NCBI RefSeq assembly: GCF_021023085.1
Contig: NZ_PGCK01000007.1
Span: 62,001-126,000, forward strand
Length of the DNA: 64,000 nt
Source: Methanooceanicella nereidis
GTDB lineage: Archaea; Halobacteriota; Methanocellia; Methanocellales; Methanocellaceae
Direction of reading: 5' to 3'
Part shown: positions 1-64,000 of the stretch, in pieces
Layout: every line of letters starts with the position of its first letter
Numbering within the stretch: position 1 is the first letter of the stretch
The notes under the pieces: model-generated
Database searches by the model: none
Told to the model about the DNA's origin: nothing
Seen by the model: only the letters and a program-made list of their open reading frames with translations
Made by a program: the position numbers and the translations under genes

Positions 1-2
1 AG

Positions 3-251
<249 letters not shown>

Positions 252-295
252 ACAAGATCTATGATTGATATTGATCGTTCAACAGGTTTGATATT

Positions 296-724
296 ATGGC
301 AGCAGCAAAGCAAGAAATAAACATCGGTTTCGTTGTCGCGGAGTTTAACCGTGACCTGACATGGCAGATGGAATTACTCGGAAAGGAACATGCGTCGTTC
401 CTGGGTGCAAAGGTTACAAAGGTATTTTACGTCCCGGGAGTCTATGACATGCCCCTTGCCGTAAAAAAGATGGCCGAGGACAAGAGCATCGATGCTATTG
501 TTACCATAGGAAGCGTTATCGAAGGCTCCACGGACCATGACCAGGTAGTTGTGGCTCAGGCGACCAGGAAGATAACCGACCTTTCCCTCGAGTATAATAA
601 GCCCATCGCGCTGGGCATAGCAGGCCCGGGCATGACCAGGCTTGAAGCCCACGATCGTATCGACTACTCTAAGAGAGCGGTCGAAGCAGTCGTCAAAATG
701 GTACGCAGGATCAGAGAATACTGA
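296..724 (+). CDS. ribH: 6,7-dimethyl-8-ribityllumazine synthase
   Basis: Condenses 5-amino-6-ribitylamino-uracil with 3,4-dihydroxy-2-butanone 4-phosphate to give the lumazine precursor of riboflavin; in methanogens the same pathway region also feeds flavins and, indirectly, F420. The 142-residue length suits the compact archaeal form. Visible family landmarks are the N-terminal substrate segment 'VAEFN', the 'PGVYDMPLA' loop, and 'EGSTDHDQV', whose histidine sits where the catalytic histidine of the family lies, followed by the glycine-rich 'GIAGPGM'. No other riboflavin gene is adjacent. The aminotransferase starts 14 bases downstream, so the two are probably cotranscribed. Confidence 0.95.
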   Translation: MAAAKQEINIGFVVAEFNRDLTWQMELLGKEHASFLGAKVTKVFYVPGVYDMPLAVKKMAEDKSIDAIVTIGSVIEGSTDHDQVVVAQATRKITDLSLEYNKPIALGIAGPGMTRLEAHDRIDYSKRAVEAVVKMVRRIREY

Positions 725-738
725 TACGAAAGATAGTT

Positions 739-1866
739 ATGTCCTCAAGGCTGGATCAGGTCGAGGAGTCGGCAACTCTGCGCATAGCCGACCTCACTAA
801 CGAGCTAAAAAAGCAGGGCAAGGACATCATCAGCTTCAGTCTGGGCGAGCCGGACTTCGACACTCCGAAGCATATCATAGATGCGGCGAAGAAGGCGATG
901 GACTCTGGCAAGACACATTATGCCCCTTCACTGGGCATACCCGAGCTAAGGGATGCTATCGCCGAGAAGCTGAGGACCGAGAATAAGATAGACGTTAAAG
1001 GTAAAGATATAATCGTGACGCCAGGAGCCAAGCATGCTGTCTTCGAAGCATGCTTTGGCATGCTTGAGGAAGGCGACGAGGCGATCCTTCTTGAGCCGGC
1101 ATGGGTGTCCTATGACGCGTGCATCAAGATGAGCGGCGCAAAGACCGTATGGGTAAAATCGAACGAGGACGGCTCGATACCCGAAGACCTTTCTTCACGC
1201 ATAACGAAAAAGACAAAACTTATAATAATCAACAGCCCGAATAACCCGTCCGGCACAGTCCTCGGGGCCAAAGACCTGAAAAAGGTGGCTGACATCGCCG
1301 TCGATAATGACCTCTACGTACTGTCGGATGAGATCTATGAAAAGATAATCTACGGCGTAAAGCATATCAGCATAGGCTCGATGATACCCGAGAGAACCAT
1401 AACCATCAATGGATTCTCTAAGGCATACGCGATGGCCGGATGGAGGATCGGTTATATCACCGGCCCGAAGGAAATATTCCAGAAAATGGTCAAGGTACAG
1501 CAGCATACGATCTCAAGCCCGACCACATTCGTCCAGTACGGAGCCCTTGAGGCTTTAAGGGGCCCGCAGGACTGTGTGGAAGAGATGAGAAAGCAGTTCG
1601 AGGCCAGAAGGGAAGTCGTGATAAAAGGCTTTAAGGATATGGGACTTCACTGCCCGACACCTGAAGGCGCTTTCTATGCGTATCCCCGGGTCGAGGGCAA
1701 TTCCGAGATCATCGCGGAAAAGCTGCTTGAGGCAGGCGTAGGCCTTACGCCGGGCTCGGCTTTCGGACCGGAGAGCAATGACCATCTCAGGATGTCATAC
1801 GCTTCTTCCATGAAAGACATTGAAACTGGTCTTGAGCGTATGAAGAAGGTATTCGGAGGAGTCTGA
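739..1866 (+). CDS. PLP-dependent class I aminotransferase (aspartate aminotransferase type)
   Basis: Cytosolic fold-type I aminotransferase of 375 residues. The substrate is probably aspartate or an aromatic amino acid; the sequence alone does not decide. Landmarks are 'SLGEPDFDTP' near residue 35, 'SPNNPSGTV' near 166, 'SDEIY' near 196 and the PLP lysine in 'NGFSKAYAMAGWR' (Lys228 by my count). A C-terminal arginine for the substrate carboxylate lies in 'LRMSYASS'. Its stop codon overlaps the apparent CTG start of the endonuclease III gene, and the sequence 'ggagga' just before the stop would serve as the next gene's ribosome binding site. Confidence 0.93.
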   Translation: MSSRLDQVEESATLRIADLTNELKKQGKDIISFSLGEPDFDTPKHIIDAAKKAMDSGKTHYAPSLGIPELRDAIAEKLRTENKIDVKGKDIIVTPGAKHAVFEACFGMLEEGDEAILLEPAWVSYDACIKMSGAKTVWVKSNEDGSIPEDLSSRITKKTKLIIINSPNNPSGTVLGAKDLKKVADIAVDNDLYVLSDEIYEKIIYGVKHISIGSMIPERTITINGFSKAYAMAGWRIGYITGPKEIFQKMVKVQQHTISSPTTFVQYGALEALRGPQDCVEEMRKQFEARREVVIKGFKDMGLHCPTPEGAFYAYPRVEGNSEIIAEKLLEAGVGLTPGSAFGPESNDHLRMSYASSMKDIETGLERMKKVFGGV

Positions 1867-2552
1867 CGGCACGCGATAAAAAAACAGAGGAAATAACGCG
1901 CCGTTTAATAAAACGTTATGGCGAATATGACGTGACCAGGGGCAGCCCTTTTAACGTCCTTATCGCCACCATCCTTTCTCAAAACACTAATGACAGAAAC
2001 TCTTCTCAGGCTTTTAACAGCCTGTACTCTGTTTATGACACTCCTGAAAAACTGGCGAACGCTCCCGAGGAGAAGATTGCCGACCTGATCAAGTACGGCG
2101 GCCTTCACAGGATCAAGGCCAGGCGTATAAAGGACACAGCCCTTGTCGTAATGGAAAAATATGGCGGTGACCTGGATCTTGTATGTGACGCGGATCCTGC
2201 TTCGGCCAGAAAAGAATTGATGTCCATCGAGGGCATAGGGCCAAAGACCGCCGACTGCGTGCTTTTGTTCTCATGCGGTAAAGATGTTATCCCGGTCGAT
2301 ACACATGTTTTCAGGGTATCAAAACGGCTTGGTATAGTGCCGGAAAAAGCAGACCATGAACAGGCTCACAGGATATTGACAGAAAAGGTCCCGGAAGGAA
2401 AAAGGGGCTCGGTCCATGTAGCCTTAATACGCCTGGGCAGGGAGATCTGTAAGGCTCAAAATCCGAAGCATGAAAATTGTCCGCTTATCGACATTTGCGA
2501 TTATGCAAGGACAGTCGGAGCTTATCCTCCAAAAAAGGATGTATCAAAATAG
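1863..2552 (+). CDS. nth: Endonuclease III, DNA glycosylase/AP lyase, apparent CTG start
   Basis: Base-excision repair enzyme that removes oxidised pyrimidines and nicks abasic sites. The helix-hairpin-helix and catalytic lysine are in 'IEGIGPKTADCV' and the catalytic aspartate in 'VDTHVFRV'. The first standard start codon (GTG 1932) leaves only five residues before the conserved 'SPFNVLIA' and removes the first helix. Opening at CTG 1863, which overlaps the preceding TGA as CTGA and follows 'ggagga', gives 28 residues, close to E. coli Nth. The C-terminal iron-sulfur loop reads C-x6-H-x2-C-x5-C, so the usual second cysteine is histidine. 229 residues with this start. Family certain, start inferred. 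Confidence 0.9.
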   Translation: MTARDKKTEEITRRLIKRYGEYDVTRGSPFNVLIATILSQNTNDRNSSQAFNSLYSVYDTPEKLANAPEEKIADLIKYGGLHRIKARRIKDTALVVMEKYGGDLDLVCDADPASARKELMSIEGIGPKTADCVLLFSCGKDVIPVDTHVFRVSKRLGIVPEKADHEQAHRILTEKVPEGKRGSVHVALIRLGREICKAQNPKHENCPLIDICDYARTVGAYPPKKDVSK

Positions 2553-2605
2553 TAAGTTGAGTCTCCTCTTATTTCGAGTTTTACATTTTCATTTTCAATA
2601 TGCGT

Positions 2606-2878
2606 GGCACGAAGTCACACAAAGGTACACTAAGTTGTTAACCACGAAGCGCACGAAGGCGATTAAGGTACACTAAGTTGTTAACCACGAAGCGCACGAA
2701 GGCGATTAAGGTACACTAAGTTGTTAACCACGAAGCGCACGAAGGCGATTAAGGTACACAAAAATTTTTTTTAAATATATGTTCATCTTCTAAAAGAGGT
2801 CCTTTGTGTTCCTTGTTCGCTTTTGTGCGCTTTGTGGTTAGCAGTTTCGTGGTCCTTTGAGCCCTTTGTGGTGACTTA
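2606..2878. repeat. Dispersed hairpin repeat element, copy 1
   Basis: The 524-base gap after nth holds this element. The left part carries 43-bp tandem repeats; the right part (about 2801-2845) is a near reverse complement of the last repeat unit (about 2720-2762), separated by an AT-rich spacer with a T-run. Short units of the type 'cacgaagg' and 'cctttgtg' recur about every 11 bases. A second element with the same arms lies at 22331-22500 in this window. No open frame was found in it. Possible roles are a DNA or RNA hairpin or a non-autonomous mobile repeat; none is proved. Confidence 0.85.
2624..2752. repeat. 43-bp tandem direct repeat, three units
   Basis: Three copies of a 43-base unit begin with 'ggtacac' at 2624, 2667 and 2710, and a partial fourth copy begins at 2753. 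The units look identical over their length, which points to recent amplification or gene conversion. The unit contains 'accacgaagcgcacgaagg', the same core as the left arm of the hairpin element. Confidence 0.93.
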
Positions 2879-3042
2879 TTGAATGATGCACTGTTACATA
2901 AATGAAATCACCAATCAAAGTATGGGGGATAAAACTCTTTTTAACATTAAAAGTTTAAAGTGGAATGTTTTTAATATCTTTCTCGTTTACATAACAGGAT
3001 ATTTCCGTCAATGAACATTTAATAAATATCATTTCACGGAAA

Positions 3043-3054
3043 GTATATTTATTA
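3043..3054 (+). promoter_or_regulatory. TATA box for the MFS gene
   Basis: The sequence 'gtatatttatta' is centred about 28 bases before ATG 3077. With the usual archaeal TATA-to-start distance the transcript would begin at or next to the start codon. There is no ribosome binding site, which agrees with a leaderless mRNA. Confidence 0.5.
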
Positions 3055-3076
3055 ACTAATTCTTTATCATCGTCGG

Positions 3077-4297
3077 ATGTCTTTTAAAAAGATAAGCGTA
3101 CTTGACGTGTTTCTTATCGCTTTTATCCTGATGTATTACGGCAGGCTCAGCGTAGTGCTATTTATTCCCCAGTACGCCATCGATAACGGCATTCCGTCTC
3201 CTTACTACGGATTACATTTCGCGATGGTCAGCATCGGCTCCGCAGTATCTAATATCCTGAGCATAATCCTGCTCCGGCATATAAACACAAAGAATCTATT
3301 CCTGGGTATAGGGGTGATCTCCGCTCTGTATGAAATATTATTATACTTTTACCCGACGCCGGAAATGCTTTTGATCGCAGGTCTTTTGATAGGGCTTGCA
3401 GCGGGGTCCTTCTGGAGCCTGACATTCCTGGTAGTATGCGAAATAATCGATACTCATAAGACATCTACGATAGAATCGTTCTCGAAATATAACATAGTCA
3501 CCACGGTCATGGGTGCGATAACGCCTCTGGCAGCGGGTTTCATAGTCCATTTATATGGCTATGGCACATGGCTATTGTCTGCGCTGGCGTTCCTCATTCT
3601 ATCCACCGTCGTGATATATATGCTAAAGGACCCTGTGTACTATAAGACGTACGGGCAATATCCAATAAAGGAAGACCTTAGCACGGTCCTCAAAGATAAG
3701 CATACGGTCGTGACGTTCCTGCTCGTTATGCTGTTATCGACACTGACCGTGAATACCTGGTCTTCGATATCAAGGGTATTTTTTGCCAACGTTGGCATCA
3801 GGGATTACTGGCTCGGCATTATGAGCGTAGTGGTAAGCATAGTCACGATCATCATTTATTATCTATTATCTAAAAGGAAGGTCACGTCCAGAAAGATGCT
3901 GGGGACGCTTGGCATATTGATATTCGGCGCAGAGCTTGTGCTGATTATCTTTACGTCCGACCCTCTGATAGTATTTATCCTCGAGGGCGTGGTAGGGACG
4001 GCGGGGATAGCGATGGTCGGGTTTGCGACACAGTCAATAATAAAGAATACGTTCAGAGAACGGATCTACATAGGGCGGCCTGTATTCGCGCTTGGCATGC
4101 ATATAGCAAACTCTATCTGGTTCGCAGGCTGCGGTTATATAATCGCCATGTACGGCGGCTACGAGTCTATCGGCAGCATTTTAGGAATAGATGTGGACCA
4201 GTATGGCCTGCGCGTGATGCTGGTAATATTGGCCGGGCTGACCTTCATGTGGGCGTTATCCATGTGGAAATACGAGGGCAGGATGGTTGATGGTTGA
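3077..4297 (+). CDS. Major facilitator superfamily transporter
   Basis: A 406-residue integral membrane protein with about twelve hydrophobic segments in two halves joined by a charged loop near residues 195-215. This is the size and pattern of an MFS secondary transporter; the substrate cannot be told. The N-terminal half has the small-residue-rich segment 'GLLIGLAAGSFWS', as in MFS helices. The gene stands alone after the repeat element and is followed after about 60 bases by the Mut7-C gene. ATG 3077 is chosen because a TATA box lies at leaderless distance. Confidence 0.88.
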   Translation: MSFKKISVLDVFLIAFILMYYGRLSVVLFIPQYAIDNGIPSPYYGLHFAMVSIGSAVSNILSIILLRHINTKNLFLGIGVISALYEILLYFYPTPEMLLIAGLLIGLAAGSFWSLTFLVVCEIIDTHKTSTIESFSKYNIVTTVMGAITPLAAGFIVHLYGYGTWLLSALAFLILSTVVIYMLKDPVYYKTYGQYPIKEDLSTVLKDKHTVVTFLLVMLLSTLTVNTWSSISRVFFANVGIRDYWLGIMSVVVSIVTIIIYYLLSKRKVTSRKMLGTLGILIFGAELVLIIFTSDPLIVFILEGVVGTAGIAMVGFATQSIIKNTFRERIYIGRPVFALGMHIANSIWFAGCGYIIAMYGGYESIGSILGIDVDQYGLRVMLVILAGLTFMWALSMWKYEGRMVDG

Positions 4298-4359
4298 CCT
4301 GCTTTGAAATTTTTTATCTTTCCCAATATTTTTCTATTAATAAGTCAAATCCTTTAGAG

Positions 4360-4875
4360 ATGGAACGTTCCGAATACCGCTTTATTGTGGACAGGATGCT
4401 GGGCAGGCTCATATCCTGGCTGAGGATCTTCGGATATGATACGAAAAGCGCTCTTGAGCTTGACCCGTCCCCCAAAGAGGATACGATGCTGATAGAGATT
4501 GCGCTTGGCGAAGGCAGGATACTTGTATCCCGGGACCGCGTGCTCGTGAACCGGGCTAAAAAAGCCGGCGTACAAGCCGTTTTAATGTATTCCGACGATG
4601 TGCGTGATCAGCTAGAGGCCCTTATGCAGCATTATGGCCTGGACATCGACCCGAATATGACAAGATGCACGGTATGTAACTCGACGCTGAGGGAAGCGGG
4701 GCCGTCTGACTTCGAGAATATTAAAAAGCATGAGGAAGTCCCTGAACATCTGTTAAAGAACGGCACATTGTTCTGGATATGCGACAGGTGCGGCAAGGTA
4801 TACTGGCAGGGAAGCCACTGGCGAAATATATTGAGGACCGCCGAAGAGGTAAAGAATAATCATCAAAACATATAA
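4360..4875 (+). CDS. Mut7-C family protein: PIN-like RNase domain with zinc ribbon
   Basis: Predicted 171-residue Mut7-C protein, an archaeal and bacterial family with a PIN-like nuclease fold followed by a zinc ribbon and thought to act on RNA. The start is the ATG before 'ERSEYRFIVDRMLG'; the longer open frame from 4294 overlaps the MFS gene and lacks family features. The N-terminal acidic site is in 'FIVDRMLG' and a second conserved acidic/basic patch in 'LVSRDRVL'. The ribbon cysteines are two CxxC pairs, 'CTVC' and 'CDRC', about 40 residues apart. A 'tattaataag' box upstream suggests a leaderless transcript. Confidence 0.87.
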   Translation: MERSEYRFIVDRMLGRLISWLRIFGYDTKSALELDPSPKEDTMLIEIALGEGRILVSRDRVLVNRAKKAGVQAVLMYSDDVRDQLEALMQHYGLDIDPNMTRCTVCNSTLREAGPSDFENIKKHEEVPEHLLKNGTLFWICDRCGKVYWQGSHWRNILRTAEEVKNNHQNI

Positions 4876-4918
4876 GTATGAATTTAAGGGGGGATTATCC
4901 CCCATGTTTTTATGATAA

Positions 4919-5431
4919 TTAATCAGTTTTTTTAAGGCTTTCCAGCTCCCTGTTCACGCGCAATGATTCCGTGTCAAGGAAAATTTTCAGCTTATTCAGT
5001 ATCTTATACCTTCTTTCAGGATCAAGGCCATTCATTAGCGCCTTACCTTTCTTTGTAAGCAGCACAGTAAGATGGTCGGGGTTCACACGCTCAGCTTCGA
5101 CAATAGAAGAAATAAAAGCGTTAATGAACGACTCAAAATCCTGTTCGCTCTCCTGGAGCAGCTTTAGGCCCTCTTCGGAGATCTGGTATACTTTCCGCGC
5201 TCTTTCCCCGTCTTTTTCTTCCCATGAAAAGATATACCCACTGGCTTCGAGACCATTCAGAAGTTTATAGATGGCAGAGTGGGATGGTTTCCATTTGCCC
5301 TGGGTATGTCTTTCAATATCCTGCATGAGCATGTATCCGTGCTTCGGTGAATTTCTCAGAAGCATGAGCACGAAATAGTTAAGGCTCGCCCTTGTCGGAT
5401 TCTCGAAAAACGTAGGGACAGTCACGGACAT
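4919..5431 (-). CDS. PadR family transcriptional regulator
   Basis: Winged-helix repressor of 170 residues. The N-terminal domain has the PadR signature: 'LNYFVLMLLRNSPKHGYML' followed by a recognition region 'GKWKPSHSAIYKLLNGLEA' and the wing 'SWEEKDGERARKVYQISEE'. The C-terminal part is a charged helical dimerisation region. The open frame extends 31 codons further upstream, but ATG 5431 begins the family domain and has a TATA box about 28 bases before it. It is divergent to the aromatic-precursor operon, which could be its target; that is inference from position only. Confidence 0.88.
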   Translation of the reverse strand: MSVTVPTFFENPTRASLNYFVLMLLRNSPKHGYMLMQDIERHTQGKWKPSHSAIYKLLNGLEASGYIFSWEEKDGERARKVYQISEEGLKLLQESEQDFESFINAFISSIVEAERVNPDHLTVLLTKKGKALMNGLDPERRYKILNKLKIFLDTESLRVNRELESLKKTD

Positions 5432-5453
5432 AATATCAAATATATATTCTGTT

Positions 5454-5465
5454 AATTTATATTTT
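5454..5465 (-). promoter_or_regulatory. TATA box for the PadR gene
   Basis: Read on the minus strand the sequence is 'aaatataaatta', centred about 28 bases before ATG 5431. This spacing predicts a leaderless transcript and supports the shorter start. Confidence 0.5.
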
Positions 5466-5615
5466 GCCAGCACATGTTTTGACGAAACATATATAAAATA
5501 ATTTTTTTCACAGGTTTCGATCAAGTGATAACTCTTCTACCTTCTGGTATTTTTATTCGAATGCCTGCTAATTTACAAACTGTTCTTTTGACTGCTTAGT
5601 TATTACGAGCGATAG

Positions 5616-5625
5616 ATTTATAAAT
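5616..5625 (+). promoter_or_regulatory. TATA box for the ADH synthase operon
   Basis: The sequence 'atttataaat' lies about 46 bases before ATG 5667, giving a predicted leader of about 20 bases that contains the ribosome binding site 'ggtgg' at 5657-5661. Confidence 0.5.
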
Positions 5626-5666
5626 GTGAGTGTGCTACTATGTAACATACTAGCACGGTGGTAAAC

Positions 5667-6461
5667 ATGAACGTTGGTAAACAGATCCGTATGGAAAGAA
5701 TGAAGGATAGAAAAAGTGGAAATAGCCTTATCGTACCCCTTGACCACGGTATATCGATCGGTCCTGTAAAAGGCATATTCAGCCTTGCAGATACGATCGA
5801 CAAGGCCGCTGAAGGCGGAGCGAACGCTGTATTAATGCAAAAGGGCATGGTCCCGTACGGCCACCGTGGCTACGGAAGGGATGTGGGGCTTATAGTGCAC
5901 ATGAGCGCCTCGACGTCACTGGGCCCGGACCCCAATAATAAAGTGCAGGTCTGCACGGTGGAGGAAGCGCTGAAGGCGGGAGCCGATGCAGTGAGCGTAC
6001 ATATCAACATTGGCAGCGAGACGGAAAGCGACCAGCTTGAGATACTGGCTTCGGTAGCGGAACGCTGTAGTTTCTGGGGTATGCCTCTTATCGCAATGAT
6101 GTACCCGAGAGGGAATTCTATCAAGGACCCTCACAGCCCTGACGTCGTAGCGCATGCGGCGCGTGCAGGTGCGGAACTTGGCGCGGACATCATAAAGACA
6201 AATTACACCGGCGATATCGACACATTCAAAGATGTCGTAAAGGGGTGCCCTATTCCGATCATTATCGCGGGCGGCCCGAAGATCAACTCCGATCAAGACC
6301 TTCTTGTCATGATAGACGGGGCGATGGAAGCAGGCGCGAAGGGAGTTGCGATTGGCAGAAACATATTTCAACACGAATTTCCAACAAAGATAACGAGGGC
6401 CATATCCCGGATCGTACACGAGAACCGTTCTGCGGCTGAAGCCCTTGAGGAACTTAAATGA
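5667..6461 (+). CDS. aroA': 2-amino-3,7-dideoxy-D-threo-hept-6-ulosonate (ADH) synthase
   Basis: Class I aldolase-like enzyme of the archaeal shikimate entry. It joins L-aspartate semialdehyde to a deoxy-ketohexose phosphate, giving the heptulosonate used by DHQ synthase II. It resembles M. jannaschii MJ0400 as I remember it, including '[14 protein letters not shown]', '[12 protein letters not shown]', '[12 protein letters not shown]' and the Schiff-base lysine in 'IIKTNYTGD'. 264 residues. ATG 5667 is preferred over GTG 5658 because 'ggtgg' sits five bases before it. The stop overlaps the start of the next gene by four bases, so the two steps are translationally coupled. A paralogue lies at 55266-56054. 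Confidence 0.93.
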
Positions 6462-7588
6462 GCGACAATAAGCTTGTCTGGATCGACATATTCAACGACC
6501 CATGGGTCAAGGCAAAAGAGAAAGTGACCAACGCGCTGGAATCGGGAGCTTATGCCGTTCTCGTCCGGGGGGATAACATCCCGCGAGTAAGAGAACTTGG
6601 AAAGATAACGGCAGCGTCCAATACGGATGCCCCTGACATATTTGTTATCGGCATAGGTTCCGAAGGTGACGGCACTTTATTCTTACCGGACGACCTTGAG
6701 CGGTCGGAGGACATCGCCCGCATAAGGGAATTGAAGTCCAAGGGCCATATAGTGGCCGAATATGTACGTCTGGAAGGCAAGCAATATGAAAGGCTTGCAG
6801 CGATGGCCGGAAAGCTTTGCGACTACCTTATAGTCGAGGGGACCGACTGGAAGGTCATCCCGCTGGAAAACCTGATAGCCGAACTTAGCGGCTCGGACGT
6901 TAAGATCATAGCTAAGGCGAGGAACATAGACGAAGCTTCCGTTGCGCTGCAGACGCTGGAAAAAGGCGCAGACGGCGTATTACTGGAGGAAGAGGACCCC
7001 TCGAAGATAAGGGAGATAACCAGGGCGATATCGTCAAAGCAGGGAAGGATAGAATTAGTACCGGCGATGGTGACCGCTGTAAAGGATGCAGGTACCGGCG
7101 ATCGTGTCTGCATAGACACCTGCTCGCTAATGGTGCCCGGCGAGGGTATGCTGATCGGCAACCAGTCAAGCGGATTATTCCTTATACAGTCCGAATCAGA
7201 GGAAGGCCCGTACGTGGCAGCCCGCCCGTTCCGGGTAAATGCCGGCGCAGTCCATGAATATTTACTGGTCGGCGAAAAAACGAGATACCTGTCAGAGCTA
7301 TCTAGCGGGGACACTGCGCTGATCGTGGACAAGGACGGTAATGCGAGAAATGCTACAATCGGCAGGGTCAAGATAGAGCGCAGGCCGCTTCTTTATGTCG
7401 AGGCCGAAGTGGACGGCTCAAAAATCACTGCTATCCTTCAGAACGCGGAGACTATCAAACTGGTCGGGGCCGACGGCGGATCGATACCTGTGACACAGCT
7501 AAAGGAAGGCGATACGGTCATGGTCAGATTCGAGGCAGTGGCAAGGCATTTCGGCATGAAGATAGAGGAGACCATCATTGAAAAATGA
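6458..7588 (+). CDS. aroB': 3-dehydroquinate synthase II
   Basis: Archaeal DHQ synthase II, the NAD-dependent oxidative deamination and cyclisation of the ADH synthase product to 3-dehydroquinate for aromatic amino acids. The 376 residues match the family length. Visible segments are '[15 protein letters not shown]' at the start, '[20 protein letters not shown]' in the middle, and the C-terminal region with '[19 protein letters not shown]', '[20 protein letters not shown]' and '[16 protein letters not shown]'. It starts in ATGA overlap with the ADH synthase gene, the standard arrangement for this pathway pair. Confidence 0.94.
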
Positions 7589-7632
7589 AGTCTCCGTAAC
7601 ACTTATTTTTTTAGCCGTTAACATTAAAGCCT

Positions 7633-8592
7633 GTGTCTAAGAAAAAAGCTCTTGAAGATAGAAAAGCAAAAGAAAGGAAAAATAATTATTATAAGGCAGC
7701 CCTGGCTGTCTTTATCTTTATCGCGGCTATCGCCGTTATCTACTTTGCGTTTTTACAGGGTACGCAGGCTGAGTATAAGCTCTGGGAACTTGACGGCTCA
7801 GGACTGTTGAGATTCACTGAAAGGAGTATAGTCGATGCTAATACGACATTGCTTGGATCTACCGGAGATCACACCCTGGAAAAAGTGACCTATAAAAGCT
7901 TTGGCGAAAACGTGTACGCACTGCTAAGGATACCGGCTGACGTCTCAAAACTTCCTGTTGTAGTGATCTTACCGGCGGCCTCCATCAATAAGGAAAATGA
8001 CGCAGCCATGGCATCTGCGTTATGCTCTATGGGATATGCGACGCTCACACTCGACGAAAGGGGAAATCAGGGAGAGACACCCGGACCTTTCGCGGGCGAT
8101 CTTAACTCCGGATTTGATGCATACATTAACGGCGGGGATCCTGTCCAGTATCGACAGGTCTATGATGCTCTTGCCGGACTTGATTATATTAAGACCAGAA
8201 AGGATCTTGACGGTAGTAATGTCGCCATCATGGGAGAAAGTATGGGCGGCAGGTTCGCCATAATCGCAGGCGCTCTTGAGCCGCAGTTTAAAGCTGTTTA
8301 TGTTGTCAGTTCAAGCGGCTATGGCAACAAAAAATATGACGACCCCGAAGTAAATGCTTTTATAGCATCGATAGAGCCGGCTAATTATTTATCGAGGCTA
8401 TCTCCAGGGAAACTAATAATGTTCCACTTTAAGAATGACACGATAATACCTGCGGAAATGGGTAAAGAGCTATTTGACGCCGCGTCGGAGCCTAAGGCAT
8501 TGTATTTATATGATGGCGATGTTCATGGATTGTATAATGATATGTTAGCGGATGACCTGCGCTATGAGCTAAAAGAAACATTTGGGAGATAG
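7633..8592 (+). CDS. Membrane-anchored alpha/beta hydrolase
   Basis: 319 residues from GTG 7633. A lysine-rich N-terminus is followed by one membrane helix (about residues 21-41) and then an alpha/beta-hydrolase domain that would face the outside of the cell. The nucleophile elbow is 'GESMGG', the acid is probably the aspartate in 'HFKNDTIIP' and the histidine is in 'GDVHGLY', in the usual order. An Arg/Glu segment 'TLDERGNQGETPG' resembles peptidase- or esterase-type members. The substrate is unknown. No ribosome binding site is evident. The cyclase-repeat gene starts four bases after its stop, so the two are an operon. Confidence 0.84.
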   Translation: MSKKKALEDRKAKERKNNYYKAALAVFIFIAAIAVIYFAFLQGTQAEYKLWELDGSGLLRFTERSIVDANTTLLGSTGDHTLEKVTYKSFGENVYALLRIPADVSKLPVVVILPAASINKENDAAMASALCSMGYATLTLDERGNQGETPGPFAGDLNSGFDAYINGGDPVQYRQVYDALAGLDYIKTRKDLDGSNVAIMGESMGGRFAIIAGALEPQFKAVYVVSSSGYGNKKYDDPEVNAFIASIEPANYLSRLSPGKLIMFHFKNDTIIPAEMGKELFDAASEPKALYLYDGDVHGLYNDMLADDLRYELKETFGR

Positions 8593-8596
8593 ACTG

Positions 8597-9394
8597 ATGG
8601 AATCATTGTTAAAAAACGCTAAAGAATACTTGATAAGATCTCAGAACCCTGACGGCTCATGGGGAAACGGCGATCCGTATATCTGCGCCCGCATACTGAA
8701 CGCATTTTCCGAGGAAGACACTCCAAAAGACGTGCTGGATAAGGGCATAGGATACCTGGTAAGCTGCCAGCAAGACGACGGGCATTACGCCGGAAAGACA
8801 AATATGTTCACCGACGCAGCTAACACGGCATATCCCATTTTGGTCCTGAACAAGTACGCTTTCCATAAAGCCAGCAAATACATCAGCACCGCGCTCATCT
8901 GGCTCATAGAGAACCAGAACGAGGACGGCTCGTGGAGCGGCAGGAATAAGAATAAAAACCTGTATACGACGACTCTCTGTCTCAGGGCACTGCATTTTTA
9001 CTATTTTTCGGGCATCGCGCGGTATAAGAAGGGTGTGGAATATTCTTTAGAGTACATTGAAAAGATGAACTTCTACCGTGAGCCCGTATCCCACGTATAT
9101 TCGCCGATAGTGAACCTGAAAAAGATAGACAGGCTCGATAAAAAGACTGAAGAACGGTTCAAATCATACGCGACACGCCTGATACATACTTCTATAATGG
9201 GCGGACAGGTCGCCGATATCGCATACTTGCTCGGTACGCTAAAAGCTCTGGATGAAAAAGAGGATAGCGCCATAGCAGAGGAATGGCTGGTATCTGCGGT
9301 GAATGAGGATGGCGGATTTGGGAAAGATCTCTATTCGAAAAGTGATCCGGGTACAACGGCTCTTGTGATACTTGCTATAGGGAACGAGTTTTAA
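8597..9394 (+). CDS. Prenyltransferase/squalene-cyclase repeat protein
   Basis: 265 residues built on alpha-alpha repeats with the QW-like motif of terpenoid cyclases and prenyltransferase beta subunits: 'QNPDGSWGNGD', 'CQQDDGHYAG', 'NQNEDGSWSG' and 'VNEDGGFGKD'. It is less than half the length of squalene-hopene cyclase and I see no DxDD catalytic motif, so cyclase activity is doubtful; a binding or scaffold role, or a small transferase-like enzyme, are alternatives. ATG 8597 is chosen over TTG 8582 because 'gggag' at 8584-8588 is correctly spaced. It is cotranscribed with the anchored hydrolase. Confidence 0.78.
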   Translation: MESLLKNAKEYLIRSQNPDGSWGNGDPYICARILNAFSEEDTPKDVLDKGIGYLVSCQQDDGHYAGKTNMFTDAANTAYPILVLNKYAFHKASKYISTALIWLIENQNEDGSWSGRNKNKNLYTTTLCLRALHFYYFSGIARYKKGVEYSLEYIEKMNFYREPVSHVYSPIVNLKKIDRLDKKTEERFKSYATRLIHTSIMGGQVADIAYLLGTLKALDEKEDSAIAEEWLVSAVNEDGGFGKDLYSKSDPGTTALVILAIGNEF

Positions 9395-9626
9395 TTTATT
9401 TATATAATTTTTTTACTGAGATCATAAAACATATATAAATATGTGAACTCTTTAGATTTTTCCAAATATCACAATTCATAAGGTAGTTAATATTATCGCG
9501 TTATCTGGAAGTTTTTTTTATCTGTCAGAAGTGTGCAAAGATAGCAACAGATAGTCCAATCTCATGAAAAAGTAACAATAAAAAGATAATGATAAATTAT
9601 AACAATAAAACCTTTGAAAATCGTAG

Positions 9627-9699
9627 TAGCCCCGTTCGGATTCGAACCGAAGTCAAAGGATCCAGAGTCCCCTATGATTGACCGCTACACTACGGGGCT
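9627..9699 (-). tRNA. tRNA-Gln, anticodon CTG
   Basis: 73-nt tRNA gene on the minus strand. The acceptor 'agccccg' pairs with 'cggggct' followed by discriminator A. The anticodon loop 'ctctgga' contains CTG, closed by a five-pair stem with two G-U pairs. The T arm has the invariant 'ggttcgaatcc'. CCA is not encoded and there is no intron. Its AT-rich flanks (9395-9626 and 9700-9979) hold no gene I can support. Confidence 0.95.
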
Positions 9700-9728
9700 A
9701 TTTTGCAACTCTAGTATATCATTCAAGC

Positions 9729-9741
9729 ATATAAAAATTTC
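9729..9741 (-). promoter_or_regulatory. TATA box for tRNA-Gln
   Basis: On the minus strand this reads as a T-run followed by 'atatg', about 30-42 bases before the 5' end of the tRNA, the usual distance for an archaeal tRNA promoter. Confidence 0.5.
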
Positions 9742-9979
9742 GCTCATTGCCGATTATTAGACACTTCGCGTATTATGGATATTAAAGCAATCGCTGAACG
9801 CTATATTAATAATTCATCTAATGCTTTGAAATGCATACACAAATATAGGGATACTACCGTTAAAATACCAAATAAATAAACGTAATCCTGATTATCTAAC
9901 TTATTATCCATCTAACGTCTATTAATCTGGAATAAAATTCGGTAAAATTAATTATACTAATCATTTTATAAATTTTAAT

Positions 9980-10876
9980 ATGCAAGAGTCTTCTCTGGAG
10001 AAGCCGGACTGGCTTAAAATACGGCCCCCAAAGACCGATAAATTCCAGTATGTCAGGAACATCATCAATGAACTCGGCCTCAACACAATATGTACCAGCT
10101 CTAAATGTCCTAATTATTTCGAATGCTGGGATGGCGGGACTGTCACTTTCATGATACTCGGCAATGTCTGTACGCGGCATTGCAGGTTTTGCTCGGTAAT
10201 TCACGGTAAGCGCGGAGAAAAAGTGGATCCCACAGAACCTGAAAGGCTTGCGGAAGCTGTCAAAAGACTTGGGCTGAACTATGCGGTCATCACATCAGTA
10301 TCAAGGGATGACCTTGACGATCACGGCTCACAGCATTACGTAGACTGTATCAAGACCATAAGATCATCCTTGCCCGGTGTCAGGATAGAAGTAGTAATTC
10401 CTGATTTTGGGGGAAGGGCGGACCTGCTTTTAAAAGTCATAAATGCCGGACCGGATGTCATCACGCATAATCTGGAAACTGTCGAAAGCCTCACACCTGT
10501 CATAAGGGATAGAAGGGCCGGATATTACAAGTCTCTTGATTTGTTAAAGAACGTTAAGCGATTTGAGCCCGGGATCGTTACAAAATCATCTGTTCTGCTG
10601 GGGCTGGGCGAGAATATCGAAGAAATAAAAGAGACGATAAAACACCTGCATGAGTCACGGGTTAACATCCTTACGATGGGGCAGTATTTGAAGCCGGGCA
10701 AAGACTGTTATCCTGTCCAGACCTATGTCAGCCCCGATGTCTTCCAGTCATTAAAAGATTTTGCAGACTCTCTTGATTTTAGCTATGTCGCCTCCGGACC
10801 GTTCGTCAGGAGCTCTTACCGGTCTGCCGGGTACTTTTTTGAGGAGGTATTGAGAAAAGGCATAAGGGGGATGTGA
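9980..10876 (+). CDS. lipA: Lipoyl synthase (radical SAM)
   Basis: Inserts two sulfur atoms into protein-bound octanoate to make the lipoyl cofactor of 2-oxoacid dehydrogenases. All hallmarks are present in 298 residues: the auxiliary cluster 'CTSSKCPNYFEC' (C-x4-C-x5-C), the radical-SAM 'CTRHCRFC' (C-x3-C-x2-C) and the C-terminal serine of 'RSSYRS' that binds the auxiliary cluster. The gene opens the 2-oxoacid dehydrogenase operon; E1 alpha begins three bases after its stop. It looks like the ordinary bacterial-type LipA. The E2 lipoyl domain encoded two genes downstream is its obvious target. Confidence 0.96.
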   Translation: MQESSLEKPDWLKIRPPKTDKFQYVRNIINELGLNTICTSSKCPNYFECWDGGTVTFMILGNVCTRHCRFCSVIHGKRGEKVDPTEPERLAEAVKRLGLNYAVITSVSRDDLDDHGSQHYVDCIKTIRSSLPGVRIEVVIPDFGGRADLLLKVINAGPDVITHNLETVESLTPVIRDRRAGYYKSLDLLKNVKRFEPGIVTKSSVLLGLGENIEEIKETIKHLHESRVNILTMGQYLKPGKDCYPVQTYVSPDVFQSLKDFADSLDFSYVASGPFVRSSYRSAGYFFEEVLRKGIRGM

Positions 10877-10879
10877 TCA

Positions 10880-11962
10880 TTGGACGAGAAATATCTTTTT
10901 AACGTCAAAAAAGGTGAGACTCTTCACATCGTGGACCAGGACGGTACTTACGACCAGGATCTTGATCCGGGCATTCCTGAAGAAACTCTGTTAAAAATGT
11001 ACCGTATGATGGTGCTTACAAGAACCTATGACGAAAAGGCGATCAAGCTGCAGCGAGCCGGAAGGATGGGCACGTACCCTCCGTGCAGCGGCCAGGAAGC
11101 TACACAGGCCGGGAGTGTCTTCGCATTAAAAAAGGATGACTGGCTTGTGCCTTCATACCGTGATATTTGCTCTATGATAACCCTCGGCATATCGATGAAA
11201 GACCTTTTTTTAGTCTGGATGGGCGACGATAACGGGAACAGGATACCAGAAGGTATCAACAGCCTCCCGATAAATATCGTCGTAGGGAGCCAGCTACTTC
11301 ATGCGACGGGATTCGCGTGGGCCGCCAATATAAAAAAGGAAAACATCGCCGTTTTAACGTATGTTGGAGACGGAGGCACTTCAAGAGGCGATTTCCATAC
11401 GTCGCTTAATTTTGCAGGGGTCTTCAATGTACCTGCAGTCTACATCATAGAAAATAATGGTTTTGCAATATCGACCAGGAATAAACAGGAAACACATGCA
11501 GAAACTCTCGCGCAAAAGGCCTTATCTTACGGTATCCGGGGTTGTCGTGTCGACGGCATGGATGTTATCGCAGTCTATGTAGCGGCAAAAGAAGCACTTG
11601 ACCGGGCGAGAAAAAAGGAAGGGCCCACTCTTATCGAGTCATTATGTTACCGCTTCGGGCCGCACACCACTTCCGATAACCCTGATCTATACAGGACAAA
11701 GGAAGAGCTTGAAAAAATAATGTCAAAGACGGATCCTGTTGTCCGTTTTAAGAATTACCTTATCAAAAAAGGGATCTGGGACGACAAAAAAGAAAGTTCC
11801 CTTCAAGAAGAAGCTGGGGATCTGGTGAACAAGGCGGCAAAAGAAGCTGAAGAGACGCCGCCACCTAAATTTGAGGAGCTATTCGAGAACGTCTTCGGCA
11901 ATATGCCTGACTATCTGCAGGATGAGATCGATCATTACAGGAAAGTCTCGGGAGGGGAATAA
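10880..11962 (+). CDS. pdhA: 2-oxoacid dehydrogenase E1 component, alpha subunit
   Basis: Thiamine-diphosphate subunit of the decarboxylating E1 enzyme (pyruvate or branched-chain 2-oxoacid). 360 residues from TTG 10880, chosen for 'aaggggga' eight bases upstream. The ThDP/Mg motif is 'GDGGTSRGDF' to 'IENNGFAIST', and 'YRFGPHTTSDNP' matches the E1 alpha phosphorylation-loop region. N-terminal 'GRMGTYPPCSGQEATQAG' is typical of bacterial and archaeal PdhA and also of BCKDH E1 alpha, so the substrate is not settled. Works as an alpha2-beta2 tetramer with the next gene product. Confidence 0.94.
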   Translation: MDEKYLFNVKKGETLHIVDQDGTYDQDLDPGIPEETLLKMYRMMVLTRTYDEKAIKLQRAGRMGTYPPCSGQEATQAGSVFALKKDDWLVPSYRDICSMITLGISMKDLFLVWMGDDNGNRIPEGINSLPINIVVGSQLLHATGFAWAANIKKENIAVLTYVGDGGTSRGDFHTSLNFAGVFNVPAVYIIENNGFAISTRNKQETHAETLAQKALSYGIRGCRVDGMDVIAVYVAAKEALDRARKKEGPTLIESLCYRFGPHTTSDNPDLYRTKEELEKIMSKTDPVVRFKNYLIKKGIWDDKKESSLQEEAGDLVNKAAKEAEETPPPKFEELFENVFGNMPDYLQDEIDHYRKVSGGE

Positions 11963-11963
11963 G

Positions 11964-12941
11964 ATGCCGATGATGAACAACATACAGGCTGTGAATGACG
12001 CTTTAATGTATGAGATGGAGAAAGACAAGAGCGTCATGGTCCTGGGAGAGGATGTGGCGCAGATAGGAGGCGTATTCAGAGGCACAAGCGGCCTTCTTGA
12101 TAAATTCGGCAGTGAACGCGTCGTCGACACTCCGCTATCGGAGAACGGCATAATCGGAACCTCCGTAGGCCTTGCATTGAACGGAATGAAGCCTGTGGCA
12201 GAGATACAGTTCTCCGGCTTTATTTATGCGGGCTATGATCAGCTCGTATCCCATGCGTCAAGGCTAAGGCAGCGGTCTATGGGACGCTTTCATGTTCCCC
12301 TGGTGGTGAGGATGCCGAACGGCGGAGGGGTCAGGGCGCTCGAACATCATAGCGAGAGCTATGAGACGATCTTCATTCATGTGCCCGGATTAAAAGTCGT
12401 GTATCCATGTACCCCTTCGGATGTGAAAGGACTATTAACATCTTCAATAAGGGATCCGGACCCTGTGGTGTTCCTTGAGCATATCAAACTATACAGGTCT
12501 TTCAGGGAAGAGGTCCCCGAAGGCGAATATACTGTGCCTATCGGGAAAGGAAGGATCGCCCGGAAAGGCAAGGACGTGACCATCGTGGCGTGGGGGGCTA
12601 TGGTAAACGTCTCCCTTGAGGCTGCGAAAAAGCTGGAGCAGAATGATATCGAAGCGGAGGTCATCGACCTCAGGACATTGAAACCTCTCGATAAAGGCAT
12701 CATACTGGATTCGGTCAAACGAACAGGCCGTGCCGTCATCGTGGAAGAATCTCAGAGGATATCGGGCTACGCTTCTTATCTGAGCGCTATCATAGGCGAA
12801 CAATGCCTTCTTTATTTGAAGGCGCCTGTATCCAGGGTCTCTGGATATGACATAAAGTTCCCGCTTTACCGGCTTGAAGAGAAGTATCTTCCTGGCCCGG
12901 AAAGTGTCATTCATGCAGTTAATAATATCATGAGCTTCTAA
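11964..12941 (+). CDS. pdhB: 2-oxoacid dehydrogenase E1 component, beta subunit
   Basis: 325-residue transketolase-like beta subunit that completes the E1 active site. ATG 11964 is selected because of 'ggagggg' at 11951-11957; the longer frame from 11871 runs over the end of E1 alpha. Landmarks are 'GEDVAQIGGVFRGTSGL', 'DTPLSENGIIG', 'GGGVRALEHHSES' (the conserved double histidine), and a C-terminal transketolase domain with 'VIDLRTLKPLD' and 'IVEESQRISGYAS'. One base separates it from E1 alpha. Confidence 0.94.
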   Translation: MPMMNNIQAVNDALMYEMEKDKSVMVLGEDVAQIGGVFRGTSGLLDKFGSERVVDTPLSENGIIGTSVGLALNGMKPVAEIQFSGFIYAGYDQLVSHASRLRQRSMGRFHVPLVVRMPNGGGVRALEHHSESYETIFIHVPGLKVVYPCTPSDVKGLLTSSIRDPDPVVFLEHIKLYRSFREEVPEGEYTVPIGKGRIARKGKDVTIVAWGAMVNVSLEAAKKLEQNDIEAEVIDLRTLKPLDKGIILDSVKRTGRAVIVEESQRISGYASYLSAIIGEQCLLYLKAPVSRVSGYDIKFPLYRLEEKYLPGPESVIHAVNNIMSF

Positions 12942-12956
12942 AAGGCTGGTGTCGAA

Positions 12957-14321
12957 ATGGCGTATGAGTTTAAACTACCTGATCTCGGGGAAGGTATCAG
13001 TACCGGAGAGATAAAAAAGTGGCATGTAAAGAAAGGCGATCCGATAGAAGAAGATGACACTCTTGTCGAGGTGGAGACGGATAAGGCAGTAGTGGAGCTT
13101 CCGGCACCGGTAAGCGGGACAGTCCAGGACATAAAGTTCTCCGAAGGCGACATGGTCAACGTAGGCTCTGTAATAGCCGTAATTGGGGAAAAGGCACCCG
13201 CCGAAAAAGAAAAAGCAGCTACGGAGCCTGAAAAAGAAGTTAAGAAAGAAGAGAAAAAACCTGAAGAGAAAAAGAAGCCCGAGGCAGCTCCGCCGTCACC
13301 GCCAAAGGCCGAGGCTAAAATGCCTGTATTAGCCACTCCTGCTACCAGGATGCTGGCTAAGGAATTGAAGGTCGATCTGGAGACTGTCGAAGGCACAGGT
13401 CCCGGCGGGCGGATAACTGACGGGGATGTTAAAAAGGCTGCAGGAAAAGCACCGGAAAAGCCGCCTGAGGCAGCTCCCACGGAAAAGGAAAAGATACCCC
13501 CGCCGGCACCGGCGATCACACCTGCTAAGGCCCCTGAAAAGCCGCCCGAGAAGGCCGAAGCTGTGCCAAAAGCAGTCCCTCCGGAAAAAGAAAAGCCTCC
13601 ATTTAAGCCTGAGGTGGCAGAAAAAGAAGAACGGACCCCGCTTAGGGGCATACGGCGCACCATCTCCGAACACATGATGAAGACGTTCATGAACAGGGCG
13701 CAGGTGACGCTGATGGATGACGCCGACGTTACAGAGCTTTACCATATCAGGAATTATGTGAACAGTGTGATCGAAGGGGATGTAAAAGTCAGCTATCTTG
13801 CTTACACTATCAAAGCTGTCGTGGCAGCGTTACGTGCATATCCCATGCTGAACGCGAGCATAGACGATGAGAAGAATGAGATCGTGATCAAGCATTATTA
13901 CAACATCGGGATAGCGGTCGAAACGCCTAGAGGCCTGATAGTCCCGGTCATTAAAGACGCGGATAAAAAGAGCATGATCGAAATATCAAAGGAGATAAAA
14001 GAGCTTGCAGAAACCGGCAGGGCCGGCAGCATAAGGGTAGATCAGATGAAGGGCGGTACCTTCACCATAGCGAACATAGGCAGCTATGGAGGGCTGTTCT
14101 CGACGCCGGTCATCAACTATCCCGAATCCGCCATACTCGAGATGCAGCAGATACGCGATACGCCCCGGGTCGTGAACGACGAGATATGCATTAGAAAAGT
14201 GATGAACCTCAGCCTGACCATAGACCACAGAATAGTCGATGGTGCGGACGGGCAGCTTTTCCTTAACTCTATAAAGCGTTTTCTCGAGGATCCTCAACTT
14301 CTATTCGTAGGGATGATCTGA
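12957..14321 (+). CDS. pdhC: 2-oxoacid dehydrogenase E2 component (dihydrolipoamide acyltransferase)
   Basis: 454 residues with the full E2 architecture: one lipoyl domain (about 1-78) with the lipoylated lysine in 'VETDKAVVELP' (Lys43), a Pro/Ala/Glu/Lys-rich linker (about 80-120), a peripheral subunit-binding domain 'ATPATRMLAKELKVDLETV' to 'GPGGRITDGDVKKA' (about 122-162), a second very rich linker (about 163-220), and the catalytic domain with 'TIDHRIVDGADG' (His424). It forms the core to which E1 and E3 attach. The single lipoyl domain is typical of Gram-positive and archaeal complexes. It begins 15 bases after E1 beta. Confidence 0.95.
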   Translation: MAYEFKLPDLGEGISTGEIKKWHVKKGDPIEEDDTLVEVETDKAVVELPAPVSGTVQDIKFSEGDMVNVGSVIAVIGEKAPAEKEKAATEPEKEVKKEEKKPEEKKKPEAAPPSPPKAEAKMPVLATPATRMLAKELKVDLETVEGTGPGGRITDGDVKKAAGKAPEKPPEAAPTEKEKIPPPAPAITPAKAPEKPPEKAEAVPKAVPPEKEKPPFKPEVAEKEERTPLRGIRRTISEHMMKTFMNRAQVTLMDDADVTELYHIRNYVNSVIEGDVKVSYLAYTIKAVVAALRAYPMLNASIDDEKNEIVIKHYYNIGIAVETPRGLIVPVIKDADKKSMIEISKEIKELAETGRAGSIRVDQMKGGTFTIANIGSYGGLFSTPVINYPESAILEMQQIRDTPRVVNDEICIRKVMNLSLTIDHRIVDGADGQLFLNSIKRFLEDPQLLFVGMI

Positions 14322-14322
14322 A

Positions 14323-15726
14323 TTGGTAGTCGGAGACATTGAGATAGGGACCGACGTTCTCGTTATCGGCGGCGGTCCGGCCGGATATACTGTCGCTGTG
14401 GAATGCGCCCGTTCCGAAATGGACGTTACGCTGGTGAACAACGGCGAACTTGGCGGATTATGCCTTCACAGGGGATGCATCCCGGTAAAAACGATAATGC
14501 ATGCGCTTGACATTTCTGAAGAATGTAAAAAAGGGGCGCCTTTCGGCGTAGATGCGGGGAACGTCTCGGTTAAATTAAAAAATGTCTACGCCTGGAAGGA
14601 CGATGTCATAGAAAAGCTGGAATCCCAGATAAAGTGCCTCTGCGATAGGTATGAAGTCCAGATGCTGGAAGGGTTCTGTTCATTCACGTCATCGAACACA
14701 GCGATGGTCCAGGGTAGCCGTGGCGAGCAAAGGATAAGGTTTAAACGCGCCGTCATTGCGACGGGCACAAGATATGAGGAGATCCCCGGATTGCCCTACG
14801 ATGATAAAAGCATACTGAACCAGGATAGCCTTATCCGAAATAAGGACTTGCCCGACGAGGTCGTCATACTGGGCGGCGGATATGGCGGCACGACGATAGG
14901 CACGTTAGCCGTTAAACTGGGGATCAGCGTCAGGATCATACATTCTGGCGATAGTCTTTTCCCAGGGATAGATGACGATATTCTTTGTCCTGTGACTAAA
15001 TGGTTGTGCGAAAACGGGGTGAAGATATATTCGGGTGACTGGTCTGTAGAAAAGAAAGATGATGTTATTTCTATAACGATAAATAAAAACGGCAATGATG
15101 ATGTCATAAAAACAAAAAAAGTCATCGTTGCTACCGGAATGATCGGGAACACGGAAAAGCTCGGCCTTGAGAATACGGAGGTAAAAATTAACGATAAAGG
15201 CTTTATCGAGGTCGATGGCGATTTTCTTACCTCGGATCCGAATATCTATGCCATAGGGGATGCCAACAATAAGCCTTATAAGAACGCGAGCAAGGCGTTT
15301 CGCGAAGGAAAGTCTTTGGCCAGGATATTGAAAGGGGGTACGGGCTTTCCCGATTATCAGGTCATGCCCCTTACCTTATCAAGCGAGCCTAAGATATCAT
15401 GCGCAGGGATGTCCGAAAAACAGGCAAAGGACGCAGGCATTGACATCCTGACCGGAATAAGCTGTTTTTCCTCGAATGGAAAAGCCGTATCATTAGGTAA
15501 GACTGATGGTTTCGTTAAAGTGATAGCTGAAAAGGGATCCCACAGGATACTCGGCGTACATATAGTCGGTCCTGCCGCGTTCGATATCGCCGACGAATCT
15601 TATCTGGCGATAGAGACGGGAGCGCGCCTTGAGGACATCGTTCTGACAGTCCATCCGCATCCTACTCTATGCGAGACACTGCAAGGGGCATGTGAAGCCG
15701 CATTGAAGAGATCAGATGGCTGGTAA
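14323..15726 (+). CDS. lpdA: Dihydrolipoyl dehydrogenase (E3)
   Basis: Flavoprotein that reoxidises dihydrolipoamide with NAD+. 467 residues from TTG 14323. The FAD fold is 'VLVIGGGPAGYTVAVECAR', the redox disulfide is 'GGLCLHRGCIPVKT' (C-x4-C), the NAD fold is 'VVILGGGYGGTTIG', the second FAD motif is 'IYAIGDAN' and the C-terminal catalytic pair is 'HPHPTLCE'. It closes the five-gene operon. The lipoate-ligase operon converges on it after a 20-base gap. Confidence 0.96.
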   Translation: MVVGDIEIGTDVLVIGGGPAGYTVAVECARSEMDVTLVNNGELGGLCLHRGCIPVKTIMHALDISEECKKGAPFGVDAGNVSVKLKNVYAWKDDVIEKLESQIKCLCDRYEVQMLEGFCSFTSSNTAMVQGSRGEQRIRFKRAVIATGTRYEEIPGLPYDDKSILNQDSLIRNKDLPDEVVILGGGYGGTTIGTLAVKLGISVRIIHSGDSLFPGIDDDILCPVTKWLCENGVKIYSGDWSVEKKDDVISITINKNGNDDVIKTKKVIVATGMIGNTEKLGLENTEVKINDKGFIEVDGDFLTSDPNIYAIGDANNKPYKNASKAFREGKSLARILKGGTGFPDYQVMPLTLSSEPKISCAGMSEKQAKDAGIDILTGISCFSSNGKAVSLGKTDGFVKVIAEKGSHRILGVHIVGPAAFDIADESYLAIETGARLEDIVLTVHPHPTLCETLQGACEAALKRSDGW

Positions 15727-15746
15727 TATAGTTGATATATTGCGGC

Positions 15747-16487
15747 TTATCTGGAAAAGTTCCATGACCGGCTCACATATTTGGATATAAGCTCATTTAC
15801 TCTCTGTATCTCTTCTTCATTTAAACGGCCAAAATAGTGTTCTTTTTCTTCCGTGAACCTGTGAAGCAAGGCATAGTAAAGTTCCTGCCCTGTCACATCA
15901 CATATTTCACTTACGCTGGTGATACCGTCTTTAAAGGACTTTACAGGCTTATCGGATAATTTCAGCCCGGAAGGCTTCAGGACAGAGAACATTGTATCCC
16001 TGTCGGCTTTATACAGTATGGTGCCGTGCTGGGTGATCACGCCGTTCCTCCTCGTCTGCGCGCTTCCTGATATCTTTTTCCCATTGACAATGACATCGTT
16101 AATCGGCCTGAACTCCGAGCCTATGCCTATGTCCGATAATGCGGAAACGATATATGAACAGATCTGGCGGTATGACATGCCTATGTCTTTAGAAAAATAC
16201 TCTTCCGGACATATCACGCTATAGGTGATCTCGCCTTCGCTGTCATGATATACGGCACCGCCTCCCGTCCTTCTTCTCACATATTCGATGCCCAGCCTCT
16301 CGCAGGTCCCTGTATCCACTTCGTCATTCATGCCCTGAAAACATCCTATGGATACAGCCGACGGATTCCATTTATAAAAGCGGATAGTAGGAGACGATGC
16401 TTTTTTTGATATGGATCCGGATATTGCCTCATCTATGGCCATGTTCTCAGCGGCCGTATGAGTTTCAAGACTTATTATTCTCCACAA
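15747..16487 (-). CDS. lplA: Lipoate-protein ligase A, catalytic subunit
   Basis: Activates lipoate or octanoate with ATP and transfers it to E2 lysines. The catalytic domain shows 'RRTGGGAVYHD' (lipoyl-AMP loop) and the conserved lysine in 'VNGKKISGSAQTR'. It lacks the C-terminal domain of bacterial LplA, which is supplied by the separate LplB encoded just upstream, as known in Thermoplasma acidophilum. TTG 16487 is preferred to GTG 16496: it gives the usual 'WRII' start and has 'aggtg' six bases before it. It overlaps LplB by about 20 bases. 246 residues. Confidence 0.9.
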   Translation of the reverse strand: MWRIISLETHTAAENMAIDEAISGSISKKASSPTIRFYKWNPSAVSIGCFQGMNDEVDTGTCERLGIEYVRRRTGGGAVYHDSEGEITYSVICPEEYFSKDIGMSYRQICSYIVSALSDIGIGSEFRPINDVIVNGKKISGSAQTRRNGVITQHGTILYKADRDTMFSVLKPSGLKLSDKPVKSFKDGITSVSEICDVTGQELYYALLHRFTEEKEHYFGRLNEEEIQRVNELISKYVSRSWNFSR

Positions 16488-16758
16488 GCAAAGCACCTAT
16501 GTATAAACCTATGATCGACGGCCCGTCCACTCCCAGCAGCTGAATGCAGTTAACTTCAAGAGCTTCGGAAAGTATTTTTTCCATATCAGATCGCTTCTCA
16601 TCGCCTTTAAGCGCGGATAGCGTCTCTTCGATGATCGAGATGCCTTCTTCAGGATAGATAAAAAAATCGCCGGTAATCAATACCTTATTTACCGGTCCTT
16701 TTGTGACCTCTAACCTGACGAATTTCCCGCCATTCACTTTTTTCTCTGCTACCGGCAT
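16465..16758 (-). CDS. lplB: Lipoate-protein ligase accessory subunit LplB
   Basis: 97-residue protein matching the stand-alone C-terminal domain of lipoate ligase: 'GGKFVRLEVTKGPVNKV' followed by 'ITGDFFIYPEEGISIIEETL'. In Thermoplasma the LplA catalytic protein needs this partner for the adenylation step. The ribosome binding site 'aaaggaac' precedes ATG 16758. It overlaps lplA at its 3' end and follows the rhodanese gene after 10 bases. Confidence 0.87.
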   Translation of the reverse strand: MPVAEKKVNGGKFVRLEVTKGPVNKVLITGDFFIYPEEGISIIEETLSALKGDEKRSDMEKILSEALEVNCIQLLGVDGPSIIGLYIGALLVENNKS

Positions 16759-16768
16759 TATCGTTCCT

Positions 16769-17122
16769 TTATGATCCGGTCTCGGTCGGATAACCTGCCT
16801 GCTTCCATTCCCTCAGGCCGCCTTTGTAATCCTTTACGTTCTTGAAACCCTGCTTTACTAATATCTTGGCGCCGCTTGTGCTTGAAGAGCAAACGAAGCT
16901 ATCGCAATAAGTGATGATATTCTCGTCCTTATCCAGCATATTTCCGGCCTTTTTCTCCAGTTCATCCAGGGGCATAGACTGGGCTCCTTTAATATGCTCT
17001 TTTTGAAAATCCGCCCTGCTCCTTACGTCTAACAGGCGGACTTTTTCACCGTTATCCAGCGACCTTTTCAAATGCTCTATACCTATGGATTTTACGTGCT
17101 CCGAATACAGTATGACCACCAT
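16769..17122 (-). CDS. Rhodanese-like sulfurtransferase
   Basis: Single-domain rhodanese of 117 residues with 'VRLLDVRSRADFQKEHIKGA' and the active-site loop 'TYCDSFVCSSS', in which the first cysteine is the expected persulfide carrier and a second cysteine lies five residues on. It may deliver sulfur, or act in redox control; its position first in the lplB-lplA operon, facing lipA, suggests a link to lipoyl sulfur supply. That link is inference. There is no ribosome binding site, and 'ttttaaatgag' lies at leaderless promoter distance before ATG 17122. Confidence 0.87.
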   Translation of the reverse strand: MVVILYSEHVKSIGIEHLKRSLDNGEKVRLLDVRSRADFQKEHIKGAQSMPLDELEKKAGNMLDKDENIITYCDSFVCSSSTSGAKILVKQGFKNVKDYKGGLREWKQAGYPTETGS

Positions 17123-17275
17123 TTTAGATTATTTTACAGGCATTAATAAACTCATTTAAAAGAAATAGCGTATTTTTTTATGAATATCTCATGCGGTATC
17201 GCAAAAATCGGCTAATTGCCATACAGTTCTACCGCATTCCATACTCCTGTATTTTTAACCGATAATAGAGAAAAA

Positions 17276-17295
17276 TTTTGGCTTAAAAGCCAAAA
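17276..17295. promoter_or_regulatory. Perfect 20-bp palindrome, operator candidate
   Basis: The sequence 'ttttggcttaaaagccaaaa' is its own reverse complement. It sits about 26 bases before the TATA box of the secreted-protein gene and about 150 bases from the divergent rhodanese start, where a dimeric regulator could bind. A hairpin role is less likely because no gene ends here. Confidence 0.5.
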
Positions 17296-17320
17296 ATATG
17301 CTAATAAGCTAAAAAATGAA

Positions 17321-17332
17321 TAAATATATAAT
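17321..17332 (+). promoter_or_regulatory. TATA box for the secreted-protein gene
   Basis: The sequence 'taaatatataat' predicts a transcript start near 17350-17355 and a leader of about 55 bases ending in the strong ribosome binding site 'gaggaggt' at 17396-17403. Confidence 0.5.
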
Positions 17333-17409
17333 ATTCATCATAATTATTGCCGGTAATAGTGTATCTAAAAAGTACGCTATTGGCAAGTGGGTAATGAGGA
17401 GGTAATAAA

Positions 17410-17871
17410 ATGAAAAGATTGAGGGTAGTGTTGGTTCTTTCAGTGCTGCTTGCCTTTTTAAGTGTCGCGACCGCTCCCATGGTCTATGCAGCCATATCCG
17501 TGCCGGGTAAAGACACCGGATTGACCGTGTCAGGTAATATGCCTGACCTTGGGCTCAAAGAATCCTTTAAAAATCTTTTAGGATCTGGCGTAAAGAGCCC
17601 CCTGGACGCTAAAAAGGCTGCCGAGGAAGGCAAAATGAAGTCGGACAAAATTATTGAGAATACCAATCAGGCTATAGCTGCCGGAATGGAAAGGCCCTCG
17701 GGGAAATACCTTATGCCGCTTGAGAGCAGTGTAAGCCCTCCCGGTGTCAGCCTTATAAAAGACATTCCTGCCTTTAGCAGCACAAAGAGACCGGGTTCGG
17801 ACCTCATCGGGCCGATGCCAAAGATCGAGAAAAAAGACATACTTTCTCAAATCGAGAACTTTAAAAAATAA
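17410..17871 (+). CDS. Small secreted protein of unknown function
   Basis: 153 residues with a clear signal peptide: basic 'MKRLR', a hydrophobic core to about residue 20 and a small-residue cleavage zone 'MVYAA' near residue 27. The mature part is hydrophilic, without cysteines or further membrane segments, and contains repeated Gly/Pro-Leu turns and a lysine-rich C-terminus. I recognise no family. It has one of the strongest ribosome binding sites in the window and its own promoter and terminator, so it may be well expressed. Confidence 0.8.
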   Translation: MKRLRVVLVLSVLLAFLSVATAPMVYAAISVPGKDTGLTVSGNMPDLGLKESFKNLLGSGVKSPLDAKKAAEEGKMKSDKIIENTNQAIAAGMERPSGKYLMPLESSVSPPGVSLIKDIPAFSSTKRPGSDLIGPMPKIEKKDILSQIENFKK

Positions 17872-17886
17872 TGACGATGGGAGGCT

Positions 17887-17924
17887 GAAAACAACTTTGC
17901 GGAATTTCACCCAAAGTTGTTTTC
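17887..17924. terminator. Bidirectional hairpin terminator
   Basis: Perfect 13-bp arms 'gaaaacaactttg' and 'caaagttgttttc' enclose a 12-base loop. The hairpin lies between two converging genes (secreted protein and acyl-CoA synthetase) and can end transcription in both directions. Confidence 0.75.
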
Positions 17925-17927
17925 GGT

Positions 17928-19637
17928 TCATGCCGTCTTTATACGGGCAGCATTATCAAGGCCAAGTTCCTTGATGGATATTTCCCTCATCTTGTACTTC
18001 TGTATCTTTCCTGTGACAGTCATGGGGAACTCGTCCACGAACTTGATGTAGCGCGGTATCTTGTAATGGGCGATCTTTCCGCGGCAGAACTCCTTGATCT
18101 CGTCTTCGGTAATCGCGATGCCGTTCTTGACCTTGACCCATGCCATAAGCTCTTCGCCGTATTTTACATCGGGAACGCCTATGACCTGGGCGTCGCTTAT
18201 TTCCGGATGAGTGTATAAGAACTCCTCTACCTCTCTCGGGTATATGTTCTCTCCGCCCCTGATGACCATATCCTTGATACGGCCCGTGATCTTACAGTAA
18301 TCCTCTTCGTCAAGTATTCCAAGGTCGCCGGTATGGATCCATCCGTCATCGTCGATGACCAGTCCGGTCGCATCAGGGTTTTTATAATAACCTCTCATGA
18401 CGGCGTACCCTCTTGCGCATATCTCGCCCGGTTCTCCTCTCGGGACTATCTCACCGTTCTTGGGGTCCACGATCTTTAATTCTGTATATGGCATCGGCTT
18501 CCCGACGGTTGTGACTCTTTTCTCAAGAGAGTCATATACAGAGGACATTGTCAGGCCCGGAGACGTCTCGGTCTGGCCGTACACTATTACGATGTCGCTC
18601 ATGTTCATCTGAGTGTTAACTCTCTTCATGACCTCTATCGGGCAGGGAGAGCCTGCCATTATGCCTGTCCTGAGCGTGCTGAGGTCAAATCTGGAGAATT
18701 CGGGATGCTCGAGCTCTGCGATGAACATCGTCGGTACACCGTGCACTGCCGTGCATCTCTCTTTCTCGATGGCCTCGAGCGTTTTTAGCGGGTCGAAATG
18801 TTCGGCCGGCAGGACCATCGTCGATCCATGCGTCATGGATGCGAGATTGGACAGCACCATGCCGAAGCAATGATAAAACGGTACCGGTATGCAGAGCCTG
18901 TCCTTTTCGGTGAATTTCATATAGTCGCCGATAAAGAAGCCGTTATTAAGAACGTTATGATGTGTCAGCACTACGCCTTTCGGGAAACCTGTAGTGCCTG
19001 AAGTATATTGTATGTTGATGGGCTCGTCAAAACTGAGCGTCCCCTGCGTCGCGCAAACTACGGCGTCAGGCATCTCGTCGCCCATCTTCATGACCTCGTC
19101 CCATGTGAACATGCCTTCCTTCTTTTCTCCGCGTATAAGCACTACGTTCTTAAGGAACGGCAGGTTCTCAGATACGATCTGCCCCGGCTTACAGTTCTTT
19201 GCTTCCGGGCACACCTCGTAGAACATTTTGATATAATCCGATGTCTTAAAGCTATCAATGAGTATGAGAGTCTGCGTCTCGGACTGCTGAAGTACGTATT
19301 CCAGCTCATGTGTCCTGTATGCGGGATTGATATTGACCATTATGACGCCTATCTTTGCCGTCGCGAACTGGGTCACGACCCATTCGGCAATGTTCGTGGC
19401 CCATATGGCTACACGGTCGCCTTTCTTTATGCCTAAGCTTAATAATCCCTTGGCAGCACGACAAACCTCTCTTTGTAGCTCACCATAGGTATACCTGGTG
19501 CCCTGGTGCAGCGATACAATCGCATCATTATCGGGATACTTTTCTGCGATATCATCGAACATATCGCAGATGGTCTTGCCTATTAAAGACTTATCATACC
19601 CCATATGTGCATAGCTTAGGGATCTTCCTTTTGGCAT
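17928..19637 (-). CDS. AMP-forming acyl-CoA synthetase
   Basis: 569-residue adenylate-forming ligase that would activate a carboxylic acid to its CoA thioester. Motifs: P-loop 'YTSGTTGFPKGVVLTHHN', 'YGQTETSPGLTMS', the hinge region 'GDLGILDEEDYCKITGRIKD', and the C-terminal catalytic lysine in 'TVTGKIQKYKM'. Overall it looks like medium- or long-chain FadD-type enzymes; the substrate is unknown. Ribosome binding site 'aaggatgg' precedes ATG 19637. The divergent neighbour is another acid:CoA ligase, and an oxidoreductase for 2-oxoacids follows, which suggests organic or aromatic acid use. Confidence 0.92.
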   Translation of the reverse strand: MPKGRSLSYAHMGYDKSLIGKTICDMFDDIAEKYPDNDAIVSLHQGTRYTYGELQREVCRAAKGLLSLGIKKGDRVAIWATNIAEWVVTQFATAKIGVIMVNINPAYRTHELEYVLQQSETQTLILIDSFKTSDYIKMFYEVCPEAKNCKPGQIVSENLPFLKNVVLIRGEKKEGMFTWDEVMKMGDEMPDAVVCATQGTLSFDEPINIQYTSGTTGFPKGVVLTHHNVLNNGFFIGDYMKFTEKDRLCIPVPFYHCFGMVLSNLASMTHGSTMVLPAEHFDPLKTLEAIEKERCTAVHGVPTMFIAELEHPEFSRFDLSTLRTGIMAGSPCPIEVMKRVNTQMNMSDIVIVYGQTETSPGLTMSSVYDSLEKRVTTVGKPMPYTELKIVDPKNGEIVPRGEPGEICARGYAVMRGYYKNPDATGLVIDDDGWIHTGDLGILDEEDYCKITGRIKDMVIRGGENIYPREVEEFLYTHPEISDAQVIGVPDVKYGEELMAWVKVKNGIAITEDEIKEFCRGKIAHYKIPRYIKFVDEFPMTVTGKIQKYKMREISIKELGLDNAARIKTA

Positions 19638-19768
19638 ATTTATCCATCCTTTAGTACGGGCAAGATATCCATTAATGCATAAATAACTTACTTAATGAAT
19701 ATCTTTGTTCATTGAGCACTTTCTTTGTAATCTACTGTTCAGCATTCGATTGCTTTACCTTTAAACAC

Positions 19769-19815
19769 TGGCATAGTGTGCCAATATGTGGCAATGTATG
19801 AGTGGTTTTACCACT
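19769..19815. promoter_or_regulatory. Phased inverted-repeat array between divergent ligase genes
   Basis: The 464-base gap holds TGGCA (19769), TGCCA (19779) and TGGCA (19789), exactly 10 bases apart, then AGTGG (19801) and CCACT (19811). This one-helical-turn spacing is what a regulator array would show. The gap also has a TATA-like 'ttatttatgc' before the acyl-CoA synthetase (minus, about 19677-19690) and 'aggtga' before ATG 20102. Confidence 0.45.
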
Positions 19816-20101
19816 ATTTAAGCTTACCCCTGAAAATGTGAATATTTGGGTCGTTTAAGAATCGTATATATATTCACAGGTGGGCGCCATAATCTATGAA
19901 ATTGGATGGACTTAAATATATTTCGGTCGTAACACAAAAACATGAATAATTATTTATTGATATTATAACTATTAATTATTAACAACTTAATAAATTCTAC
20001 TAATTTTCAATTATATATTTATCTACCATGCGCTGTGTCAGCCTAACGCACGGAATGATTTAAATATCGGTTCTATACTCACACTAATAGGTGAATCCGC
20101 A

Positions 20102-21466
20102 ATGCATACACATGACAAAAAATACTGGAATAAAGAACAGGAAACTATGCGGCCCGAAGACAGGGAAAAAAAGATACTGAAACAAATGAAGCATCAACTG
20201 GACTATGTGTATAACAATATTCCATTTTACAGAAAACTATACGATTCAAAAGGGTTTAAACCGGAAATGGTCAAGTCCCTGAAAGACTTTACCGAAAAGG
20301 TGCCCATCATCAAGAAGAGCATGCTAAGGGAGAGCCAGGCACACTATCCGCCATACGGGGATTACTGGGGCAACACTGACGTATACAGGATACACGGCTC
20401 ATCAGGTACGACCGGGACCCCGACATTATATTCGATATCTAAAAAGGACTGGGATTACATCGCTGAAGTTCAGGCCATGTGCTATTACAGCACGGGTATC
20501 AGGGCACATGATACCGTCCAGGTATCCATGTTATTAAGCTTATTCATGGGCGGCTGGGGAGCCATCCTGGCAGGCGAAAGGATCGGCGCCAGGACATTCC
20601 CGATAGGCGCGGGCAATACGGAACAGCAGGTGACCCTTATGAAGATACTAAAGCCGACGGTGCTTACCTGCACTCCTACCTATGCGATCCACATGGGCAT
20701 GGTAGCGCAAGAAATGGGTATAGACCCCCGCTCGTTAGGATTGAAGAAAGGTATTTTCCTGGGTGAGCCGGGAGCAGGCATACCGAGCATTAAACGCAAG
20801 ATCGAGGACTTATGGGACATTAAATCATATGACTGCGGATCCACCTCTGAGATGACCCCGTGGGCCACGAACTGCGAATGCGAGGAACAGGCAGGTATGC
20901 ATTGCTATACGGATGAGATATACACTGAAATAGTAGACGTGAACGACCCCTATAAAGGAATGGCATATGGCGAAGAAGGGGCCCTTATCTACACATCCCT
21001 GTACAGGGAGTCACAGCCGATGATCAGGTTCTGGTCGGGGGACAAGTCTGTCCTTACTGACGAGCAGTGTAATTGTGGCAGGACTTACCCGAGAATGCCC
21101 AGGGGTATTTTCGGCAGGCTTGACGATATGCTCATCATAAGGGGCGTCAACACTTTCCCGAGCGCTATCGAGGAAGCGATCAGGCAGTGTAAGGATGTCG
21201 GCGCTGAATTCCAGATAATCGTCACAAGGCCGAAAGACATGGATGTCGTGGCGCTTCAGGTCGAGCACCGGGACGGGCTTTTCGAGGGCAGGTCCGGTAA
21301 TGAGATAGAGCGTATGAAGCAAAGCCTGATGAGGGAGATAGCCCATAACGTCAAGGCTAACTGCGGCATTAATATCTCCGTCGAGATCGTAGGCCCGCAC
21401 ACGCTGCCGGTCGCACAGGTCAAGGCCAAGCGTGTCGTCGATAAAAGAAGCGGTGTTTGGAGCTGA
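20102..21466 (+). CDS. Phenylacetate-CoA ligase family enzyme
   Basis: 454-residue adenylate-forming enzyme of the PaaK group, which activates aryl or small organic acids with ATP and CoA. The P-loop is 'HGSSGTTGTPTLYSI', the acidic motif is in 'YDCGSTSEMTPW', and the C-terminal domain starts at 'GRLDDMLIIRGVNTFPSAIE', the form typical of PaaK. Two cysteine-containing segments, 'CECEEQAGMHCYTDE' and 'CNCGRTYPRM', resemble PaaK-like members that bind zinc. Archaeal PaaK proteins often act with indolepyruvate-type oxidoreductases; here a 2-oxoacid:ferredoxin oxidoreductase follows 1.2 kb away. Ribosome binding site 'aggtga' precedes the ATG. Confidence 0.92.
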   Translation: MHTHDKKYWNKEQETMRPEDREKKILKQMKHQLDYVYNNIPFYRKLYDSKGFKPEMVKSLKDFTEKVPIIKKSMLRESQAHYPPYGDYWGNTDVYRIHGSSGTTGTPTLYSISKKDWDYIAEVQAMCYYSTGIRAHDTVQVSMLLSLFMGGWGAILAGERIGARTFPIGAGNTEQQVTLMKILKPTVLTCTPTYAIHMGMVAQEMGIDPRSLGLKKGIFLGEPGAGIPSIKRKIEDLWDIKSYDCGSTSEMTPWATNCECEEQAGMHCYTDEIYTEIVDVNDPYKGMAYGEEGALIYTSLYRESQPMIRFWSGDKSVLTDEQCNCGRTYPRMPRGIFGRLDDMLIIRGVNTFPSAIEEAIRQCKDVGAEFQIIVTRPKDMDVVALQVEHRDGLFEGRSGNEIERMKQSLMREIAHNVKANCGINISVEIVGPHTLPVAQVKAKRVVDKRSGVWS

Positions 21467-21480
21467 GCTCAGCAGCGTCC

Positions 21481-21502
21481 AAACACTTTTTGTGTTTTTT
21501 AT
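21481..21502 (+). terminator. Hairpin terminator after the PaaK-type ligase
   Basis: Arms 'aaacac' and 'gtgttt' with a five-T loop are followed by a T-run. It lies 15 bases after the stop codon. A 12-bp palindrome 'gctgagctcagc' overlaps the stop itself. Confidence 0.65.
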
Positions 21503-21532
21503 TATACCTGTTCAGCAAACTTTTTGGTCTTT

Positions 21533-21928
21533 TTACCTTACAATGGCAATGCCTTTGCCGCCGTAGCCGCCGTAGCCGCCGTAGCCTCCATAGCTCTTAT
21601 AGCCGGAATAGCCAAATGGGGATCCATAGCTGCCATATCCGTATCCGTAGCCATATGGCTTGTAGCCGCCATAATATCCGCCATAGCTGCCATAGCCGGG
21701 ACTGCCGTAGCCTATGCCGCCATAGCCGAGTCCGCCATAGCTGCCATAGCCGAGTCCGCCATATCCGCCATAGCCCAGGGAACTGCCGGTATACCCGCCT
21801 TTGAATCCAGAATAGCTTCCGTATCCGCTGCTATATGAAAAAGCAGAAGCGGTGGTCGCTATCACACCGATACAAACTGCGAATATGATCAGCAGTGTAA
21901 TAATTGCTCCAATACCTCTAACGCTCAT
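21533..21928 (-). CDS. Secreted or surface Gly/Tyr-rich repeat protein
   Basis: 131 residues: a signal peptide or membrane anchor (about 1-29, ending 'TTASA') followed by about 95 residues that are almost only Gly, Tyr and Ser in 'GYGG', 'GGLGYGSYGG' and 'YGGYGG' repeats, and a short hydrophobic end 'KGIAIVR'. There are no cysteines. Such composition is known from structural, adhesive and phase-separating proteins; the job here is unknown. The opposite strand is also open but gives an implausible Ala/Arg-rich reading. Ribosome binding site 'ggtg' precedes ATG 21928, with a TATA-like 'gtatttatttac' about 21 bases before it. Confidence 0.8.
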   Translation of the reverse strand: MSVRGIGAIITLLIIFAVCIGVIATTASAFSYSSGYGSYSGFKGGYTGSSLGYGGYGGLGYGSYGGLGYGGIGYGSPGYGSYGGYYGGYKPYGYGYGYGSYGSPFGYSGYKSYGGYGGYGGYGGKGIAIVR

Positions 21929-22330
21929 TTTTAAACACCAAAAGTAAATAAATACCGTTCATGTAAAACTTGACTCTTATTAAGGATTACCAATTGTATG
22001 TTTCGTCAATTATTGTTCGAATCGAGGCGTAAAAATTTGCGGAAATTACAACATTCGCACAATAGTCTTGTGTACAAACATGTTCGTTATGGTATAACTT
22101 ATTACGTCACTGTTCTATTGTTTAGTAATTATGCACCTTTTTTAATCGTAGAATATACAAAAATAAATGCTTAACAAATAAGCGCTTTTATCTTTTGGAA
22201 TGTTCTAAACGATTTCCTTTTAATGATCTACGGGCCCGTTAAGAATTTTTTGTATTTCGTGTTTTTTTGAAATTAGTGGTGTGTCCCGATAATTCTTGGT
22301 ATTATAATATCTCTTTTTCACCATAAAATG

Positions 22331-22500
22331 CACAAAGGCGAACAAGGAACACCAAACTGCCAACCACGAAGCGCACAAAGGCGAACAAGGTACACAAATT
22401 TTTTTAGTATGCGATAACCTTCTGAAAAATTCCTTTGTGTTCCTTGTTCGCCTTTGTGCGCTTTGTGTTGAAAAAGTAGTGTACCTTCGTCGTCTTTGTG
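22331..22500. repeat. Dispersed hairpin repeat element, copy 2
   Basis: The 716-base gap between the Gly/Tyr-rich gene and the oxidoreductase operon holds this element and no gene. Arms of 34 nt (22365-22398 and 22434-22467) are reverse complements with two mismatches around an AT-rich loop; outer segments (22331-22352 and 22479-22500) also pair. The arm sequence, with 'gcgcacaaaggcgaacaagg', matches the element at 2606-2878. A stem this long would form a stable RNA or cruciform structure. Confidence 0.88.
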
Positions 22501-22644
22501 ATAGACTTGATAAAAAATGAACTTAGATTAAGAGCTTAAGGGATAGAGCAACTAGTGTTTACCTGTGCCCTAAAAATTATCCGAATAAAAATTTCACTAA
22601 AAAAGCAGATGGCCTAAAATAATAAAAAAAGTATATGGAAGGGA

Positions 22645-22959
22645 TCACTCCCTTTCCATCTTAATGGATTTTGTCGGGCATTCGTTGGCGCAGATGCCGC
22701 ATCCCTTGCAATACTCGTAGTCTATCTCGAGTTCCTTATCGATACAGGCTTCAGGGCAATACAGGATACAAAGCCCGCATTTTTTACATGATTCCTTCTC
22801 GATCACCGGCTTGAACGTTCTCCATGTGCCCGTCTTGCCAGCCGCACCGTTAACAGGTTTTGAAGCCGGTGTTATCGGCATATCACTTTTCTCCGTAGCC
22901 GTACTGCCGGGCTTATTTTCTGTCTCTGCCATTTTTTTGCTTTTAACCGATCCGTTCAT
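22645..22959 (-). CDS. porD: 2-oxoacid:ferredoxin oxidoreductase delta subunit
   Basis: 104-residue ferredoxin-like subunit that relays electrons from the catalytic subunits to ferredoxin. Two [4Fe-4S] motifs are visible: '[15 protein letters not shown]' and '[14 protein letters not shown]'. The first 45 residues are a hydrophilic Lys/Ser/Pro-rich extension not needed for cluster binding, longer than usual for PorD. It is the last gene of a beta-alpha-gamma-delta operon and overlaps the gamma gene by four bases (ATGA). Confidence 0.92.
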
Positions 22960-23489
22960 ACGACCACCTTCTCATATGCCGCCTTTGCAGCCTGGACGTT
23001 TCTTTCGTCGTCGAATGTCTCTTTGATGGCGGCAAGTGCAGACTCAAGTTTAATGACTCCCAGTTTGGCCATAGCTCCAAGTATGGGCGTGTTCAGTATG
23101 GGATTACCCGATAACACGAGCCCGAGCGACAGCGCGATGTCCGTGACGTTCACGGTCGCAACATTGAAGTTGCCTTTTGGAAGTTTATCAATGTCCTTAG
23201 TATTAACGACCAGGAGGCCTCCCGGTTTTAATCCCTGTGTGACGTCGACGAGGTCCATGATGGAATCATCGAGTACGATGACTATGTCAGGATTATAGAT
23301 CTGGCTGGATATCTTGATCTCATCGTCCGATATTCTTGTAAAGGACATAACAGGCGCTCCTCTGCGTTCAGCGCCGTAGAGCGGGAATGCCGTGCTCTGC
23401 TTGCCCTCTATAAAAGCGGCCTGTGCAAGAAGCTTTGAAGCTGTAACGCCTCCCTGCCCCCCTCTTGAATGTATGCGTATTTCCAGCAT
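22956..23489 (-). CDS. porG: 2-oxoacid:ferredoxin oxidoreductase gamma subunit
   Basis: 177-residue gamma domain with the family signature '[19 protein letters not shown]' at residues 5-23 and '[16 protein letters not shown]' further on. This subunit takes part in CoA-dependent catalysis. It starts in a one-base overlap with the alpha gene (TAATG) and overlaps the delta gene by four bases. Confidence 0.93.
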
Positions 23490-24586
23490 TAATCCACCCC
23501 CAGCCAGAATTCTCCTTCGTCCTTTGATTTTCTTACTATGTCGGCTATAGTGTTATAGCTAACATCCTGGCCTCCCAGGCCTGCGATGACATTATAGATC
23601 GGCACATCGTTCCTCATCCTGATCTCCTGTGCCAGAATTCCGCCCGCGCCGAATGAGTAATCCCTGTCAAACACTATGACTTTCTTGCCGTCGAGGTCAA
23701 GTTTCGGGAAAGGCCTGAACTGGCGGATGCGGATCGATCCCGCCTTTATACCTTCTTTTCTTAAAAGGTCGACAGCGACTTCAGTCTCTCTGGCGAGCGT
23801 GCCCATTCCCAGGATGACTATCTCGGCGTCGTCAGTACGATATTCCATGACCGGCCCGTACTGCCTTCCAAAGCGCTCGGCAAACTCCTTCTCAATACTT
23901 CTGGCTTCTTTATCCGCTCTTTGCATGGCGGTATGGATCATGTGCCTGAACTTGTAGTAGTCGGCAGGCGTTGTAAGGTTGCCGTAAGTCACCGGGTCAT
24001 CCGTGTTCAGCGCGTGAGGCATGTCTATAGGGGGTATAAAGTCGCCTGTGTCCGTAATATCAAGCGGCTGTATAGAATGGCTTAAAATAAAACCGTCGAG
24101 GTTCACCATCGCAGGGAGGTATACTTTCTCGGCCAGCTTATAGGACATCAGCACCGTATCATAGACTTCCTGCACCGTTGCCGCATAGAACTGCATCCAT
24201 CCCGTATCTCTCTGTGACAGCGCGTCGGTGTGCTCTGCCCATATGTTCCAGGCCGGGCCGACCGCACGGTTGATGTTGGCCATTACTATGGGCAGCCTTG
24301 CGCCTGCGGCCCAGTGGATCATCTCGTGCATGTATAATAATCCGTGGCTCGACGTTGCCGTGAACGCTCTTGCGCCGGATGCCGAGGCCCCTATGCATGC
24401 CGCAAGGGCGGAATGCTCGCTTTCGACGCGGATATATGCGCATTTCATCGTGTTCTTCTCGACCATTGAAGCGATGGTCTCTACTACTTCGGTCTGGGGC
24501 GTTATGGGGTACGCAGCGACAACTTCAACGTCCGACTCTTTTACCGCCAGCGCGACTGCCTGGTTACCTGTGGACATCTTTTTCAT
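23489..24586 (-). CDS. porA: 2-oxoacid:ferredoxin oxidoreductase alpha subunit
   Basis: 365 residues. The N-terminal 'GNQAVALAVKESDVEVVAAY' with 'YPITPQTEVVETIA' is the pyrimidine-binding domain of the thiamine enzyme, followed by 'RVESEHSALAACIGASASG' and 'TSSHGLLYMHEMI', typical of PorA and relatives such as phenylglyoxylate and ketoisovalerate enzymes. The C-terminal domain has 'VFDRDYSFGAGGILAQEIR'. Its ATG overlaps the beta stop by one base (TGATG). Confidence 0.92.
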   Translation of the reverse strand: MKKMSTGNQAVALAVKESDVEVVAAYPITPQTEVVETIASMVEKNTMKCAYIRVESEHSALAACIGASASGARAFTATSSHGLLYMHEMIHWAAGARLPIVMANINRAVGPAWNIWAEHTDALSQRDTGWMQFYAATVQEVYDTVLMSYKLAEKVYLPAMVNLDGFILSHSIQPLDITDTGDFIPPIDMPHALNTDDPVTYGNLTTPADYYKFRHMIHTAMQRADKEARSIEKEFAERFGRQYGPVMEYRTDDAEIVILGMGTLARETEVAVDLLRKEGIKAGSIRIRQFRPFPKLDLDGKKVIVFDRDYSFGAGGILAQEIRMRNDVPIYNVIAGLGGQDVSYNTIADIVRKSKDEGEFWLGVD

Positions 24587-25443
24587 CAGACCATCTCCTT
24601 TATCCTGGCGATGCCTTCTTCGACCTCTGACCTGATAGCATCAATGTTAGCTCCTTTGAACCTGCCCTGTGACTTTATATAGTCATCTATCGGAGCAGGC
24701 TTCTTTAATGCAGCCACTGTGGGCGGGTTAAGCTTGATCTTACCGTCCTCGTACTCGTAGAGGAACCACATGCCTGTCTTGACCGCCATCTTACCCAGCT
24801 CTATGGATCTCTCCGTCGGGTATCTCCAGCCTGACGGGCACGGGCAGTGAATATGAATGAACTTGGTCCCTTCTATGGACAGGGCTTTTTGCACCTTCTT
24901 ATAGATGTCTTTCGGATATGCCGAAGACGCTGTGGCCATATAGACCGGCCTGTGAGCCATTACTATGAAATCAATATCTTTCTTAGAGTCTTTTCTGCCG
25001 GTAGGTGTCGTGGTCGTTATAGCGCCTTTTGGCGTCGATCCGCTTTTCTGCATGCCTGTGTTTGAATAAGCCTCGTTATCGTAACAAACGTAAAGAATAT
25101 TCGCATTTCGCTCTATGGCGCCGGATAACGCCTGTATACCGATGTCGACAGTTCCTCCGTCACCTGCGAAAACTATGATATTTTTGCCCTTGTTCCTCTC
25201 CGCCGAAGCTATACCGTCAGCGGTCGCGGCCGCAGCGGCGAACGCGATATTAAGGACTGGTACTCCGTATGCTGATTTCGGGTACGGCCCCTGGCAAACT
25301 GTAGAACAGCATGCCGGGTTGACTATCATTGAGTTCGGTCCGGCAGCCTTTAATATGTATCTCAGTGCCAGCATGGCAGTACAGCCAGCGCATGCCGTAT
25401 TGCCTTTATAGAGATATTCTTCCTCCGGGATGTCATCTAGCAT
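24586..25443 (-). CDS. porB: 2-oxoacid:ferredoxin oxidoreductase beta subunit
   Basis: 285-residue thiamine-diphosphate subunit. Cluster cysteines are Cys18 and Cys21 in 'TACAGCTAML' and others in 'PACCSTVCQGPYP'. The ThDP motif is 'GDGGTVDIGIQAL' to 'CYDNEAYSNTGMQ'. With the other three genes it makes a complete enzyme for reversible 2-oxoacid decarboxylation to acyl-CoA, probably pyruvate, though the beta-alpha-gamma-delta order differs from the gamma-delta-alpha-beta order of many methanogen pyruvate enzymes and leaves aryl or branched substrates open. Ribosome binding site 'aaggtggag' precedes the ATG; a TATA-like box lies near 25512-25522. Confidence 0.93.
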   Translation of the reverse strand: MLDDIPEEEYLYKGNTACAGCTAMLALRYILKAAGPNSMIVNPACCSTVCQGPYPKSAYGVPVLNIAFAAAAATADGIASAERNKGKNIIVFAGDGGTVDIGIQALSGAIERNANILYVCYDNEAYSNTGMQKSGSTPKGAITTTTPTGRKDSKKDIDFIVMAHRPVYMATASSAYPKDIYKKVQKALSIEGTKFIHIHCPCPSGWRYPTERSIELGKMAVKTGMWFLYEYEDGKIKLNPPTVAALKKPAPIDDYIKSQGRFKGANIDAIRSEVEEGIARIKEMV

Positions 25444-25678
25444 TTTACTCCACCTTGTGGTCCGTAATTATTTATCATTTAAAACTGTTTAGGTTCTATA
25501 GTATTGACTACACTTATTTAAATCCTTATGGTATAAGCTAGCATGTGTCTAAGTGATTATTATCCGATATAAAAGATCTCAAGCTTATATTAACGCATAT
25601 TTTAGACAATAATTATTTTTAAAAGCTTACTATATAGTAAGGAAATATATTTATTTGATTAAACTATAAGGGAATATT

Positions 25679-25795
25679 ATGGTATTAGAACATATAAACA
25701 TTATTTTTTTGGCGCTATATGTTCTAGGCATGATCTATGCAGTCTACGTGTTTTGCATGATCATAAATCTCAGGAACCGTTCTGATAAAACATGA
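25679..25795 (+). CDS. Small single-pass membrane protein (38 residues)
   Basis: Read directly: begins 'MVLEHINIIFLALYVLGMIY', has one membrane helix (about residues 6-29) and ends with the positively charged tail 'NLRNRSDKT'. 'aaggga' lies six bases before the ATG and 'aaatatatttattt' lies at promoter distance upstream, so it has its own expression signals. No family is recognised. It faces the MazG-like gene on the other strand. Confidence 0.55.
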   Translation: MVLEHINIIFLALYVLGMIYAVYVFCMIINLRNRSDKT

Positions 25796-25805
25796 TATCG
25801 TAAGG

Positions 25806-26102
25806 TCATCCCATAAGAAAATAACCTTCCTTAAAGCCTCCCTTTTCACGGCGCTTCATATCTTTTATCCGCTCTATCTCATTTATATCCAGCGAATAGT
25901 TCTCCATTATCGCATCCAGGACCTCAAGCACGTCGGCAAGTTCCTCTTTTATGTTCTCCGCATCCTTCAGTTCGATTGCCTCTTCCACAAGTTTTTCTTT
26001 CAGCGCTTTTTTTAATCCAGGTCCATCCAATCGTTTTACATGCGGCGATTTTCCAGATGCGCGCATTATTTCCGGTATCCTGTCCCTTACTAATTTATTC
26101 AT
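25806..26102 (-). CDS. MazG-like nucleotide pyrophosphohydrolase
   Basis: 98-residue all-alpha NTP pyrophosphohydrolase-like protein, of the kind that cleans unusual nucleotides from the pool. It starts 'MNKLVRDRIPEIMRASGK', a common opening for this archaeal group, and has the metal-binding helices 'KLVEEAIELKDA' and 'EELADVLEVLDAI' (ExxE and ExxD pattern). The open frame runs 21 codons further upstream, but that part is basic, unlike the family and inside the TATA-rich promoter region. Confidence 0.85.
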   Translation of the reverse strand: MNKLVRDRIPEIMRASGKSPHVKRLDGPGLKKALKEKLVEEAIELKDAENIKEELADVLEVLDAIMENYSLDINEIERIKDMKRREKGGFKEGYFLMG

Positions 26103-26217
26103 TATTAGACATCTTCGTGTTTTTCGTATATCTAGATTAAGGGGTAGTGTATAGAATGGTAACAAGGAAATAATATATTTTATTTATTATAAAAGTAATA
26201 TTACATATGGGAATTCT

Positions 26218-26676
26218 ATGTCAAAATTTGTTATTGTATATCTAAGCACTTCCGGTAATACGAAAATGATGGCGGAGGCTATAGCAGAGGGAGCGAGATC
26301 GAGAGGTCTTGACGCGGATGCGATAAGCTTCTATGACGTTGACGTTGATACATTAAAGAACGCCGATGCTGTCGGGCTGGGCTGCTCAACGTTCTGGTAT
26401 AAGATGCATGATGCCATGGAAAGGTTCCTTGATAAGCTTAGCAAAGAGCATCTCGAGGGGAAAGTGGGAGTATCCTTTGGCTCATATGGGTGGAGCGGAG
26501 AGGCGCCAGTCCAGATCGCGACCAGGATGAGAGAGATGGGGATGCATGTCCTTGACCCCGTATTACGCATCATGTACACGCCGAATGAAAAGGATCTCGA
26601 AGAATGTAAACGGCTTGGTAAGGATGTGGCCATGGAGCTAAAAAAGCATAAACCATCCGAAATGGCAGTGACTTGA
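26218..26676 (+). CDS. Flavodoxin
   Basis: 152-residue flavodoxin. The FMN phosphate loop is 'YLSTSGNTKMMAEAIAEG' and the isoalloxazine loops are around 'GCSTFWYKMHDAM' and 'SFGSYGWSGEAPVQI', which closely resemble the flavodoxin domain of F420H2 oxidase (FprA) proteins. It can act as a one- or two-electron carrier; partners are not shown by context. An AT-rich promoter ('atattttatttatt') precedes it. Confidence 0.92.
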   Translation: MSKFVIVYLSTSGNTKMMAEAIAEGARSRGLDADAISFYDVDVDTLKNADAVGLGCSTFWYKMHDAMERFLDKLSKEHLEGKVGVSFGSYGWSGEAPVQIATRMREMGMHVLDPVLRIMYTPNEKDLEECKRLGKDVAMELKKHKPSEMAVT

Positions 26677-26743
26677 TAAAAAAATACAAATAGGAAGTAC
26701 GTGGATATTAATCTATCTTAATTTGTTAAAGGAGGTTTATTTT

Positions 26744-26977
26744 TTGTTCCCCAATAAAAAAGTACAGACACTTATAGGTCAAAAGATCCAGGTAGAAATG
26801 AAAGGTGAAAAGAATATTCTGGAGGGTACGCTGATCAGCGCCGACGATTATTTGAACCTTCACCTTATCGACACTACGGAGATCTCCAACGGTGAACGCT
26901 TAAGGAGCCTTGGATCAGTCGTTTTAAGAGGAAATAATATAATCTTGTTAAACCCTGTAAAAGAGCAGCTTAGTTAG
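26744..26977 (+). CDS. Sm-like archaeal protein (Lsm)
   Basis: 77-residue Sm-fold RNA-binding protein expected to form a ring that binds U-rich RNA. The Sm1 motif is 'GQKIQVEMKG' with 'LEGTLISADDYLNLHL' and the Sm2 motif is 'SVVLRGNNIILL'. The start is TTG 26744: the strong site 'aaaggaggt' (26728-26736) lies seven bases before it and inside the longer frame from 26723. The downstream gene starts 24 bases after the stop, so the Sm protein is cotranscribed with a DNA-binding protein. Confidence 0.9.
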   Translation: MFPNKKVQTLIGQKIQVEMKGEKNILEGTLISADDYLNLHLIDTTEISNGERLRSLGSVVLRGNNIILLNPVKEQLS

Positions 26978-27001
26978 ATCCTGTAAAGGAGTAATCTGAG
27001 T

Positions 27002-27376
27002 TTGAATGCGAATCTAGAAGAAAAAGCACTTGACCTCGTAAGGTCTAGTGAAAAAGGCGTTCTACAAAGCGACCTATGGAAGGATCTTGGCATTGATAGC
27101 AGAAAATGCTCGCGGATCGTAGCGAAGCTTGAAGCCGATGGTAAGATAAAAAGGGTATGGGAGACTATCAACGGCACAAGGACATATAGGCTGACCTATA
27201 TACCCCAGAAAATGGAAGAGCCTGTAAAGGAGTATAGGTTCGATCTCGTGATGGCCGAAGATGAAGTAGCCCCATGCATAGGATGTACGTATGAATGTGA
27301 GCCAGATTACTGTCCTGATCTGGGTAACTGGATAGAACTTCTCGCCAAGGAAGAGGCAGCCAGGAATAAGTCATAA
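27002..27376 (+). CDS. Winged-helix protein with a C-terminal cysteine motif
   Basis: 124 residues from TTG 27002 ('aaggag' lies about ten bases before it). The N-terminal winged helix 'GVLQSDLWKDLGIDSRKCSR' to 'KLEADGKIKRVWETINGTRT' resembles the B-block/MarR type used by archaeal regulators. The C-terminus carries 'CIGCTYECEPDYCPDLGNW', four cysteines in C-x2-C-x3-C-x4-C spacing, which could bind zinc or an iron-sulfur cluster. A redox- or metal-sensing role is inference. It follows the Sm-like gene in one operon. Confidence 0.8.
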   Translation: MNANLEEKALDLVRSSEKGVLQSDLWKDLGIDSRKCSRIVAKLEADGKIKRVWETINGTRTYRLTYIPQKMEEPVKEYRFDLVMAEDEVAPCIGCTYECEPDYCPDLGNWIELLAKEEAARNKS

Positions 27377-27712
27377 GCCTGGCAATATTTTTATTTTTAT
27401 AGTCCGATGCCCATTAGATATTTGATCCTTTTATTATTCTATGGGCAATATTCCTGTAAATAAGAATTATTACAACCAGTAATGAAGCTGAGTGATGTAT
27501 CCCTTTAATTCATTAGTTTATATTATCATTGTCGAATAAGATGGTGACGTGATATATTGTATGTGGAAATGCATTACCCTAATGTACTGCTTTCAAGATA
27601 ACTATCCTTGAAACCCTGTCCGGCAATAAACATTCGAATATACTGTATAGAGCACTTAGACTTTAAAAATAGCATGAGCGATTTTAATATCTCTCTTAAA
27701 GATTATTCTAGC
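27377..27712. other. Gap without a supported gene
   Basis: 336 AT-rich bases between two converging transcripts. No open frame with a start signal, tRNA, long palindrome or repeat of the window's families was seen. T-runs near 27387-27400 may end the upstream operon. Confidence 0.5.
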
Positions 27713-28069
27713 TCATTCCTTATTTTTACTTTTTAATATCATGTTCAGCTGGTTCATCTCATTCTCGAAGCCGAACGTATCGCTGATGCTCTTGATCCTG
27801 GACGCGGAGGTGATCAATAGCGCGAATGCCAGTAATGACATTATCACTATCGATAAGAGCAATACTTCGTCGACTATCAGGGACGAGAATAACACCATCA
27901 CCATCTGAAGGACCAGAATGAAGACGGCGAAGTAAAGTATTGACTTAAAAATATCTTTGATGACACCGTCGGATAAAGGCCTGATTGATTTGAACATTAT
28001 CACGATGGCCGATAACAATATCATCGTTGTGAACAGCCTCAGGAAGATCAACATTTCATACGGGATCAT
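27713..28069 (-). CDS. Membrane protein, second of a pair
   Basis: 118 residues with about three membrane helices, starting 'MIPYEMLIFLRLFTTMILL', with a hydrophilic charged tail ending 'LNMILKSKNKE'. I recognise no family. Its ATG overlaps the stop of the preceding membrane-protein gene by four bases, so the two are made together and may form a complex. The lack of catalytic or cofactor residues suggests a structural or sensory role, but that is a guess. Confidence 0.75.
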   Translation of the reverse strand: MIPYEMLIFLRLFTTMILLSAIVIMFKSIRPLSDGVIKDIFKSILYFAVFILVLQMVMVLFSSLIVDEVLLLSIVIMSLLAFALLITSASRIKSISDTFGFENEMNQLNMILKSKNKE

Positions 28070-28434
28070 GATACATCAAACCCCACTTCAACGCTCTTAC
28101 AATACATGTTATATGCTACATAAAGAAGTGTCAGGTTCGCGACAAGCGCCATTAAGATCGAAAAGAGATCGATGATGTCTATGCTTATGTATTTTTCAAG
28201 TTCACTGCCTAAGGATATGAACCAGAGGTCGAGGAACGTCAGAGTAAATACGACGACCATGCCCAGGATGTTCGTGATCAGGTTTCTCGTGAAATCGTCT
28301 TTTATGATGAATTTTGCTTTATAATATCTTGATAGATTGTAAATAAAAAGGAATACAAGTACGACATCAAGTATGAATGAAATGAGCACTACTAAATTTA
28401 CATTTTCAATCAAGAAATTACCATCCTGATACAA
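28066..28434 (-). CDS. Membrane protein, first of a pair
   Basis: 122 residues with four predicted membrane helices and a short N-terminal segment; the second helix pair is joined by a basic loop 'RYYKAKFIIKDDFTRN'. No family recognised. A 'tataaatttatatat' stretch about 60 bases upstream (near 28483-28497) is a likely promoter. It overlaps its partner gene by four bases. Confidence 0.75.
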   Translation of the reverse strand: MYQDGNFLIENVNLVVLISFILDVVLVFLFIYNLSRYYKAKFIIKDDFTRNLITNILGMVVVFTLTFLDLWFISLGSELEKYISIDIIDLFSILMALVANLTLLYVAYNMYCKSVEVGFDVS

Positions 28435-28535
28435 TCGGACTAATTATTTGTATGAATTTTACAAATGTTAGTAGAAATAATAGATATATAAATTTATACT
28501 ACCTTAGTGTATGTACAATTTATACAAATTTTTCC

Positions 28536-30107
28536 TTAAAATAACTTGTAATCTTTCCTGTTCAATGCAGGTATCTTGCCATTTTCCATTTTTTTCTTCC
28601 ATTGCGCCGCCCATTCTTCCGGGGCATCCCTGCTTATCCCGCCATGGTCCGTGATCCTTTGCCTTATGCGTACCAGGACCGGAGTATTTATCGCAACTCC
28701 CGATACTATGGCCTCGCCTTTTGACAGTGCGGGAAGGTCGTTCAATATTTCGCTGCTCATACTCTCGATGCTTGACGCTATCTGGTTCTGGTCAACCGGG
28801 TTGATGATCTTCATCGTGACCTGTGTCATGCATTGCGATAGCGAGTCGCTGTCAAGTTTTGAAGGCCTCTGTGAGACCATGCATACGCCAATGCCGAATT
28901 TACGGCCTTCGGATAGTATCGTCTTAAGTATCGACTTTGATTTCGCCTCTCCGTTCTGCGGAGCGAACCTGTGGGCTTCTTCGAGTACGACGAACACAGG
29001 ATATGGAAGGTATTTTTCCTTCTCTTTGCCTTCTTCGTAATGCTGGTTCACTGTGCCTTCTCTCGCGTCGAACAGCCTGCGAAGCAGCACCGATGTTATC
29101 AGCTGCTGCTCCCCCTGGCCAAGGCCGCTGACGTCAAGTATGGATAATTGCCCGACGTTAAATAGCTCCTGAAGAGGGGTATGCTGGTAATCGTCAAAAA
29201 TGGAGCTTCTCATCGCCCTTTCGAATCTCCATATTATTCCCTTTATCGTGGACTCGTTCGTGCTGTCTGCCAGCATCTCGATCTCGCGTTTAAGGTCTGT
29301 CTTTTTAAAGTTCCTGTTATCAGGCAGGTTGTAGTATGCCTTTACGAAAAAAGCCTCCATTTTTTCTGTAAGGCCTAGCATACCTAAAAAGTCCTCAATG
29401 TCAAGCTCGCTTACCTTCAGCCTGATATTATTTTTCCTGAATATCTTTACTGACGGCCGGTAATCATCCTGCCTGAACTCCTGCGAGTTTTGCATACCTG
29501 AAAGGGTCGTATACTCTCCGTGAGGGTCGACTACCATCACTGCCGCTCTGTTGTCCGGCTTCATCAGCTCTTCCAGGATGACGCCTACGGTATAGCTTTT
29601 ACCGCTCCCGGTGGCCGCTATGACGCTTAAATGCTGGCTTACGACGTCCTTAACGCTGATCGCGACCGGCACGTCTGAGCCCGGAATGGTCCCGATGAAC
29701 GCCGAGCCTTTTGATCCGTACCCTATCTTGCAAATGTCCTTTAGTGAGTTATTATCTGCAGGATATATCGATTCGCCGCTATCCGGCATAGTGCGCGGAT
29801 GCCTGAACTCTTTGAAAGCCTCGTTAAAATAACCTATGACAGATGCCGTTATAAGGTATTTGCTATAGTCGTCGGCATCCATCCCGCTAAACTCCAGTAT
29901 TTGCGCGGGGCTGATATCGCTGTTCATAATGAACTCGTCAGGGTATGTCCTCAGCGATCTCGCATAGTTTACCCTGCATAGCACCGGGCGTTCATTATCC
30001 ACCCATCTATCCCTGTATATGACAAAATCGCCTGACTTTAGTTTTATGGATGAGATGAAGTTAACGTCGTTCTCTTCAACGTCGCGTACGATGCCTATGG
30101 GTTTCAT
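28536..30107 (-). CDS. herA: HerA hexameric DNA translocase/helicase
   Basis: 523-residue FtsK-HerA ATPase that works with NurA and the Mre11-Rad50 complex to resect DNA ends. N-terminal barrel (about 1-90) begins 'MKPIGIVRDVEEND'. The Walker A motif is 'VIAATGSGKSYTVGVILEEL', the Walker B motif is 'FVVLEEAHRFAP' and a conserved 'MVSQRPSKLDSDSLSQC' follows. ATG 30107 is chosen over 30155 because it overlaps the preceding stop as ATGA and has 'ggag' upstream. Last gene of the repair operon. Confidence 0.94.
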   Translation of the reverse strand: MKPIGIVRDVEENDVNFISSIKLKSGDFVIYRDRWVDNERPVLCRVNYARSLRTYPDEFIMNSDISPAQILEFSGMDADDYSKYLITASVIGYFNEAFKEFRHPRTMPDSGESIYPADNNSLKDICKIGYGSKGSAFIGTIPGSDVPVAISVKDVVSQHLSVIAATGSGKSYTVGVILEELMKPDNRAAVMVVDPHGEYTTLSGMQNSQEFRQDDYRPSVKIFRKNNIRLKVSELDIEDFLGMLGLTEKMEAFFVKAYYNLPDNRNFKKTDLKREIEMLADSTNESTIKGIIWRFERAMRSSIFDDYQHTPLQELFNVGQLSILDVSGLGQGEQQLITSVLLRRLFDAREGTVNQHYEEGKEKEKYLPYPVFVVLEEAHRFAPQNGEAKSKSILKTILSEGRKFGIGVCMVSQRPSKLDSDSLSQCMTQVTMKIINPVDQNQIASSIESMSSEILNDLPALSKGEAIVSGVAINTPVLVRIRQRITDHGGISRDAPEEWAAQWKKKMENGKIPALNRKDYKLF

Positions 30108-30643
30108 TTTTGGTTCTCCGTATGCTTTTTTAACGCCTTTAGGAGCGGTAGGCATTCAGGCATTGCACATGCCACCCTGTCGATCGCCCCGGTAACAATT
30201 TCGGGGTCCATACTGGTTGATAATTTCCTGTAGTAAGAAAATGTGGGCTTTCCGTCCCCTGAAGTATGGAATGCCCTGATCTCCGCGGTCTCCATGATCC
30301 TGACAGGATCGTTGATCCTCGGGGCAAAGACAAGGCTGTGGCTGGCATTTCCTTCCTGTATGTTGCCTATGCCTTTTATTAAAAGGTAAGAGTTCCTGTA
30401 ATCGCTTGTGTAAGGTATGAAAATATCCTGTTTGTCGCCCGCCATAAATGGCAGGTAGTCTTCTTTAACGCTGTGCAGAACATCCGTAACGATCCCTATG
30501 ATCTCTCCGTCATCCGAACTTACGGAAACGTATGTGCCTGCCGTAACTTTCGAGACCGGGATATATCCTTCGTCGGTGTCCACCGGCACCTTCACCACAT
30601 AGTCAGAGAACGACTTGACCTGTACGACCGAACCTACCTTCAT
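30104..30643 (-). CDS. HAS-barrel-like accessory protein of the repair operon
   Basis: 179-residue beta-rich protein placed exactly between nurA and herA, overlapping both by four bases. The start 'MKVGSVVQVKSFSDYVVKV' and the strand-turn segments 'VTAGTYVSVSSDDGEIIGIV' resemble the barrel that begins HerA, but here there is no ATPase domain. HerA keeps its own barrel, so this is an extra subunit rather than a split. It may bind HerA or NurA and regulate assembly; no catalytic residues are evident. Its identity as a barrel protein is by eye. Confidence 0.75.
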   Translation of the reverse strand: MKVGSVVQVKSFSDYVVKVPVDTDEGYIPVSKVTAGTYVSVSSDDGEIIGIVTDVLHSVKEDYLPFMAGDKQDIFIPYTSDYRNSYLLIKGIGNIQEGNASHSLVFAPRINDPVRIMETAEIRAFHTSGDGKPTFSYYRKLSTSMDPEIVTGAIDRVACAMPECLPLLKALKKHTENQK

Positions 30644-31806
30644 CGCTTCATCCCCAGTTGCTTATTAAATTCTTTAGCGCTTCTATATAACCTTATATCA
30701 TTCTGTGCCGCGAACGATTCCAGCATGCCATTGAATAGCTCGTTCTCGCTCTGGCTGATTTTCGCGAATTCATGTGCCCTGTGGATGATGTCCGGGTATC
30801 CGGGGCGTATTATGGATTCGGCCCGTACGATGTCTGCTATACTGTCGGTCAGCCCTTCCCTGCAGCACCATTCGGGGATCTCGACCTTCGACGGAAGCTC
30901 TCCGCTTGTCTGTAAGTAGAAGAATGCCACGGAATTACGGTATTCTCCGTAACGGTCAAGGACTGATAGATTATCTTTCCCGGACCTGTCATCACGGTCC
31001 GATAAAAACACCCGCGTCCTGTCACCCCACTCCAGCACACGTTTGATGAGGTGAACGTCTTTTAGATACGGGTTATATTGCAGCCGGAAATATTTCTGCA
31101 TGAACGTGACGATATCCCTGTTCAGCGACAGGTCGGTGAACGCTGCCACTGGTGTCCGCGTCTTTTCGGAAGTATCGAGCACTTTCACCATTGCGCTGAT
31201 ATATCTCTCTCGCAGCCTTTCATCGACCTGGTTGATAAAAGAAAGAACGATCGAGCCGTCCAGAAAGATCAGCGAGCCCGGCTCCGATGTCATGAACTCT
31301 GCTATGCGCTCGCATTCGAGCTCGAACCGCTTTAGAGATACGGGTGCCTGCGAATAGGAAAAGTTACTGCCGAGCTTCTCAAAATCGCCCGGAACAACTA
31401 TCGACATTATTGAGGACAGGTCATAGGCTCCTCCGTCCTTATGCCTGTTCACGACCATGCATGCCTGTGCCAGACCTATCGATATTGATATCTCTCTTGA
31501 AGGGAATATCTGGCTGCCGTCGACCGCCGCCACCGCTTTACCCTTAAGAATGCTTAGCGCCCAGTCGGTTGCCTGCTTCCTGTTCTGGAATCTGTTTTCG
31601 GACTTCCTTACGAACGGCCCTTCCTCATAGACCCTGCAACCGGAATAACGCGGGAGCCTATCGTTTGCGGACCTGTCGATGTTATCTAGCATCGGAAGCT
31701 TATCATAATAATCTTTACTTGCGGACGATATTTCATGTTCCAGCCCGATGATATCATCTTTCCTTAAAAAAAGCTCACGGGAAAGCAGCTTAATGTCAAG
31801 CGTCAG
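30640..31806 (-). CDS. nurA: NurA 5'-3' nuclease, apparent CTG start
   Basis: Manganese-dependent nuclease that resects 5' ends with HerA. The first active-site aspartate is in 'AAVDGSQIFPSREI' and another acidic site is 'LIFLDGSIVLSF'. The first standard codon is ATG 31692, but the frame is open for 38 more codons with protein-like sequence ('LFLRKDDIIGLEHEISSA') up to CTG 31806, which overlaps the Rad50 stop as CTGA behind 'aggggg'. All other junctions of this operon are four-base overlaps, which supports the long form of 388 residues. ATG 31692 remains possible: it places the aspartate at position 58. Confidence 0.88.
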   Translation of the reverse strand: MTLDIKLLSRELFLRKDDIIGLEHEISSASKDYYDKLPMLDNIDRSANDRLPRYSGCRVYEEGPFVRKSENRFQNRKQATDWALSILKGKAVAAVDGSQIFPSREISISIGLAQACMVVNRHKDGGAYDLSSIMSIVVPGDFEKLGSNFSYSQAPVSLKRFELECERIAEFMTSEPGSLIFLDGSIVLSFINQVDERLRERYISAMVKVLDTSEKTRTPVAAFTDLSLNRDIVTFMQKYFRLQYNPYLKDVHLIKRVLEWGDRTRVFLSDRDDRSGKDNLSVLDRYGEYRNSVAFFYLQTSGELPSKVEIPEWCCREGLTDSIADIVRAESIIRPGYPDIIHRAHEFAKISQSENELFNGMLESFAAQNDIRLYRSAKEFNKQLGMKR

Positions 31807-34139
31807 GCATTCCCCCTGACCCTGCTTTCACCGTCTATCTTTTCTATCTCTATGACTTTCTCCAGGTTCGAATTGAACGTATCGTCATGCGAAATGATGA
31901 ACATCTGCGGGAAATCCTTAATGCGCATTATCTCCTGCGCAAGGTTCTGCCTGCGGTTCTCGTCCATGTTCTGTGTCGGCTCGTCCAGGAATACTACGTC
32001 GCTGTTGGTGAGTATCTTCAGGATGGCAAGCCTGACGGCCAGCGCCGCGCTCATCTGCTCCCCTCCGGAAAGCTGTTTAAAGACCTTCTCCCGCCCATCC
32101 TCGATAAGCGCGATCTCATAGTCATCCTTCCATCTTATCTCTACGCTATGGTCCCCGGCTATTTCGCAATACATCCTGGTCGCTTCTTTTGAGATCAGTT
32201 CTATGTAAACCTTAATGATCTCGGGCCCGGCTTCCTTGATAACGCTTCTGACGATATCTATGAACCTCAGGTATTCGACCTCGACGGAACATTTATCCTT
32301 CATATCGTCGATCTTTTTGAGATATCCTTCGATCCTCGTTATCTCGGCATTTATCGCTTCAAGCCTTTTGTTCATCGACTCTATCATGGATGATATTGAT
32401 GCTATCGATGCGGTCAAGGTATCGTATGCCGTCTTTAGCCCGTTATGGACGTCACGGTCATAAGAGCCTTTCTTTGACTCAAGCGTGACATTTATCACTG
32501 CAAGGTCTTTTTCATACTTTTCTACCATGGCCTGTGCCGATGTTACGGCTTTTTGCCATTCTTTCTTTGCGCCGGCCTGCTTGATGTTCTGCTGGTATTC
32601 TTCGTATGCCGGCTTCAGGTCCCTTAGCTCATCGTTGATCCTCTTCAGCAAAGCATCGACTTCTTCATAGCCTGATAGTGTGGTTCTTATCTCCTCTATC
32701 TGCGATCTTACCGAAGCGATGTCAGCAGAGCATTTTTCCCTTTCCTGGAGGATCCTGTCTCGCTTTTTGACGGAATCCTGCATTATTCCGAGCTTTAATC
32801 TCGGATCGCCAAGCTCCTTGATCCTTGTGATGATGTCAAGGACTTTATCCTCGAGCGCGGACTTTTCGGAATCCGTCTGCTCTATCATCTTATTGAAATA
32901 GCTGGAAAAATCGGATACGGACTTACATTCCACGTCTATAAGTATGGGGCATATGTTCCCTTTATTGTTTTTAAGCGAGCTCATCCTTTCACGAGTCCGC
33001 GAGGCCTCTATCTTTTTAGCCGCGATCATCGACATTAACTGGTTCTTTTCTTCTTCCAGCTTTTCCTGCTCTTTCACCGCCGGCCGGATATCTTCCATAT
33101 CTTTCTCGGAGCGCTCGATCTCCTTAAGGTTATTATCATGCTCAGACAGGCGCCTTTGAAGCTCTTCAGCCCGTGCGTCAAGCGACTTCTGCTTCAGCAA
33201 TAGTTCGTATTTTTCATTTTTTCTTTTATCGAGGGTTTCTTTCTCTTCCAGCTTAGCCTTATAAAGGTCATACTTATCCTTGTTTTCAATGACTTTTCTT
33301 TCCGCGGCCTCGCAAACTTCCATCTGGGAAAGCGACCTCGAGAGAAGCATTTTACTGTTCTTGATCTCTGTGTCTATGACTTTTGATCCGCTCTCCAGCT
33401 CTCCTATTTCCTTCTCGATCGTATCCATTCTATTTTTCTTATCTTTAATATCGGCAAGCTCTAACTTTTTCGATTCAAGCCCGGTCTCGTTTATCTTTAA
33501 TCCGTCGATTATCGTAGCTTTTTCTTCCGTCAGCTTATCCAGTATCGACACTTTCCCTTCAAGAAAGCTGATCTCCTTCTCCATCGATTCTATCCTTTCT
33601 TTGACCGAATTTTTTACCGGCAGGAGGTTCTTATGGGCAAGATTATATTCATCGATACGCAGCAGCGGGTCGAATATTGCCTTTCGCTTACTGGCGCTCT
33701 CAAGGAATTCCGAGACGAAAGTGCCCTGTAATACGCCGACGGCATTGTCAAAAAGCGACCTTAGCTGGTTAATGTCAAGCACCTTGTAACCGAGGATCTC
33801 GCATAGCTTATCGCCTACCTCGTCTTTACCATCTACTTTCATGCCGAAACTGTCCACTATATAATAAGACTGGGTAGAGCCGCATTTTCTGACGACCGTG
33901 TAGTCCATTCCGTCAGCGCCTGTTATGTTTACGGCAATATCTCCGGTTTTTTCACCCTTTCTAACGAAATCGGATTGCGTATATGGCAGGTAATCAAAAA
34001 GCGCGTAGCCTATCGACTCCAGTATCGTGGATTTTCCAGAGCCGTTCAGGCCTGAGATGCCTATGATGCCTTCCGAGAACCGTATCTCTGCGTTTTTATA
34101 GCTCTTGATGTTCTTTAAAGAGACGCTCTTGATCCTCAT
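31803..34139 (-). CDS. rad50: Rad50 SMC-like repair ATPase with atypical hook
   Basis: 778-residue ABC/SMC ATPase partner of Mre11. Walker A is 'GLNGSGKST' (Lys36), the signature motif is 'LSGGEQMSAALAVR' and Walker B is 'VVFLDEPTQNMDE'. Two long coiled-coil arms (about 170-390 and 410-640) flank the apex. The apex lacks the classic CxxC zinc hook: it reads 'CPILIDVEC', cysteines 397 and 405 seven residues apart. The protein is shorter than usual Rad50 (about 850-900). ATG 34139 is chosen for its ATGA overlap with mre11; the open frame starts seven codons earlier. Confidence 0.93.
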   Translation of the reverse strand: MRIKSVSLKNIKSYKNAEIRFSEGIIGISGLNGSGKSTILESIGYALFDYLPYTQSDFVRKGEKTGDIAVNITGADGMDYTVVRKCGSTQSYYIVDSFGMKVDGKDEVGDKLCEILGYKVLDINQLRSLFDNAVGVLQGTFVSEFLESASKRKAIFDPLLRIDEYNLAHKNLLPVKNSVKERIESMEKEISFLEGKVSILDKLTEEKATIIDGLKINETGLESKKLELADIKDKKNRMDTIEKEIGELESGSKVIDTEIKNSKMLLSRSLSQMEVCEAAERKVIENKDKYDLYKAKLEEKETLDKRKNEKYELLLKQKSLDARAEELQRRLSEHDNNLKEIERSEKDMEDIRPAVKEQEKLEEEKNQLMSMIAAKKIEASRTRERMSSLKNNKGNICPILIDVECKSVSDFSSYFNKMIEQTDSEKSALEDKVLDIITRIKELGDPRLKLGIMQDSVKKRDRILQEREKCSADIASVRSQIEEIRTTLSGYEEVDALLKRINDELRDLKPAYEEYQQNIKQAGAKKEWQKAVTSAQAMVEKYEKDLAVINVTLESKKGSYDRDVHNGLKTAYDTLTASIASISSMIESMNKRLEAINAEITRIEGYLKKIDDMKDKCSVEVEYLRFIDIVRSVIKEAGPEIIKVYIELISKEATRMYCEIAGDHSVEIRWKDDYEIALIEDGREKVFKQLSGGEQMSAALAVRLAILKILTNSDVVFLDEPTQNMDENRRQNLAQEIMRIKDFPQMFIISHDDTFNSNLEKVIEIEKIDGESRVRGNA

Positions 34140-35470
34140 GCCTTTTTCCTCCAGTCCCATATTCCGCCCTGCTCCTCTTCTATCTCCTCCGGCAGCGTCG
34201 GGATATCCATGACTTCCGCTTTTTCCAGCGTGCTCTCCCTCTTCGATTTTCTTTCGATAGATACAGGTTTGCCGTTCTTTATCTCATCGAAAGTCTTCCT
34301 TAGCGACCTGTCAATGCTTTCCCCGTCGGCTCCTTTTGCGGCCATGTCCTTTATCTCGGACACGGATGAGGCGAAAAGGTCGCAGAACGGTGACAGCATG
34401 CTGTCCGATATAGCAAGCCTTCGTAAAACCTCGCGCTCTATTAACGAGCGGTCTATCCCTTCCGTCTCCAGGTCGGATATACAGAACTCATCATTGGTAA
34501 GGTCGAACTTTATGCTCGTATAAAGGGGATTATGTTTCGAAGCGACCATTTCCTTAATTATATCCTGGTCGATATGCGTTTTTGAAAAGTTCAGGCAGCC
34601 CTGAAAAATAACGTTTACGATGGGCTGCTTTTCCGTAACGTCTTCCTTATCCAGCCTTGACTGAAGCTCTTTCAGCAGCGAGTCCGCGGATAGATGATCG
34701 TCTACGTTAATATTGATCATAATGAACTTACGGGGATCGACAGACCTTAATTCAGGCACGCCGTCCTTTACATGATAAAAGCCTTTATCTCCGCTTACCT
34801 CCGAGACGGAGCACGTGTCGGGGCTTCCGGGATTATATACCCACCCGTCCACTTCATACCTATTATGGTAATGGCCTAATGCCAGGTAATCGACCGAACC
34901 TTTTAATGCTGCCAGTTCCTCGTAAGTCACTTCCCCTATGATCTTACCTTTCATGTTTCCCTCGACGCCGAGGTGCATCATCAGTATGGTGTACTGCGGA
35001 CGGTTCGCAGAATTTATGAATTTTATCTCTTCGGCGATACGCGGTATCAACGATGATGTCGACGACCCCGCATAGCATAAGCCGAATATCCTAGTGCCGG
35101 CGATGTCGATGTAATTGCACATGATATCGTCAGCGCCCGGTTTGATCAATTTTAAAAGTCCCTGAGCTTCCAGCGTATCCAGCCAGGACATACCGTCCTT
35201 CAGGAATGGCCTGTCATGATTTCCTTCAATGGCTATGCAGGGTATCCCTGCATCCTTTAATAACGTGAGCACATGATGCGCCTGGGTATAGGTCGGCGCG
35301 TTAATGTTGCGGTTGTGAAAAAGGTCTCCTGAGATCAGCACGAAATCCGATCCGCTCGCTATAGCATATTTAACGATCTCGAGGAATGAGTTCCCGAAGT
35401 CCCTGAACCTTTCGTCCAGGTCGTATTGCCTGTATCCCAGGTGTATGTCCGCAGCATGTATGAAGTTCAT
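34136..35470 (-). CDS. mre11: Mre11 nuclease
   Basis: 444-residue phosphoesterase nuclease that processes double-strand breaks. The metal motifs appear in order: 'HAADIHLGYRQYD', 'ISGDLFHNRNI', 'IEGNHDRPF', 'LMMHLGVEG' and 'LALGHYHNRYE'. A C-terminal tail rich in charged residues, ending 'GGIWDWRKKA', probably binds Rad50. It starts the five-gene operon mre11-rad50-nurA-barrel-herA. Confidence 0.95.
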   Translation of the reverse strand: MNFIHAADIHLGYRQYDLDERFRDFGNSFLEIVKYAIASGSDFVLISGDLFHNRNINAPTYTQAHHVLTLLKDAGIPCIAIEGNHDRPFLKDGMSWLDTLEAQGLLKLIKPGADDIMCNYIDIAGTRIFGLCYAGSSTSSLIPRIAEEIKFINSANRPQYTILMMHLGVEGNMKGKIIGEVTYEELAALKGSVDYLALGHYHNRYEVDGWVYNPGSPDTCSVSEVSGDKGFYHVKDGVPELRSVDPRKFIMININVDDHLSADSLLKELQSRLDKEDVTEKQPIVNVIFQGCLNFSKTHIDQDIIKEMVASKHNPLYTSIKFDLTNDEFCISDLETEGIDRSLIEREVLRRLAISDSMLSPFCDLFASSVSEIKDMAAKGADGESIDRSLRKTFDEIKNGKPVSIERKSKRESTLEKAEVMDIPTLPEEIEEEQGGIWDWRKKA

Positions 35471-35538
35471 AGTACACCAGGTGTTTATTTACCATGTGAC
35501 TATTAACCTTTATCCTGTGCATGCTGAAACTAACCCTG

Positions 35539-36090
35539 CTATTTTATTTCGGATGCTTCTTCGGCAAGCTCTTCCGGAGTGAACTTTGTTGCAATATATT
35601 CGATCCTCTCGTCCATCCGGCGGATAACCGTGTCGAGATCATCGTTACTGTATTTTAGCGCTTCGAGCTTTAAAGATCCCATCTGAGCCCCTATGCTCTT
35701 GAATCGCTTGACAAGCCGCCTGACCGCCTTCTCGTCATCCTTCCCTTTCTTGATGGCCTCTTCCAGCGTATCAAGCCTTTTTTCGATCCTGTCCAGGGCT
35801 TTTAAGACACCGTCGCCGTTCAGGAGCTTATACAGGGACGATACGATCCTTACGACCTCTTTACCTGACCTGGTCAGTTTAACATACTTTACCCTGCCCT
35901 CGTTCACGAACTCGACGAGCCCGTACGACTCGAACTCGGACAGCGTGTTGGTCGTATGCGCGAACGTCGTTTCAGCCTCTTTCATCAAGACCGATACGTA
36001 AGGCTTTTTGATATTCGATATCGCAAGCAGGATCAAGCATGGTTTTTTCTGTAAAAATAATTGTTTTAAGTCTTTTGCTTCTTTTGGCAT
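35539..36090 (-). CDS. Winged-helix regulator with coiled-coil tail
   Basis: 183 residues from ATG 36090 ('aaggatga' lies just upstream; the frame is open 18 codons further). The N-terminal half is a MarR/ArsR-like winged helix ('SVLMKEAETTFAHTTNTLSE' and 'LVEFVNEGRVKYVKLTRSG'). The C-terminal half is charged and helical ('KALDRIEKRLDTLEEAIKKG'), likely a dimerisation coiled coil. Targets are unknown. It stands between the repair operon and the GATase-like gene and is transcribed in the same direction as both. Confidence 0.82.
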   Translation of the reverse strand: MPKEAKDLKQLFLQKKPCLILLAISNIKKPYVSVLMKEAETTFAHTTNTLSEFESYGLVEFVNEGRVKYVKLTRSGKEVVRIVSSLYKLLNGDGVLKALDRIEKRLDTLEEAIKKGKDDEKAVRRLVKRFKSIGAQMGSLKLEALKYSNDDLDTVIRRMDERIEYIATKFTPEELAEEASEIK

Positions 36091-36100
36091 ATTTTCATCC

Positions 36101-36667
36101 TTATATGGTCCGTGTAACTCTGTCTTTACCGCAGGCCCAGTCAAGAAATCTCCTGTCAGGGTATTCGTGAAGTGCCGAAGCGATCACATAGCCTTTGCCG
36201 ATGCTCTTTTCGACTACGACCGGTTTACCGTCTTCCAGCTCCATTACTATGTCGCCGTCACTTTCCGTGAAATACCCGTCACAATCAAGCATGCCGGGCT
36301 CTTTAAGCAATGCGGCCGGGCTGTCAGGCTTTACCAGCCGGACGTTTTTATTTTTGAAATGCATATGATAGCTAAGATTCATCGGCAGCCAGTCATACGT
36401 ATAATCCGTGAGCATGGCGCCAAAGACGAGCAGGACGCCGCCGTTCTCAATGAACTCCCTGATCTTTTCCACGTTCCTGTCCAGCGCCGGCAACACCTTA
36501 TAATATTTCGGATCGGCGAAACCCGATGGAATGATCAAAAGCTTACATGGTTGACAGAACGGGGAGCCAAAAGCATGCGGACCTATCTGGTTGCAAACAT
36601 ATCCTTGCTCTTTAAAGTACTCATCGAACACGTTCCCCCTGTCGGATAAGAATGCTGCATCGGTCAT
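36101..36667 (-). CDS. Class I glutamine amidotransferase-like protein
   Basis: 188 residues with the flavodoxin-like alpha/beta fold of GATase1-like proteins: 'YFKEQGYVCNQI', 'LLIIPSGFADPKYY' and 'IREFIENGGVLLVFGAM'. The elbow that would hold the nucleophile cysteine is not conserved, so amidase activity is unlikely; ThuA-like or BPL-N-like sugar or ligand binding is an alternative. The C-terminal 'IGKGYVIASALHEYPDRRFL' resembles the end of such domains, where a conserved His/Glu sits. It precedes the winged-helix gene by 10 bases and may be its partner. Confidence 0.7.
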   Translation of the reverse strand: MTDAAFLSDRGNVFDEYFKEQGYVCNQIGPHAFGSPFCQPCKLLIIPSGFADPKYYKVLPALDRNVEKIREFIENGGVLLVFGAMLTDYTYDWLPMNLSYHMHFKNKNVRLVKPDSPAALLKEPGMLDCDGYFTESDGDIVMELEDGKPVVVEKSIGKGYVIASALHEYPDRRFLDWACGKDRVTRTI

Positions 36668-36792
36668 GTGCTATAAATTTCGATAACATCATATTTAAGG
36701 ATTTTCAGTTAGTAGAAATTTCATATTAATGGATATTACCGGAATGGATTAATAGTCAGGTCACTTAATTGATTAGAAGGTTGTTGATTATC

Positions 36793-37830
36793 ATGATATG
36801 CCCTTCCTGCGGTAGTGAGGATTGTATAAGGCCGCTCGAGTATGTGCTGGACCGGGCTTCAAGCATATACGCTCCCTGCGGTAAGTGCCGCAACGCGGCT
36901 CCGCTGGATAAGACCGCTCCTTTTAACGAACTCGGGCTGACATTTGGGATCGATGCCAAAAGATGTCCCTCCTGCGGAAAAAGGCATATGGACCATATTA
37001 TGGCGCACGCCCTTGAGATCCTTATAAAGAACAAGAAAAAGGGAAAAAGCTCTGCGCTAAAAGATACAGGGACGCCTCTTATCGAGTATGGGGTCCCGCT
37101 GCTCGAACCTCCCCGACTGGGCTCGAGAAGTCTTATCCTGGTCACCGACAACGTCGATAAAAAGACGGCAGGTCAGATCATCGATCAAGTTCCCGAGATC
37201 AAGGGGATATTAAAAAGATCGGAAAATCCGTCGAAGAGCGTAGGCTTGCTTGACACTGACCGCAAGCCATATCTATATGAATTGATGGCGGGGTGCGACA
37301 TGAGGGCGGACCTGGTGTCATCCATGCTTGGCGATCTTCTGTTCTACAGAAATCAAAGCGAGATGCACATCGAGTTCCGGAGGAACGACTCCATAAAGAT
37401 AAAAATGATCGAAAAACTATTTCTCGAAGGCATGCTCGAAGGCAAGGTCGTCGTGGACGGCCTCGCCAGCGTCGGTACACTGGGGCTTTTTGCGGCGCTG
37501 TCGGGCGCTAAAAAGGTAGTCTTAAATGACGCATGGCTTCCGGCGGTCAGGAACATTCTGATAAACATCGATGTTAACTCATCGGCTCTTGGCGTTCGGA
37601 TGGAAAGAACTTGCGAGCTTGAAGGGCTCCCGCAGATCGCAGGGGTGCCTGTACTGGTGGCAAAAGCCTCGGGGAACGTGGAAATTGAAGTGTATCACGG
37701 CGACCTGAGAAAGCTTGACGGTCCCGTACCTTCATGCGATATTTGCATCATCGATACTTTCCCCGGAGTAAGCAACGAAGTATTCCTGCGAAAATGGGAA
37801 AAGCTCTCGGGCAGAGTCCTTACGTTATGA
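36793..37830 (+). CDS. Zinc-ribbon plus SAM-methyltransferase-like protein
   Basis: 345 residues from ATG 36793; TTG codons upstream in frame (36769, 36781, 36784) are alternatives. The N-terminal part has two cysteine pairs, 'CPSCGSEDC' and 'CGKC', then 'RCPSCGKRHMDHIMAHAL', so one or two zinc sites. The C-terminal part (about 210-345) is a Rossmann fold with 'VVDGLASVGTLGLFAALSGA' and 'KVVLNDAWLPAVRNILIN', resembling the Trm1/Trm5 tRNA methyltransferase core, and 'DICIIDTFPG' at the position of the catalytic DPP/DPF motif, which is degenerate. It may bind SAM; the substrate is unknown. Confidence 0.75.
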   Translation: MICPSCGSEDCIRPLEYVLDRASSIYAPCGKCRNAAPLDKTAPFNELGLTFGIDAKRCPSCGKRHMDHIMAHALEILIKNKKKGKSSALKDTGTPLIEYGVPLLEPPRLGSRSLILVTDNVDKKTAGQIIDQVPEIKGILKRSENPSKSVGLLDTDRKPYLYELMAGCDMRADLVSSMLGDLLFYRNQSEMHIEFRRNDSIKIKMIEKLFLEGMLEGKVVVDGLASVGTLGLFAALSGAKKVVLNDAWLPAVRNILINIDVNSSALGVRMERTCELEGLPQIAGVPVLVAKASGNVEIEVYHGDLRKLDGPVPSCDICIIDTFPGVSNEVFLRKWEKLSGRVLTL

Positions 37831-37944
37831 TATTTATTTTGTGCCGGGACCATTTTTATGATTATTCCTGTTTTATACGTTTTACTCGTAATAAAAATCA
37901 AAGAATATTAAATATCTGTGTTATTTAGTAGTTAGGGGGATGAT

Positions 37945-38250
37945 ATGGCAACCTGTAATGTTTGCGGAGCCGCATTCTGGGCCGAAGGAGAATCCATGCT
38001 CATAGAAGGCAACCGTTATGATGTTTGTAAACGCTGCGCGGCGAGCGTAAGAGAAAATCCTTCTATAGTGACTCAAAAAAAGTCATCGCTACCGTACTGT
38101 GATGCTTGCGGAAGGCAGCATTCCAATAAGTGCACTACGGTCAAGTTTGCAGGACAGGACTTTACTGTATGTGGAGAATGTATCCCTCCTGTAAAGGAGA
38201 ACCCTGCGGATTTCCTGGCCGGCAAAAAGGGGACAGAGCCCGAATCATAA
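37945..38250 (+). CDS. Tandem zinc-ribbon protein
   Basis: 101 residues with two copies of a zinc ribbon: 'CNVC' with 'CKRC' (about 4-32) and 'CDAC' with 'CGEC' (about 52-80). Each half has a short beta segment between the cysteine pairs and ends with a similar tail ('VRENPSIV', 'VKENPADF'), so it arose by internal duplication. It may bind nucleic acid or protein; no enzyme domain. The ribosome binding site 'ggggg' lies before ATG 37945. Confidence 0.82.
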   Translation: MATCNVCGAAFWAEGESMLIEGNRYDVCKRCAASVRENPSIVTQKKSSLPYCDACGRQHSNKCTTVKFAGQDFTVCGECIPPVKENPADFLAGKKGTEPES

Positions 38251-38428
38251 TTCAACTTTTTTAAACTGTTTTTATTTTTAATATATATTCTAAATATCCT
38301 TAATTAGATTATATGAAGAACTTACTTCTTTTACCGGAAATATACGACTCTTCATGATAATATAAAAATCGCGGACAATTATCTTACCAGTACTATGATC
38401 ATTTCTCTATGGAAAATTCGGTGATAAG

Positions 38429-38575
38429 ATGATAAGCTTCATAAATGATATAAAAACCGGCAAAAAATATGTTGAAGATAATAGTACCGACATCTTGAGA
38501 ATGAACGAGGAGTATGATATCGGGAACGCTGTCGACATCGCATTGCTTATGATAGGGTGTCAGGATGAAGCCTAA
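38429..38575 (+). CDS. Small acidic protein (48 residues)
   Basis: Read directly: starts 'MISFINDIKTGKKYVEDN' and ends 'LLMIGCQDEA', hydrophilic and acidic, no membrane segment. 'ggtga' lies four bases before the ATG. It is flanked on both sides by short gaps and ends near the convergent DUF998 gene. No family recognised. Length and signal are modest, so it could be chance. Confidence 0.4.
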   Translation: MISFINDIKTGKKYVEDNSTDILRMNEEYDIGNAVDIALLMIGCQDEA

Positions 38576-38620
38576 AATGACGATGATATTTTGTTAATAT
38601 AGGTCAACATAAAAATCTTT

Positions 38621-39199
38621 TCATGCTTGATGTACCGATGGCTTACCGATATGAATGTTATAGGCGAGAAGCAGTATCCATATGATCGAAGCGAAGACTG
38701 TCAGCCACTCGAGTATCGGCACTTTCATTCCCATGACTTTTGTTACTATAAGGGCAAGGTCCAGCATTATGATGACAAAGGCATAATAGCCGATAGGCTT
38801 AAAAAATCCCTTATGTTTCATCAACGTTATGTTCGCCAATATCATAAAAATGATCAATGCCACGAAAAATATCCCTGACCATAGCGTATGTTCTTGCGGG
38901 TAGTCTTCGGAGAATATCCCGATCATTATAAGCGAGAACGATGAAAACAGGCCCATGGCAAGTGTCAGTGTCATGTTTCTTTTATTCTTTTCCGTAGTAT
39001 AATGTCTTTTTAGCCCGATAAAGAATAGCGCCATAGAGATCCCCGTGATCATGCACCCGATATTAAATATCATGGATCCTGACGGATTATACTCAGAATT
39101 CCCCAGGTCGCTTATCCAGTTCTCAAAAGGGCTGAACCCATCGGGGAATAAGGCGATAGAGGTGAGCGTAAATACAGAAAATATGAGAAATACTGCCAA
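38621..39199 (-). CDS. DUF998 family membrane protein
   Basis: 192 residues from TTG 39199 with about six membrane helices. The DUF998 signature is in 'SPFENWISDLGNSEYNPSG' after the first helix. The first helix seems clipped with this start. Upstream in frame the sequence continues as 'ETIRQDITIIAGLAV' behind a strong ribosome site 'gggggag' (about 39238-39244), but without any ATG, GTG or TTG; an ATA codon at 39229 would be correctly spaced. The function of the family is unknown. Confidence 0.82.
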   Translation of the reverse strand: MAVFLIFSVFTLTSIALFPDGFSPFENWISDLGNSEYNPSGSMIFNIGCMITGISMALFFIGLKRHYTTEKNKRNMTLTLAMGLFSSFSLIMIGIFSEDYPQEHTLWSGIFFVALIIFMILANITLMKHKGFFKPIGYYAFVIIMLDLALIVTKVMGMKVPILEWLTVFASIIWILLLAYNIHIGKPSVHQA

Positions 39200-39363
39200 T
39201 CCCGCTATTATTGTAATATCCTGTCTTATTGTTTCTCCCCCTTCTCTTGTTTGTTTAGAAAATATCTAAGATCTATTTGTTCATTACTTTAAATAGCGAT
39301 TTATTGAATATTGGCATTTATAGTTTTAATGCTTTCCTTAATGTACATTAAAAATGTAAAGAA

Positions 39364-39921
39364 TTAATTTGTTTCTTTGAAATATTTATAAAAGTCTATG
39401 GTTTCAACCAGTTCTTTTTGATCTTTAAAGACTCTCATCTTTTTGCCTATCTCGATCGCGAAGTCCACATACCCGTTAGGTTTTGCAGTAATGATATTAT
39501 CGTCAATTACGACCTTTTCATCTATAAAGATGCCATTTTTAAAATCTTCCTCATGGCCATTGATATCATAGGCAGTGAATCTTTTTCCGTTTAATATTCC
39601 CGCTCTGCCGAGGTGCACAGGGCCTGCGCAAATGGCGGCGATGACTTTTTTCTTTTCATTCAACTGCCTCAACGTCCTGTTCAGAAGCTGGCTATCATAT
39701 ATTGCTGCCATGTCGCCGCCAGGTATGATAAACAGATTGACGTCATCGATATTTACGTCCCTGAGCAATTTATGCGGCCTCGTGATAAATCCTTCATAGG
39801 ATGTCACTTCCCTCTCCTCGAGAGCGACAGTGATGACCTCCCCTTTATGTTTCATGAACAGGCTTGCTATGACTATCTCGAACTGCACGAACCCCTCGTA
39901 GACCAATATGAACGTTTTCAT
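39364..39921 (-). CDS. DJ-1/PfpI family protein
   Basis: 185 residues with the DJ-1/PfpI fold. The nucleophile elbow is 'IAAICAGPVHLGRAG' with the expected cysteine, and 'LFIIPGGDMAAIYD' is the preceding loop with the family's 'GG'. Members act as glyoxalases, deglycases or chaperones; the exact job here is open. Ribosome binding site 'gggga' precedes ATG 39921. The gene stands alone and is divergent to the iron-sulfur flavoprotein gene, with the promoter sequence 'ggatataaatataa' between them. Confidence 0.9.
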   Translation of the reverse strand: MKTFILVYEGFVQFEIVIASLFMKHKGEVITVALEEREVTSYEGFITRPHKLLRDVNIDDVNLFIIPGGDMAAIYDSQLLNRTLRQLNEKKKVIAAICAGPVHLGRAGILNGKRFTAYDINGHEEDFKNGIFIDEKVVIDDNIITAKPNGYVDFAIEIGKKMRVFKDQKELVETIDFYKYFKETN

Positions 39922-40049
39922 GATCTTTCCCCACGTCCAATCAATATTTATTGTTCATAAACATTGTCGTCCTTGCGTAAGGATATAAATATAATAAGCC
40001 TAATCACTAATTGCTTAAGTCAAAAACGATCGAAAGGAGATAACAAATA

Positions 40050-40619
40050 ATGTACAAGGTCATCGGCATCGTCGGAAGTCCAAGGTTCAACGGCAATACT
40101 GAATATCTCATACGAGAAGCTCTGGAAGTATTAAAGAAAGAAGGATTTGACACAGAGCTTATACACCTGGGAGAAAAGAAGATCGCTCCCTGTGAGGCTT
40201 GCTATGCATGTAACATGATGAAGGATTGCCAGATACAGGACGATTTTCAGGAAATATTCGCCAAAATGGAAGAAGCGGACGGGATTATTCTCGGAAGCCC
40301 GGTCTATTTCGGCTCGGCAACGCCGCAGATCAAAGCCCTGATCGACAGGGCCGGATTGATAGCATTAAAGAAGGACCGGGCTTTAAACAGGAAGGTCGGG
40401 GCTGCGATCGCCGTAGCAAGAAGGGCAGGCGCTAATTTCACTTTCGCCCAGATGAACTATTTCTTTTATATCAACGGCATGATCGTGCCCGGCTCTACAT
40501 ACTGGAACGTAGGCTATGCGATGGACATGGGCGCTGTCGAGTATGACGAAGAGGCTATCAGGACCGTCAGGAACCTGGCAGAAAATATAGCCTGGTTAAT
40601 AAAGAAGATAAAAGCATAA
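40050..40619 (+). CDS. Iron-sulfur flavoprotein (Isf type)
   Basis: 189-residue NADPH-FMN-reductase-fold protein of the Isf group, common in methanogens, where it passes electrons from ferredoxin to oxygen or peroxide detoxification. FMN is bound at 'GIVGSPRFNGNTEYLI'. The compact cluster motif is 'CEACYACNMMKDC' (C-x2-C-x2-C-x5-C) as in Methanosarcina Isf. 'GSPVYFGSATPQIKALIDRA' is the second flavin segment. 'aaggaga' precedes the ATG and 'ggatataaatataa' about 60 bases upstream is the promoter. Confidence 0.92.
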   Translation: MYKVIGIVGSPRFNGNTEYLIREALEVLKKEGFDTELIHLGEKKIAPCEACYACNMMKDCQIQDDFQEIFAKMEEADGIILGSPVYFGSATPQIKALIDRAGLIALKKDRALNRKVGAAIAVARRAGANFTFAQMNYFFYINGMIVPGSTYWNVGYAMDMGAVEYDEEAIRTVRNLAENIAWLIKKIKA

Positions 40620-40708
40620 TACATTTTTTCTTTTTACCTTTTTTGAGGGTAAACATTTTCTAATATCTTTTATTAAAAATAAGTACATCATAATAAGGGA
40701 CCTTATTT

Positions 40709-42397
40709 ATGCTAAAGGATAATATTCAGGCAGCTCTGGGACGATTACCTTTAGACCTTGTCATAAAGGGGAATATGGTGAACACTCTGACGGGGGAAAT
40801 AGAGGAGACCGGGGTAGCGATATTTAATGGCAATATCGTGGGCATAGGGGACTATGACGCAAATAAGGTCATAAGATGTAACTATTTTTGTCCCGGCTTC
40901 ATTGACGGCCACGTGCATATTGAAAGCAGCATGCTCAGTCCCGTAGAGTTCTCCCGCGCCGTCGCCCCGAGGGGTACTACTGCTATCGTGGCCGATCCCC
41001 ATGAGATCGCAAATGCTACCGGATTTGAAGGCTTATGTAACTTTATAGAAGATGCCGGCAGCTCTTATATCAAGATATTTTTCACTGCGCCTTCCTGTGT
41101 TCCAGCTTCACCTCTGGAGATGTCTTATAGCATAATCAGCGCTGAGGAGATCAAAAAGCTGTTCGCGTACCCTTCCGTCATCGGTATCGGCGAGATGATG
41201 AACTTTAAGGGTTTGCTGGACGGCGAGCAGGATATTCTGGATAAGCTGGGCATATCCCGGATAATTGACGGCCATGCTCCCGGACTTACCGGCAGGGAGC
41301 TTAACGCTTATATCTCTGCAGGCGTCGGCTCGGACCATGAGAGCGTAACGCTCGACGAGGGGCTCGAAAAGGTCCGAAAAGGCATGTGGCTGATGGTAAG
41401 GGAGGGAGCCTGTACAAAAAACCTGAAGGAAGTCATACATGTAGCGGATAAGATCAAAGATACAAGGCGAATAATGCTCGTAACGGACGACCGCGATTCT
41501 CTGGCTATCCTTGCTGAAGGGCATATGGACCATCTGGTCAGAGAGGCCATAAATGAAGGCATAGACCCTGTCAGGGCAATACAGATGGCGACGATCAACC
41601 CTGCAGAGAGGTTCGGTCTTCCGCTGGGGGCGATCATGCCGGGCTATCCTGCCGATATCATATTACTGGATGACATTGAAAAATTAAAGATAGAGGATGT
41701 TTTAATTAACGGCAGGCCTTTCAGTTCCGCCGGCTTTACGCCCGTATATCCCCGGGAGGCCAGAAAAAACACTGTCCACATCCCTGATATTTCAAAAGAT
41801 GATATTGCTGTCAGGTGCGATAGGGACAGGCTCATAAGGGTAATAGGCGTGCAGGATAATAGCATATATACCGACGAGATAATGCTTAAAGCCCGATGCT
41901 CCGGCTTTAAGATAGCAGCATCTCCGGATAACGATCTTCTGAAGATATGCTCCATAAGGAGATACCCGGGGCCAAAGAAAGTTTCCGCGGCGTTCGTAAA
42001 AGGTTTCGGTATCAAGCGCGGTGCCGTCGCCCAGACAATATCCCACGATAGCCATAACGTGATAGCGCTGGGGGCAAATGACGATGATATTATTAACGCT
42101 GTGCGGCGCCTGAAAGAGATCAGGGGCGGGATAGTCATTTCTGACGGCGGCAGGATATCCTGCGAGCTTTCATTGCCTTACGGGGGACTAATGGCGGATA
42201 TGCCTGTAAAAGAAATAGCGCGTATTCAGCTTGATATCAAGGATAAGCTGCATGAGATGGGCTCCGGCCTTGAAAATCCCGCGATGAGGCTAAGCTTCCT
42301 GGGGCTTTCGGTGGTGCCAGAGTTAAAATTGACCTGTAACGGTCTTGTCGATGTAAGGTCACAAAAAATAGTAAGTATTTTCGCTGATGAAGATTAA
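40709..42397 (+). CDS. ade: Adenine deaminase
   Basis: 562-residue amidohydrolase that converts adenine to hypoxanthine for purine salvage. The metal-binding motifs are 'PGFIDGHVHIESSM', 'GIGEMMN', 'IDGHAPGLTG', 'GVGSDHESV' and 'LVTDDRDSLAIL', in the order expected for bacterial and archaeal Ade. The C-terminal domain with 'SHDSHNVIALGAND' is also conserved. A purine permease at 50010-51452 could supply its substrate. It is followed nine bases later by the MetE-type gene. Confidence 0.95.
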   Translation: MLKDNIQAALGRLPLDLVIKGNMVNTLTGEIEETGVAIFNGNIVGIGDYDANKVIRCNYFCPGFIDGHVHIESSMLSPVEFSRAVAPRGTTAIVADPHEIANATGFEGLCNFIEDAGSSYIKIFFTAPSCVPASPLEMSYSIISAEEIKKLFAYPSVIGIGEMMNFKGLLDGEQDILDKLGISRIIDGHAPGLTGRELNAYISAGVGSDHESVTLDEGLEKVRKGMWLMVREGACTKNLKEVIHVADKIKDTRRIMLVTDDRDSLAILAEGHMDHLVREAINEGIDPVRAIQMATINPAERFGLPLGAIMPGYPADIILLDDIEKLKIEDVLINGRPFSSAGFTPVYPREARKNTVHIPDISKDDIAVRCDRDRLIRVIGVQDNSIYTDEIMLKARCSGFKIAASPDNDLLKICSIRRYPGPKKVSAAFVKGFGIKRGAVAQTISHDSHNVIALGANDDDIINAVRRLKEIRGGIVISDGGRISCELSLPYGGLMADMPVKEIARIQLDIKDKLHEMGSGLENPAMRLSFLGLSVVPELKLTCNGLVDVRSQKIVSIFADED

Positions 42398-42435
42398 AAA
42401 CGTGAATGACTAATAATTTTTATGTGGTAAATATC

Positions 42436-43317
42436 ATGATGGTCACTACAGTAGTAGGCAGCTATCCTGCAGGAATAAAGATCAGTAGCGAGGAAGACAT
42501 AAGGAAAGCTATAGAGATATGCGTCCGGGACCAGGAAAAAGCCGGGGTGTCCGTGATATCTGACGGGCAGGTCCGCGCGGATATGGTGGGGATATTCGCG
42601 ATGAACCTTAGCGGGTACAAAAAAGAAGATAATCGCTATAAAGTCGTGGGCAGGATAGACGTTCCCGACAGGCCGGCCACTGTGGCGGACTATAAGTTCG
42701 CAAAAAAATTGACTAAGGCGAAAGTAAAAGGAATAGTCACCGGGCCTACGACAATGGCAAAGAGCTCCGTCGTTGAAAAAAGCTCGCCATATAAGTCTAA
42801 CTCCGACCCTGAACTGATATACGACCTGGCATATGCCCAGGCAGCGGAGGCCAGGGCGCTATCCGAAGCCGGCGCGGAGATCATCCAGATAGACGAGCCG
42901 TTTTTCAGCGTGAACGCAGACCTGGAGGTCGGCATCAGGGCTGTCAATATCATCGCTAAGAACATAGATACGCCGGTAATGCACGTATGCGGCGACATCC
43001 GCCCTATTTTCAAGAAATTGCTCGAAACGAACGTGATGGTCCTCGACCATGAATTCTCTGCTTCCAAAAATCTGGATGCGATGGACAAAGAGCTAATAGA
43101 GTCTTATAATAAGATAATAGGATACGGATGTATCGATACATCGATAAACGATATCGAGAGCGTGGAAACGATAGAGCAGAGAATAAAGGCCGGGATCGAA
43201 AAGATCGGCATGAAGAACATGTGGATAGATCCTGACTGCGGTATGCGCATGAGGACAAAAGAGGCGGCTTTTACCAAGCTTTCCAACATGGTCGAAGCGG
43301 TTAAAAGGATCGGATAA
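42436..43317 (+). CDS. metE: Methionine synthase, cobalamin-independent core type
   Basis: 293 residues from ATG 42436, corresponding to the C-terminal catalytic half of bacterial MetE. This short archaeal form uses a methylcobamide protein as methyl donor. It starts 'MMVTTVVGSYPAG'; ATG 42406 in frame is possible but adds residues unlike the family. The zinc ligands are in 'MHVCGDIRPIFKKL' (His and Cys), 'DHEFSASKN' (Glu) and 'DPDCGMRMRTKEAA' (Cys). The homocysteine region 'IQIDEPFFSV' is present. Confidence 0.92.
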   Translation: MMVTTVVGSYPAGIKISSEEDIRKAIEICVRDQEKAGVSVISDGQVRADMVGIFAMNLSGYKKEDNRYKVVGRIDVPDRPATVADYKFAKKLTKAKVKGIVTGPTTMAKSSVVEKSSPYKSNSDPELIYDLAYAQAAEARALSEAGAEIIQIDEPFFSVNADLEVGIRAVNIIAKNIDTPVMHVCGDIRPIFKKLLETNVMVLDHEFSASKNLDAMDKELIESYNKIIGYGCIDTSINDIESVETIEQRIKAGIEKIGMKNMWIDPDCGMRMRTKEAAFTKLSNMVEAVKRIG

Positions 43318-43392
43318 CTTAATTTTTTTATTATTTTTCCGGATAGCCGGCTGTTAAAATATTTTTATTTATTAAATGCTCATATGTTCCCG

Positions 43393-45324
43393 TTAAACGG
43401 CATCTTTTACCGCGGGCAATAACACAATGAATTTACAGCCCCGGGAAAAATCGCCTTTTACTCGATCTTCTACCAATATTTTTCCATCAAAACTTTCTAT
43501 GAGCGCCTTGACCAGATATAGCCCAAGACCTTTTCCTGCTATTTTGGCTTCTCTTTTTCTCATACGATCAAATAAGCGATCCTTAACATCGTCAGGTATG
43601 CCCGGGCCATTGTCCTCAATTTCTACCTTACAGTATTCTGTCTCCCCTTCTTGTATTTTAGACATTTGAACTCCGATGGCCAGGGGGCCTGTTGAATGTC
43701 TGATAGAGTTACTTATTATGTTAGTGAAAACATCCAGCAACAGTTCATTTGCATTGACAGTGCATCCTTGTTCAGAGCTGTATTCTATCCGGACTTCTCT
43801 TCGGGCGATATGCGTATATCGTGAAATTACCTCCTTTAATAATTTTTCCAGGTCAACACTCTCTTTCCTGATCACGCCTTCTCTGGCTTTTTGAAGTTTA
43901 TTCACGTTCTGTATCAGGTAAGAGCTATTTCTTAGCACATCGAGGGGTTTTAGCAAAAGTTGCTTAACGTTTTCATCAATTCCCTGGGTTTCTAAGGCCA
44001 GTTCAAGAAATCCGATCCCTATCTGGTTCATATTGTTTATGTCATGGCTCATCAGGTCCATGTATAGTTCTGCCTGTGTTTTTGCCTTTTCCAGTTCATC
44101 CTGGTATCTTTTTAGCTCTGTCGAATCGTTACCCACGCTCAGGATCTCCACGATATCTCCCTTGCTATCCTTTATCGCTTTATTAGTCCATGATATCCAG
44201 ACTCTTTCGCCGTTTCGAAGAATATTTTCATTTTCCATATGGGGATATTCTTCGATGTGTTGTATGACATACCTGATCTTCGATCTCAGGTCCTCTTTCT
44301 TCGAGGAGGTCTCTGGTACGATAGTTTCAAGGATATTCTTCCCGATGATCTCCTCTTTTTTATATCCGAAGAAATTTTGTGCGAACTCATTAAAAAAATT
44401 TATATTGCCATTAACATCCATTCGTACGATCATACTATTAGCATTTTCTACAAGTTCGCGATATTTCTCCTCACTTTTGGCAAGCTCATCCATGATCGTT
44501 TTTCGCGATGTAATATCGTGAATATTAACGCAAATATACTCTTTATCAAAAAAATTTATGTAATCACATGAGATATCGACCGAGAAAGCTTTTCCTTCCA
44601 TATTTTGCAATACCGATTCGAATTCAATGTGCTTCTTATCTTTAATGGTTTTCCAGATCTTTGGCCAGTATTCTTCTGAAAAATCAGGTATCAACTTAAA
44701 AATTCTCATATTTAGTAATTGATTATACTCATAACCAAGATAGCCGATAGTTGCCCGATTTACATAAAAAGGCCTTCCATTAGGTTTTACCCACAAAACG
44801 GCGTCGGAATAATTATTGATCGTATAGTGCACGAGCCTTATTATCTCGTCAATGTGCATCCGCGATGTAATATCATATAATATCAATAGCGTCCCATTCG
44901 AAGCAGGGGATATATGTACTTCATACCATTTGTTTTGAGCATGGATATGCTCTACTAATCTTATAAATTTTTTATCTTGTTTCGCTCTAAAATATTCTTT
45001 GTAAAAGATCGAAGTGGTCGACTTTGGGTATATCGCCCAGAATATCTCTCCCATGGCCTCATTTCTAATGTTGAATATATGTCTGGCCTCATCATTTATA
45101 TAGCACAGGCGGTCTTCGGTATCAAGAAGGATCATGGCATCGTGAGATCGGTCCAATACACCGGTAATTAAATTAGCATCTACTTCCTTCTCGATCTCTG
45201 TTTGTTCCAGCTTTTTAATGCGGTCACGCAAGAACTCCAGCTCTTCGATAAGGCTTTCCTTTGCCCTGTCCTGATTCTCATCCATATTAAAAGTATACAC
45301 CTCCGCCGATCTTCTCTTCCTCAT
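43393..45324 (-). CDS. PAS-domain sensor histidine kinase
   Basis: 643 residues, cytosolic: a short N-terminal coiled coil, three PAS domains (about 52-158, 165-275 and 287-405), a dimerisation domain with phospho-acceptor His427 in 'DLMSHDINNMNQIGIGFLEL', a form common in methanogen kinases, and a HATPase domain with 'ISNSIRHS', 'EDNGPGIPDD' and 'GKGLGLYLVKALIE'. No membrane helix, so it senses an internal signal. It follows the CheR-PAS gene after 10 bases and is probably cotranscribed. No receiver protein is nearby. ATG 45324 is used; ATG 45285 is possible. Confidence 0.9.
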   Translation of the reverse strand: MRKRRSAEVYTFNMDENQDRAKESLIEELEFLRDRIKKLEQTEIEKEVDANLITGVLDRSHDAMILLDTEDRLCYINDEARHIFNIRNEAMGEIFWAIYPKSTTSIFYKEYFRAKQDKKFIRLVEHIHAQNKWYEVHISPASNGTLLILYDITSRMHIDEIIRLVHYTINNYSDAVLWVKPNGRPFYVNRATIGYLGYEYNQLLNMRIFKLIPDFSEEYWPKIWKTIKDKKHIEFESVLQNMEGKAFSVDISCDYINFFDKEYICVNIHDITSRKTIMDELAKSEEKYRELVENANSMIVRMDVNGNINFFNEFAQNFFGYKKEEIIGKNILETIVPETSSKKEDLRSKIRYVIQHIEEYPHMENENILRNGERVWISWTNKAIKDSKGDIVEILSVGNDSTELKRYQDELEKAKTQAELYMDLMSHDINNMNQIGIGFLELALETQGIDENVKQLLLKPLDVLRNSSYLIQNVNKLQKAREGVIRKESVDLEKLLKEVISRYTHIARREVRIEYSSEQGCTVNANELLLDVFTNIISNSIRHSTGPLAIGVQMSKIQEGETEYCKVEIEDNGPGIPDDVKDRLFDRMRKREAKIAGKGLGLYLVKALIESFDGKILVEDRVKGDFSRGCKFIVLLPAVKDAV

Positions 45325-45334
45325 AAGTTTTATT

Positions 45335-47638
45335 TTAATCTCTGACTTTACGCGCTATTGAGGATGCACCTATCACATTGCCTGATGTATCCTTTACCGG
45401 GGACATAGTCAATGATACCTTAATGATATTGCCGTCTTTCGTCATTCGTTCCGTTTCAAAATTATCGACGAGTTCTCCATGCTTTATCTTTTCATGGACT
45501 TTTGGAACTTCATCGATACGGTTGGGCGGCAAGAGTATAGTAAGAGATCTGCCTAATATCTCCTCTTTTGAATACCCGAATAATTTTTCCGCCCCCGAAT
45601 TCCAGCTAAGTATCATACCGTCCAGGTTTTCGCCGATTATCGCATCATGTGAGAATTCGACGATGGTTGAAAGCATCATACGGGCCTCTTCGTCTCTCTT
45701 CTCTTTTGTCACATCATACATTATCAGCATGACACCGATAGTCGTCCCGTCGTGGATGTCTTTTAGTGGTATGATCCTGAAATTTAAAAACCTCTTTTCA
45801 CCATTCTTTGTAACGAATTCCTGGCGCCTGCTATATATGGCTTTTTTATTTTCGATCACTTTCTTGATGTTTTGTCTCATATCGTCTCTGTTGATCGCTA
45901 ACTCAGGGTCAATGTTGTAGAAACTATTGTTGACAGCTTCATCCTCGCTGATATCGAACATTTTTACTGCCGCAGGGTTCCATGTGGTTATTATGCCATA
46001 CCTGTCCAGCACTATAAGCCCCTGGTTCATGCTTTCCACTATCGCATGGTTATACATGTTGAGGTCTACAAGCTCTTCCGTCCTTTCTTTAAGCTCCTCG
46101 TTGGTGGCTTCCAGCTCTTCGTTTATGGACCTCAGCTCTTCATTGCTTGTTTCCAGTTCCTCATTAGTCGACTGAAGCTCCTCGTTGCTTGTCTCCAGCT
46201 CCTCTGCAGTCGATTGAAGCTCCTCTGTGGTCGTCTCGAGCTCCTCGTTCGTGGAAATAAGCTCCTCGTTAGTCGTTTCCAGCCGTTCGTTAAGTGCCTG
46301 TAATTCCTGGTTCGATTTCATCAGATTATCTTTAAGTATCCTGGTATCGCTCACGTCGTCGGTAATGATTATAACGCCCCTCATCATATTACTGGAGTCG
46401 ATGAGCGGGGTGATCGTTATGTTAAGGTACTTGTTCTCGCCTTTATAGCTGATTATCTCAATTTCCTCCATCCTGGCCATCTTTTTCGTGCGTATCACTT
46501 CGCTTATCCGGTCCTTGATATTCGGGAGACGCTCATCCACCCCCAGGTCAAAGAGATCGCGGCCGATAGCATATTCGGACTTGATATATAATTGCTCTTC
46601 CGCGGCCTTATTCCATGTCATCACGATATTATTCCTGTCGATCACTATCAGGCCAAGGTTAATGTTCTGGATTATGGATTGATTATAAAAGTCAATGGAC
46701 TTGATCTCTCTTCTCGCCTCGACTATCGCCTGGTCTATCATGCTTTCTTCAATTACGGTATGGCGTCTTTCAGCCGGGGTCATTATCTCTATGGCTTCAG
46801 GAGATTTCTGGAATACTCTCCATTTTTTATTTGTTATCCTGAATAGCCTTGAGCCTATCAGCATGGATTCGGATTTTCCGAAAAATGCGTAACCATATCT
46901 CTCAAGAGCATAATGGAACCTTAGCAGGAGCTTGTTCTGAAGGTCAATATTAAAGTATATTAAGACATTTCTACAGAGAATAAGGTCCAGATGGGATATC
47001 GGGGCGTCCACCACAAGGTTCTGTCTCCCGAAAACGACCATGTGGCGGATCAGCTTGCTTATCCTGTAGAGGCCATTCTCGTATGTAAAATATCTTTCAA
47101 TAAGGCCTTCGCTGACATTCTTGAGCTTCTCGGCTTTATACAGGCCCCTTCTGGCATCAGTGAGCGCATTCTCATCAATATCCGTGGCATATATGCGGAT
47201 CTCATAATCACTTATAGAGTCACCCAGTATCTCCGCCAGCAATATTCCAACAGTATATGGCTCTTCTCCGGTAGCGCATCCTGCGCTCCAGAACCTGATG
47301 GTGTCTCCTTTCTTTTTCTTTGAAAGTATCTCCGGCAGCACTTCTTTTTTTAAGACTTCCCATGCTTCCGGGTCCCTGAAGAACTCGGTCACATTAATAA
47401 GCAGCGTATCGAATAGCTTTGTATATTCATCCGGGTTCTTATCCAGTAAATTCATGTACTGCGCGTATGACGTTAAATGATATTCATCAAGCCGCTTTTG
47501 TATGCGGCGTTTAATGCTGGCCTTTTTATAATCCCTGAAATCCATTCCGCGCTGGTCAAATATTTTTTGTAATAATGCATTGAGCTCTTTTTCTTCCAAA
47601 TCTGTGATTTCCATATCGTTTTGTCTTTCTTCCGGCAT
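45335..47638 (-). CDS. CheR-type methyltransferase fused to coiled coil and PAS domains
   Basis: 767 residues. The CheR domain (about 15-280) has 'LLINVTEFFRDPEAWEVL', the SAM-binding 'FWSAGCATGEEPYTV', and 'LILCRNVLIYFN'. PAS domains follow at about 325-435, 535-650 and 655-765, with a striking coiled coil of heptads between them (about 440-535) built from 'TNEELESTNEEL'-like units. The repeats probably act as a signal helix linking PAS domains. Ribosome binding site 'aggtga' precedes the ATG, which directly follows the cheB stop. The CheR domain would methylate a glutamate on an unknown partner. Confidence 0.9.
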   Translation of the reverse strand: MPEERQNDMEITDLEEKELNALLQKIFDQRGMDFRDYKKASIKRRIQKRLDEYHLTSYAQYMNLLDKNPDEYTKLFDTLLINVTEFFRDPEAWEVLKKEVLPEILSKKKKGDTIRFWSAGCATGEEPYTVGILLAEILGDSISDYEIRIYATDIDENALTDARRGLYKAEKLKNVSEGLIERYFTYENGLYRISKLIRHMVVFGRQNLVVDAPISHLDLILCRNVLIYFNIDLQNKLLLRFHYALERYGYAFFGKSESMLIGSRLFRITNKKWRVFQKSPEAIEIMTPAERRHTVIEESMIDQAIVEARREIKSIDFYNQSIIQNINLGLIVIDRNNIVMTWNKAAEEQLYIKSEYAIGRDLFDLGVDERLPNIKDRISEVIRTKKMARMEEIEIISYKGENKYLNITITPLIDSSNMMRGVIIITDDVSDTRILKDNLMKSNQELQALNERLETTNEELISTNEELETTTEELQSTAEELETSNEELQSTNEELETSNEELRSINEELEATNEELKERTEELVDLNMYNHAIVESMNQGLIVLDRYGIITTWNPAAVKMFDISEDEAVNNSFYNIDPELAINRDDMRQNIKKVIENKKAIYSRRQEFVTKNGEKRFLNFRIIPLKDIHDGTTIGVMLIMYDVTKEKRDEEARMMLSTIVEFSHDAIIGENLDGMILSWNSGAEKLFGYSKEEILGRSLTILLPPNRIDEVPKVHEKIKHGELVDNFETERMTKDGNIIKVSLTMSPVKDTSGNVIGASSIARKVRD

Positions 47639-48220
47639 TTATTGCTCACCTGGTTCTATAGTAACGAGTTTCACTAAGGCGCCCGCAATTTCATTTAGCG
47701 GTAAGATGAAATCGATGGATCCTGTTTTTATCGCCGTATCCGGCATTGAGAAGTATTCGGATGTCCTGCTATCCTGTGCTATTGTTGTTCCGCCATTTTC
47801 CTTTATCGCTTTGATGCCTATCGCTCCATCCATCCCGGAACCAGTAAGTATGACTGCGATCGCTCTGTCTTTATAATCGGCTGCCACCGAATCAAATAAT
47901 AGGTCTATGGACGGACGGGAAAAATGGACGAATTCAGTTTTTGTGAGCTCTATCTTTTTATCGGTTGTCAGCATATGTCTGTTAGGCGGAGCAATGTATA
48001 CCGTCGAATTTTTTATATCTTCACCGTCTTCCGCTTCTTTTATATTCATATCACTGTGTCTCTGTAATATCTCGGCCATAAGGCTTTTATGGCGCGGGTC
48101 AAGATGTTGTACGATAAGTATCGGGACAGGAAAATCCTTCGGTAAATTTGATAATACTTCCGTTAACGCTTTTAGGCCTCCGGCCGATGTCCCTATCGCG
48201 ACGATGTCAAATTGGCTCAT
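47639..48220 (-). CDS. CheB-type protein-glutamate methylesterase, catalytic domain only
   Basis: 193 residues with the CheB catalytic triad regions 'AIGTSAGGLKAL' (Ser), 'VQHLDPRHKS' and 'NRHML' (His region), and 'LTGSGMDGAIGIKAIKENGG' (Asp). It lacks the receiver domain that controls bacterial CheB. With the CheR-PAS and kinase genes it forms a three-gene unit resembling the CheB-CheR-PAS-kinase fusions of bacteria, here split into separate polypeptides. A TATA box lies at leaderless distance. Confidence 0.9.
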   Translation of the reverse strand: MSQFDIVAIGTSAGGLKALTEVLSNLPKDFPVPILIVQHLDPRHKSLMAEILQRHSDMNIKEAEDGEDIKNSTVYIAPPNRHMLTTDKKIELTKTEFVHFSRPSIDLLFDSVAADYKDRAIAVILTGSGMDGAIGIKAIKENGGTTIAQDSRTSEYFSMPDTAIKTGSIDFILPLNEIAGALVKLVTIEPGEQ

Positions 48221-48240
48221 TGTATCACTTAAACCTTGAC

Positions 48241-48254
48241 CTTACTTATAATTA
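48241..48254 (-). promoter_or_regulatory. TATA box for the cheB-cheR-kinase operon
   Basis: Minus-strand 'taattataagtaag' is centred about 27 bases before the ATG of cheB, which predicts a leaderless transcript. Confidence 0.45.
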
Positions 48255-48535
48255 ATATTATTATAATTTTATATTTACATATTTATGTTAAATATACTTA
48301 GTAATTGCTCATTTTAATTATAATCAGTATAATTAAACGTTTTACATATGTATGGTATTAGATATTAAATTTACTAAAATTATTTAAAATGTGTCAGGCA
48401 TTTTGATAGTAAAGGGTGGCTTTTTTATAGCTTTTTATATATTAAGGTATATTTGGTGTAGAACCGAACATTTTTAAATATAATGATAAAAAGATTTTTA
48501 TAAATATATTCTTATTAGTTTTTGGTGGGTACTCT
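48255..48535. other. AT-rich divergent intergenic region
   Basis: This is the rest of the 315-base region between the divergent signalling operon and the DUF454 gene. A T-run near 48420-48432, a TATA-like 'tttataaatatatt' near 48497-48510 and 'ggtggg' at 48524-48529 belong to the DUF454 gene. No small gene or RNA was recognised. Confidence 0.45.
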
Positions 48536-48967
48536 TTGGATAACTATGGTGTTGAAGGCGATAAGGGTATTATAAAAAATATGCGCGGATTGCTCAATAA
48601 TATTGCACGGGGGGCATTGATAGTCGCCGGCACTTTTTTTCTATTCGTCGGGATTATAGGCGTGATATTGCCTGTACTTCCTACGACGCCATTTCTTCTG
48701 CTCGCCGCCGCCTGTTATGCGGTAAGTTCAAAAAGGTTCTATGACTGGCTGATCAACAATAAGGTCTTCGGGAACTATATAAAGAATTATCGGGAAGGTA
48801 AAGGTATCGCATTAAATGCGAAAATATTAACAATTGGGATGCTATGGTCCACAATGGCGATATCCCTATTCATTGTTATGGAAAATCTATTACTTGTAAT
48901 GTTTTTGATATTGATAGCGACTGGAGTATCGGCCCATATAATGTTGATACCGACATTAAAAAAATAA
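48536..48967 (+). CDS. DUF454 (YbaN-like) membrane protein
   Basis: 143 residues from TTG 48536, chosen for 'ggtggg' six bases before it. Four membrane helices. The DUF454 hallmark 'GVILPVLPTTPFLLLAAACY' and the following 'SSKRFYDWLINNKVFGNYI' are clear. The family is widespread but of unknown function. It is divergent from the signalling operon. Confidence 0.88.
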   Translation: MDNYGVEGDKGIIKNMRGLLNNIARGALIVAGTFFLFVGIIGVILPVLPTTPFLLLAAACYAVSSKRFYDWLINNKVFGNYIKNYREGKGIALNAKILTIGMLWSTMAISLFIVMENLLLVMFLILIATGVSAHIMLIPTLKK

Positions 48968-48985
48968 GTTTACGTTTTTAAGATC

Positions 48986-49878
48986 TTATCCTTCTCGTCT
49001 ATTGATGATATTCATGATAGCCAGTATTGACATGAATGCTATCGAGCCCGATATCAAACCGAAACCCGGTGTGGCGGCAGGCGTAGGTGCGGTTGAAACA
49101 ATGACCTCGGAAGCCTGTGTCTCTACCGGCGGCACGTAAGGGGTGTCTGCCGGTGTCGGCTGGGGTGTCGGGATCAGTGACGGGGCGTGTATGATCTTTA
49201 CTTAACCATCATCGAACTTTTCGGTGTATGTAGCCGACATTGCGTAATACTGGCCGTCGTCGTTCAGCCTGAACGCCTTTATCTCTTTATACATCTCAAA
49301 CGGCGCTGACCTCAGTATCGTAGTGAACATACCGTTCTTATCTGTATATCCGTAAGGCATGTCCGTATATCCCGAATTCGTGTATGTTGTTATGAACCAT
49401 CCTGCGCCGACCTTGTCTCCGTAATGGTCATAGACCGTTATCGTAACGTTCGTCTTAGCGTCGCTATACGATAGCGATATGGGCTTTGCATGAATGTTCA
49501 CTCCATACGGTCTAGGCCTGACAAGTATGGCACAGGACGACGTGCTGTCATTCGACACCACCAGTCTGTTAGAATATCCATAAGCGACGTGATCTCCGTA
49601 TAAGTATACTTTATATTCGCCGGACGGGAGGTTTATGAATACAAAATTACCGTCCATGTCCACGGTCGTGTTAGCGTAAAAATAGTCTTCGGGAACAGAC
49701 GAGTTAAGGATACTTACAGCCACGGTAACGTCTTCGGGCACGCCGCCCGTATCTTTCATGACCTTCCCAGGATACTGCCCGTACTGGTCGCCCTTGCCCG
49801 TGCCCGCTCTGCGAAGACCGGAAATGTGAATGATATCACTAATAACCCTATCATTATAGTAATTATCATGGACCTCAT
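48986..49878 (-). pseudogene. Broken gene for a surface protein with PGF-type sorting signal
   Basis: Three pieces line up. Piece 1: ATG 49878 encodes a signal peptide, 'MIITIMIGLLVISFTFPVFA'. Piece 2, in a different frame, carries the exported domain from about 'GTGKGDQYGQYPGKV' to 'YTEKFDDG', with beta-sandwich repeats. It ends at a TAA (49202-49204). Piece 3, in the same frame beyond that TAA, is a Pro/Thr-rich linker, then 'TPGFGLIS', a hydrophobic helix and 'NRREG', which is a PGF-CTERM anchor. A one-base frameshift after the signal peptide and an in-frame TAA both interrupt it. Either is a pseudogene lesion; TAA recoding is not known in methanogens. Confidence 0.75.
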
Positions 49879-50009
49879 AGTGATCTCTCTTAGATTTAGA
49901 TGAGTGTCTTATAGGGTTTATGTCACGATCCGTTAACAGGTAAAAATGTCAAAAAATTAAAATAAACTGTAAAAAAGAAAAGTGGAGGCCATCTCTCCAC
50001 TATTTTTTC

Positions 50010-51452
50010 TTATATGATGCTCGATACGAAGATGAAGTATACGGCGAATATTGCGGAAACTATCCACATTACCGGGTGTACGTCTCTCCATTTGCCAGAG
50101 AACAGCTTTATTACGCAATATGCGATAAAACCGAACCCGATACCCTTCGCTATGCTGAACGTGAACGTCATAGCCACAATGGTAAGGAACGCCGGAAGCG
50201 CATCTTCGAGTATGTCGAACGGTATCTCTTTTATCGAGGTCATCATCAGGAAACCGACGATTATTAAAGCCGGTGCTGCTGCCGCTCCCGGTATAAAGTA
50301 TGCCAGGGGCACCAGGAGCATGGCTATCAGGAATAATACCGCCACTACGACGGATGTCAGGCCTGTACGTCCTCCTGTCGCCACCCCTGATGAACTTTCT
50401 ACGTATGTCGTTACTGAGCTAGCCCCGAACAAGCCTCCCAGCATCGCTGCGACCGAATCGACGAGCAGGACGTTCTTAAGCCCCGGAAGCTTGCCGTTCT
50501 TATCGAGCATTTTGCCCTGTCCGCCTACTGCGACGACCGTTCCCATAGTGTCGAAGAAATCCACCATCATGAAAGCGAATATGACCGGGATGATGCCCCA
50601 TGATAAAGCGCCCATGATGTCTAACTGGCCTATTGTGGATAAGGTCGCTGCGTTAGGTAATTCGACAATGCCGGAATAGCCTGAAGGCATGTTACTCGCA
50701 CCTGCCGGTAGCGCTTCTATGGTGCCGGGAAGTGCCGGATTCGCATAAGCATTGAACGCGAACCCTACCGTATCTCCTGCAAGGCAGATACCGACCGTTA
50801 ATATTGTCGTTAAAAGTATGCCATAAAGAATGCTGCCTTTTACCCTGAAGGCCATAAGCGCGATAATAATAAAAAGACCTATAAGTGAAATTATTACAGT
50901 CGGGTTCGCAATGTTGCCGAATGCTATGTATGTCGCGGGGTTAGCTACCATCAGTCCGGCATCCTTGAACCCAAGGAACGCTATGAATATACCTATCGCA
51001 ACGCCTATGGCTACCTTAAGCGACTTAGGGATCGCATCCATGACGAGCTCACGAAGGTTCGTCAGAACAAGCAGCGTTATCAATACGCCTTCGATGAATA
51101 TGATGCCCATAGCTGTCTGCCAGCTAAGTCCCAGCCCTATGACGACTCCATATGTCACTACTGCGTTAAGGCCCATCCCTGAAGCCAGTGCGAACGGATA
51201 TTTCGCCACCAGCCCCATCAATAGGGTCGCTATCGCCGCGGCAAGACATGTTGCCACAAATACTGCCTTAAAGTCCATACCTGCGCCGGATAATATTATC
51301 GGGTTCACGATAATGATATATGCCATTGTCATGAACGTTGTTATTCCGGCGAGCACCTCAGTCTTAACGTTAGAGTTCCTTTCCGTGATATGGAAATAGT
51401 CATCAAGGAAGGAACCTGAAGATACTTTCTTCATACTTTCCTGTTCGTACAA
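50010..51452 (-). CDS. Purine permease of the NCS2/AzgA family
   Basis: 480-residue membrane protein with 12-14 helices, of the AzgA-type adenine/guanine/hypoxanthine permeases. Hallmarks: 'NVKTEVLAGITTFMTMAYII' at the start, 'GMGLNAVVTYGVV', 'FMMVDFFDTMGTVVAVG' and 'SSVTTYVESSSGVATGGRTG'. It probably feeds purine salvage with adenine deaminase, 8 kb away. TTG 51452 is chosen because 'gaggtgg' lies six bases before it; ATG 51434 is an alternative. An upstream open extension looks non-coding. Confidence 0.9.
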   Translation of the reverse strand: MYEQESMKKVSSGSFLDDYFHITERNSNVKTEVLAGITTFMTMAYIIIVNPIILSGAGMDFKAVFVATCLAAAIATLLMGLVAKYPFALASGMGLNAVVTYGVVIGLGLSWQTAMGIIFIEGVLITLLVLTNLRELVMDAIPKSLKVAIGVAIGIFIAFLGFKDAGLMVANPATYIAFGNIANPTVIISLIGLFIIIALMAFRVKGSILYGILLTTILTVGICLAGDTVGFAFNAYANPALPGTIEALPAGASNMPSGYSGIVELPNAATLSTIGQLDIMGALSWGIIPVIFAFMMVDFFDTMGTVVAVGGQGKMLDKNGKLPGLKNVLLVDSVAAMLGGLFGASSVTTYVESSSGVATGGRTGLTSVVVAVLFLIAMLLVPLAYFIPGAAAAPALIIVGFLMMTSIKEIPFDILEDALPAFLTIVAMTFTFSIAKGIGFGFIAYCVIKLFSGKWRDVHPVMWIVSAIFAVYFIFVSSII

Positions 51453-51542
51453 AGGTAACCACCTCTTTTTTAAAATCGGTTGCTTAAGCTTATAATGATT
51501 TCCTTTAATAAAAAAATAATTATGTACTAAACTATTATGCAA

Positions 51543-51846
51543 TAATATTTCTAAAAATTAAATAATGTATATATTCAATTATTTTTTTAAAATATAAGGA
51601 TCTCAAGCAAATTTTCCCTTCCGGCATGATAATGACAAAATTTATTTAATCATGAGCTAACATACTAAGGCTTTAAAGATTTGGCTTGATAGCTCGAAAA
51701 TTTTAATGATGTGAAATAAACAGGCTCGATGGTGGGGAAGATAGATCAATGTATTTATCGTTCTTTATCCTCAAAATACGATCTGTCAAGTGATCCATGA
51801 CGAATGATTGCCTGTAAAAACGGGCATTAAGTGTGGAGGGTGAAAT
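51543..51846. other. Gap without a supported gene
   Basis: 304 AT-rich bases between two divergent genes. It holds 'ggagggtga' before the TM2-type gene at 51847 and several TATA-like runs, but no open frame with start signals, tRNA or long palindrome was seen. Confidence 0.45.
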
Positions 51847-52155
51847 ATGGTAGATTATGTAAAAAGAAAATCACCGTTCCTTGCAGCGGTATTATCATTC
51901 CTGATCCCGGGACTGGGACAGGCTTATGACGGTAAAATATTAAAAGGCGCAATTTTCTTCATAGGCTACATTATCCTGTGGGGAGTGATAACGGCAGTAT
52001 ATCTTTTCGGTGGCATAATAACGGCTATGTTCACAGCAGGCTTCGGGCTTTTATGCTGGCTTCCGATATTCTTCATCCCCCTCATAGTGAACCTGTGGGC
52101 GGCATATGATGCGCATAAGATAGCAGAAAGAATAAACATGGGAATCTATTATTGA
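51847..52155 (+). CDS. TM2-type small membrane protein, copy 1
   Basis: 102 residues: basic N-terminus, then 'FLIPGLGQAYDGKILKGA' (a hallmark of TM2-type proteins), two further membrane segments and the end 'YDAHKIAERINMGIYY'. It has no zinc finger. The strong site 'ggagggtga' lies before the ATG and a hairpin terminator follows. It is the first of three tandem paralogues. Function unknown. Confidence 0.8.
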   Translation: MVDYVKRKSPFLAAVLSFLIPGLGQAYDGKILKGAIFFIGYIILWGVITAVYLFGGIITAMFTAGFGLLCWLPIFFIPLIVNLWAAYDAHKIAERINMGIYY

Positions 52156-52165
52156 GATTAAAAGG

Positions 52166-52193
52166 GCATATGGAAGCATATGCTCACTTTTTT
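52166..52193 (+). terminator. Hairpin terminator after TM2-type copy 1
   Basis: Arms 'gcatatg' and 'catatgc' with a four-base loop are followed after four bases by a six-T run. It lies 11 bases after the stop codon and separates copy 1 from copy 2, so the paralogues have separate transcripts. Confidence 0.7.
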
Positions 52194-52284
52194 ATAGTTT
52201 ATATCGGAAATATTTTTATATTAAGGTATAATAGCAATATCATCTGGACGTCCGGTCATGGGCGTTCCGGTCAGAGGTGAAATA

Positions 52285-52767
52285 ATGAAATGTTATATCC
52301 ATCCGGAGGCAGACTCTACGGGAACATGCGTCCGCTGCGGAAGACCGGTCTGCTCCGAGTGTGCGGCCAGTATCGATGGGAATATAGTATGCAGGCAATG
52401 CAGCCAGGCTCCTGTCACCGGTACTATTGCATACGGGACAGCCCCGGCCACTAAAAAAGACCCTGTGGTAGCGTTACTTTTATCACTCATAGGCGGTCTT
52501 GTAAGCGGTCTTCTCATAGGGCTTGGACAGATCTATAACGGCCAGGTAAAAAAAGGTCTTATTCTTATCTTTGGTAACTTGATACTTGGCGGCGTCCTTG
52601 TCGCGGGATATGTGCTAATATCCATCTTTACGCTGGGTGTCGGGGCATTTTGCTGCCTTCCAATATTATTCATACCGCTGATCTCCTGGATATATGCAGT
52701 CTATGATGCATATACGACTGCCGAAAGGATCAACAGGGGAGAGGTCGTAGAAGATTGGTTCGAATGA
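52285..52767 (+). CDS. B-box zinc finger plus TM2-type membrane protein, copy 2
   Basis: 160 residues from ATG 52285 ('gaggtgaa' lies just upstream; the frame is open nine codons further). The N-terminus is a B-box-like zinc finger, 'CYIHPEADSTGTCVRCGRP' with 'CSEC' and 'CRQC', facing the cytosol. It is followed by a linker and the TM2-type module with 'LIGLGQIYNGQVKKGLILIF' and two helices, ending 'INRGEVVEDWFE'. Protein-protein docking to the membrane is a likely role, but it is not known. Confidence 0.82.
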   Translation: MKCYIHPEADSTGTCVRCGRPVCSECAASIDGNIVCRQCSQAPVTGTIAYGTAPATKKDPVVALLLSLIGGLVSGLLIGLGQIYNGQVKKGLILIFGNLILGGVLVAGYVLISIFTLGVGAFCCLPILFIPLISWIYAVYDAYTTAERINRGEVVEDWFE

Positions 52768-52889
52768 ACCCATCTGTTTTTTTTATTATTCCTAAATTAT
52801 GTAAAAAGCATCGAAATATTTAATAGAACATTCACGAATTATGCATAATATCGCTTAATGATCATGCGATAAGTGTTGAGGTGAATAAA

Positions 52890-53378
52890 ATGAAATGTTA
52901 TAAACACCCGGATGTCGACGCTGTGGGTACCTGTACCAAGTGCGGAAAATCTGTCTGCTCATCGTGTTCGATGAACGTCGCAGGAGCGCTCGTATGCATG
53001 TCCTGCGCTGAAAAGATGGCAGGACAGACAACCTATGCCGCACCTTCTGCCGCACCATCAGCAGGGCCGTCAGCCCAGCCATACATGGCCGCACCATCGC
53101 CGGCAGGGATCAAGATCAAGGAACCATTATTGGCACTGATACTTTCTTTCTTCCTTCCCGGATTGGGGCAAATATATAACGGCCAGATCAAAAAGGGTAT
53201 AATAGCGATCATAGGCTATGCTGTAGTTATTTTTGCGATGATAGTACTATCATTCTTCATTATCGGAATATGCCTGATACCTGTGATATTCATAGTATGG
53301 CTATGGGGCATGTACGATGCATACACGACAGCGAACAAGATCAATCGCGGAGAACCGGTCACCGACTGGTTATCCTAA
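52890..53378 (+). CDS. B-box zinc finger plus TM2-type membrane protein, copy 3
   Basis: 162 residues from ATG 52890, with 'gaggtga' upstream (the GTG inside that site at 52881 is rejected). Same layout as copy 2: zinc finger 'CYKHPDVDAVGTCTKCGKS' with 'CSSC' and 'CMSC', an Ala/Pro/Ser-rich linker (about 50-75), then 'FFLPGLGQIYNGQIKKGIIA', two membrane helices, and 'INRGEPVTDWLS'. Copies 2 and 3 share the order of domains and closing motif, so one came from the other by tandem duplication. Confidence 0.82.
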   Translation: MKCYKHPDVDAVGTCTKCGKSVCSSCSMNVAGALVCMSCAEKMAGQTTYAAPSAAPSAGPSAQPYMAAPSPAGIKIKEPLLALILSFFLPGLGQIYNGQIKKGIIAIIGYAVVIFAMIVLSFFIIGICLIPVIFIVWLWGMYDAYTTANKINRGEPVTDWLS

Positions 53379-53538
53379 ACCCATTTTTTCTTTTTTCTTT
53401 TTATTTTGCTTTTTTGAATGATCGTCATTTTGTTTCTGTCTGATCTTTAATGCATTATATCCAAGTATATCCTTAAGGCCGCATGCAAATTTTTTTGGCA
53501 GCATATAAAAAAATCACTTACTGTAATGAAGAAGATCC

Positions 53539-54318
53539 CTATGTCTTTAAATGATATCCGCTCTTGAAAAGACGTAAGCTAAGGAATAACGTTATCAGGA
53601 AACATATGATGATGGCCAGGAGGCAATAATAAGGGTCCGTCCTTAAAACGCCTATCATGGAATACCTGAACCCGTCGACTACGTAAGTGAGCGGATCCAG
53701 GTAGGACAACGTCCTGATGATCTCTCCCGGGACCATGTCTATGGAGAAGAACACTCCTCCCAGGAACAATAGCGGGCTTAATAGGTAGCTCATGACGTTA
53801 CCCACATCTTCGATGTTGGAAGCCCATTGCCCCAGCATAACGCCAAAACATGCGAAAGTAGCGGATGTGAATATCATAAAGAGCATGAACAGGGGCACGT
53901 CGTACATCGGGATGCCGAATAACAGCATAGTCGTCGCTGAAATGATAATGCCCATAAACAGCCCTCGTGCCATGCCACCAAGGACATATGCTATCACCAT
54001 TGACGAGTATCGCATGGATGTGGTCAGAGGGTCCTCGATATACTTATCCTCCCTGGACGAGTAGATGGAGTAGGCGGGATTAATGTATGCATGGATTATC
54101 ACTTGCATAAGCACGATACCCGGCAGCATGAACTCTATATAACGGACACCGCCCATCGGCGGTATGACGGAGCCAAGCGCATACCCGAAAGCGAAAATGT
54201 ATAGAAAAGCGGATATTATGCTGGGCAGGATAGTGCGGTTAGGCTTTCTTGTGAACCTGACTATCTCCCTGATGAGCATCATACGCATTGCCGTCAGGTC
54301 CTTAATCACGCATCTCAC
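53539..54318 (-). CDS. ABC-2 type transporter permease
   Basis: 259 residues from GTG 54318 with six membrane helices. It has the ABC-2 conserved segment 'YLDPLTYVVDGFRYSMIGV' near the end, and 'EFMLPGIVLMQVIIHAYI' near helix 2. The start overlaps the ATPase stop by 17 bases; GTG 54309 and ATG 54288 in frame are also possible. It makes an exporter with the ATPase gene upstream. Daunorubicin/polyketide-exporter type by overall form; substrate unknown. Confidence 0.9.
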   Translation of the reverse strand: MRCVIKDLTAMRMMLIREIVRFTRKPNRTILPSIISAFLYIFAFGYALGSVIPPMGGVRYIEFMLPGIVLMQVIIHAYINPAYSIYSSREDKYIEDPLTTSMRYSSMVIAYVLGGMARGLFMGIIISATTMLLFGIPMYDVPLFMLFMIFTSATFACFGVMLGQWASNIEDVGNVMSYLLSPLLFLGGVFFSIDMVPGEIIRTLSYLDPLTYVVDGFRYSMIGVLRTDPYYCLLAIIICFLITLFLSLRLFKSGYHLKT

Positions 54319-55246
54319 GACCTGTAAGCTTTATGAACACGTCCTCCAGCGTAGATTCCCTGATATGCATCGACCTGACCGAGACCCCGTGCGTCTTAAG
54401 GTAATCAAGAAGAGCGACTGCGGCAGTGCCGGTATCCGTCACCCTTACCGTCAATATGTCCTCTTTACGCGAATAGCTCAACACGCCCGGTATCATTTTA
54501 ATATCCGGTATTTCGTTACCCGATATCTCTAACTCTATCCGGTTGATACTGTCCGACGATCTCTTTAACTCTTCAGGCGTGCCCAGCGCGATTATTTTTC
54601 CGTGGTCCATGATGGCGACGCGGTCGCACAGGCTTTCAGCTTCCTCGATATAATGGGTGGTCAACACTATGGTCGTGCCTCTGGCGTTGAGCTCTTTTAG
54701 CATTACCCAGAGATTACGCCTCAGCTGCACGTCGACGCCCGTGGTGGGCTCATCCAGGAACAGCACTTTAGGCTGTTGCATAAGCGCTCTTCCGATCAGC
54801 ACTCTGCGCTTCATGCCTCCCGAGAGCTTATTACACAGCTGTCCGGCTTTTTCTTTTATCTCAAGGAACTCAAGGATCCTGTCAGCGCGTTCCTCTCTTT
54901 CTTTTCTACTAATGCCATAATAGCCTGCGTGATAAGTCAGGATCTCCTTGACAGTCAGGTTTTCGTCAAAATTGAACTCTTGCGGGACTACGCCTATTAA
55001 CTCCCTTGACTCATACATGTCATTGACGACGTCTCTCCCGAAGATCGTCGCGTTGCCTGATGTGGGTATTGAAAGGCCTACAAGCGTACGTATAAGAGTT
55101 GTCTTTCCCGCGCCGTTAGGCCCCAGAAGGCCAAAAAACTCGCCGTCCTTTATTTCCAGATCAACGTTGTCTACAGCCGTCAGTTTATCAAATTTTTTCG
55201 TAAGCCCGTTGATGGCTATGGCAGGTTGGTCTTTTATATCTATCAT
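54302..55246 (-). CDS. ABC transporter ATPase (DrrA type)
   Basis: 314-residue ATPase with Walker A 'GPNGAGKTTLIRTLVG', Q-loop 'GVVPQEFNFDENLTV', signature 'NKLSGGMKRRVLIG' and Walker B 'KVLFLDEPTTGVD'. A C-terminal domain (about 225-314) has the DrrA-type fold of antibiotic-exporter ATPases. It is encoded just before its permease, and 19 bases after the paralogous ADH synthase in the same direction, so that aldolase may be part of the same transcript. Confidence 0.93.
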   Translation of the reverse strand: MIDIKDQPAIAINGLTKKFDKLTAVDNVDLEIKDGEFFGLLGPNGAGKTTLIRTLVGLSIPTSGNATIFGRDVVNDMYESRELIGVVPQEFNFDENLTVKEILTYHAGYYGISRKEREERADRILEFLEIKEKAGQLCNKLSGGMKRRVLIGRALMQQPKVLFLDEPTTGVDVQLRRNLWVMLKELNARGTTIVLTTHYIEEAESLCDRVAIMDHGKIIALGTPEELKRSSDSINRIELEISGNEIPDIKMIPGVLSYSRKEDILTVRVTDTGTAAVALLDYLKTHGVSVRSMHIRESTLEDVFIKLTGREMRD

Positions 55247-55265
55247 AGGACTGAGTAAAAATGAT

Positions 55266-56054
55266 CTATATCTCCATGGCTTCTTCAGGGCTTAGCCCTT
55301 CATGCACCACGGCACATATCCTTTTCACCATACGTGCAGGCTGCTCGTGCATGAATACGTTCCGCCCGATGGCCACTCCCTTTGCGCCTGCCTCAAGCGC
55401 ACCGCGGATCTTATGCAATAGCTCGACATCCGTATTAGTCCTTAAGCCGCCGGCTACAAGGACCGGTACAGGACAGCCTTTTACAACGTGCTTGAAGCTG
55501 TCAGGGTCACCGGTATAGTTTGTCTTAATGATGTCCGCCCCTAACTCGGCGCCGACCCTGCAAACATGCGCTATAAGGTCTTTATCGTACTGGTTATGGA
55601 TGTTCTTGCCTCTCGGGTACATCATGGCAAGGAACGGCAGCCCATACTCTTCACATTCTCTCGAGACATATCCTGCATCCTGCAACATCAGCTGTTCTTT
55701 TTCAGAGCCGATATTCACATGTATGGAGATAGCATCCGCACCGAGCTTCAAGCCTTCCAGGGGTGTGGTCACCAGCACTTTATGGTCGGGATCAGAGCTC
55801 AGATTGGTACTGGCAGAAAGATGTACTATAAGCCCGGCGGTTTTCGGGCATTTGATATAACAGTCCTTTACGATACCCTTGTGCATAAGTACGGCGTTAG
55901 CACCCCCTTCCACGGCGAGGGTAAGTACGTCCTTTATGTTAACCAGCCCGGTAACCGGTCCAAGCGTAATGCCGTGGTCCATCGGGACCATCACAGTCTT
56001 TCCTGTACGTCGGTTAAAGATTCGCTCCATACGGATGGTCTTGCCAACACTCAT
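55266..56054 (-). CDS. ADH synthase/class I aldolase paralogue
   Basis: 262 residues from ATG 56054 ('aaggtg' upstream; an in-frame extension begins at 56096). Closely related to the aroA' product: shared 'VPMDHGITLGPVTGL', 'YPRGKNIHN', 'IIKTNYTGD' (Schiff-base lysine) and '[12 protein letters not shown]'. The segment that reads '[10 protein letters not shown]' in the first copy is here 'YIKCPKTAGL', so the substrate-phosphate surroundings differ. It may make the deoxy-ketohexose phosphate for the first enzyme, or be a fructose-bisphosphate aldolase-like enzyme, as in the MJ0400/MJ1585 pair. Linked to an ABC exporter operon. Confidence 0.85.
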   Translation of the reverse strand: MSVGKTIRMERIFNRRTGKTVMVPMDHGITLGPVTGLVNIKDVLTLAVEGGANAVLMHKGIVKDCYIKCPKTAGLIVHLSASTNLSSDPDHKVLVTTPLEGLKLGADAISIHVNIGSEKEQLMLQDAGYVSRECEEYGLPFLAMMYPRGKNIHNQYDKDLIAHVCRVGAELGADIIKTNYTGDPDSFKHVVKGCPVPVLVAGGLRTNTDVELLHKIRGALEAGAKGVAIGRNVFMHEQPARMVKRICAVVHEGLSPEEAMEI

Positions 56055-56290
56055 ATTTTGCACCTTTATAGCTGATATGCGGTCCGGGTATGTCATACAT
56101 CGAACCTGTCATCGTTATTCTTTTGAAATTAATTTCAAAATACCTAAATTGAATTCTTATATTCTATTATTATACAAAACATTTTCCCTTATTCATGTAC
56201 AGGGCAGACGCTGTTTATTTTTACTTTAGAAGAAGAAAAATATATGGAATAAAACCAAAATTAACTATCAAATTATAAAAATAACTGGTA

Positions 56291-56788
56291 TTAAAAAGCT
56301 TTTTTACCAGTCATTTCTTTGATGTCCAGTTTAAGCAAAATCATGGGTATATTCGATGCTCCGAGATAATCTATGCCTTTCTTTTCCCAGGGAATGCCAA
56401 GCAGGTCCTTTATACCTCTCTTATCCTTGATCGCTGTCTCCATCTCTACGTTTATGAAGTTCCGCTCAACATCGTTCTCCACTCCAACTAACTTTCCTTT
56501 TATTATTACGCTCCTGTAGTTTGTAAGGTCTCCGCTGGCCCAGTCAACCTCTACGGTCACATTAGGGTCTTTTCTTAACAGGTCTATTTTCTTCCCGGTG
56601 TTCGTGAAGTGAAGATACATGACGTCGCCTGAGAAATAATATTCCATAGGTAATGTATACGGATATGTCTCATCGTTGAAAGAAACACGGCATACGTTCT
56701 GTTCTCTTAGCAGATCGAGCATTTCCTGCCTGGTCATGTTGGGGAGATCGAATTTTTTACCATATCCTTTGGGAACCTGTTCTTGCAT
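56291..56788 (-). CDS. Pyridoxamine 5'-phosphate oxidase-like flavin-binding protein
   Basis: 165 residues of split-barrel fold. The line-up 'NVCRVSFNDETYPYTLPMEY', 'YLHFTNTGKKIDLLRKDP' and 'YRSVIIKGKLVGVEN' is that of the nitroimidazole-reductase (NimA) and PNPOx-like group that bind FMN or F420. The C-terminal 'IPMILLKLDIKEMTGKKAF' completes the barrel. Start ATG 56788 ('ggtg' upstream) is preferred to the extension at 56800. Substrate unknown; in methanogens F420 binding is an attractive option. Confidence 0.85.
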   Translation of the reverse strand: MQEQVPKGYGKKFDLPNMTRQEMLDLLREQNVCRVSFNDETYPYTLPMEYYFSGDVMYLHFTNTGKKIDLLRKDPNVTVEVDWASGDLTNYRSVIIKGKLVGVENDVERNFINVEMETAIKDKRGIKDLLGIPWEKKGIDYLGASNIPMILLKLDIKEMTGKKAF

Positions 56789-56918
56789 GCTAAACACCAA
56801 AACAATATGGTATTTTTATGAATAAAAGTGATTCATGCGGAAAAAAACAATAATTGCCCGAAAAATCAAATATCTTTATATGAAAAAATAAGATCAGGGG
56901 CTTATAGCCCCGGATGTA

Positions 56919-58355
56919 TCATACTGTGGCCTTATCGGTATCCGGGCTTTCCGCACCCTTCTTACGCTCATCGAAGTACTTCTTTGTCTCCGCGACCACT
57001 ACGCCGCTAAGACCTACGAGCGCGATAAGGTTCGGTATGGCCATCATGCCGTTGAACGTATCGGAAATATCCCAGACGAGACCGACCTTTGTAACGGAGC
57101 CGAATAAGACTGCTACCAGGAACAGTACCTTATAGAAATTCTTCATCCTGTTGCCGAAGAGATAGTCAAAGCACTGCTCCCCGTAGTATGCCCAGCCAAG
57201 TATTGTCGAATAGCCGAATAATACTGCACAGCATACAACTACTACAAGACCTACTATGCCGAGCGAACTTTCGAATGCCGCTATGGTCAGTCCTGAGCTT
57301 GTAAGAGTGCCGTCGTCCCAGATGCCGCTCGTAAGAACGACGAGACCTGTTATGGAACAGATGACGATCGTGTCGAGGAATACTTCCGTGATCGCTATAA
57401 GGCCCTGGTTGACCGGGCTCTTTGTCTTTGCCGCCGCGTATGCTATCGGGGCGCTACCGAGACCTGCTTCGTTCGAGAACACTCCACGTGCCATACCATA
57501 TCTTACGGCACTGGCGACTGCATAACCTGCAGCACCGCCCACTGCTGCGTATGGGGTGAACGCGTAGGTGAAGACCAGTACGAGAGCATCGGGTATCTTT
57601 GAAAAGTTTAATATAAGTACGATAGAACCGCCTATGATATAGAATATCGCCATGATCGGCACAATTATAGAAGCTACTGCTCCTATTCTCTTGATACCTC
57701 CGAAGGTAACAAGCGCGGTAATAAATACAAGTATCAGACCTATTACAATGCTCAGCACTCCTACTTCGCCGAATACGGGCACTGAAACAGAACCGCCGAC
57801 ATCAAGCTGAGAGGTTATCGCCATTGTGACGGAGTTTGCCTGTACCATGCTTCCTATGCCGAACGCGGCTATCATGCCGAAGAACGCGAACAATCCTGCA
57901 AGCCATTTCATGCCAAGGCCCTTCTCGATGTAGTACATCGGACCGCCCGACATTGTGCCGTCCTCGTTCTTGACCCTGTATTTCACAGCCAGTACTGCTT
58001 CCGAATATTTCGTGACCATTCCTACGAGAGCGGTCATCCACATCCAGAATAATGCTCCGGGTCCTCCAAGGACTATCGCTGTAGCGACACCTGCTATGTT
58101 GCCGGTGCCCACCGTTGCCGACAGAGCCGTACACAGTGCCTGAAATGCGGGTATGTCCCCTTCAAGCTTGTCTTTGCGCGTTTGCACGGAATTTATCGCC
58201 CTGGAAAATGCCAGGGGTAGCTTGCTGAACTGTATGCCTTTTAATCTTAAAGTGAGGAATAACCCGGTACCCACCAGGAAAAATAACATAACGGGTCCCC
58301 ACACTAAAGAGTTCACTTCATTAACGAAGTTCTGAATAATATCCAGTATCGCCAT
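56919..58355 (-). CDS. AGCS family sodium:alanine/glycine symporter
   Basis: 478-residue transporter with about ten membrane helices. The AGCS signature is 'NIAGVATAIVLGGPGALFWM' after 'ALSATVGTG', and 'RGVFSNEAGLGSAPIAYAAA' is conserved. It imports small neutral amino acids with sodium or protons. Start ATG 58355 has 'gagg' seven bases upstream; the frame is open two codons earlier. It stands alone, close to a small acidic gene in the same direction. Confidence 0.92.
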   Translation of the reverse strand: MAILDIIQNFVNEVNSLVWGPVMLFFLVGTGLFLTLRLKGIQFSKLPLAFSRAINSVQTRKDKLEGDIPAFQALCTALSATVGTGNIAGVATAIVLGGPGALFWMWMTALVGMVTKYSEAVLAVKYRVKNEDGTMSGGPMYYIEKGLGMKWLAGLFAFFGMIAAFGIGSMVQANSVTMAITSQLDVGGSVSVPVFGEVGVLSIVIGLILVFITALVTFGGIKRIGAVASIIVPIMAIFYIIGGSIVLILNFSKIPDALVLVFTYAFTPYAAVGGAAGYAVASAVRYGMARGVFSNEAGLGSAPIAYAAAKTKSPVNQGLIAITEVFLDTIVICSITGLVVLTSGIWDDGTLTSSGLTIAAFESSLGIVGLVVVVCCAVLFGYSTILGWAYYGEQCFDYLFGNRMKNFYKVLFLVAVLFGSVTKVGLVWDISDTFNGMMAIPNLIALVGLSGVVVAETKKYFDERKKGAESPDTDKATV

Positions 58356-58583
58356 TACCAATCCTCATTTTTAGTATGAATAACAATGACAAAAGTGATG
58401 GATAATTTTAAATAAAAAGCTATCGGTCAAACAGCCATTACTGTATAAAATTATACGATTTTGTATATAATTCTTAAAAAGTATTTTAAAAAATCTAAAT
58501 TACTATATTATATATTCACAAAATTGATTACCAATAAAATATAGTTACAAAATTTATTGAATGGATCATTAAAATATAAAACC

Positions 58584-58721
58584 TTATTTTGGCTGATTTT
58601 TTAATTTTGACGGCTCGTCTTTAGAAGCTTTTGTAGTCTTAACATCCGATATTTGGATGCACTCCTCAGTATCTTCGATAGCTTCACCGCTTTTATCGAG
58701 TTCCTTTTCGCCGGTCTCCAT
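58584..58721 (-). CDS. Small acidic protein (45 residues)
   Basis: Read directly: begins 'METGEKELDKSGEAIEDTEE' and ends 'KLKNQPK', hydrophilic, one cysteine, probably unstructured. 'aaggtga' lies at good spacing before the ATG, and 'ctaaataag' upstream can serve as TATA. It is the only expressed-looking unit in the gap between the symporter and the ArsR gene. No family recognised; a peptide tag or regulator cannot be told apart. Confidence 0.5.
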   Translation of the reverse strand: METGEKELDKSGEAIEDTEECIQISDVKTTKASKDEPSKLKNQPK

Positions 58722-58980
58722 CGGTTTCACCTTAATTCGCTATAATATGCGGGATTTAATCTTATTTAGATAAGGAAATCAATAACATTAACACAAGTAT
58801 CCAGCGTATAAAACCTGATGAACTGGCTGTAATAGCGTTTTTAGCTTTGATGAGGAAAAGTTGCTGTTTTTATCTTATGCTCTTGAGAGTCATGTATATT
58901 CTGTATTTACCTGTACTCAAAAAAATTATCATAAACTAAAAACTCTAAAAATGCTGATGATCCTTGTCCTGAAAACCGTA

Positions 58981-59340
58981 TCACTCATGGTGAACGTGTT
59001 TCCAGCCTTCTTTGAATAGCGTGAGGACGTGCTCGTCGTCCAGCGAGTAATATGCCGACTTTCCCTGTTTCCTGTACTTGACCAGCCTTAGCGCTTTTAA
59101 GATCCTCAACTGGTGCGACGTAGCCGAATGCTCCATGCCTATCACGTTCGCCAGGTCACATACGCACATCTCCCCGGCCGAAAGCGCGTTTATGATCTTC
59201 AACCTCGTAGGGTCTCCCATAACTTTGAATATCTCCGACAGGCGCTCAACGGTCTCTTCACTCATCTGTTTTGACCTGGCCTTTCGGACAGTTTCCGGAT
59301 GTACGCATCGCACTTCACAATCATCGTCGGGTTTTTCCAT
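58981..59340 (-). CDS. ArsR/SmtB family metal-responsive repressor
   Basis: 119-residue winged-helix repressor. It carries both known metal sites of the family by position: an N-terminal C-x3-C (Cys8, Cys12) with 'MCVCDLA' (Cys59, Cys61), as in CadC, and a C-terminal histidine/acid cluster 'DDEHV' to 'WKHVHHE' (Asp102, His104, His115, His118), the alpha5 site of SmtB. The winged helix is 'ANVIGMEHSATSHQLRIL'. It should respond to Cd, Pb or Zn. No metal exporter or operator target is in view, so it may act in trans. Confidence 0.93.
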   Translation of the reverse strand: MEKPDDDCEVRCVHPETVRKARSKQMSEETVERLSEIFKVMGDPTRLKIINALSAGEMCVCDLANVIGMEHSATSHQLRILKALRLVKYRKQGKSAYYSLDDEHVLTLFKEGWKHVHHE

Positions 59341-59457
59341 TATCCGCCCTTCAAAAATTTTAACCTATGATATATTTTTCACATTTTGATGAGAATGATC
59401 AACTAAATTTACAGTTATCTATTATATAATAAAATTATTTATCCTGATGGTACAGGT

Positions 59458-60228
59458 CTAGATCACTTTAAAATATTCATTTAATTTCCATTTTACCACA
59501 GTGGGTAGATAGAATATCTTTTTTTGTATCGATGCCGATTCCAGGTCCAGGACAAGACTTTTTATGTTTCTTTTCATATCCCTGTATTCGACCTGGTAGT
59601 ATCTGCCCTGATACCTTAGTATGAACAATGAAGCCGCTGTAAAGACCAGCCATAAAACGGCCATTATATCTGCCGGTATGTTATATAAGTACTCATTCAC
59701 GAGCATTGATATCAATATTATCATGCCGGCTGCATATATCCCGCCGGTCAGAAGATACGTCTTAAACCTGAACTCCATGTACAGCGCCAGCAATATAGCA
59801 AAATACCACAGTATGAGCACTGATAATGCTATGATTATGATCTCGACGCTGAAAAGAACCCCGTACATGAACAGCGCTATCAGCGGCAGCCAGAGCAGCT
59901 TTCCCTTTATCTCGCTCTTGATGTCTATCCCCTGTATGGCCGGGATCTCTTCGGATGTCATTTGAAATCCGTCTTTTCCTAGCTGTATTTTTACGTCCTT
60001 TAAATAATACCGCTTGACTCTGCGATTGCCTTCCGATTCCCACTTGCCTTCGACGATGTCATATTCTTCCATTGCCTTAAGCCGCCTCACTATGAACGGC
60101 TCGCTCAGATCCATCTCCATGGCAAGCTCACGCGGGTAGTATGGCCTTACTTTCAGTCTTTCTATGATCTTTAGGTTTGACTCATTGTTGAGGAGCCTGG
60201 CAATGTCCCTGGCTGACACAAATTTCAA
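59458..60228 (-). CDS. Membrane-anchored winged-helix regulator
   Basis: 256 residues: an N-terminal ArsR-like winged helix (about 1-80; 'KVRPYYPRELAMEMDLSEPF' and 'VRRLKAMEEYDIVEGKWESE'), a basic linker, four membrane helices (about 112-205) and a cytosolic C-terminal segment. This layout would tie DNA binding to the membrane, so a signal in the membrane could control transcription. No family name is recognised; similar HTH-plus-membrane proteins occur in methanogens. A promoter-like AT-rich stretch lies upstream, near 60290-60330. Confidence 0.8.
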   Translation of the reverse strand: MKFVSARDIARLLNNESNLKIIERLKVRPYYPRELAMEMDLSEPFIVRRLKAMEEYDIVEGKWESEGNRRVKRYYLKDVKIQLGKDGFQMTSEEIPAIQGIDIKSEIKGKLLWLPLIALFMYGVLFSVEIIIIALSVLILWYFAILLALYMEFRFKTYLLTGGIYAAGMIILISMLVNEYLYNIPADIMAVLWLVFTAASLFILRYQGRYYQVEYRDMKRNIKSLVLDLESASIQKKIFYLPTVVKWKLNEYFKVI

Positions 60229-60416
60229 TAACCGCCAATATGATAAATATTTTATTGATTATCCTGCTAACCCCTATAAATTGTCTATAATATTTATTGG
60301 GATGTAAAATAGAAAACACAAATTAATTCTTTTTTATATGTAAATATTCCAAATATATACTGCAAGTATTTAAATGATAATCCTTTATGGACTCATTGAT
60401 ATTCTGGAGATAAACG

Positions 60417-60581
60417 ATGCCACAGATAGCGGACATCCTGGTTAGTTACCTGTATGCGGTCATAATATCATTCGTATCGATAATAGCTCTATTTCTCATG
60501 CCTCCGGCCGGTATTGCCATGTTCTTATATCTATCCGGGTATTTGAGGCATGAATTGAAAGGGCATGATGTGCCGCACTAA
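60417..60581 (+). CDS. Small two-helix membrane protein (54 residues)
   Basis: Read directly: starts 'MPQIADILVSYLYAVIIS' and has two membrane helices (about 7-29 and 31-43) joined by 'MPPAG', with a basic tail 'YLRHELKGHDVPH'. 'ggaga' lies six bases before the ATG and a 'tatttaaatg' box lies at promoter distance. Both helices are long enough to span the membrane. No family recognised. Confidence 0.6.
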   Translation: MPQIADILVSYLYAVIISFVSIIALFLMPPAGIAMFLYLSGYLRHELKGHDVPH

Positions 60582-60660
60582 ATTTGAAAATATCATTTAC
60601 TTTTTCAGTCAATTACAGGCGATTAATACTATGAAATGCCCGTACGATCCATTGACCTTC

Positions 60661-60738
60661 GATAGTTCATGATAGTTCAACATCATTGATGTTTTCCGAA
60701 TTTACCTGTCACGGTCAATATATGACAGGATTCTGTCA
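60661..60738. promoter_or_regulatory. Repeats upstream of the ABC exporter operon
   Basis: The direct repeat 'gatagttca' at 60661 and 60671 is followed by CTGTCA (60706), TGACAG (60723) and CTGTCA (60733); the first pair forms an inverted repeat. They sit just before a TATA-like 'cttatatac' (60746-60754) and about 70-150 bases before the ATPase start, where a repressor or activator could act. Function inferred from position only. Confidence 0.4.
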
Positions 60739-60811
60739 AAATTTTTCTTATATACTCTCAAGTCCGATATTTTGCTGACATATCATCATTCGAACATTAC
60801 AGTTGATAAAT

Positions 60812-61732
60812 ATGATAACGGCAAAAGGACTGACAAAATTATATGACGGAAAACACGGCATCCGGAACATTGACCTGTACGTCAGGAAAGGAAGCACTTT
60901 TGGTTTCCTCGGAAAGAATGGCTCCGGCAAGACTACGACAATAAAGATCCTGATCGGCTTATTAAAGCCCGACTCCGGCATCGCAAGTGTAGGGGGGTAC
61001 GATGTATCATCTGACCCGATGCCAGTAAGAAGGATGATAGGCTATTTGCCTGAGACAGTCGGATTATATGAGTATCTTACAGCATTCGATACTCTTGACT
61101 ATACTGCAAGGCTCCACCGCATTAAGGCCGGCGACAGGAAAGAGCGTATTGAGCATATACTAAAAGATCTCGACCTCTACGATTCAAGGAATATCAAGAT
61201 CGGAAATTTTTCAAAGGGCATGAGACAAAAGCTCGCGCTGGGACGGGCGCTGATAAATGATCCGGATGTCCTATTCCTCGATGAGCCGACATCCGGCCTG
61301 GACCCACAGGCTTCGCGTAATATCGAGGCTCTTATCAAAGATCTCAAAAAAGAAGGAAAGACAGTCTTTATCACTTCACATATATTATCCGAAGTTGAAA
61401 AAATGTGCGATAGCGTGTCAATCCTAAAGGAAGGTACAATACGCGCTTCAGGAAGCATGGCCGATATTAAGGCAAAATACTCGAGCCCGTCGATACTGGT
61501 CAGGGTATCCGGCGCCCCTTTAAATGCAGAGAAGGCTGCGGGCATCCTGGTATCGATAGGGGCGGAGCAAGTTGAGGTCCTGGACGATTGCGTATCGCTG
61601 AAGACAGGCCGCCCGGAAGAACTGATGCCTGCAGTGAACAGGGCGCTGCTGGAAGCGAACATCCCGGTAGTAGAGCTAAAGAGAATGGAACCTGCGCTTG
61701 AGGATGTATATTTTAAGGTCATGGAGGAATAA
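60812..61732 (+). CDS. ABC transporter ATPase
   Basis: 306-residue ATPase with 'GKNGSGKTTTIKIL' (Walker A), 'GYLPETVGLYEYLTA' (Q-loop), 'NFSKGMRQKLALG' (a form of the signature) and 'DVLFLDEPTSGLDP' (Walker B). ATG 60812 is preferred over TTG 60803 because the family starts at 'MITAKGLTKLY'. It ends three bases before its permease. Export of a drug-like, lipid or peptide substrate is the usual role of this class; nothing fixes it here. Confidence 0.93.
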   Translation: MITAKGLTKLYDGKHGIRNIDLYVRKGSTFGFLGKNGSGKTTTIKILIGLLKPDSGIASVGGYDVSSDPMPVRRMIGYLPETVGLYEYLTAFDTLDYTARLHRIKAGDRKERIEHILKDLDLYDSRNIKIGNFSKGMRQKLALGRALINDPDVLFLDEPTSGLDPQASRNIEALIKDLKKEGKTVFITSHILSEVEKMCDSVSILKEGTIRASGSMADIKAKYSSPSILVRVSGAPLNAEKAAGILVSIGAEQVEVLDDCVSLKTGRPEELMPAVNRALLEANIPVVELKRMEPALEDVYFKVMEE

Positions 61733-61734
61733 AT

Positions 61735-62463
61735 ATGGTAAGCGTTATCGGGGACCTGGCAAGGAAAGAGATACTATCGTACTATCGAAGCAAACCGGCT
61801 ATCATCAGGAATATATTAATGCTGGCGATATTCTCTGTTGTCCCTATCCAGCAGATACATGCCGTTCTCGTCAGCGGAGGGTATACTGCATCAGCGCTTA
61901 CAGGCGCTCTTGAGTATTTGCTACTGTTCGCGTCGTTTTACGCTGTGGTAGTATCCAGCACAATATCCGCGATGGCATTTCCTCTTGAGAAGGATCAAAA
62001 GACGATAGAGCACCTGCTATCTTTGCCTCTGACGGATGGCGAAATATTCCTGGGGAAAGTTTTCGCGGCAGTGATATCCGGATTACTTTCTCTGGCTTTT
62101 ATATTCTCAATAATAGTGGGATATACGTTTTTTGCGGACGGAAGCAGGATCGTGTGGGATAGCGGGCTTCTGACACCATCGCTGATATTAGTCGTGTTCC
62201 TCCTTGCCCCCATGGTCGTAGTATTGTCCGTGTTCCTGATAGTCGCTGTGTCAGGCTTCGTTTCCAGCACGAACGAGGCATATATGTCTAGCTTCGTCGT
62301 CCTCGGAGTTTTACTCGGCCTGATATTCGCAAAGGCCTATCTCCCTGTAGAGCCGTTGATCTTCAATTTGCTTTTACTGGCCGTACTTTTAACGGCGATC
62401 TTTTTAGCCTATTTTATCAGTGTAAAGACATTCAACCGGGAAAGGCTGATATCAAGGGCTTGA
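61735..62463 (+). CDS. ABC-2 type transporter permease
   Basis: 242 residues with six membrane helices and a strong site 'ggagg' before the ATG. The N-terminus has 'DLARKEILSYYRSKPAII', the amphipathic helix of ABC-2 permeases of the type that move lipids, peptides or drugs, and a mid-chain charged loop 'AFPLEKDQKTIEHLLSLPLT', also typical. It works with the ATPase encoded just upstream. A T-run after a weak stem (62491-62499) may end the transcript. Confidence 0.9.
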   Translation: MVSVIGDLARKEILSYYRSKPAIIRNILMLAIFSVVPIQQIHAVLVSGGYTASALTGALEYLLLFASFYAVVVSSTISAMAFPLEKDQKTIEHLLSLPLTDGEIFLGKVFAAVISGLLSLAFIFSIIVGYTFFADGSRIVWDSGLLTPSLILVVFLLAPMVVVLSVFLIVAVSGFVSSTNEAYMSSFVVLGVLLGLIFAKAYLPVEPLIFNLLLLAVLLTAIFLAYFISVKTFNRERLISRA

Positions 62464-62674
62464 AATAGGGCACCGACGCTGACAGGCGCTAATTTTTTTT
62501 GAAATTTCATCAGCGGATAAGTTTTTCATAGCTTTATCGGTAAGCTTATTTGTTCAAACATAAAAGTATATATCAATTATATGCAATCTCAATTTGAGTT
62601 TTTGAACGGAACTCGTAGTATTTAAATATTTAAAATCAGTTAATTAACGCAAATAAATTTATGAAGGTACTATC

Positions 62675-63571
62675 ATGAAGTTAGAAGAGTTACGTCACGG
62701 CACCACCCTGTTAAAGAGAGGATTCGCCAAAATGCAGAAAGGCGGAGTGATAATGGATGTGGTGAACCCGGAACAGGCTAAGATCGCGGAGGATGCGGGA
62801 GCCGTAGCCGTAATGGCATTACAGGCCGTCCCTGCCGACATAAGAAAAGCCGGCGGCGTAGCAAGAATGGCGGACCCGGCCATCGTCGAGGATATAATCA
62901 ACGCGGTCACAATACCTGTCATGGCAAAAGCCCGAATAGGGCATTTTGTCGAGGCAGAGATACTGGAAGCATTAGGCGTCGACATGGTTGACGAATCAGA
63001 GGTATTAACGCCCGCCGATGAAAAATACCACATCGAAAAGACAAAATTCACAGTACCGTTCGTTTGCGGTGCCAGGGACCTCGGAGAGGCCTTAAGAAGG
63101 ATCGCCGAAGGCGCAGCCATGATAAGGACTAAGGGAGAGGCAGGCACCGGGGACGTATCCGAGGCAGTCAAGCACATGAAGATGATACAGGGCCAGATAC
63201 GCGAGCTTAAGGGCAAGACGCATGAGGAGCTTGTCAGGTACGCCAGGACAATTGAAGCGCCTGCAGACCTTCTTATCGAGACCGCAGAGCTACAGAGGAT
63301 CCCCGTCGTGAACTTCGCAGCTGGCGGTGTCGCGACGCCGGCCGACGCGGCATTGATGATGAGGCTCGGTGCCGACGGAGTATTTGTCGGGTCGGGCATA
63401 TTCAAGTCAGAAAACCCGGAGAAAATGGCGAAGGCGATCGTAGAGGCCGTAAACAATTACGACAACCCCGCGAAGCTTGCCGAGATATCAAAGGGTATCG
63501 GCACCCCGATGAAAGGCATAGGCGTCAGCACCATGCCAAAGGAAGAGATCATCCAGACACGCGGATGGTGA
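62675..63571 (+). CDS. pdxS: Pyridoxal 5'-phosphate synthase, PdxS subunit
   Basis: 298-residue TIM barrel that makes PLP from ribose 5-phosphate, glyceraldehyde 3-phosphate and ammonia delivered by PdxT. Landmarks: '[17 protein letters not shown]', '[16 protein letters not shown]', the imine-forming lysine in '[17 protein letters not shown]', the second in the '[12 protein letters not shown]' segment and '[17 protein letters not shown]'. PdxT is not adjacent; it must lie elsewhere. The TATA sequence 'tatttaaatatt' (about 62619-62631) lies before it. Confidence 0.97.
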
Positions 63572-63584
63572 TCCCCGATCGACC

Positions 63585-64000
63585 TTAAGGCAGGCTCGCC
63601 TGCCAATCTTTTAATATTATTTTTATCTCTTTTAGGCATTCATCAAAATTGAAAGCCCTGATCTCGTAATCCCTGCCGACAATAAAATGCATCAGGCCCG
63701 TGATCTTCATATTCTCAATGTCTTTACCGGATGGCTCGCTGCTATGGTATATATGAGAATGGTACACGCCTGTTATTTCCTTTCCCTGCGAATCTATCGT
63801 TTTCCAGACGTGATATAGTCTTTCGGGGTCTATCATGAACTCGTGCCCCGACCCGAGCTTATTTATCATAGGGATCGCTTCTTCGATATCAATAACGTCA
63901 TCGCGAGTCTTTCCTACAAGTATCCCGCACGCCTCCTCTGGTCGTCTTTCTTTACAATCACCTAATATCTCGTCTATGATGAAGCAAGGTATTTCAATAT
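63585..64000 (-). CDS. JAMM/MPN+ domain metallopeptidase (5' end outside window)
   Basis: About 138 codons are visible; the start lies beyond 64000. The zinc site H-x-H-x10-D is in 'YHSHIYHSSEPSGKDIE' and the catalytic glutamate is in 'RRPEEACGILVGKT', the complete set of an active Mov34/JAMM peptidase. In archaea such enzymes remove SAMP (ubiquitin-like) tags or trim sulfur-carrier proteins. The frame is open to the window edge, so the ATG at 63869 is internal. It converges with pdxS. Confidence 0.88.
   Translation of the reverse strand, partial: IEIPCFIIDEILGDCKERRPEEACGILVGKTRDDVIDIEEAIPMINKLGSGHEFMIDPERLYHVWKTIDSQGKEITGVYHSHIYHSSEPSGKDIENMKITGLMHFIVGRDYEIRAFNFDECLKEIKIILKDWQASLP
63589..63604. 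terminator. Convergent terminator hairpin between pdxS and the JAMM gene
   Basis: 'ggcaggc' and 'gcctgcc' form a stem around 'tc' within the last codons of the JAMM gene, followed by a T-rich stretch on the plus strand. It can terminate pdxS transcription. Confidence 0.45.

Follow-up and report, generated by a model that had tools for sequence, protein, structure and literature searches.

One of the two closest known systems for the gene studied here is the PGF-CTERM/archaeosortase A system (PMC11641113, PMC8875312, citing Haft et al. 2012 and Abdul Halim et al.). Within the Methanocellaceae, a second point of reference is provided by four intact relatives of the gene (loci L004, L007, L008 and L009), each of which is one uninterrupted frame of 288-302 codons. 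They share an architecture in which a signal peptide is followed by two β-sandwich domains and then by a Pro/Thr linker that leads into a TPGF or APGF tail. One is a paralogue in the same genome (G000:C1:277467-278015), with 38% identity to the window copy (E 2.5e-35), and its intact orthologues are found in the other three family genomes compared (G001, G002 and G003). The identity between the window copy and these relatives ranges from 31 to 38%.

The gene itself occupies positions 49878-48986 on the minus strand of the window, that is, of the whole stretch of 64,000 nucleotides that was analysed. Its ORFs and translations reveal four pieces, arranged in the order of a single surface protein. 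The first is a 40-codon ORF (49756-49878, minus strand), which encodes the 40 residues MRSMIITIMIGLLVISFTFPVFAERARARATSTGSILGRS followed by a stop. It starts with a hydrophobic signal peptide and, according to alignment and motif score, covers the mature start through the first β-strand (GSILGR). The second is a core of 185-199 codons (49205-49801, minus strand), in a different frame from the signal-peptide ORF and open from upstream of 49801 to an in-frame TAA. It is read as two domains that stay under the Pfam cut-offs, a CarboxypepD_reg-like β-sandwich and, after it, a Big_1/invasin-like Ig domain; the Pfam matches on the core, first of the CarboxypepD_reg/fn3_3 kind and then of the Big_1/invasin kind, are mostly sub-cut-off. 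Beyond the TAA, the core frame continues as PTPQPTPADTPYVPPVETQ and, further on, TPAATPGFGLISGSIAFMSILAIMNIINRREG up to a stop codon. This continuation holds the third piece, a Pro/Thr-rich linker (49070-49201, minus strand) that is shorter in the alignment than that of the relatives, and the fourth, a PGF-CTERM-like tail with a TPGF motif, a hydrophobic span, a basic end and the stop codon (48986-49069, minus strand). The tail has the form TPGF-hydrophobic-RRE, with TPGFGLISGSIAFMSILAIMNIINRREG immediately before the stop at 48986, and it aligns with the tails of the relatives.

We propose that this is, in all likelihood, a young pseudogene of a lineage-specific PGF-tailed surface-protein paralogue that was broken recently. 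The first-pass annotation of this DNA had placed a signal peptide at one end and a PGF tail at the other; both are present, and all four pieces align colinearly with the intact relatives. It had also described the ends and the middle as otherwise clean, which agrees with the codon scores. The core scores +32.5 in its own frame vs −59.5 and −82.9 in the other two frames of the minus strand, and the tail scores +7.2 in its own frame vs −42.4 and −12.0. Codon bias is thus still detectable in the broken gene. Since the scores favor the gene's own frames and the intact relatives are colinear with its pieces, the interruptions are better explained as lesions in a real gene than by chance. We infer that the lesions are real and fixed and that the gene was once functional, and we infer the age of the lesions in the same way. 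What the gene did before it broke can be judged from its paralogue only.

The frame change was located from the point at which homology switches between frames. In the signal-peptide frame, GSILGR (49779-49762) is the counterpart of the first β-strand of the relatives (GSVSGK, ASISGR, GSISGH and GSISGK), where the pattern is G-S-I/V-S-G-K/R. Among the 97,505 six-residue stretches in the six frames of the window, only 5 score as well as GSILGR; for the rival reading of these bases, GQYPGK, the number is 241. Homology therefore follows the signal-peptide frame to 49762 and the core frame from about 49762 on, which places the frame change near 49762. The likeliest interval is 49756-49767 (minus strand), with outer limits of about 49756-49810. 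A frameshift had been suggested just after the signal peptide; the frame change itself is confirmed, but it lies about 16 codons past the probable signal-peptidase site. The second lesion is where it had been reported, just before the Pro/Thr linker. The TAA (49204-49202, minus strand) sits between the last residues aligned to the Ig domain and the linker, and none of the four intact relatives has a stop at this place.

The main rival explanation is that at least one of the two lesions is a sequencing or assembly error and that the organism itself carries an intact gene. The draft state of the genome (41 contigs) and the otherwise clean frames would both fit an error. However, two errors within one gene of 890 bases are improbable when no other broken gene is found in the 64-kb window, and the lesions lie outside homopolymers and tandem repeats. 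The count of broken genes was obtained from the Pfam profile coverage of 20 short or abutting ORFs; those with strong Pfam matches cover their main profile nearly completely, while several have no match and are uninformative. The fast evolution of the gene, as would be expected for a dispensable copy, also speaks against an error, which we consider unlikely overall.

The intact relatives further indicate which copy is the conserved one. In all four genomes, the intact gene adjoins a PfkB-type kinase gene (the kinase family was recognised by eye), and the window copy is therefore regarded as the extra one. The site of the window copy is marked by two intact neighbors, a DUF454 protein (48536-48967, plus strand) and a Xan_ur_permease (PF00860) family transporter (50010-51542, minus strand). 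Neighborhood comparison shows that the gene is absent from this site in all three relatives. G001 and G002 carry different genes on that side of their permease, and no copy of this gene is among them. A candidate same-site orthologue in G003, where the DUF454 and permease genes are also neighbors, was rejected, as the intervening gene encodes an unrelated DUF5667 protein. This secreted protein (L037 2722-3603, G003:C83) occupies the site that matches that of the broken gene, and so the secreted protein encoded between DUF454 and the permease differs from genome to genome.

On the other side of the permease, the window contains three adjacent small membrane-protein genes (51847-53378, plus strand). 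A B-box-like zinc finger stands at the N-terminus of two of the proteins, and two match DUF5683 weakly. In G002, a comparable group adjoins the same permease. Separately, a protein of about 372 residues in G003 (L027 931-2055, G003:C195) has an N-terminal TIR domain (PF13676, E 1.3e-21) fused to CarboxypepD_reg-like and Big_1-like domains. It has no signal peptide; these two domains are of the kind found in Methanocellaceae surface proteins. This odd fusion is possibly defence-related.

The search for an intact allele, which the first-pass annotation had proposed as a check, yielded the intact paralogue and its three orthologues, none of which carries either lesion; a near-identical or same-site allele was not among the matches. 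For a near-identical allele, the genome contigs gave only a remote Chitinophagales match, and the viral contigs and phage records gave none. In the whole genomes of 100 relatives, the matches were limited to the conserved paralogue family and to weak β-sandwich hits. In the literature on Methanocella pseudogenes, this gene is not mentioned among the titles and abstracts listed.

The terminal branch of the window copy is 1.82 changes per site (alignment column), compared with 0.37-0.79 in the relatives, and the copy retains 21 of the 39 columns that are invariant among the four relatives. A stop would result from about 4% of the single substitutions possible in its frames. Without constraint on so long a branch, we estimate that well over ten stops would be expected, yet one is seen. 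Most of the divergence therefore appears to have accumulated while the gene was still coding, perhaps under relaxed constraint, and the break would be recent. The window copy is placed as sister to the paralogue of its own genome with support of 79/87, a weak placement given the long branch. Since this support is only moderate, the copy may be a duplicate made within the lineage, or an older or acquired one. Recent decay, one of the three outcomes that had been envisaged for this gene, is thus supported by the intact relatives, the extra-copy status and the otherwise clean frames.

The second of these outcomes, a phase-variation-like switch, finds no such support. The good preservation of both ends and of the middle could suggest reversible on/off switching, or programmed recoding in which a frameshift and stop read-through sometimes yield the full protein. 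However, neither lesion has a tandem repeat or homopolymer, and a search for inverted repeats of an invertible element at the lesions gave only pairs of 9 nt. A segment swap by recombination with the paralogue is also unsupported, as this sole paralogue in the genome is too diverged (38% amino acid identity). Recoding would require two events in one gene, and none of the relatives depends on it at these places. In methanogens, TAA is not known to serve as a read-through codon; some of them use TAG for pyrrolysine. Switching or recoding is therefore very improbable.

The third outcome, release of an unanchored form, is not supported for the present sequence. The signal peptide and the tail are in different reading frames, and the TAA additionally separates the core from the tail. 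Standard decoding gives the 40-residue signal-peptide product and possibly a 185-residue core without a signal, initiated at ATG 49759; the tail can be reached only past the TAA. Because the frame change cuts the signal peptide from the core, no secreted core, anchored or not, is produced by standard decoding, and a protein exported by this signal peptide would lack the core. At an earlier stage, the TAA alone could have given an unanchored form.

Reinitiation at ATG 49759 could in principle still yield the core, as a cytoplasmic protein. This codon shares bases with the TGA that ends the signal-peptide ORF (ATGA), and the 185-codon ORF has kept its coding bias. However, a core made in this way would have neither the signal peptide nor the first β-strand, and its domains belong to extracellular kinds; the relatives have no Met at this position, and homology continues through the ATG. 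We therefore regard reinitiation as highly doubtful. That translational coupling at the ATGA overlap yields the core as an intracellular version of the former surface protein is extremely improbable; were it true, mutation would have moved this protein to another compartment.

Returning to the young pseudogene, we propose the following course of events. In a Methanocellaceae archaeon, a conserved two-domain surface protein, presumably exported via its signal peptide and held in place by a PGF tail that archaeosortase A processes, would have gained a second gene copy, either by duplication or by acquisition. This copy would have been inserted between the permease gene and the DUF454 gene and would have evolved fast, with coding constraint still acting. 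It would then have been broken recently, by an indel within the first β-strand and by a nonsense mutation ahead of the linker. What it specifies today would be limited to a secreted peptide of 40 residues and, at best, a core that stays in the cytoplasm and has neither signal nor anchor. On this account, the case is one of ordinary gene decay and adds another young pseudogene to those of archaeal surface proteins. It would be a record, in Methanocellaceae, of a cell-surface paralogue that was gained, diverged fast and was lost, with a conserved copy still intact. For annotation, 49878-48986 should be marked as one broken gene, not as two or three small hypothetical proteins.

ArtA (TIGR04125) was found in all four genomes, including an archaeosortase A over the cut-off in the genome of the window copy (G000:C7:8896-9681, E 2.4e-76). 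The tail thus had its processing enzyme, and it was probably processed by archaeosortase A when the gene was whole. PF18204 gave no match over its curated cut-off in the window (E 0.001) or for the tail (E 0.1), and none was reported for the tail of the genome's own intact paralogue either.

Like the described PGF-CTERM/archaeosortase A substrates (PMC8875312, PMC11641113), the window gene has a PGF motif, a hydrophobic span and C-terminal basic residues, in a genome that carries ArtA. Unlike in them, its tail is under the PF18204 cut-off, and the frame change and the TAA sever it from the beginning of the protein. With the two-domain PGF-tailed protein of Methanocellaceae, it shares the signal peptide, the CarboxypepD_reg-like and Big_1-like domains, the Pro/Thr linker and the PGF motif with hydrophobic span and basic end. 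In contrast, the Methanocellaceae relatives have one open frame, a longer linker and a PfkB-type kinase neighbor, whereas the window copy is broken twice and lies elsewhere in the genome.
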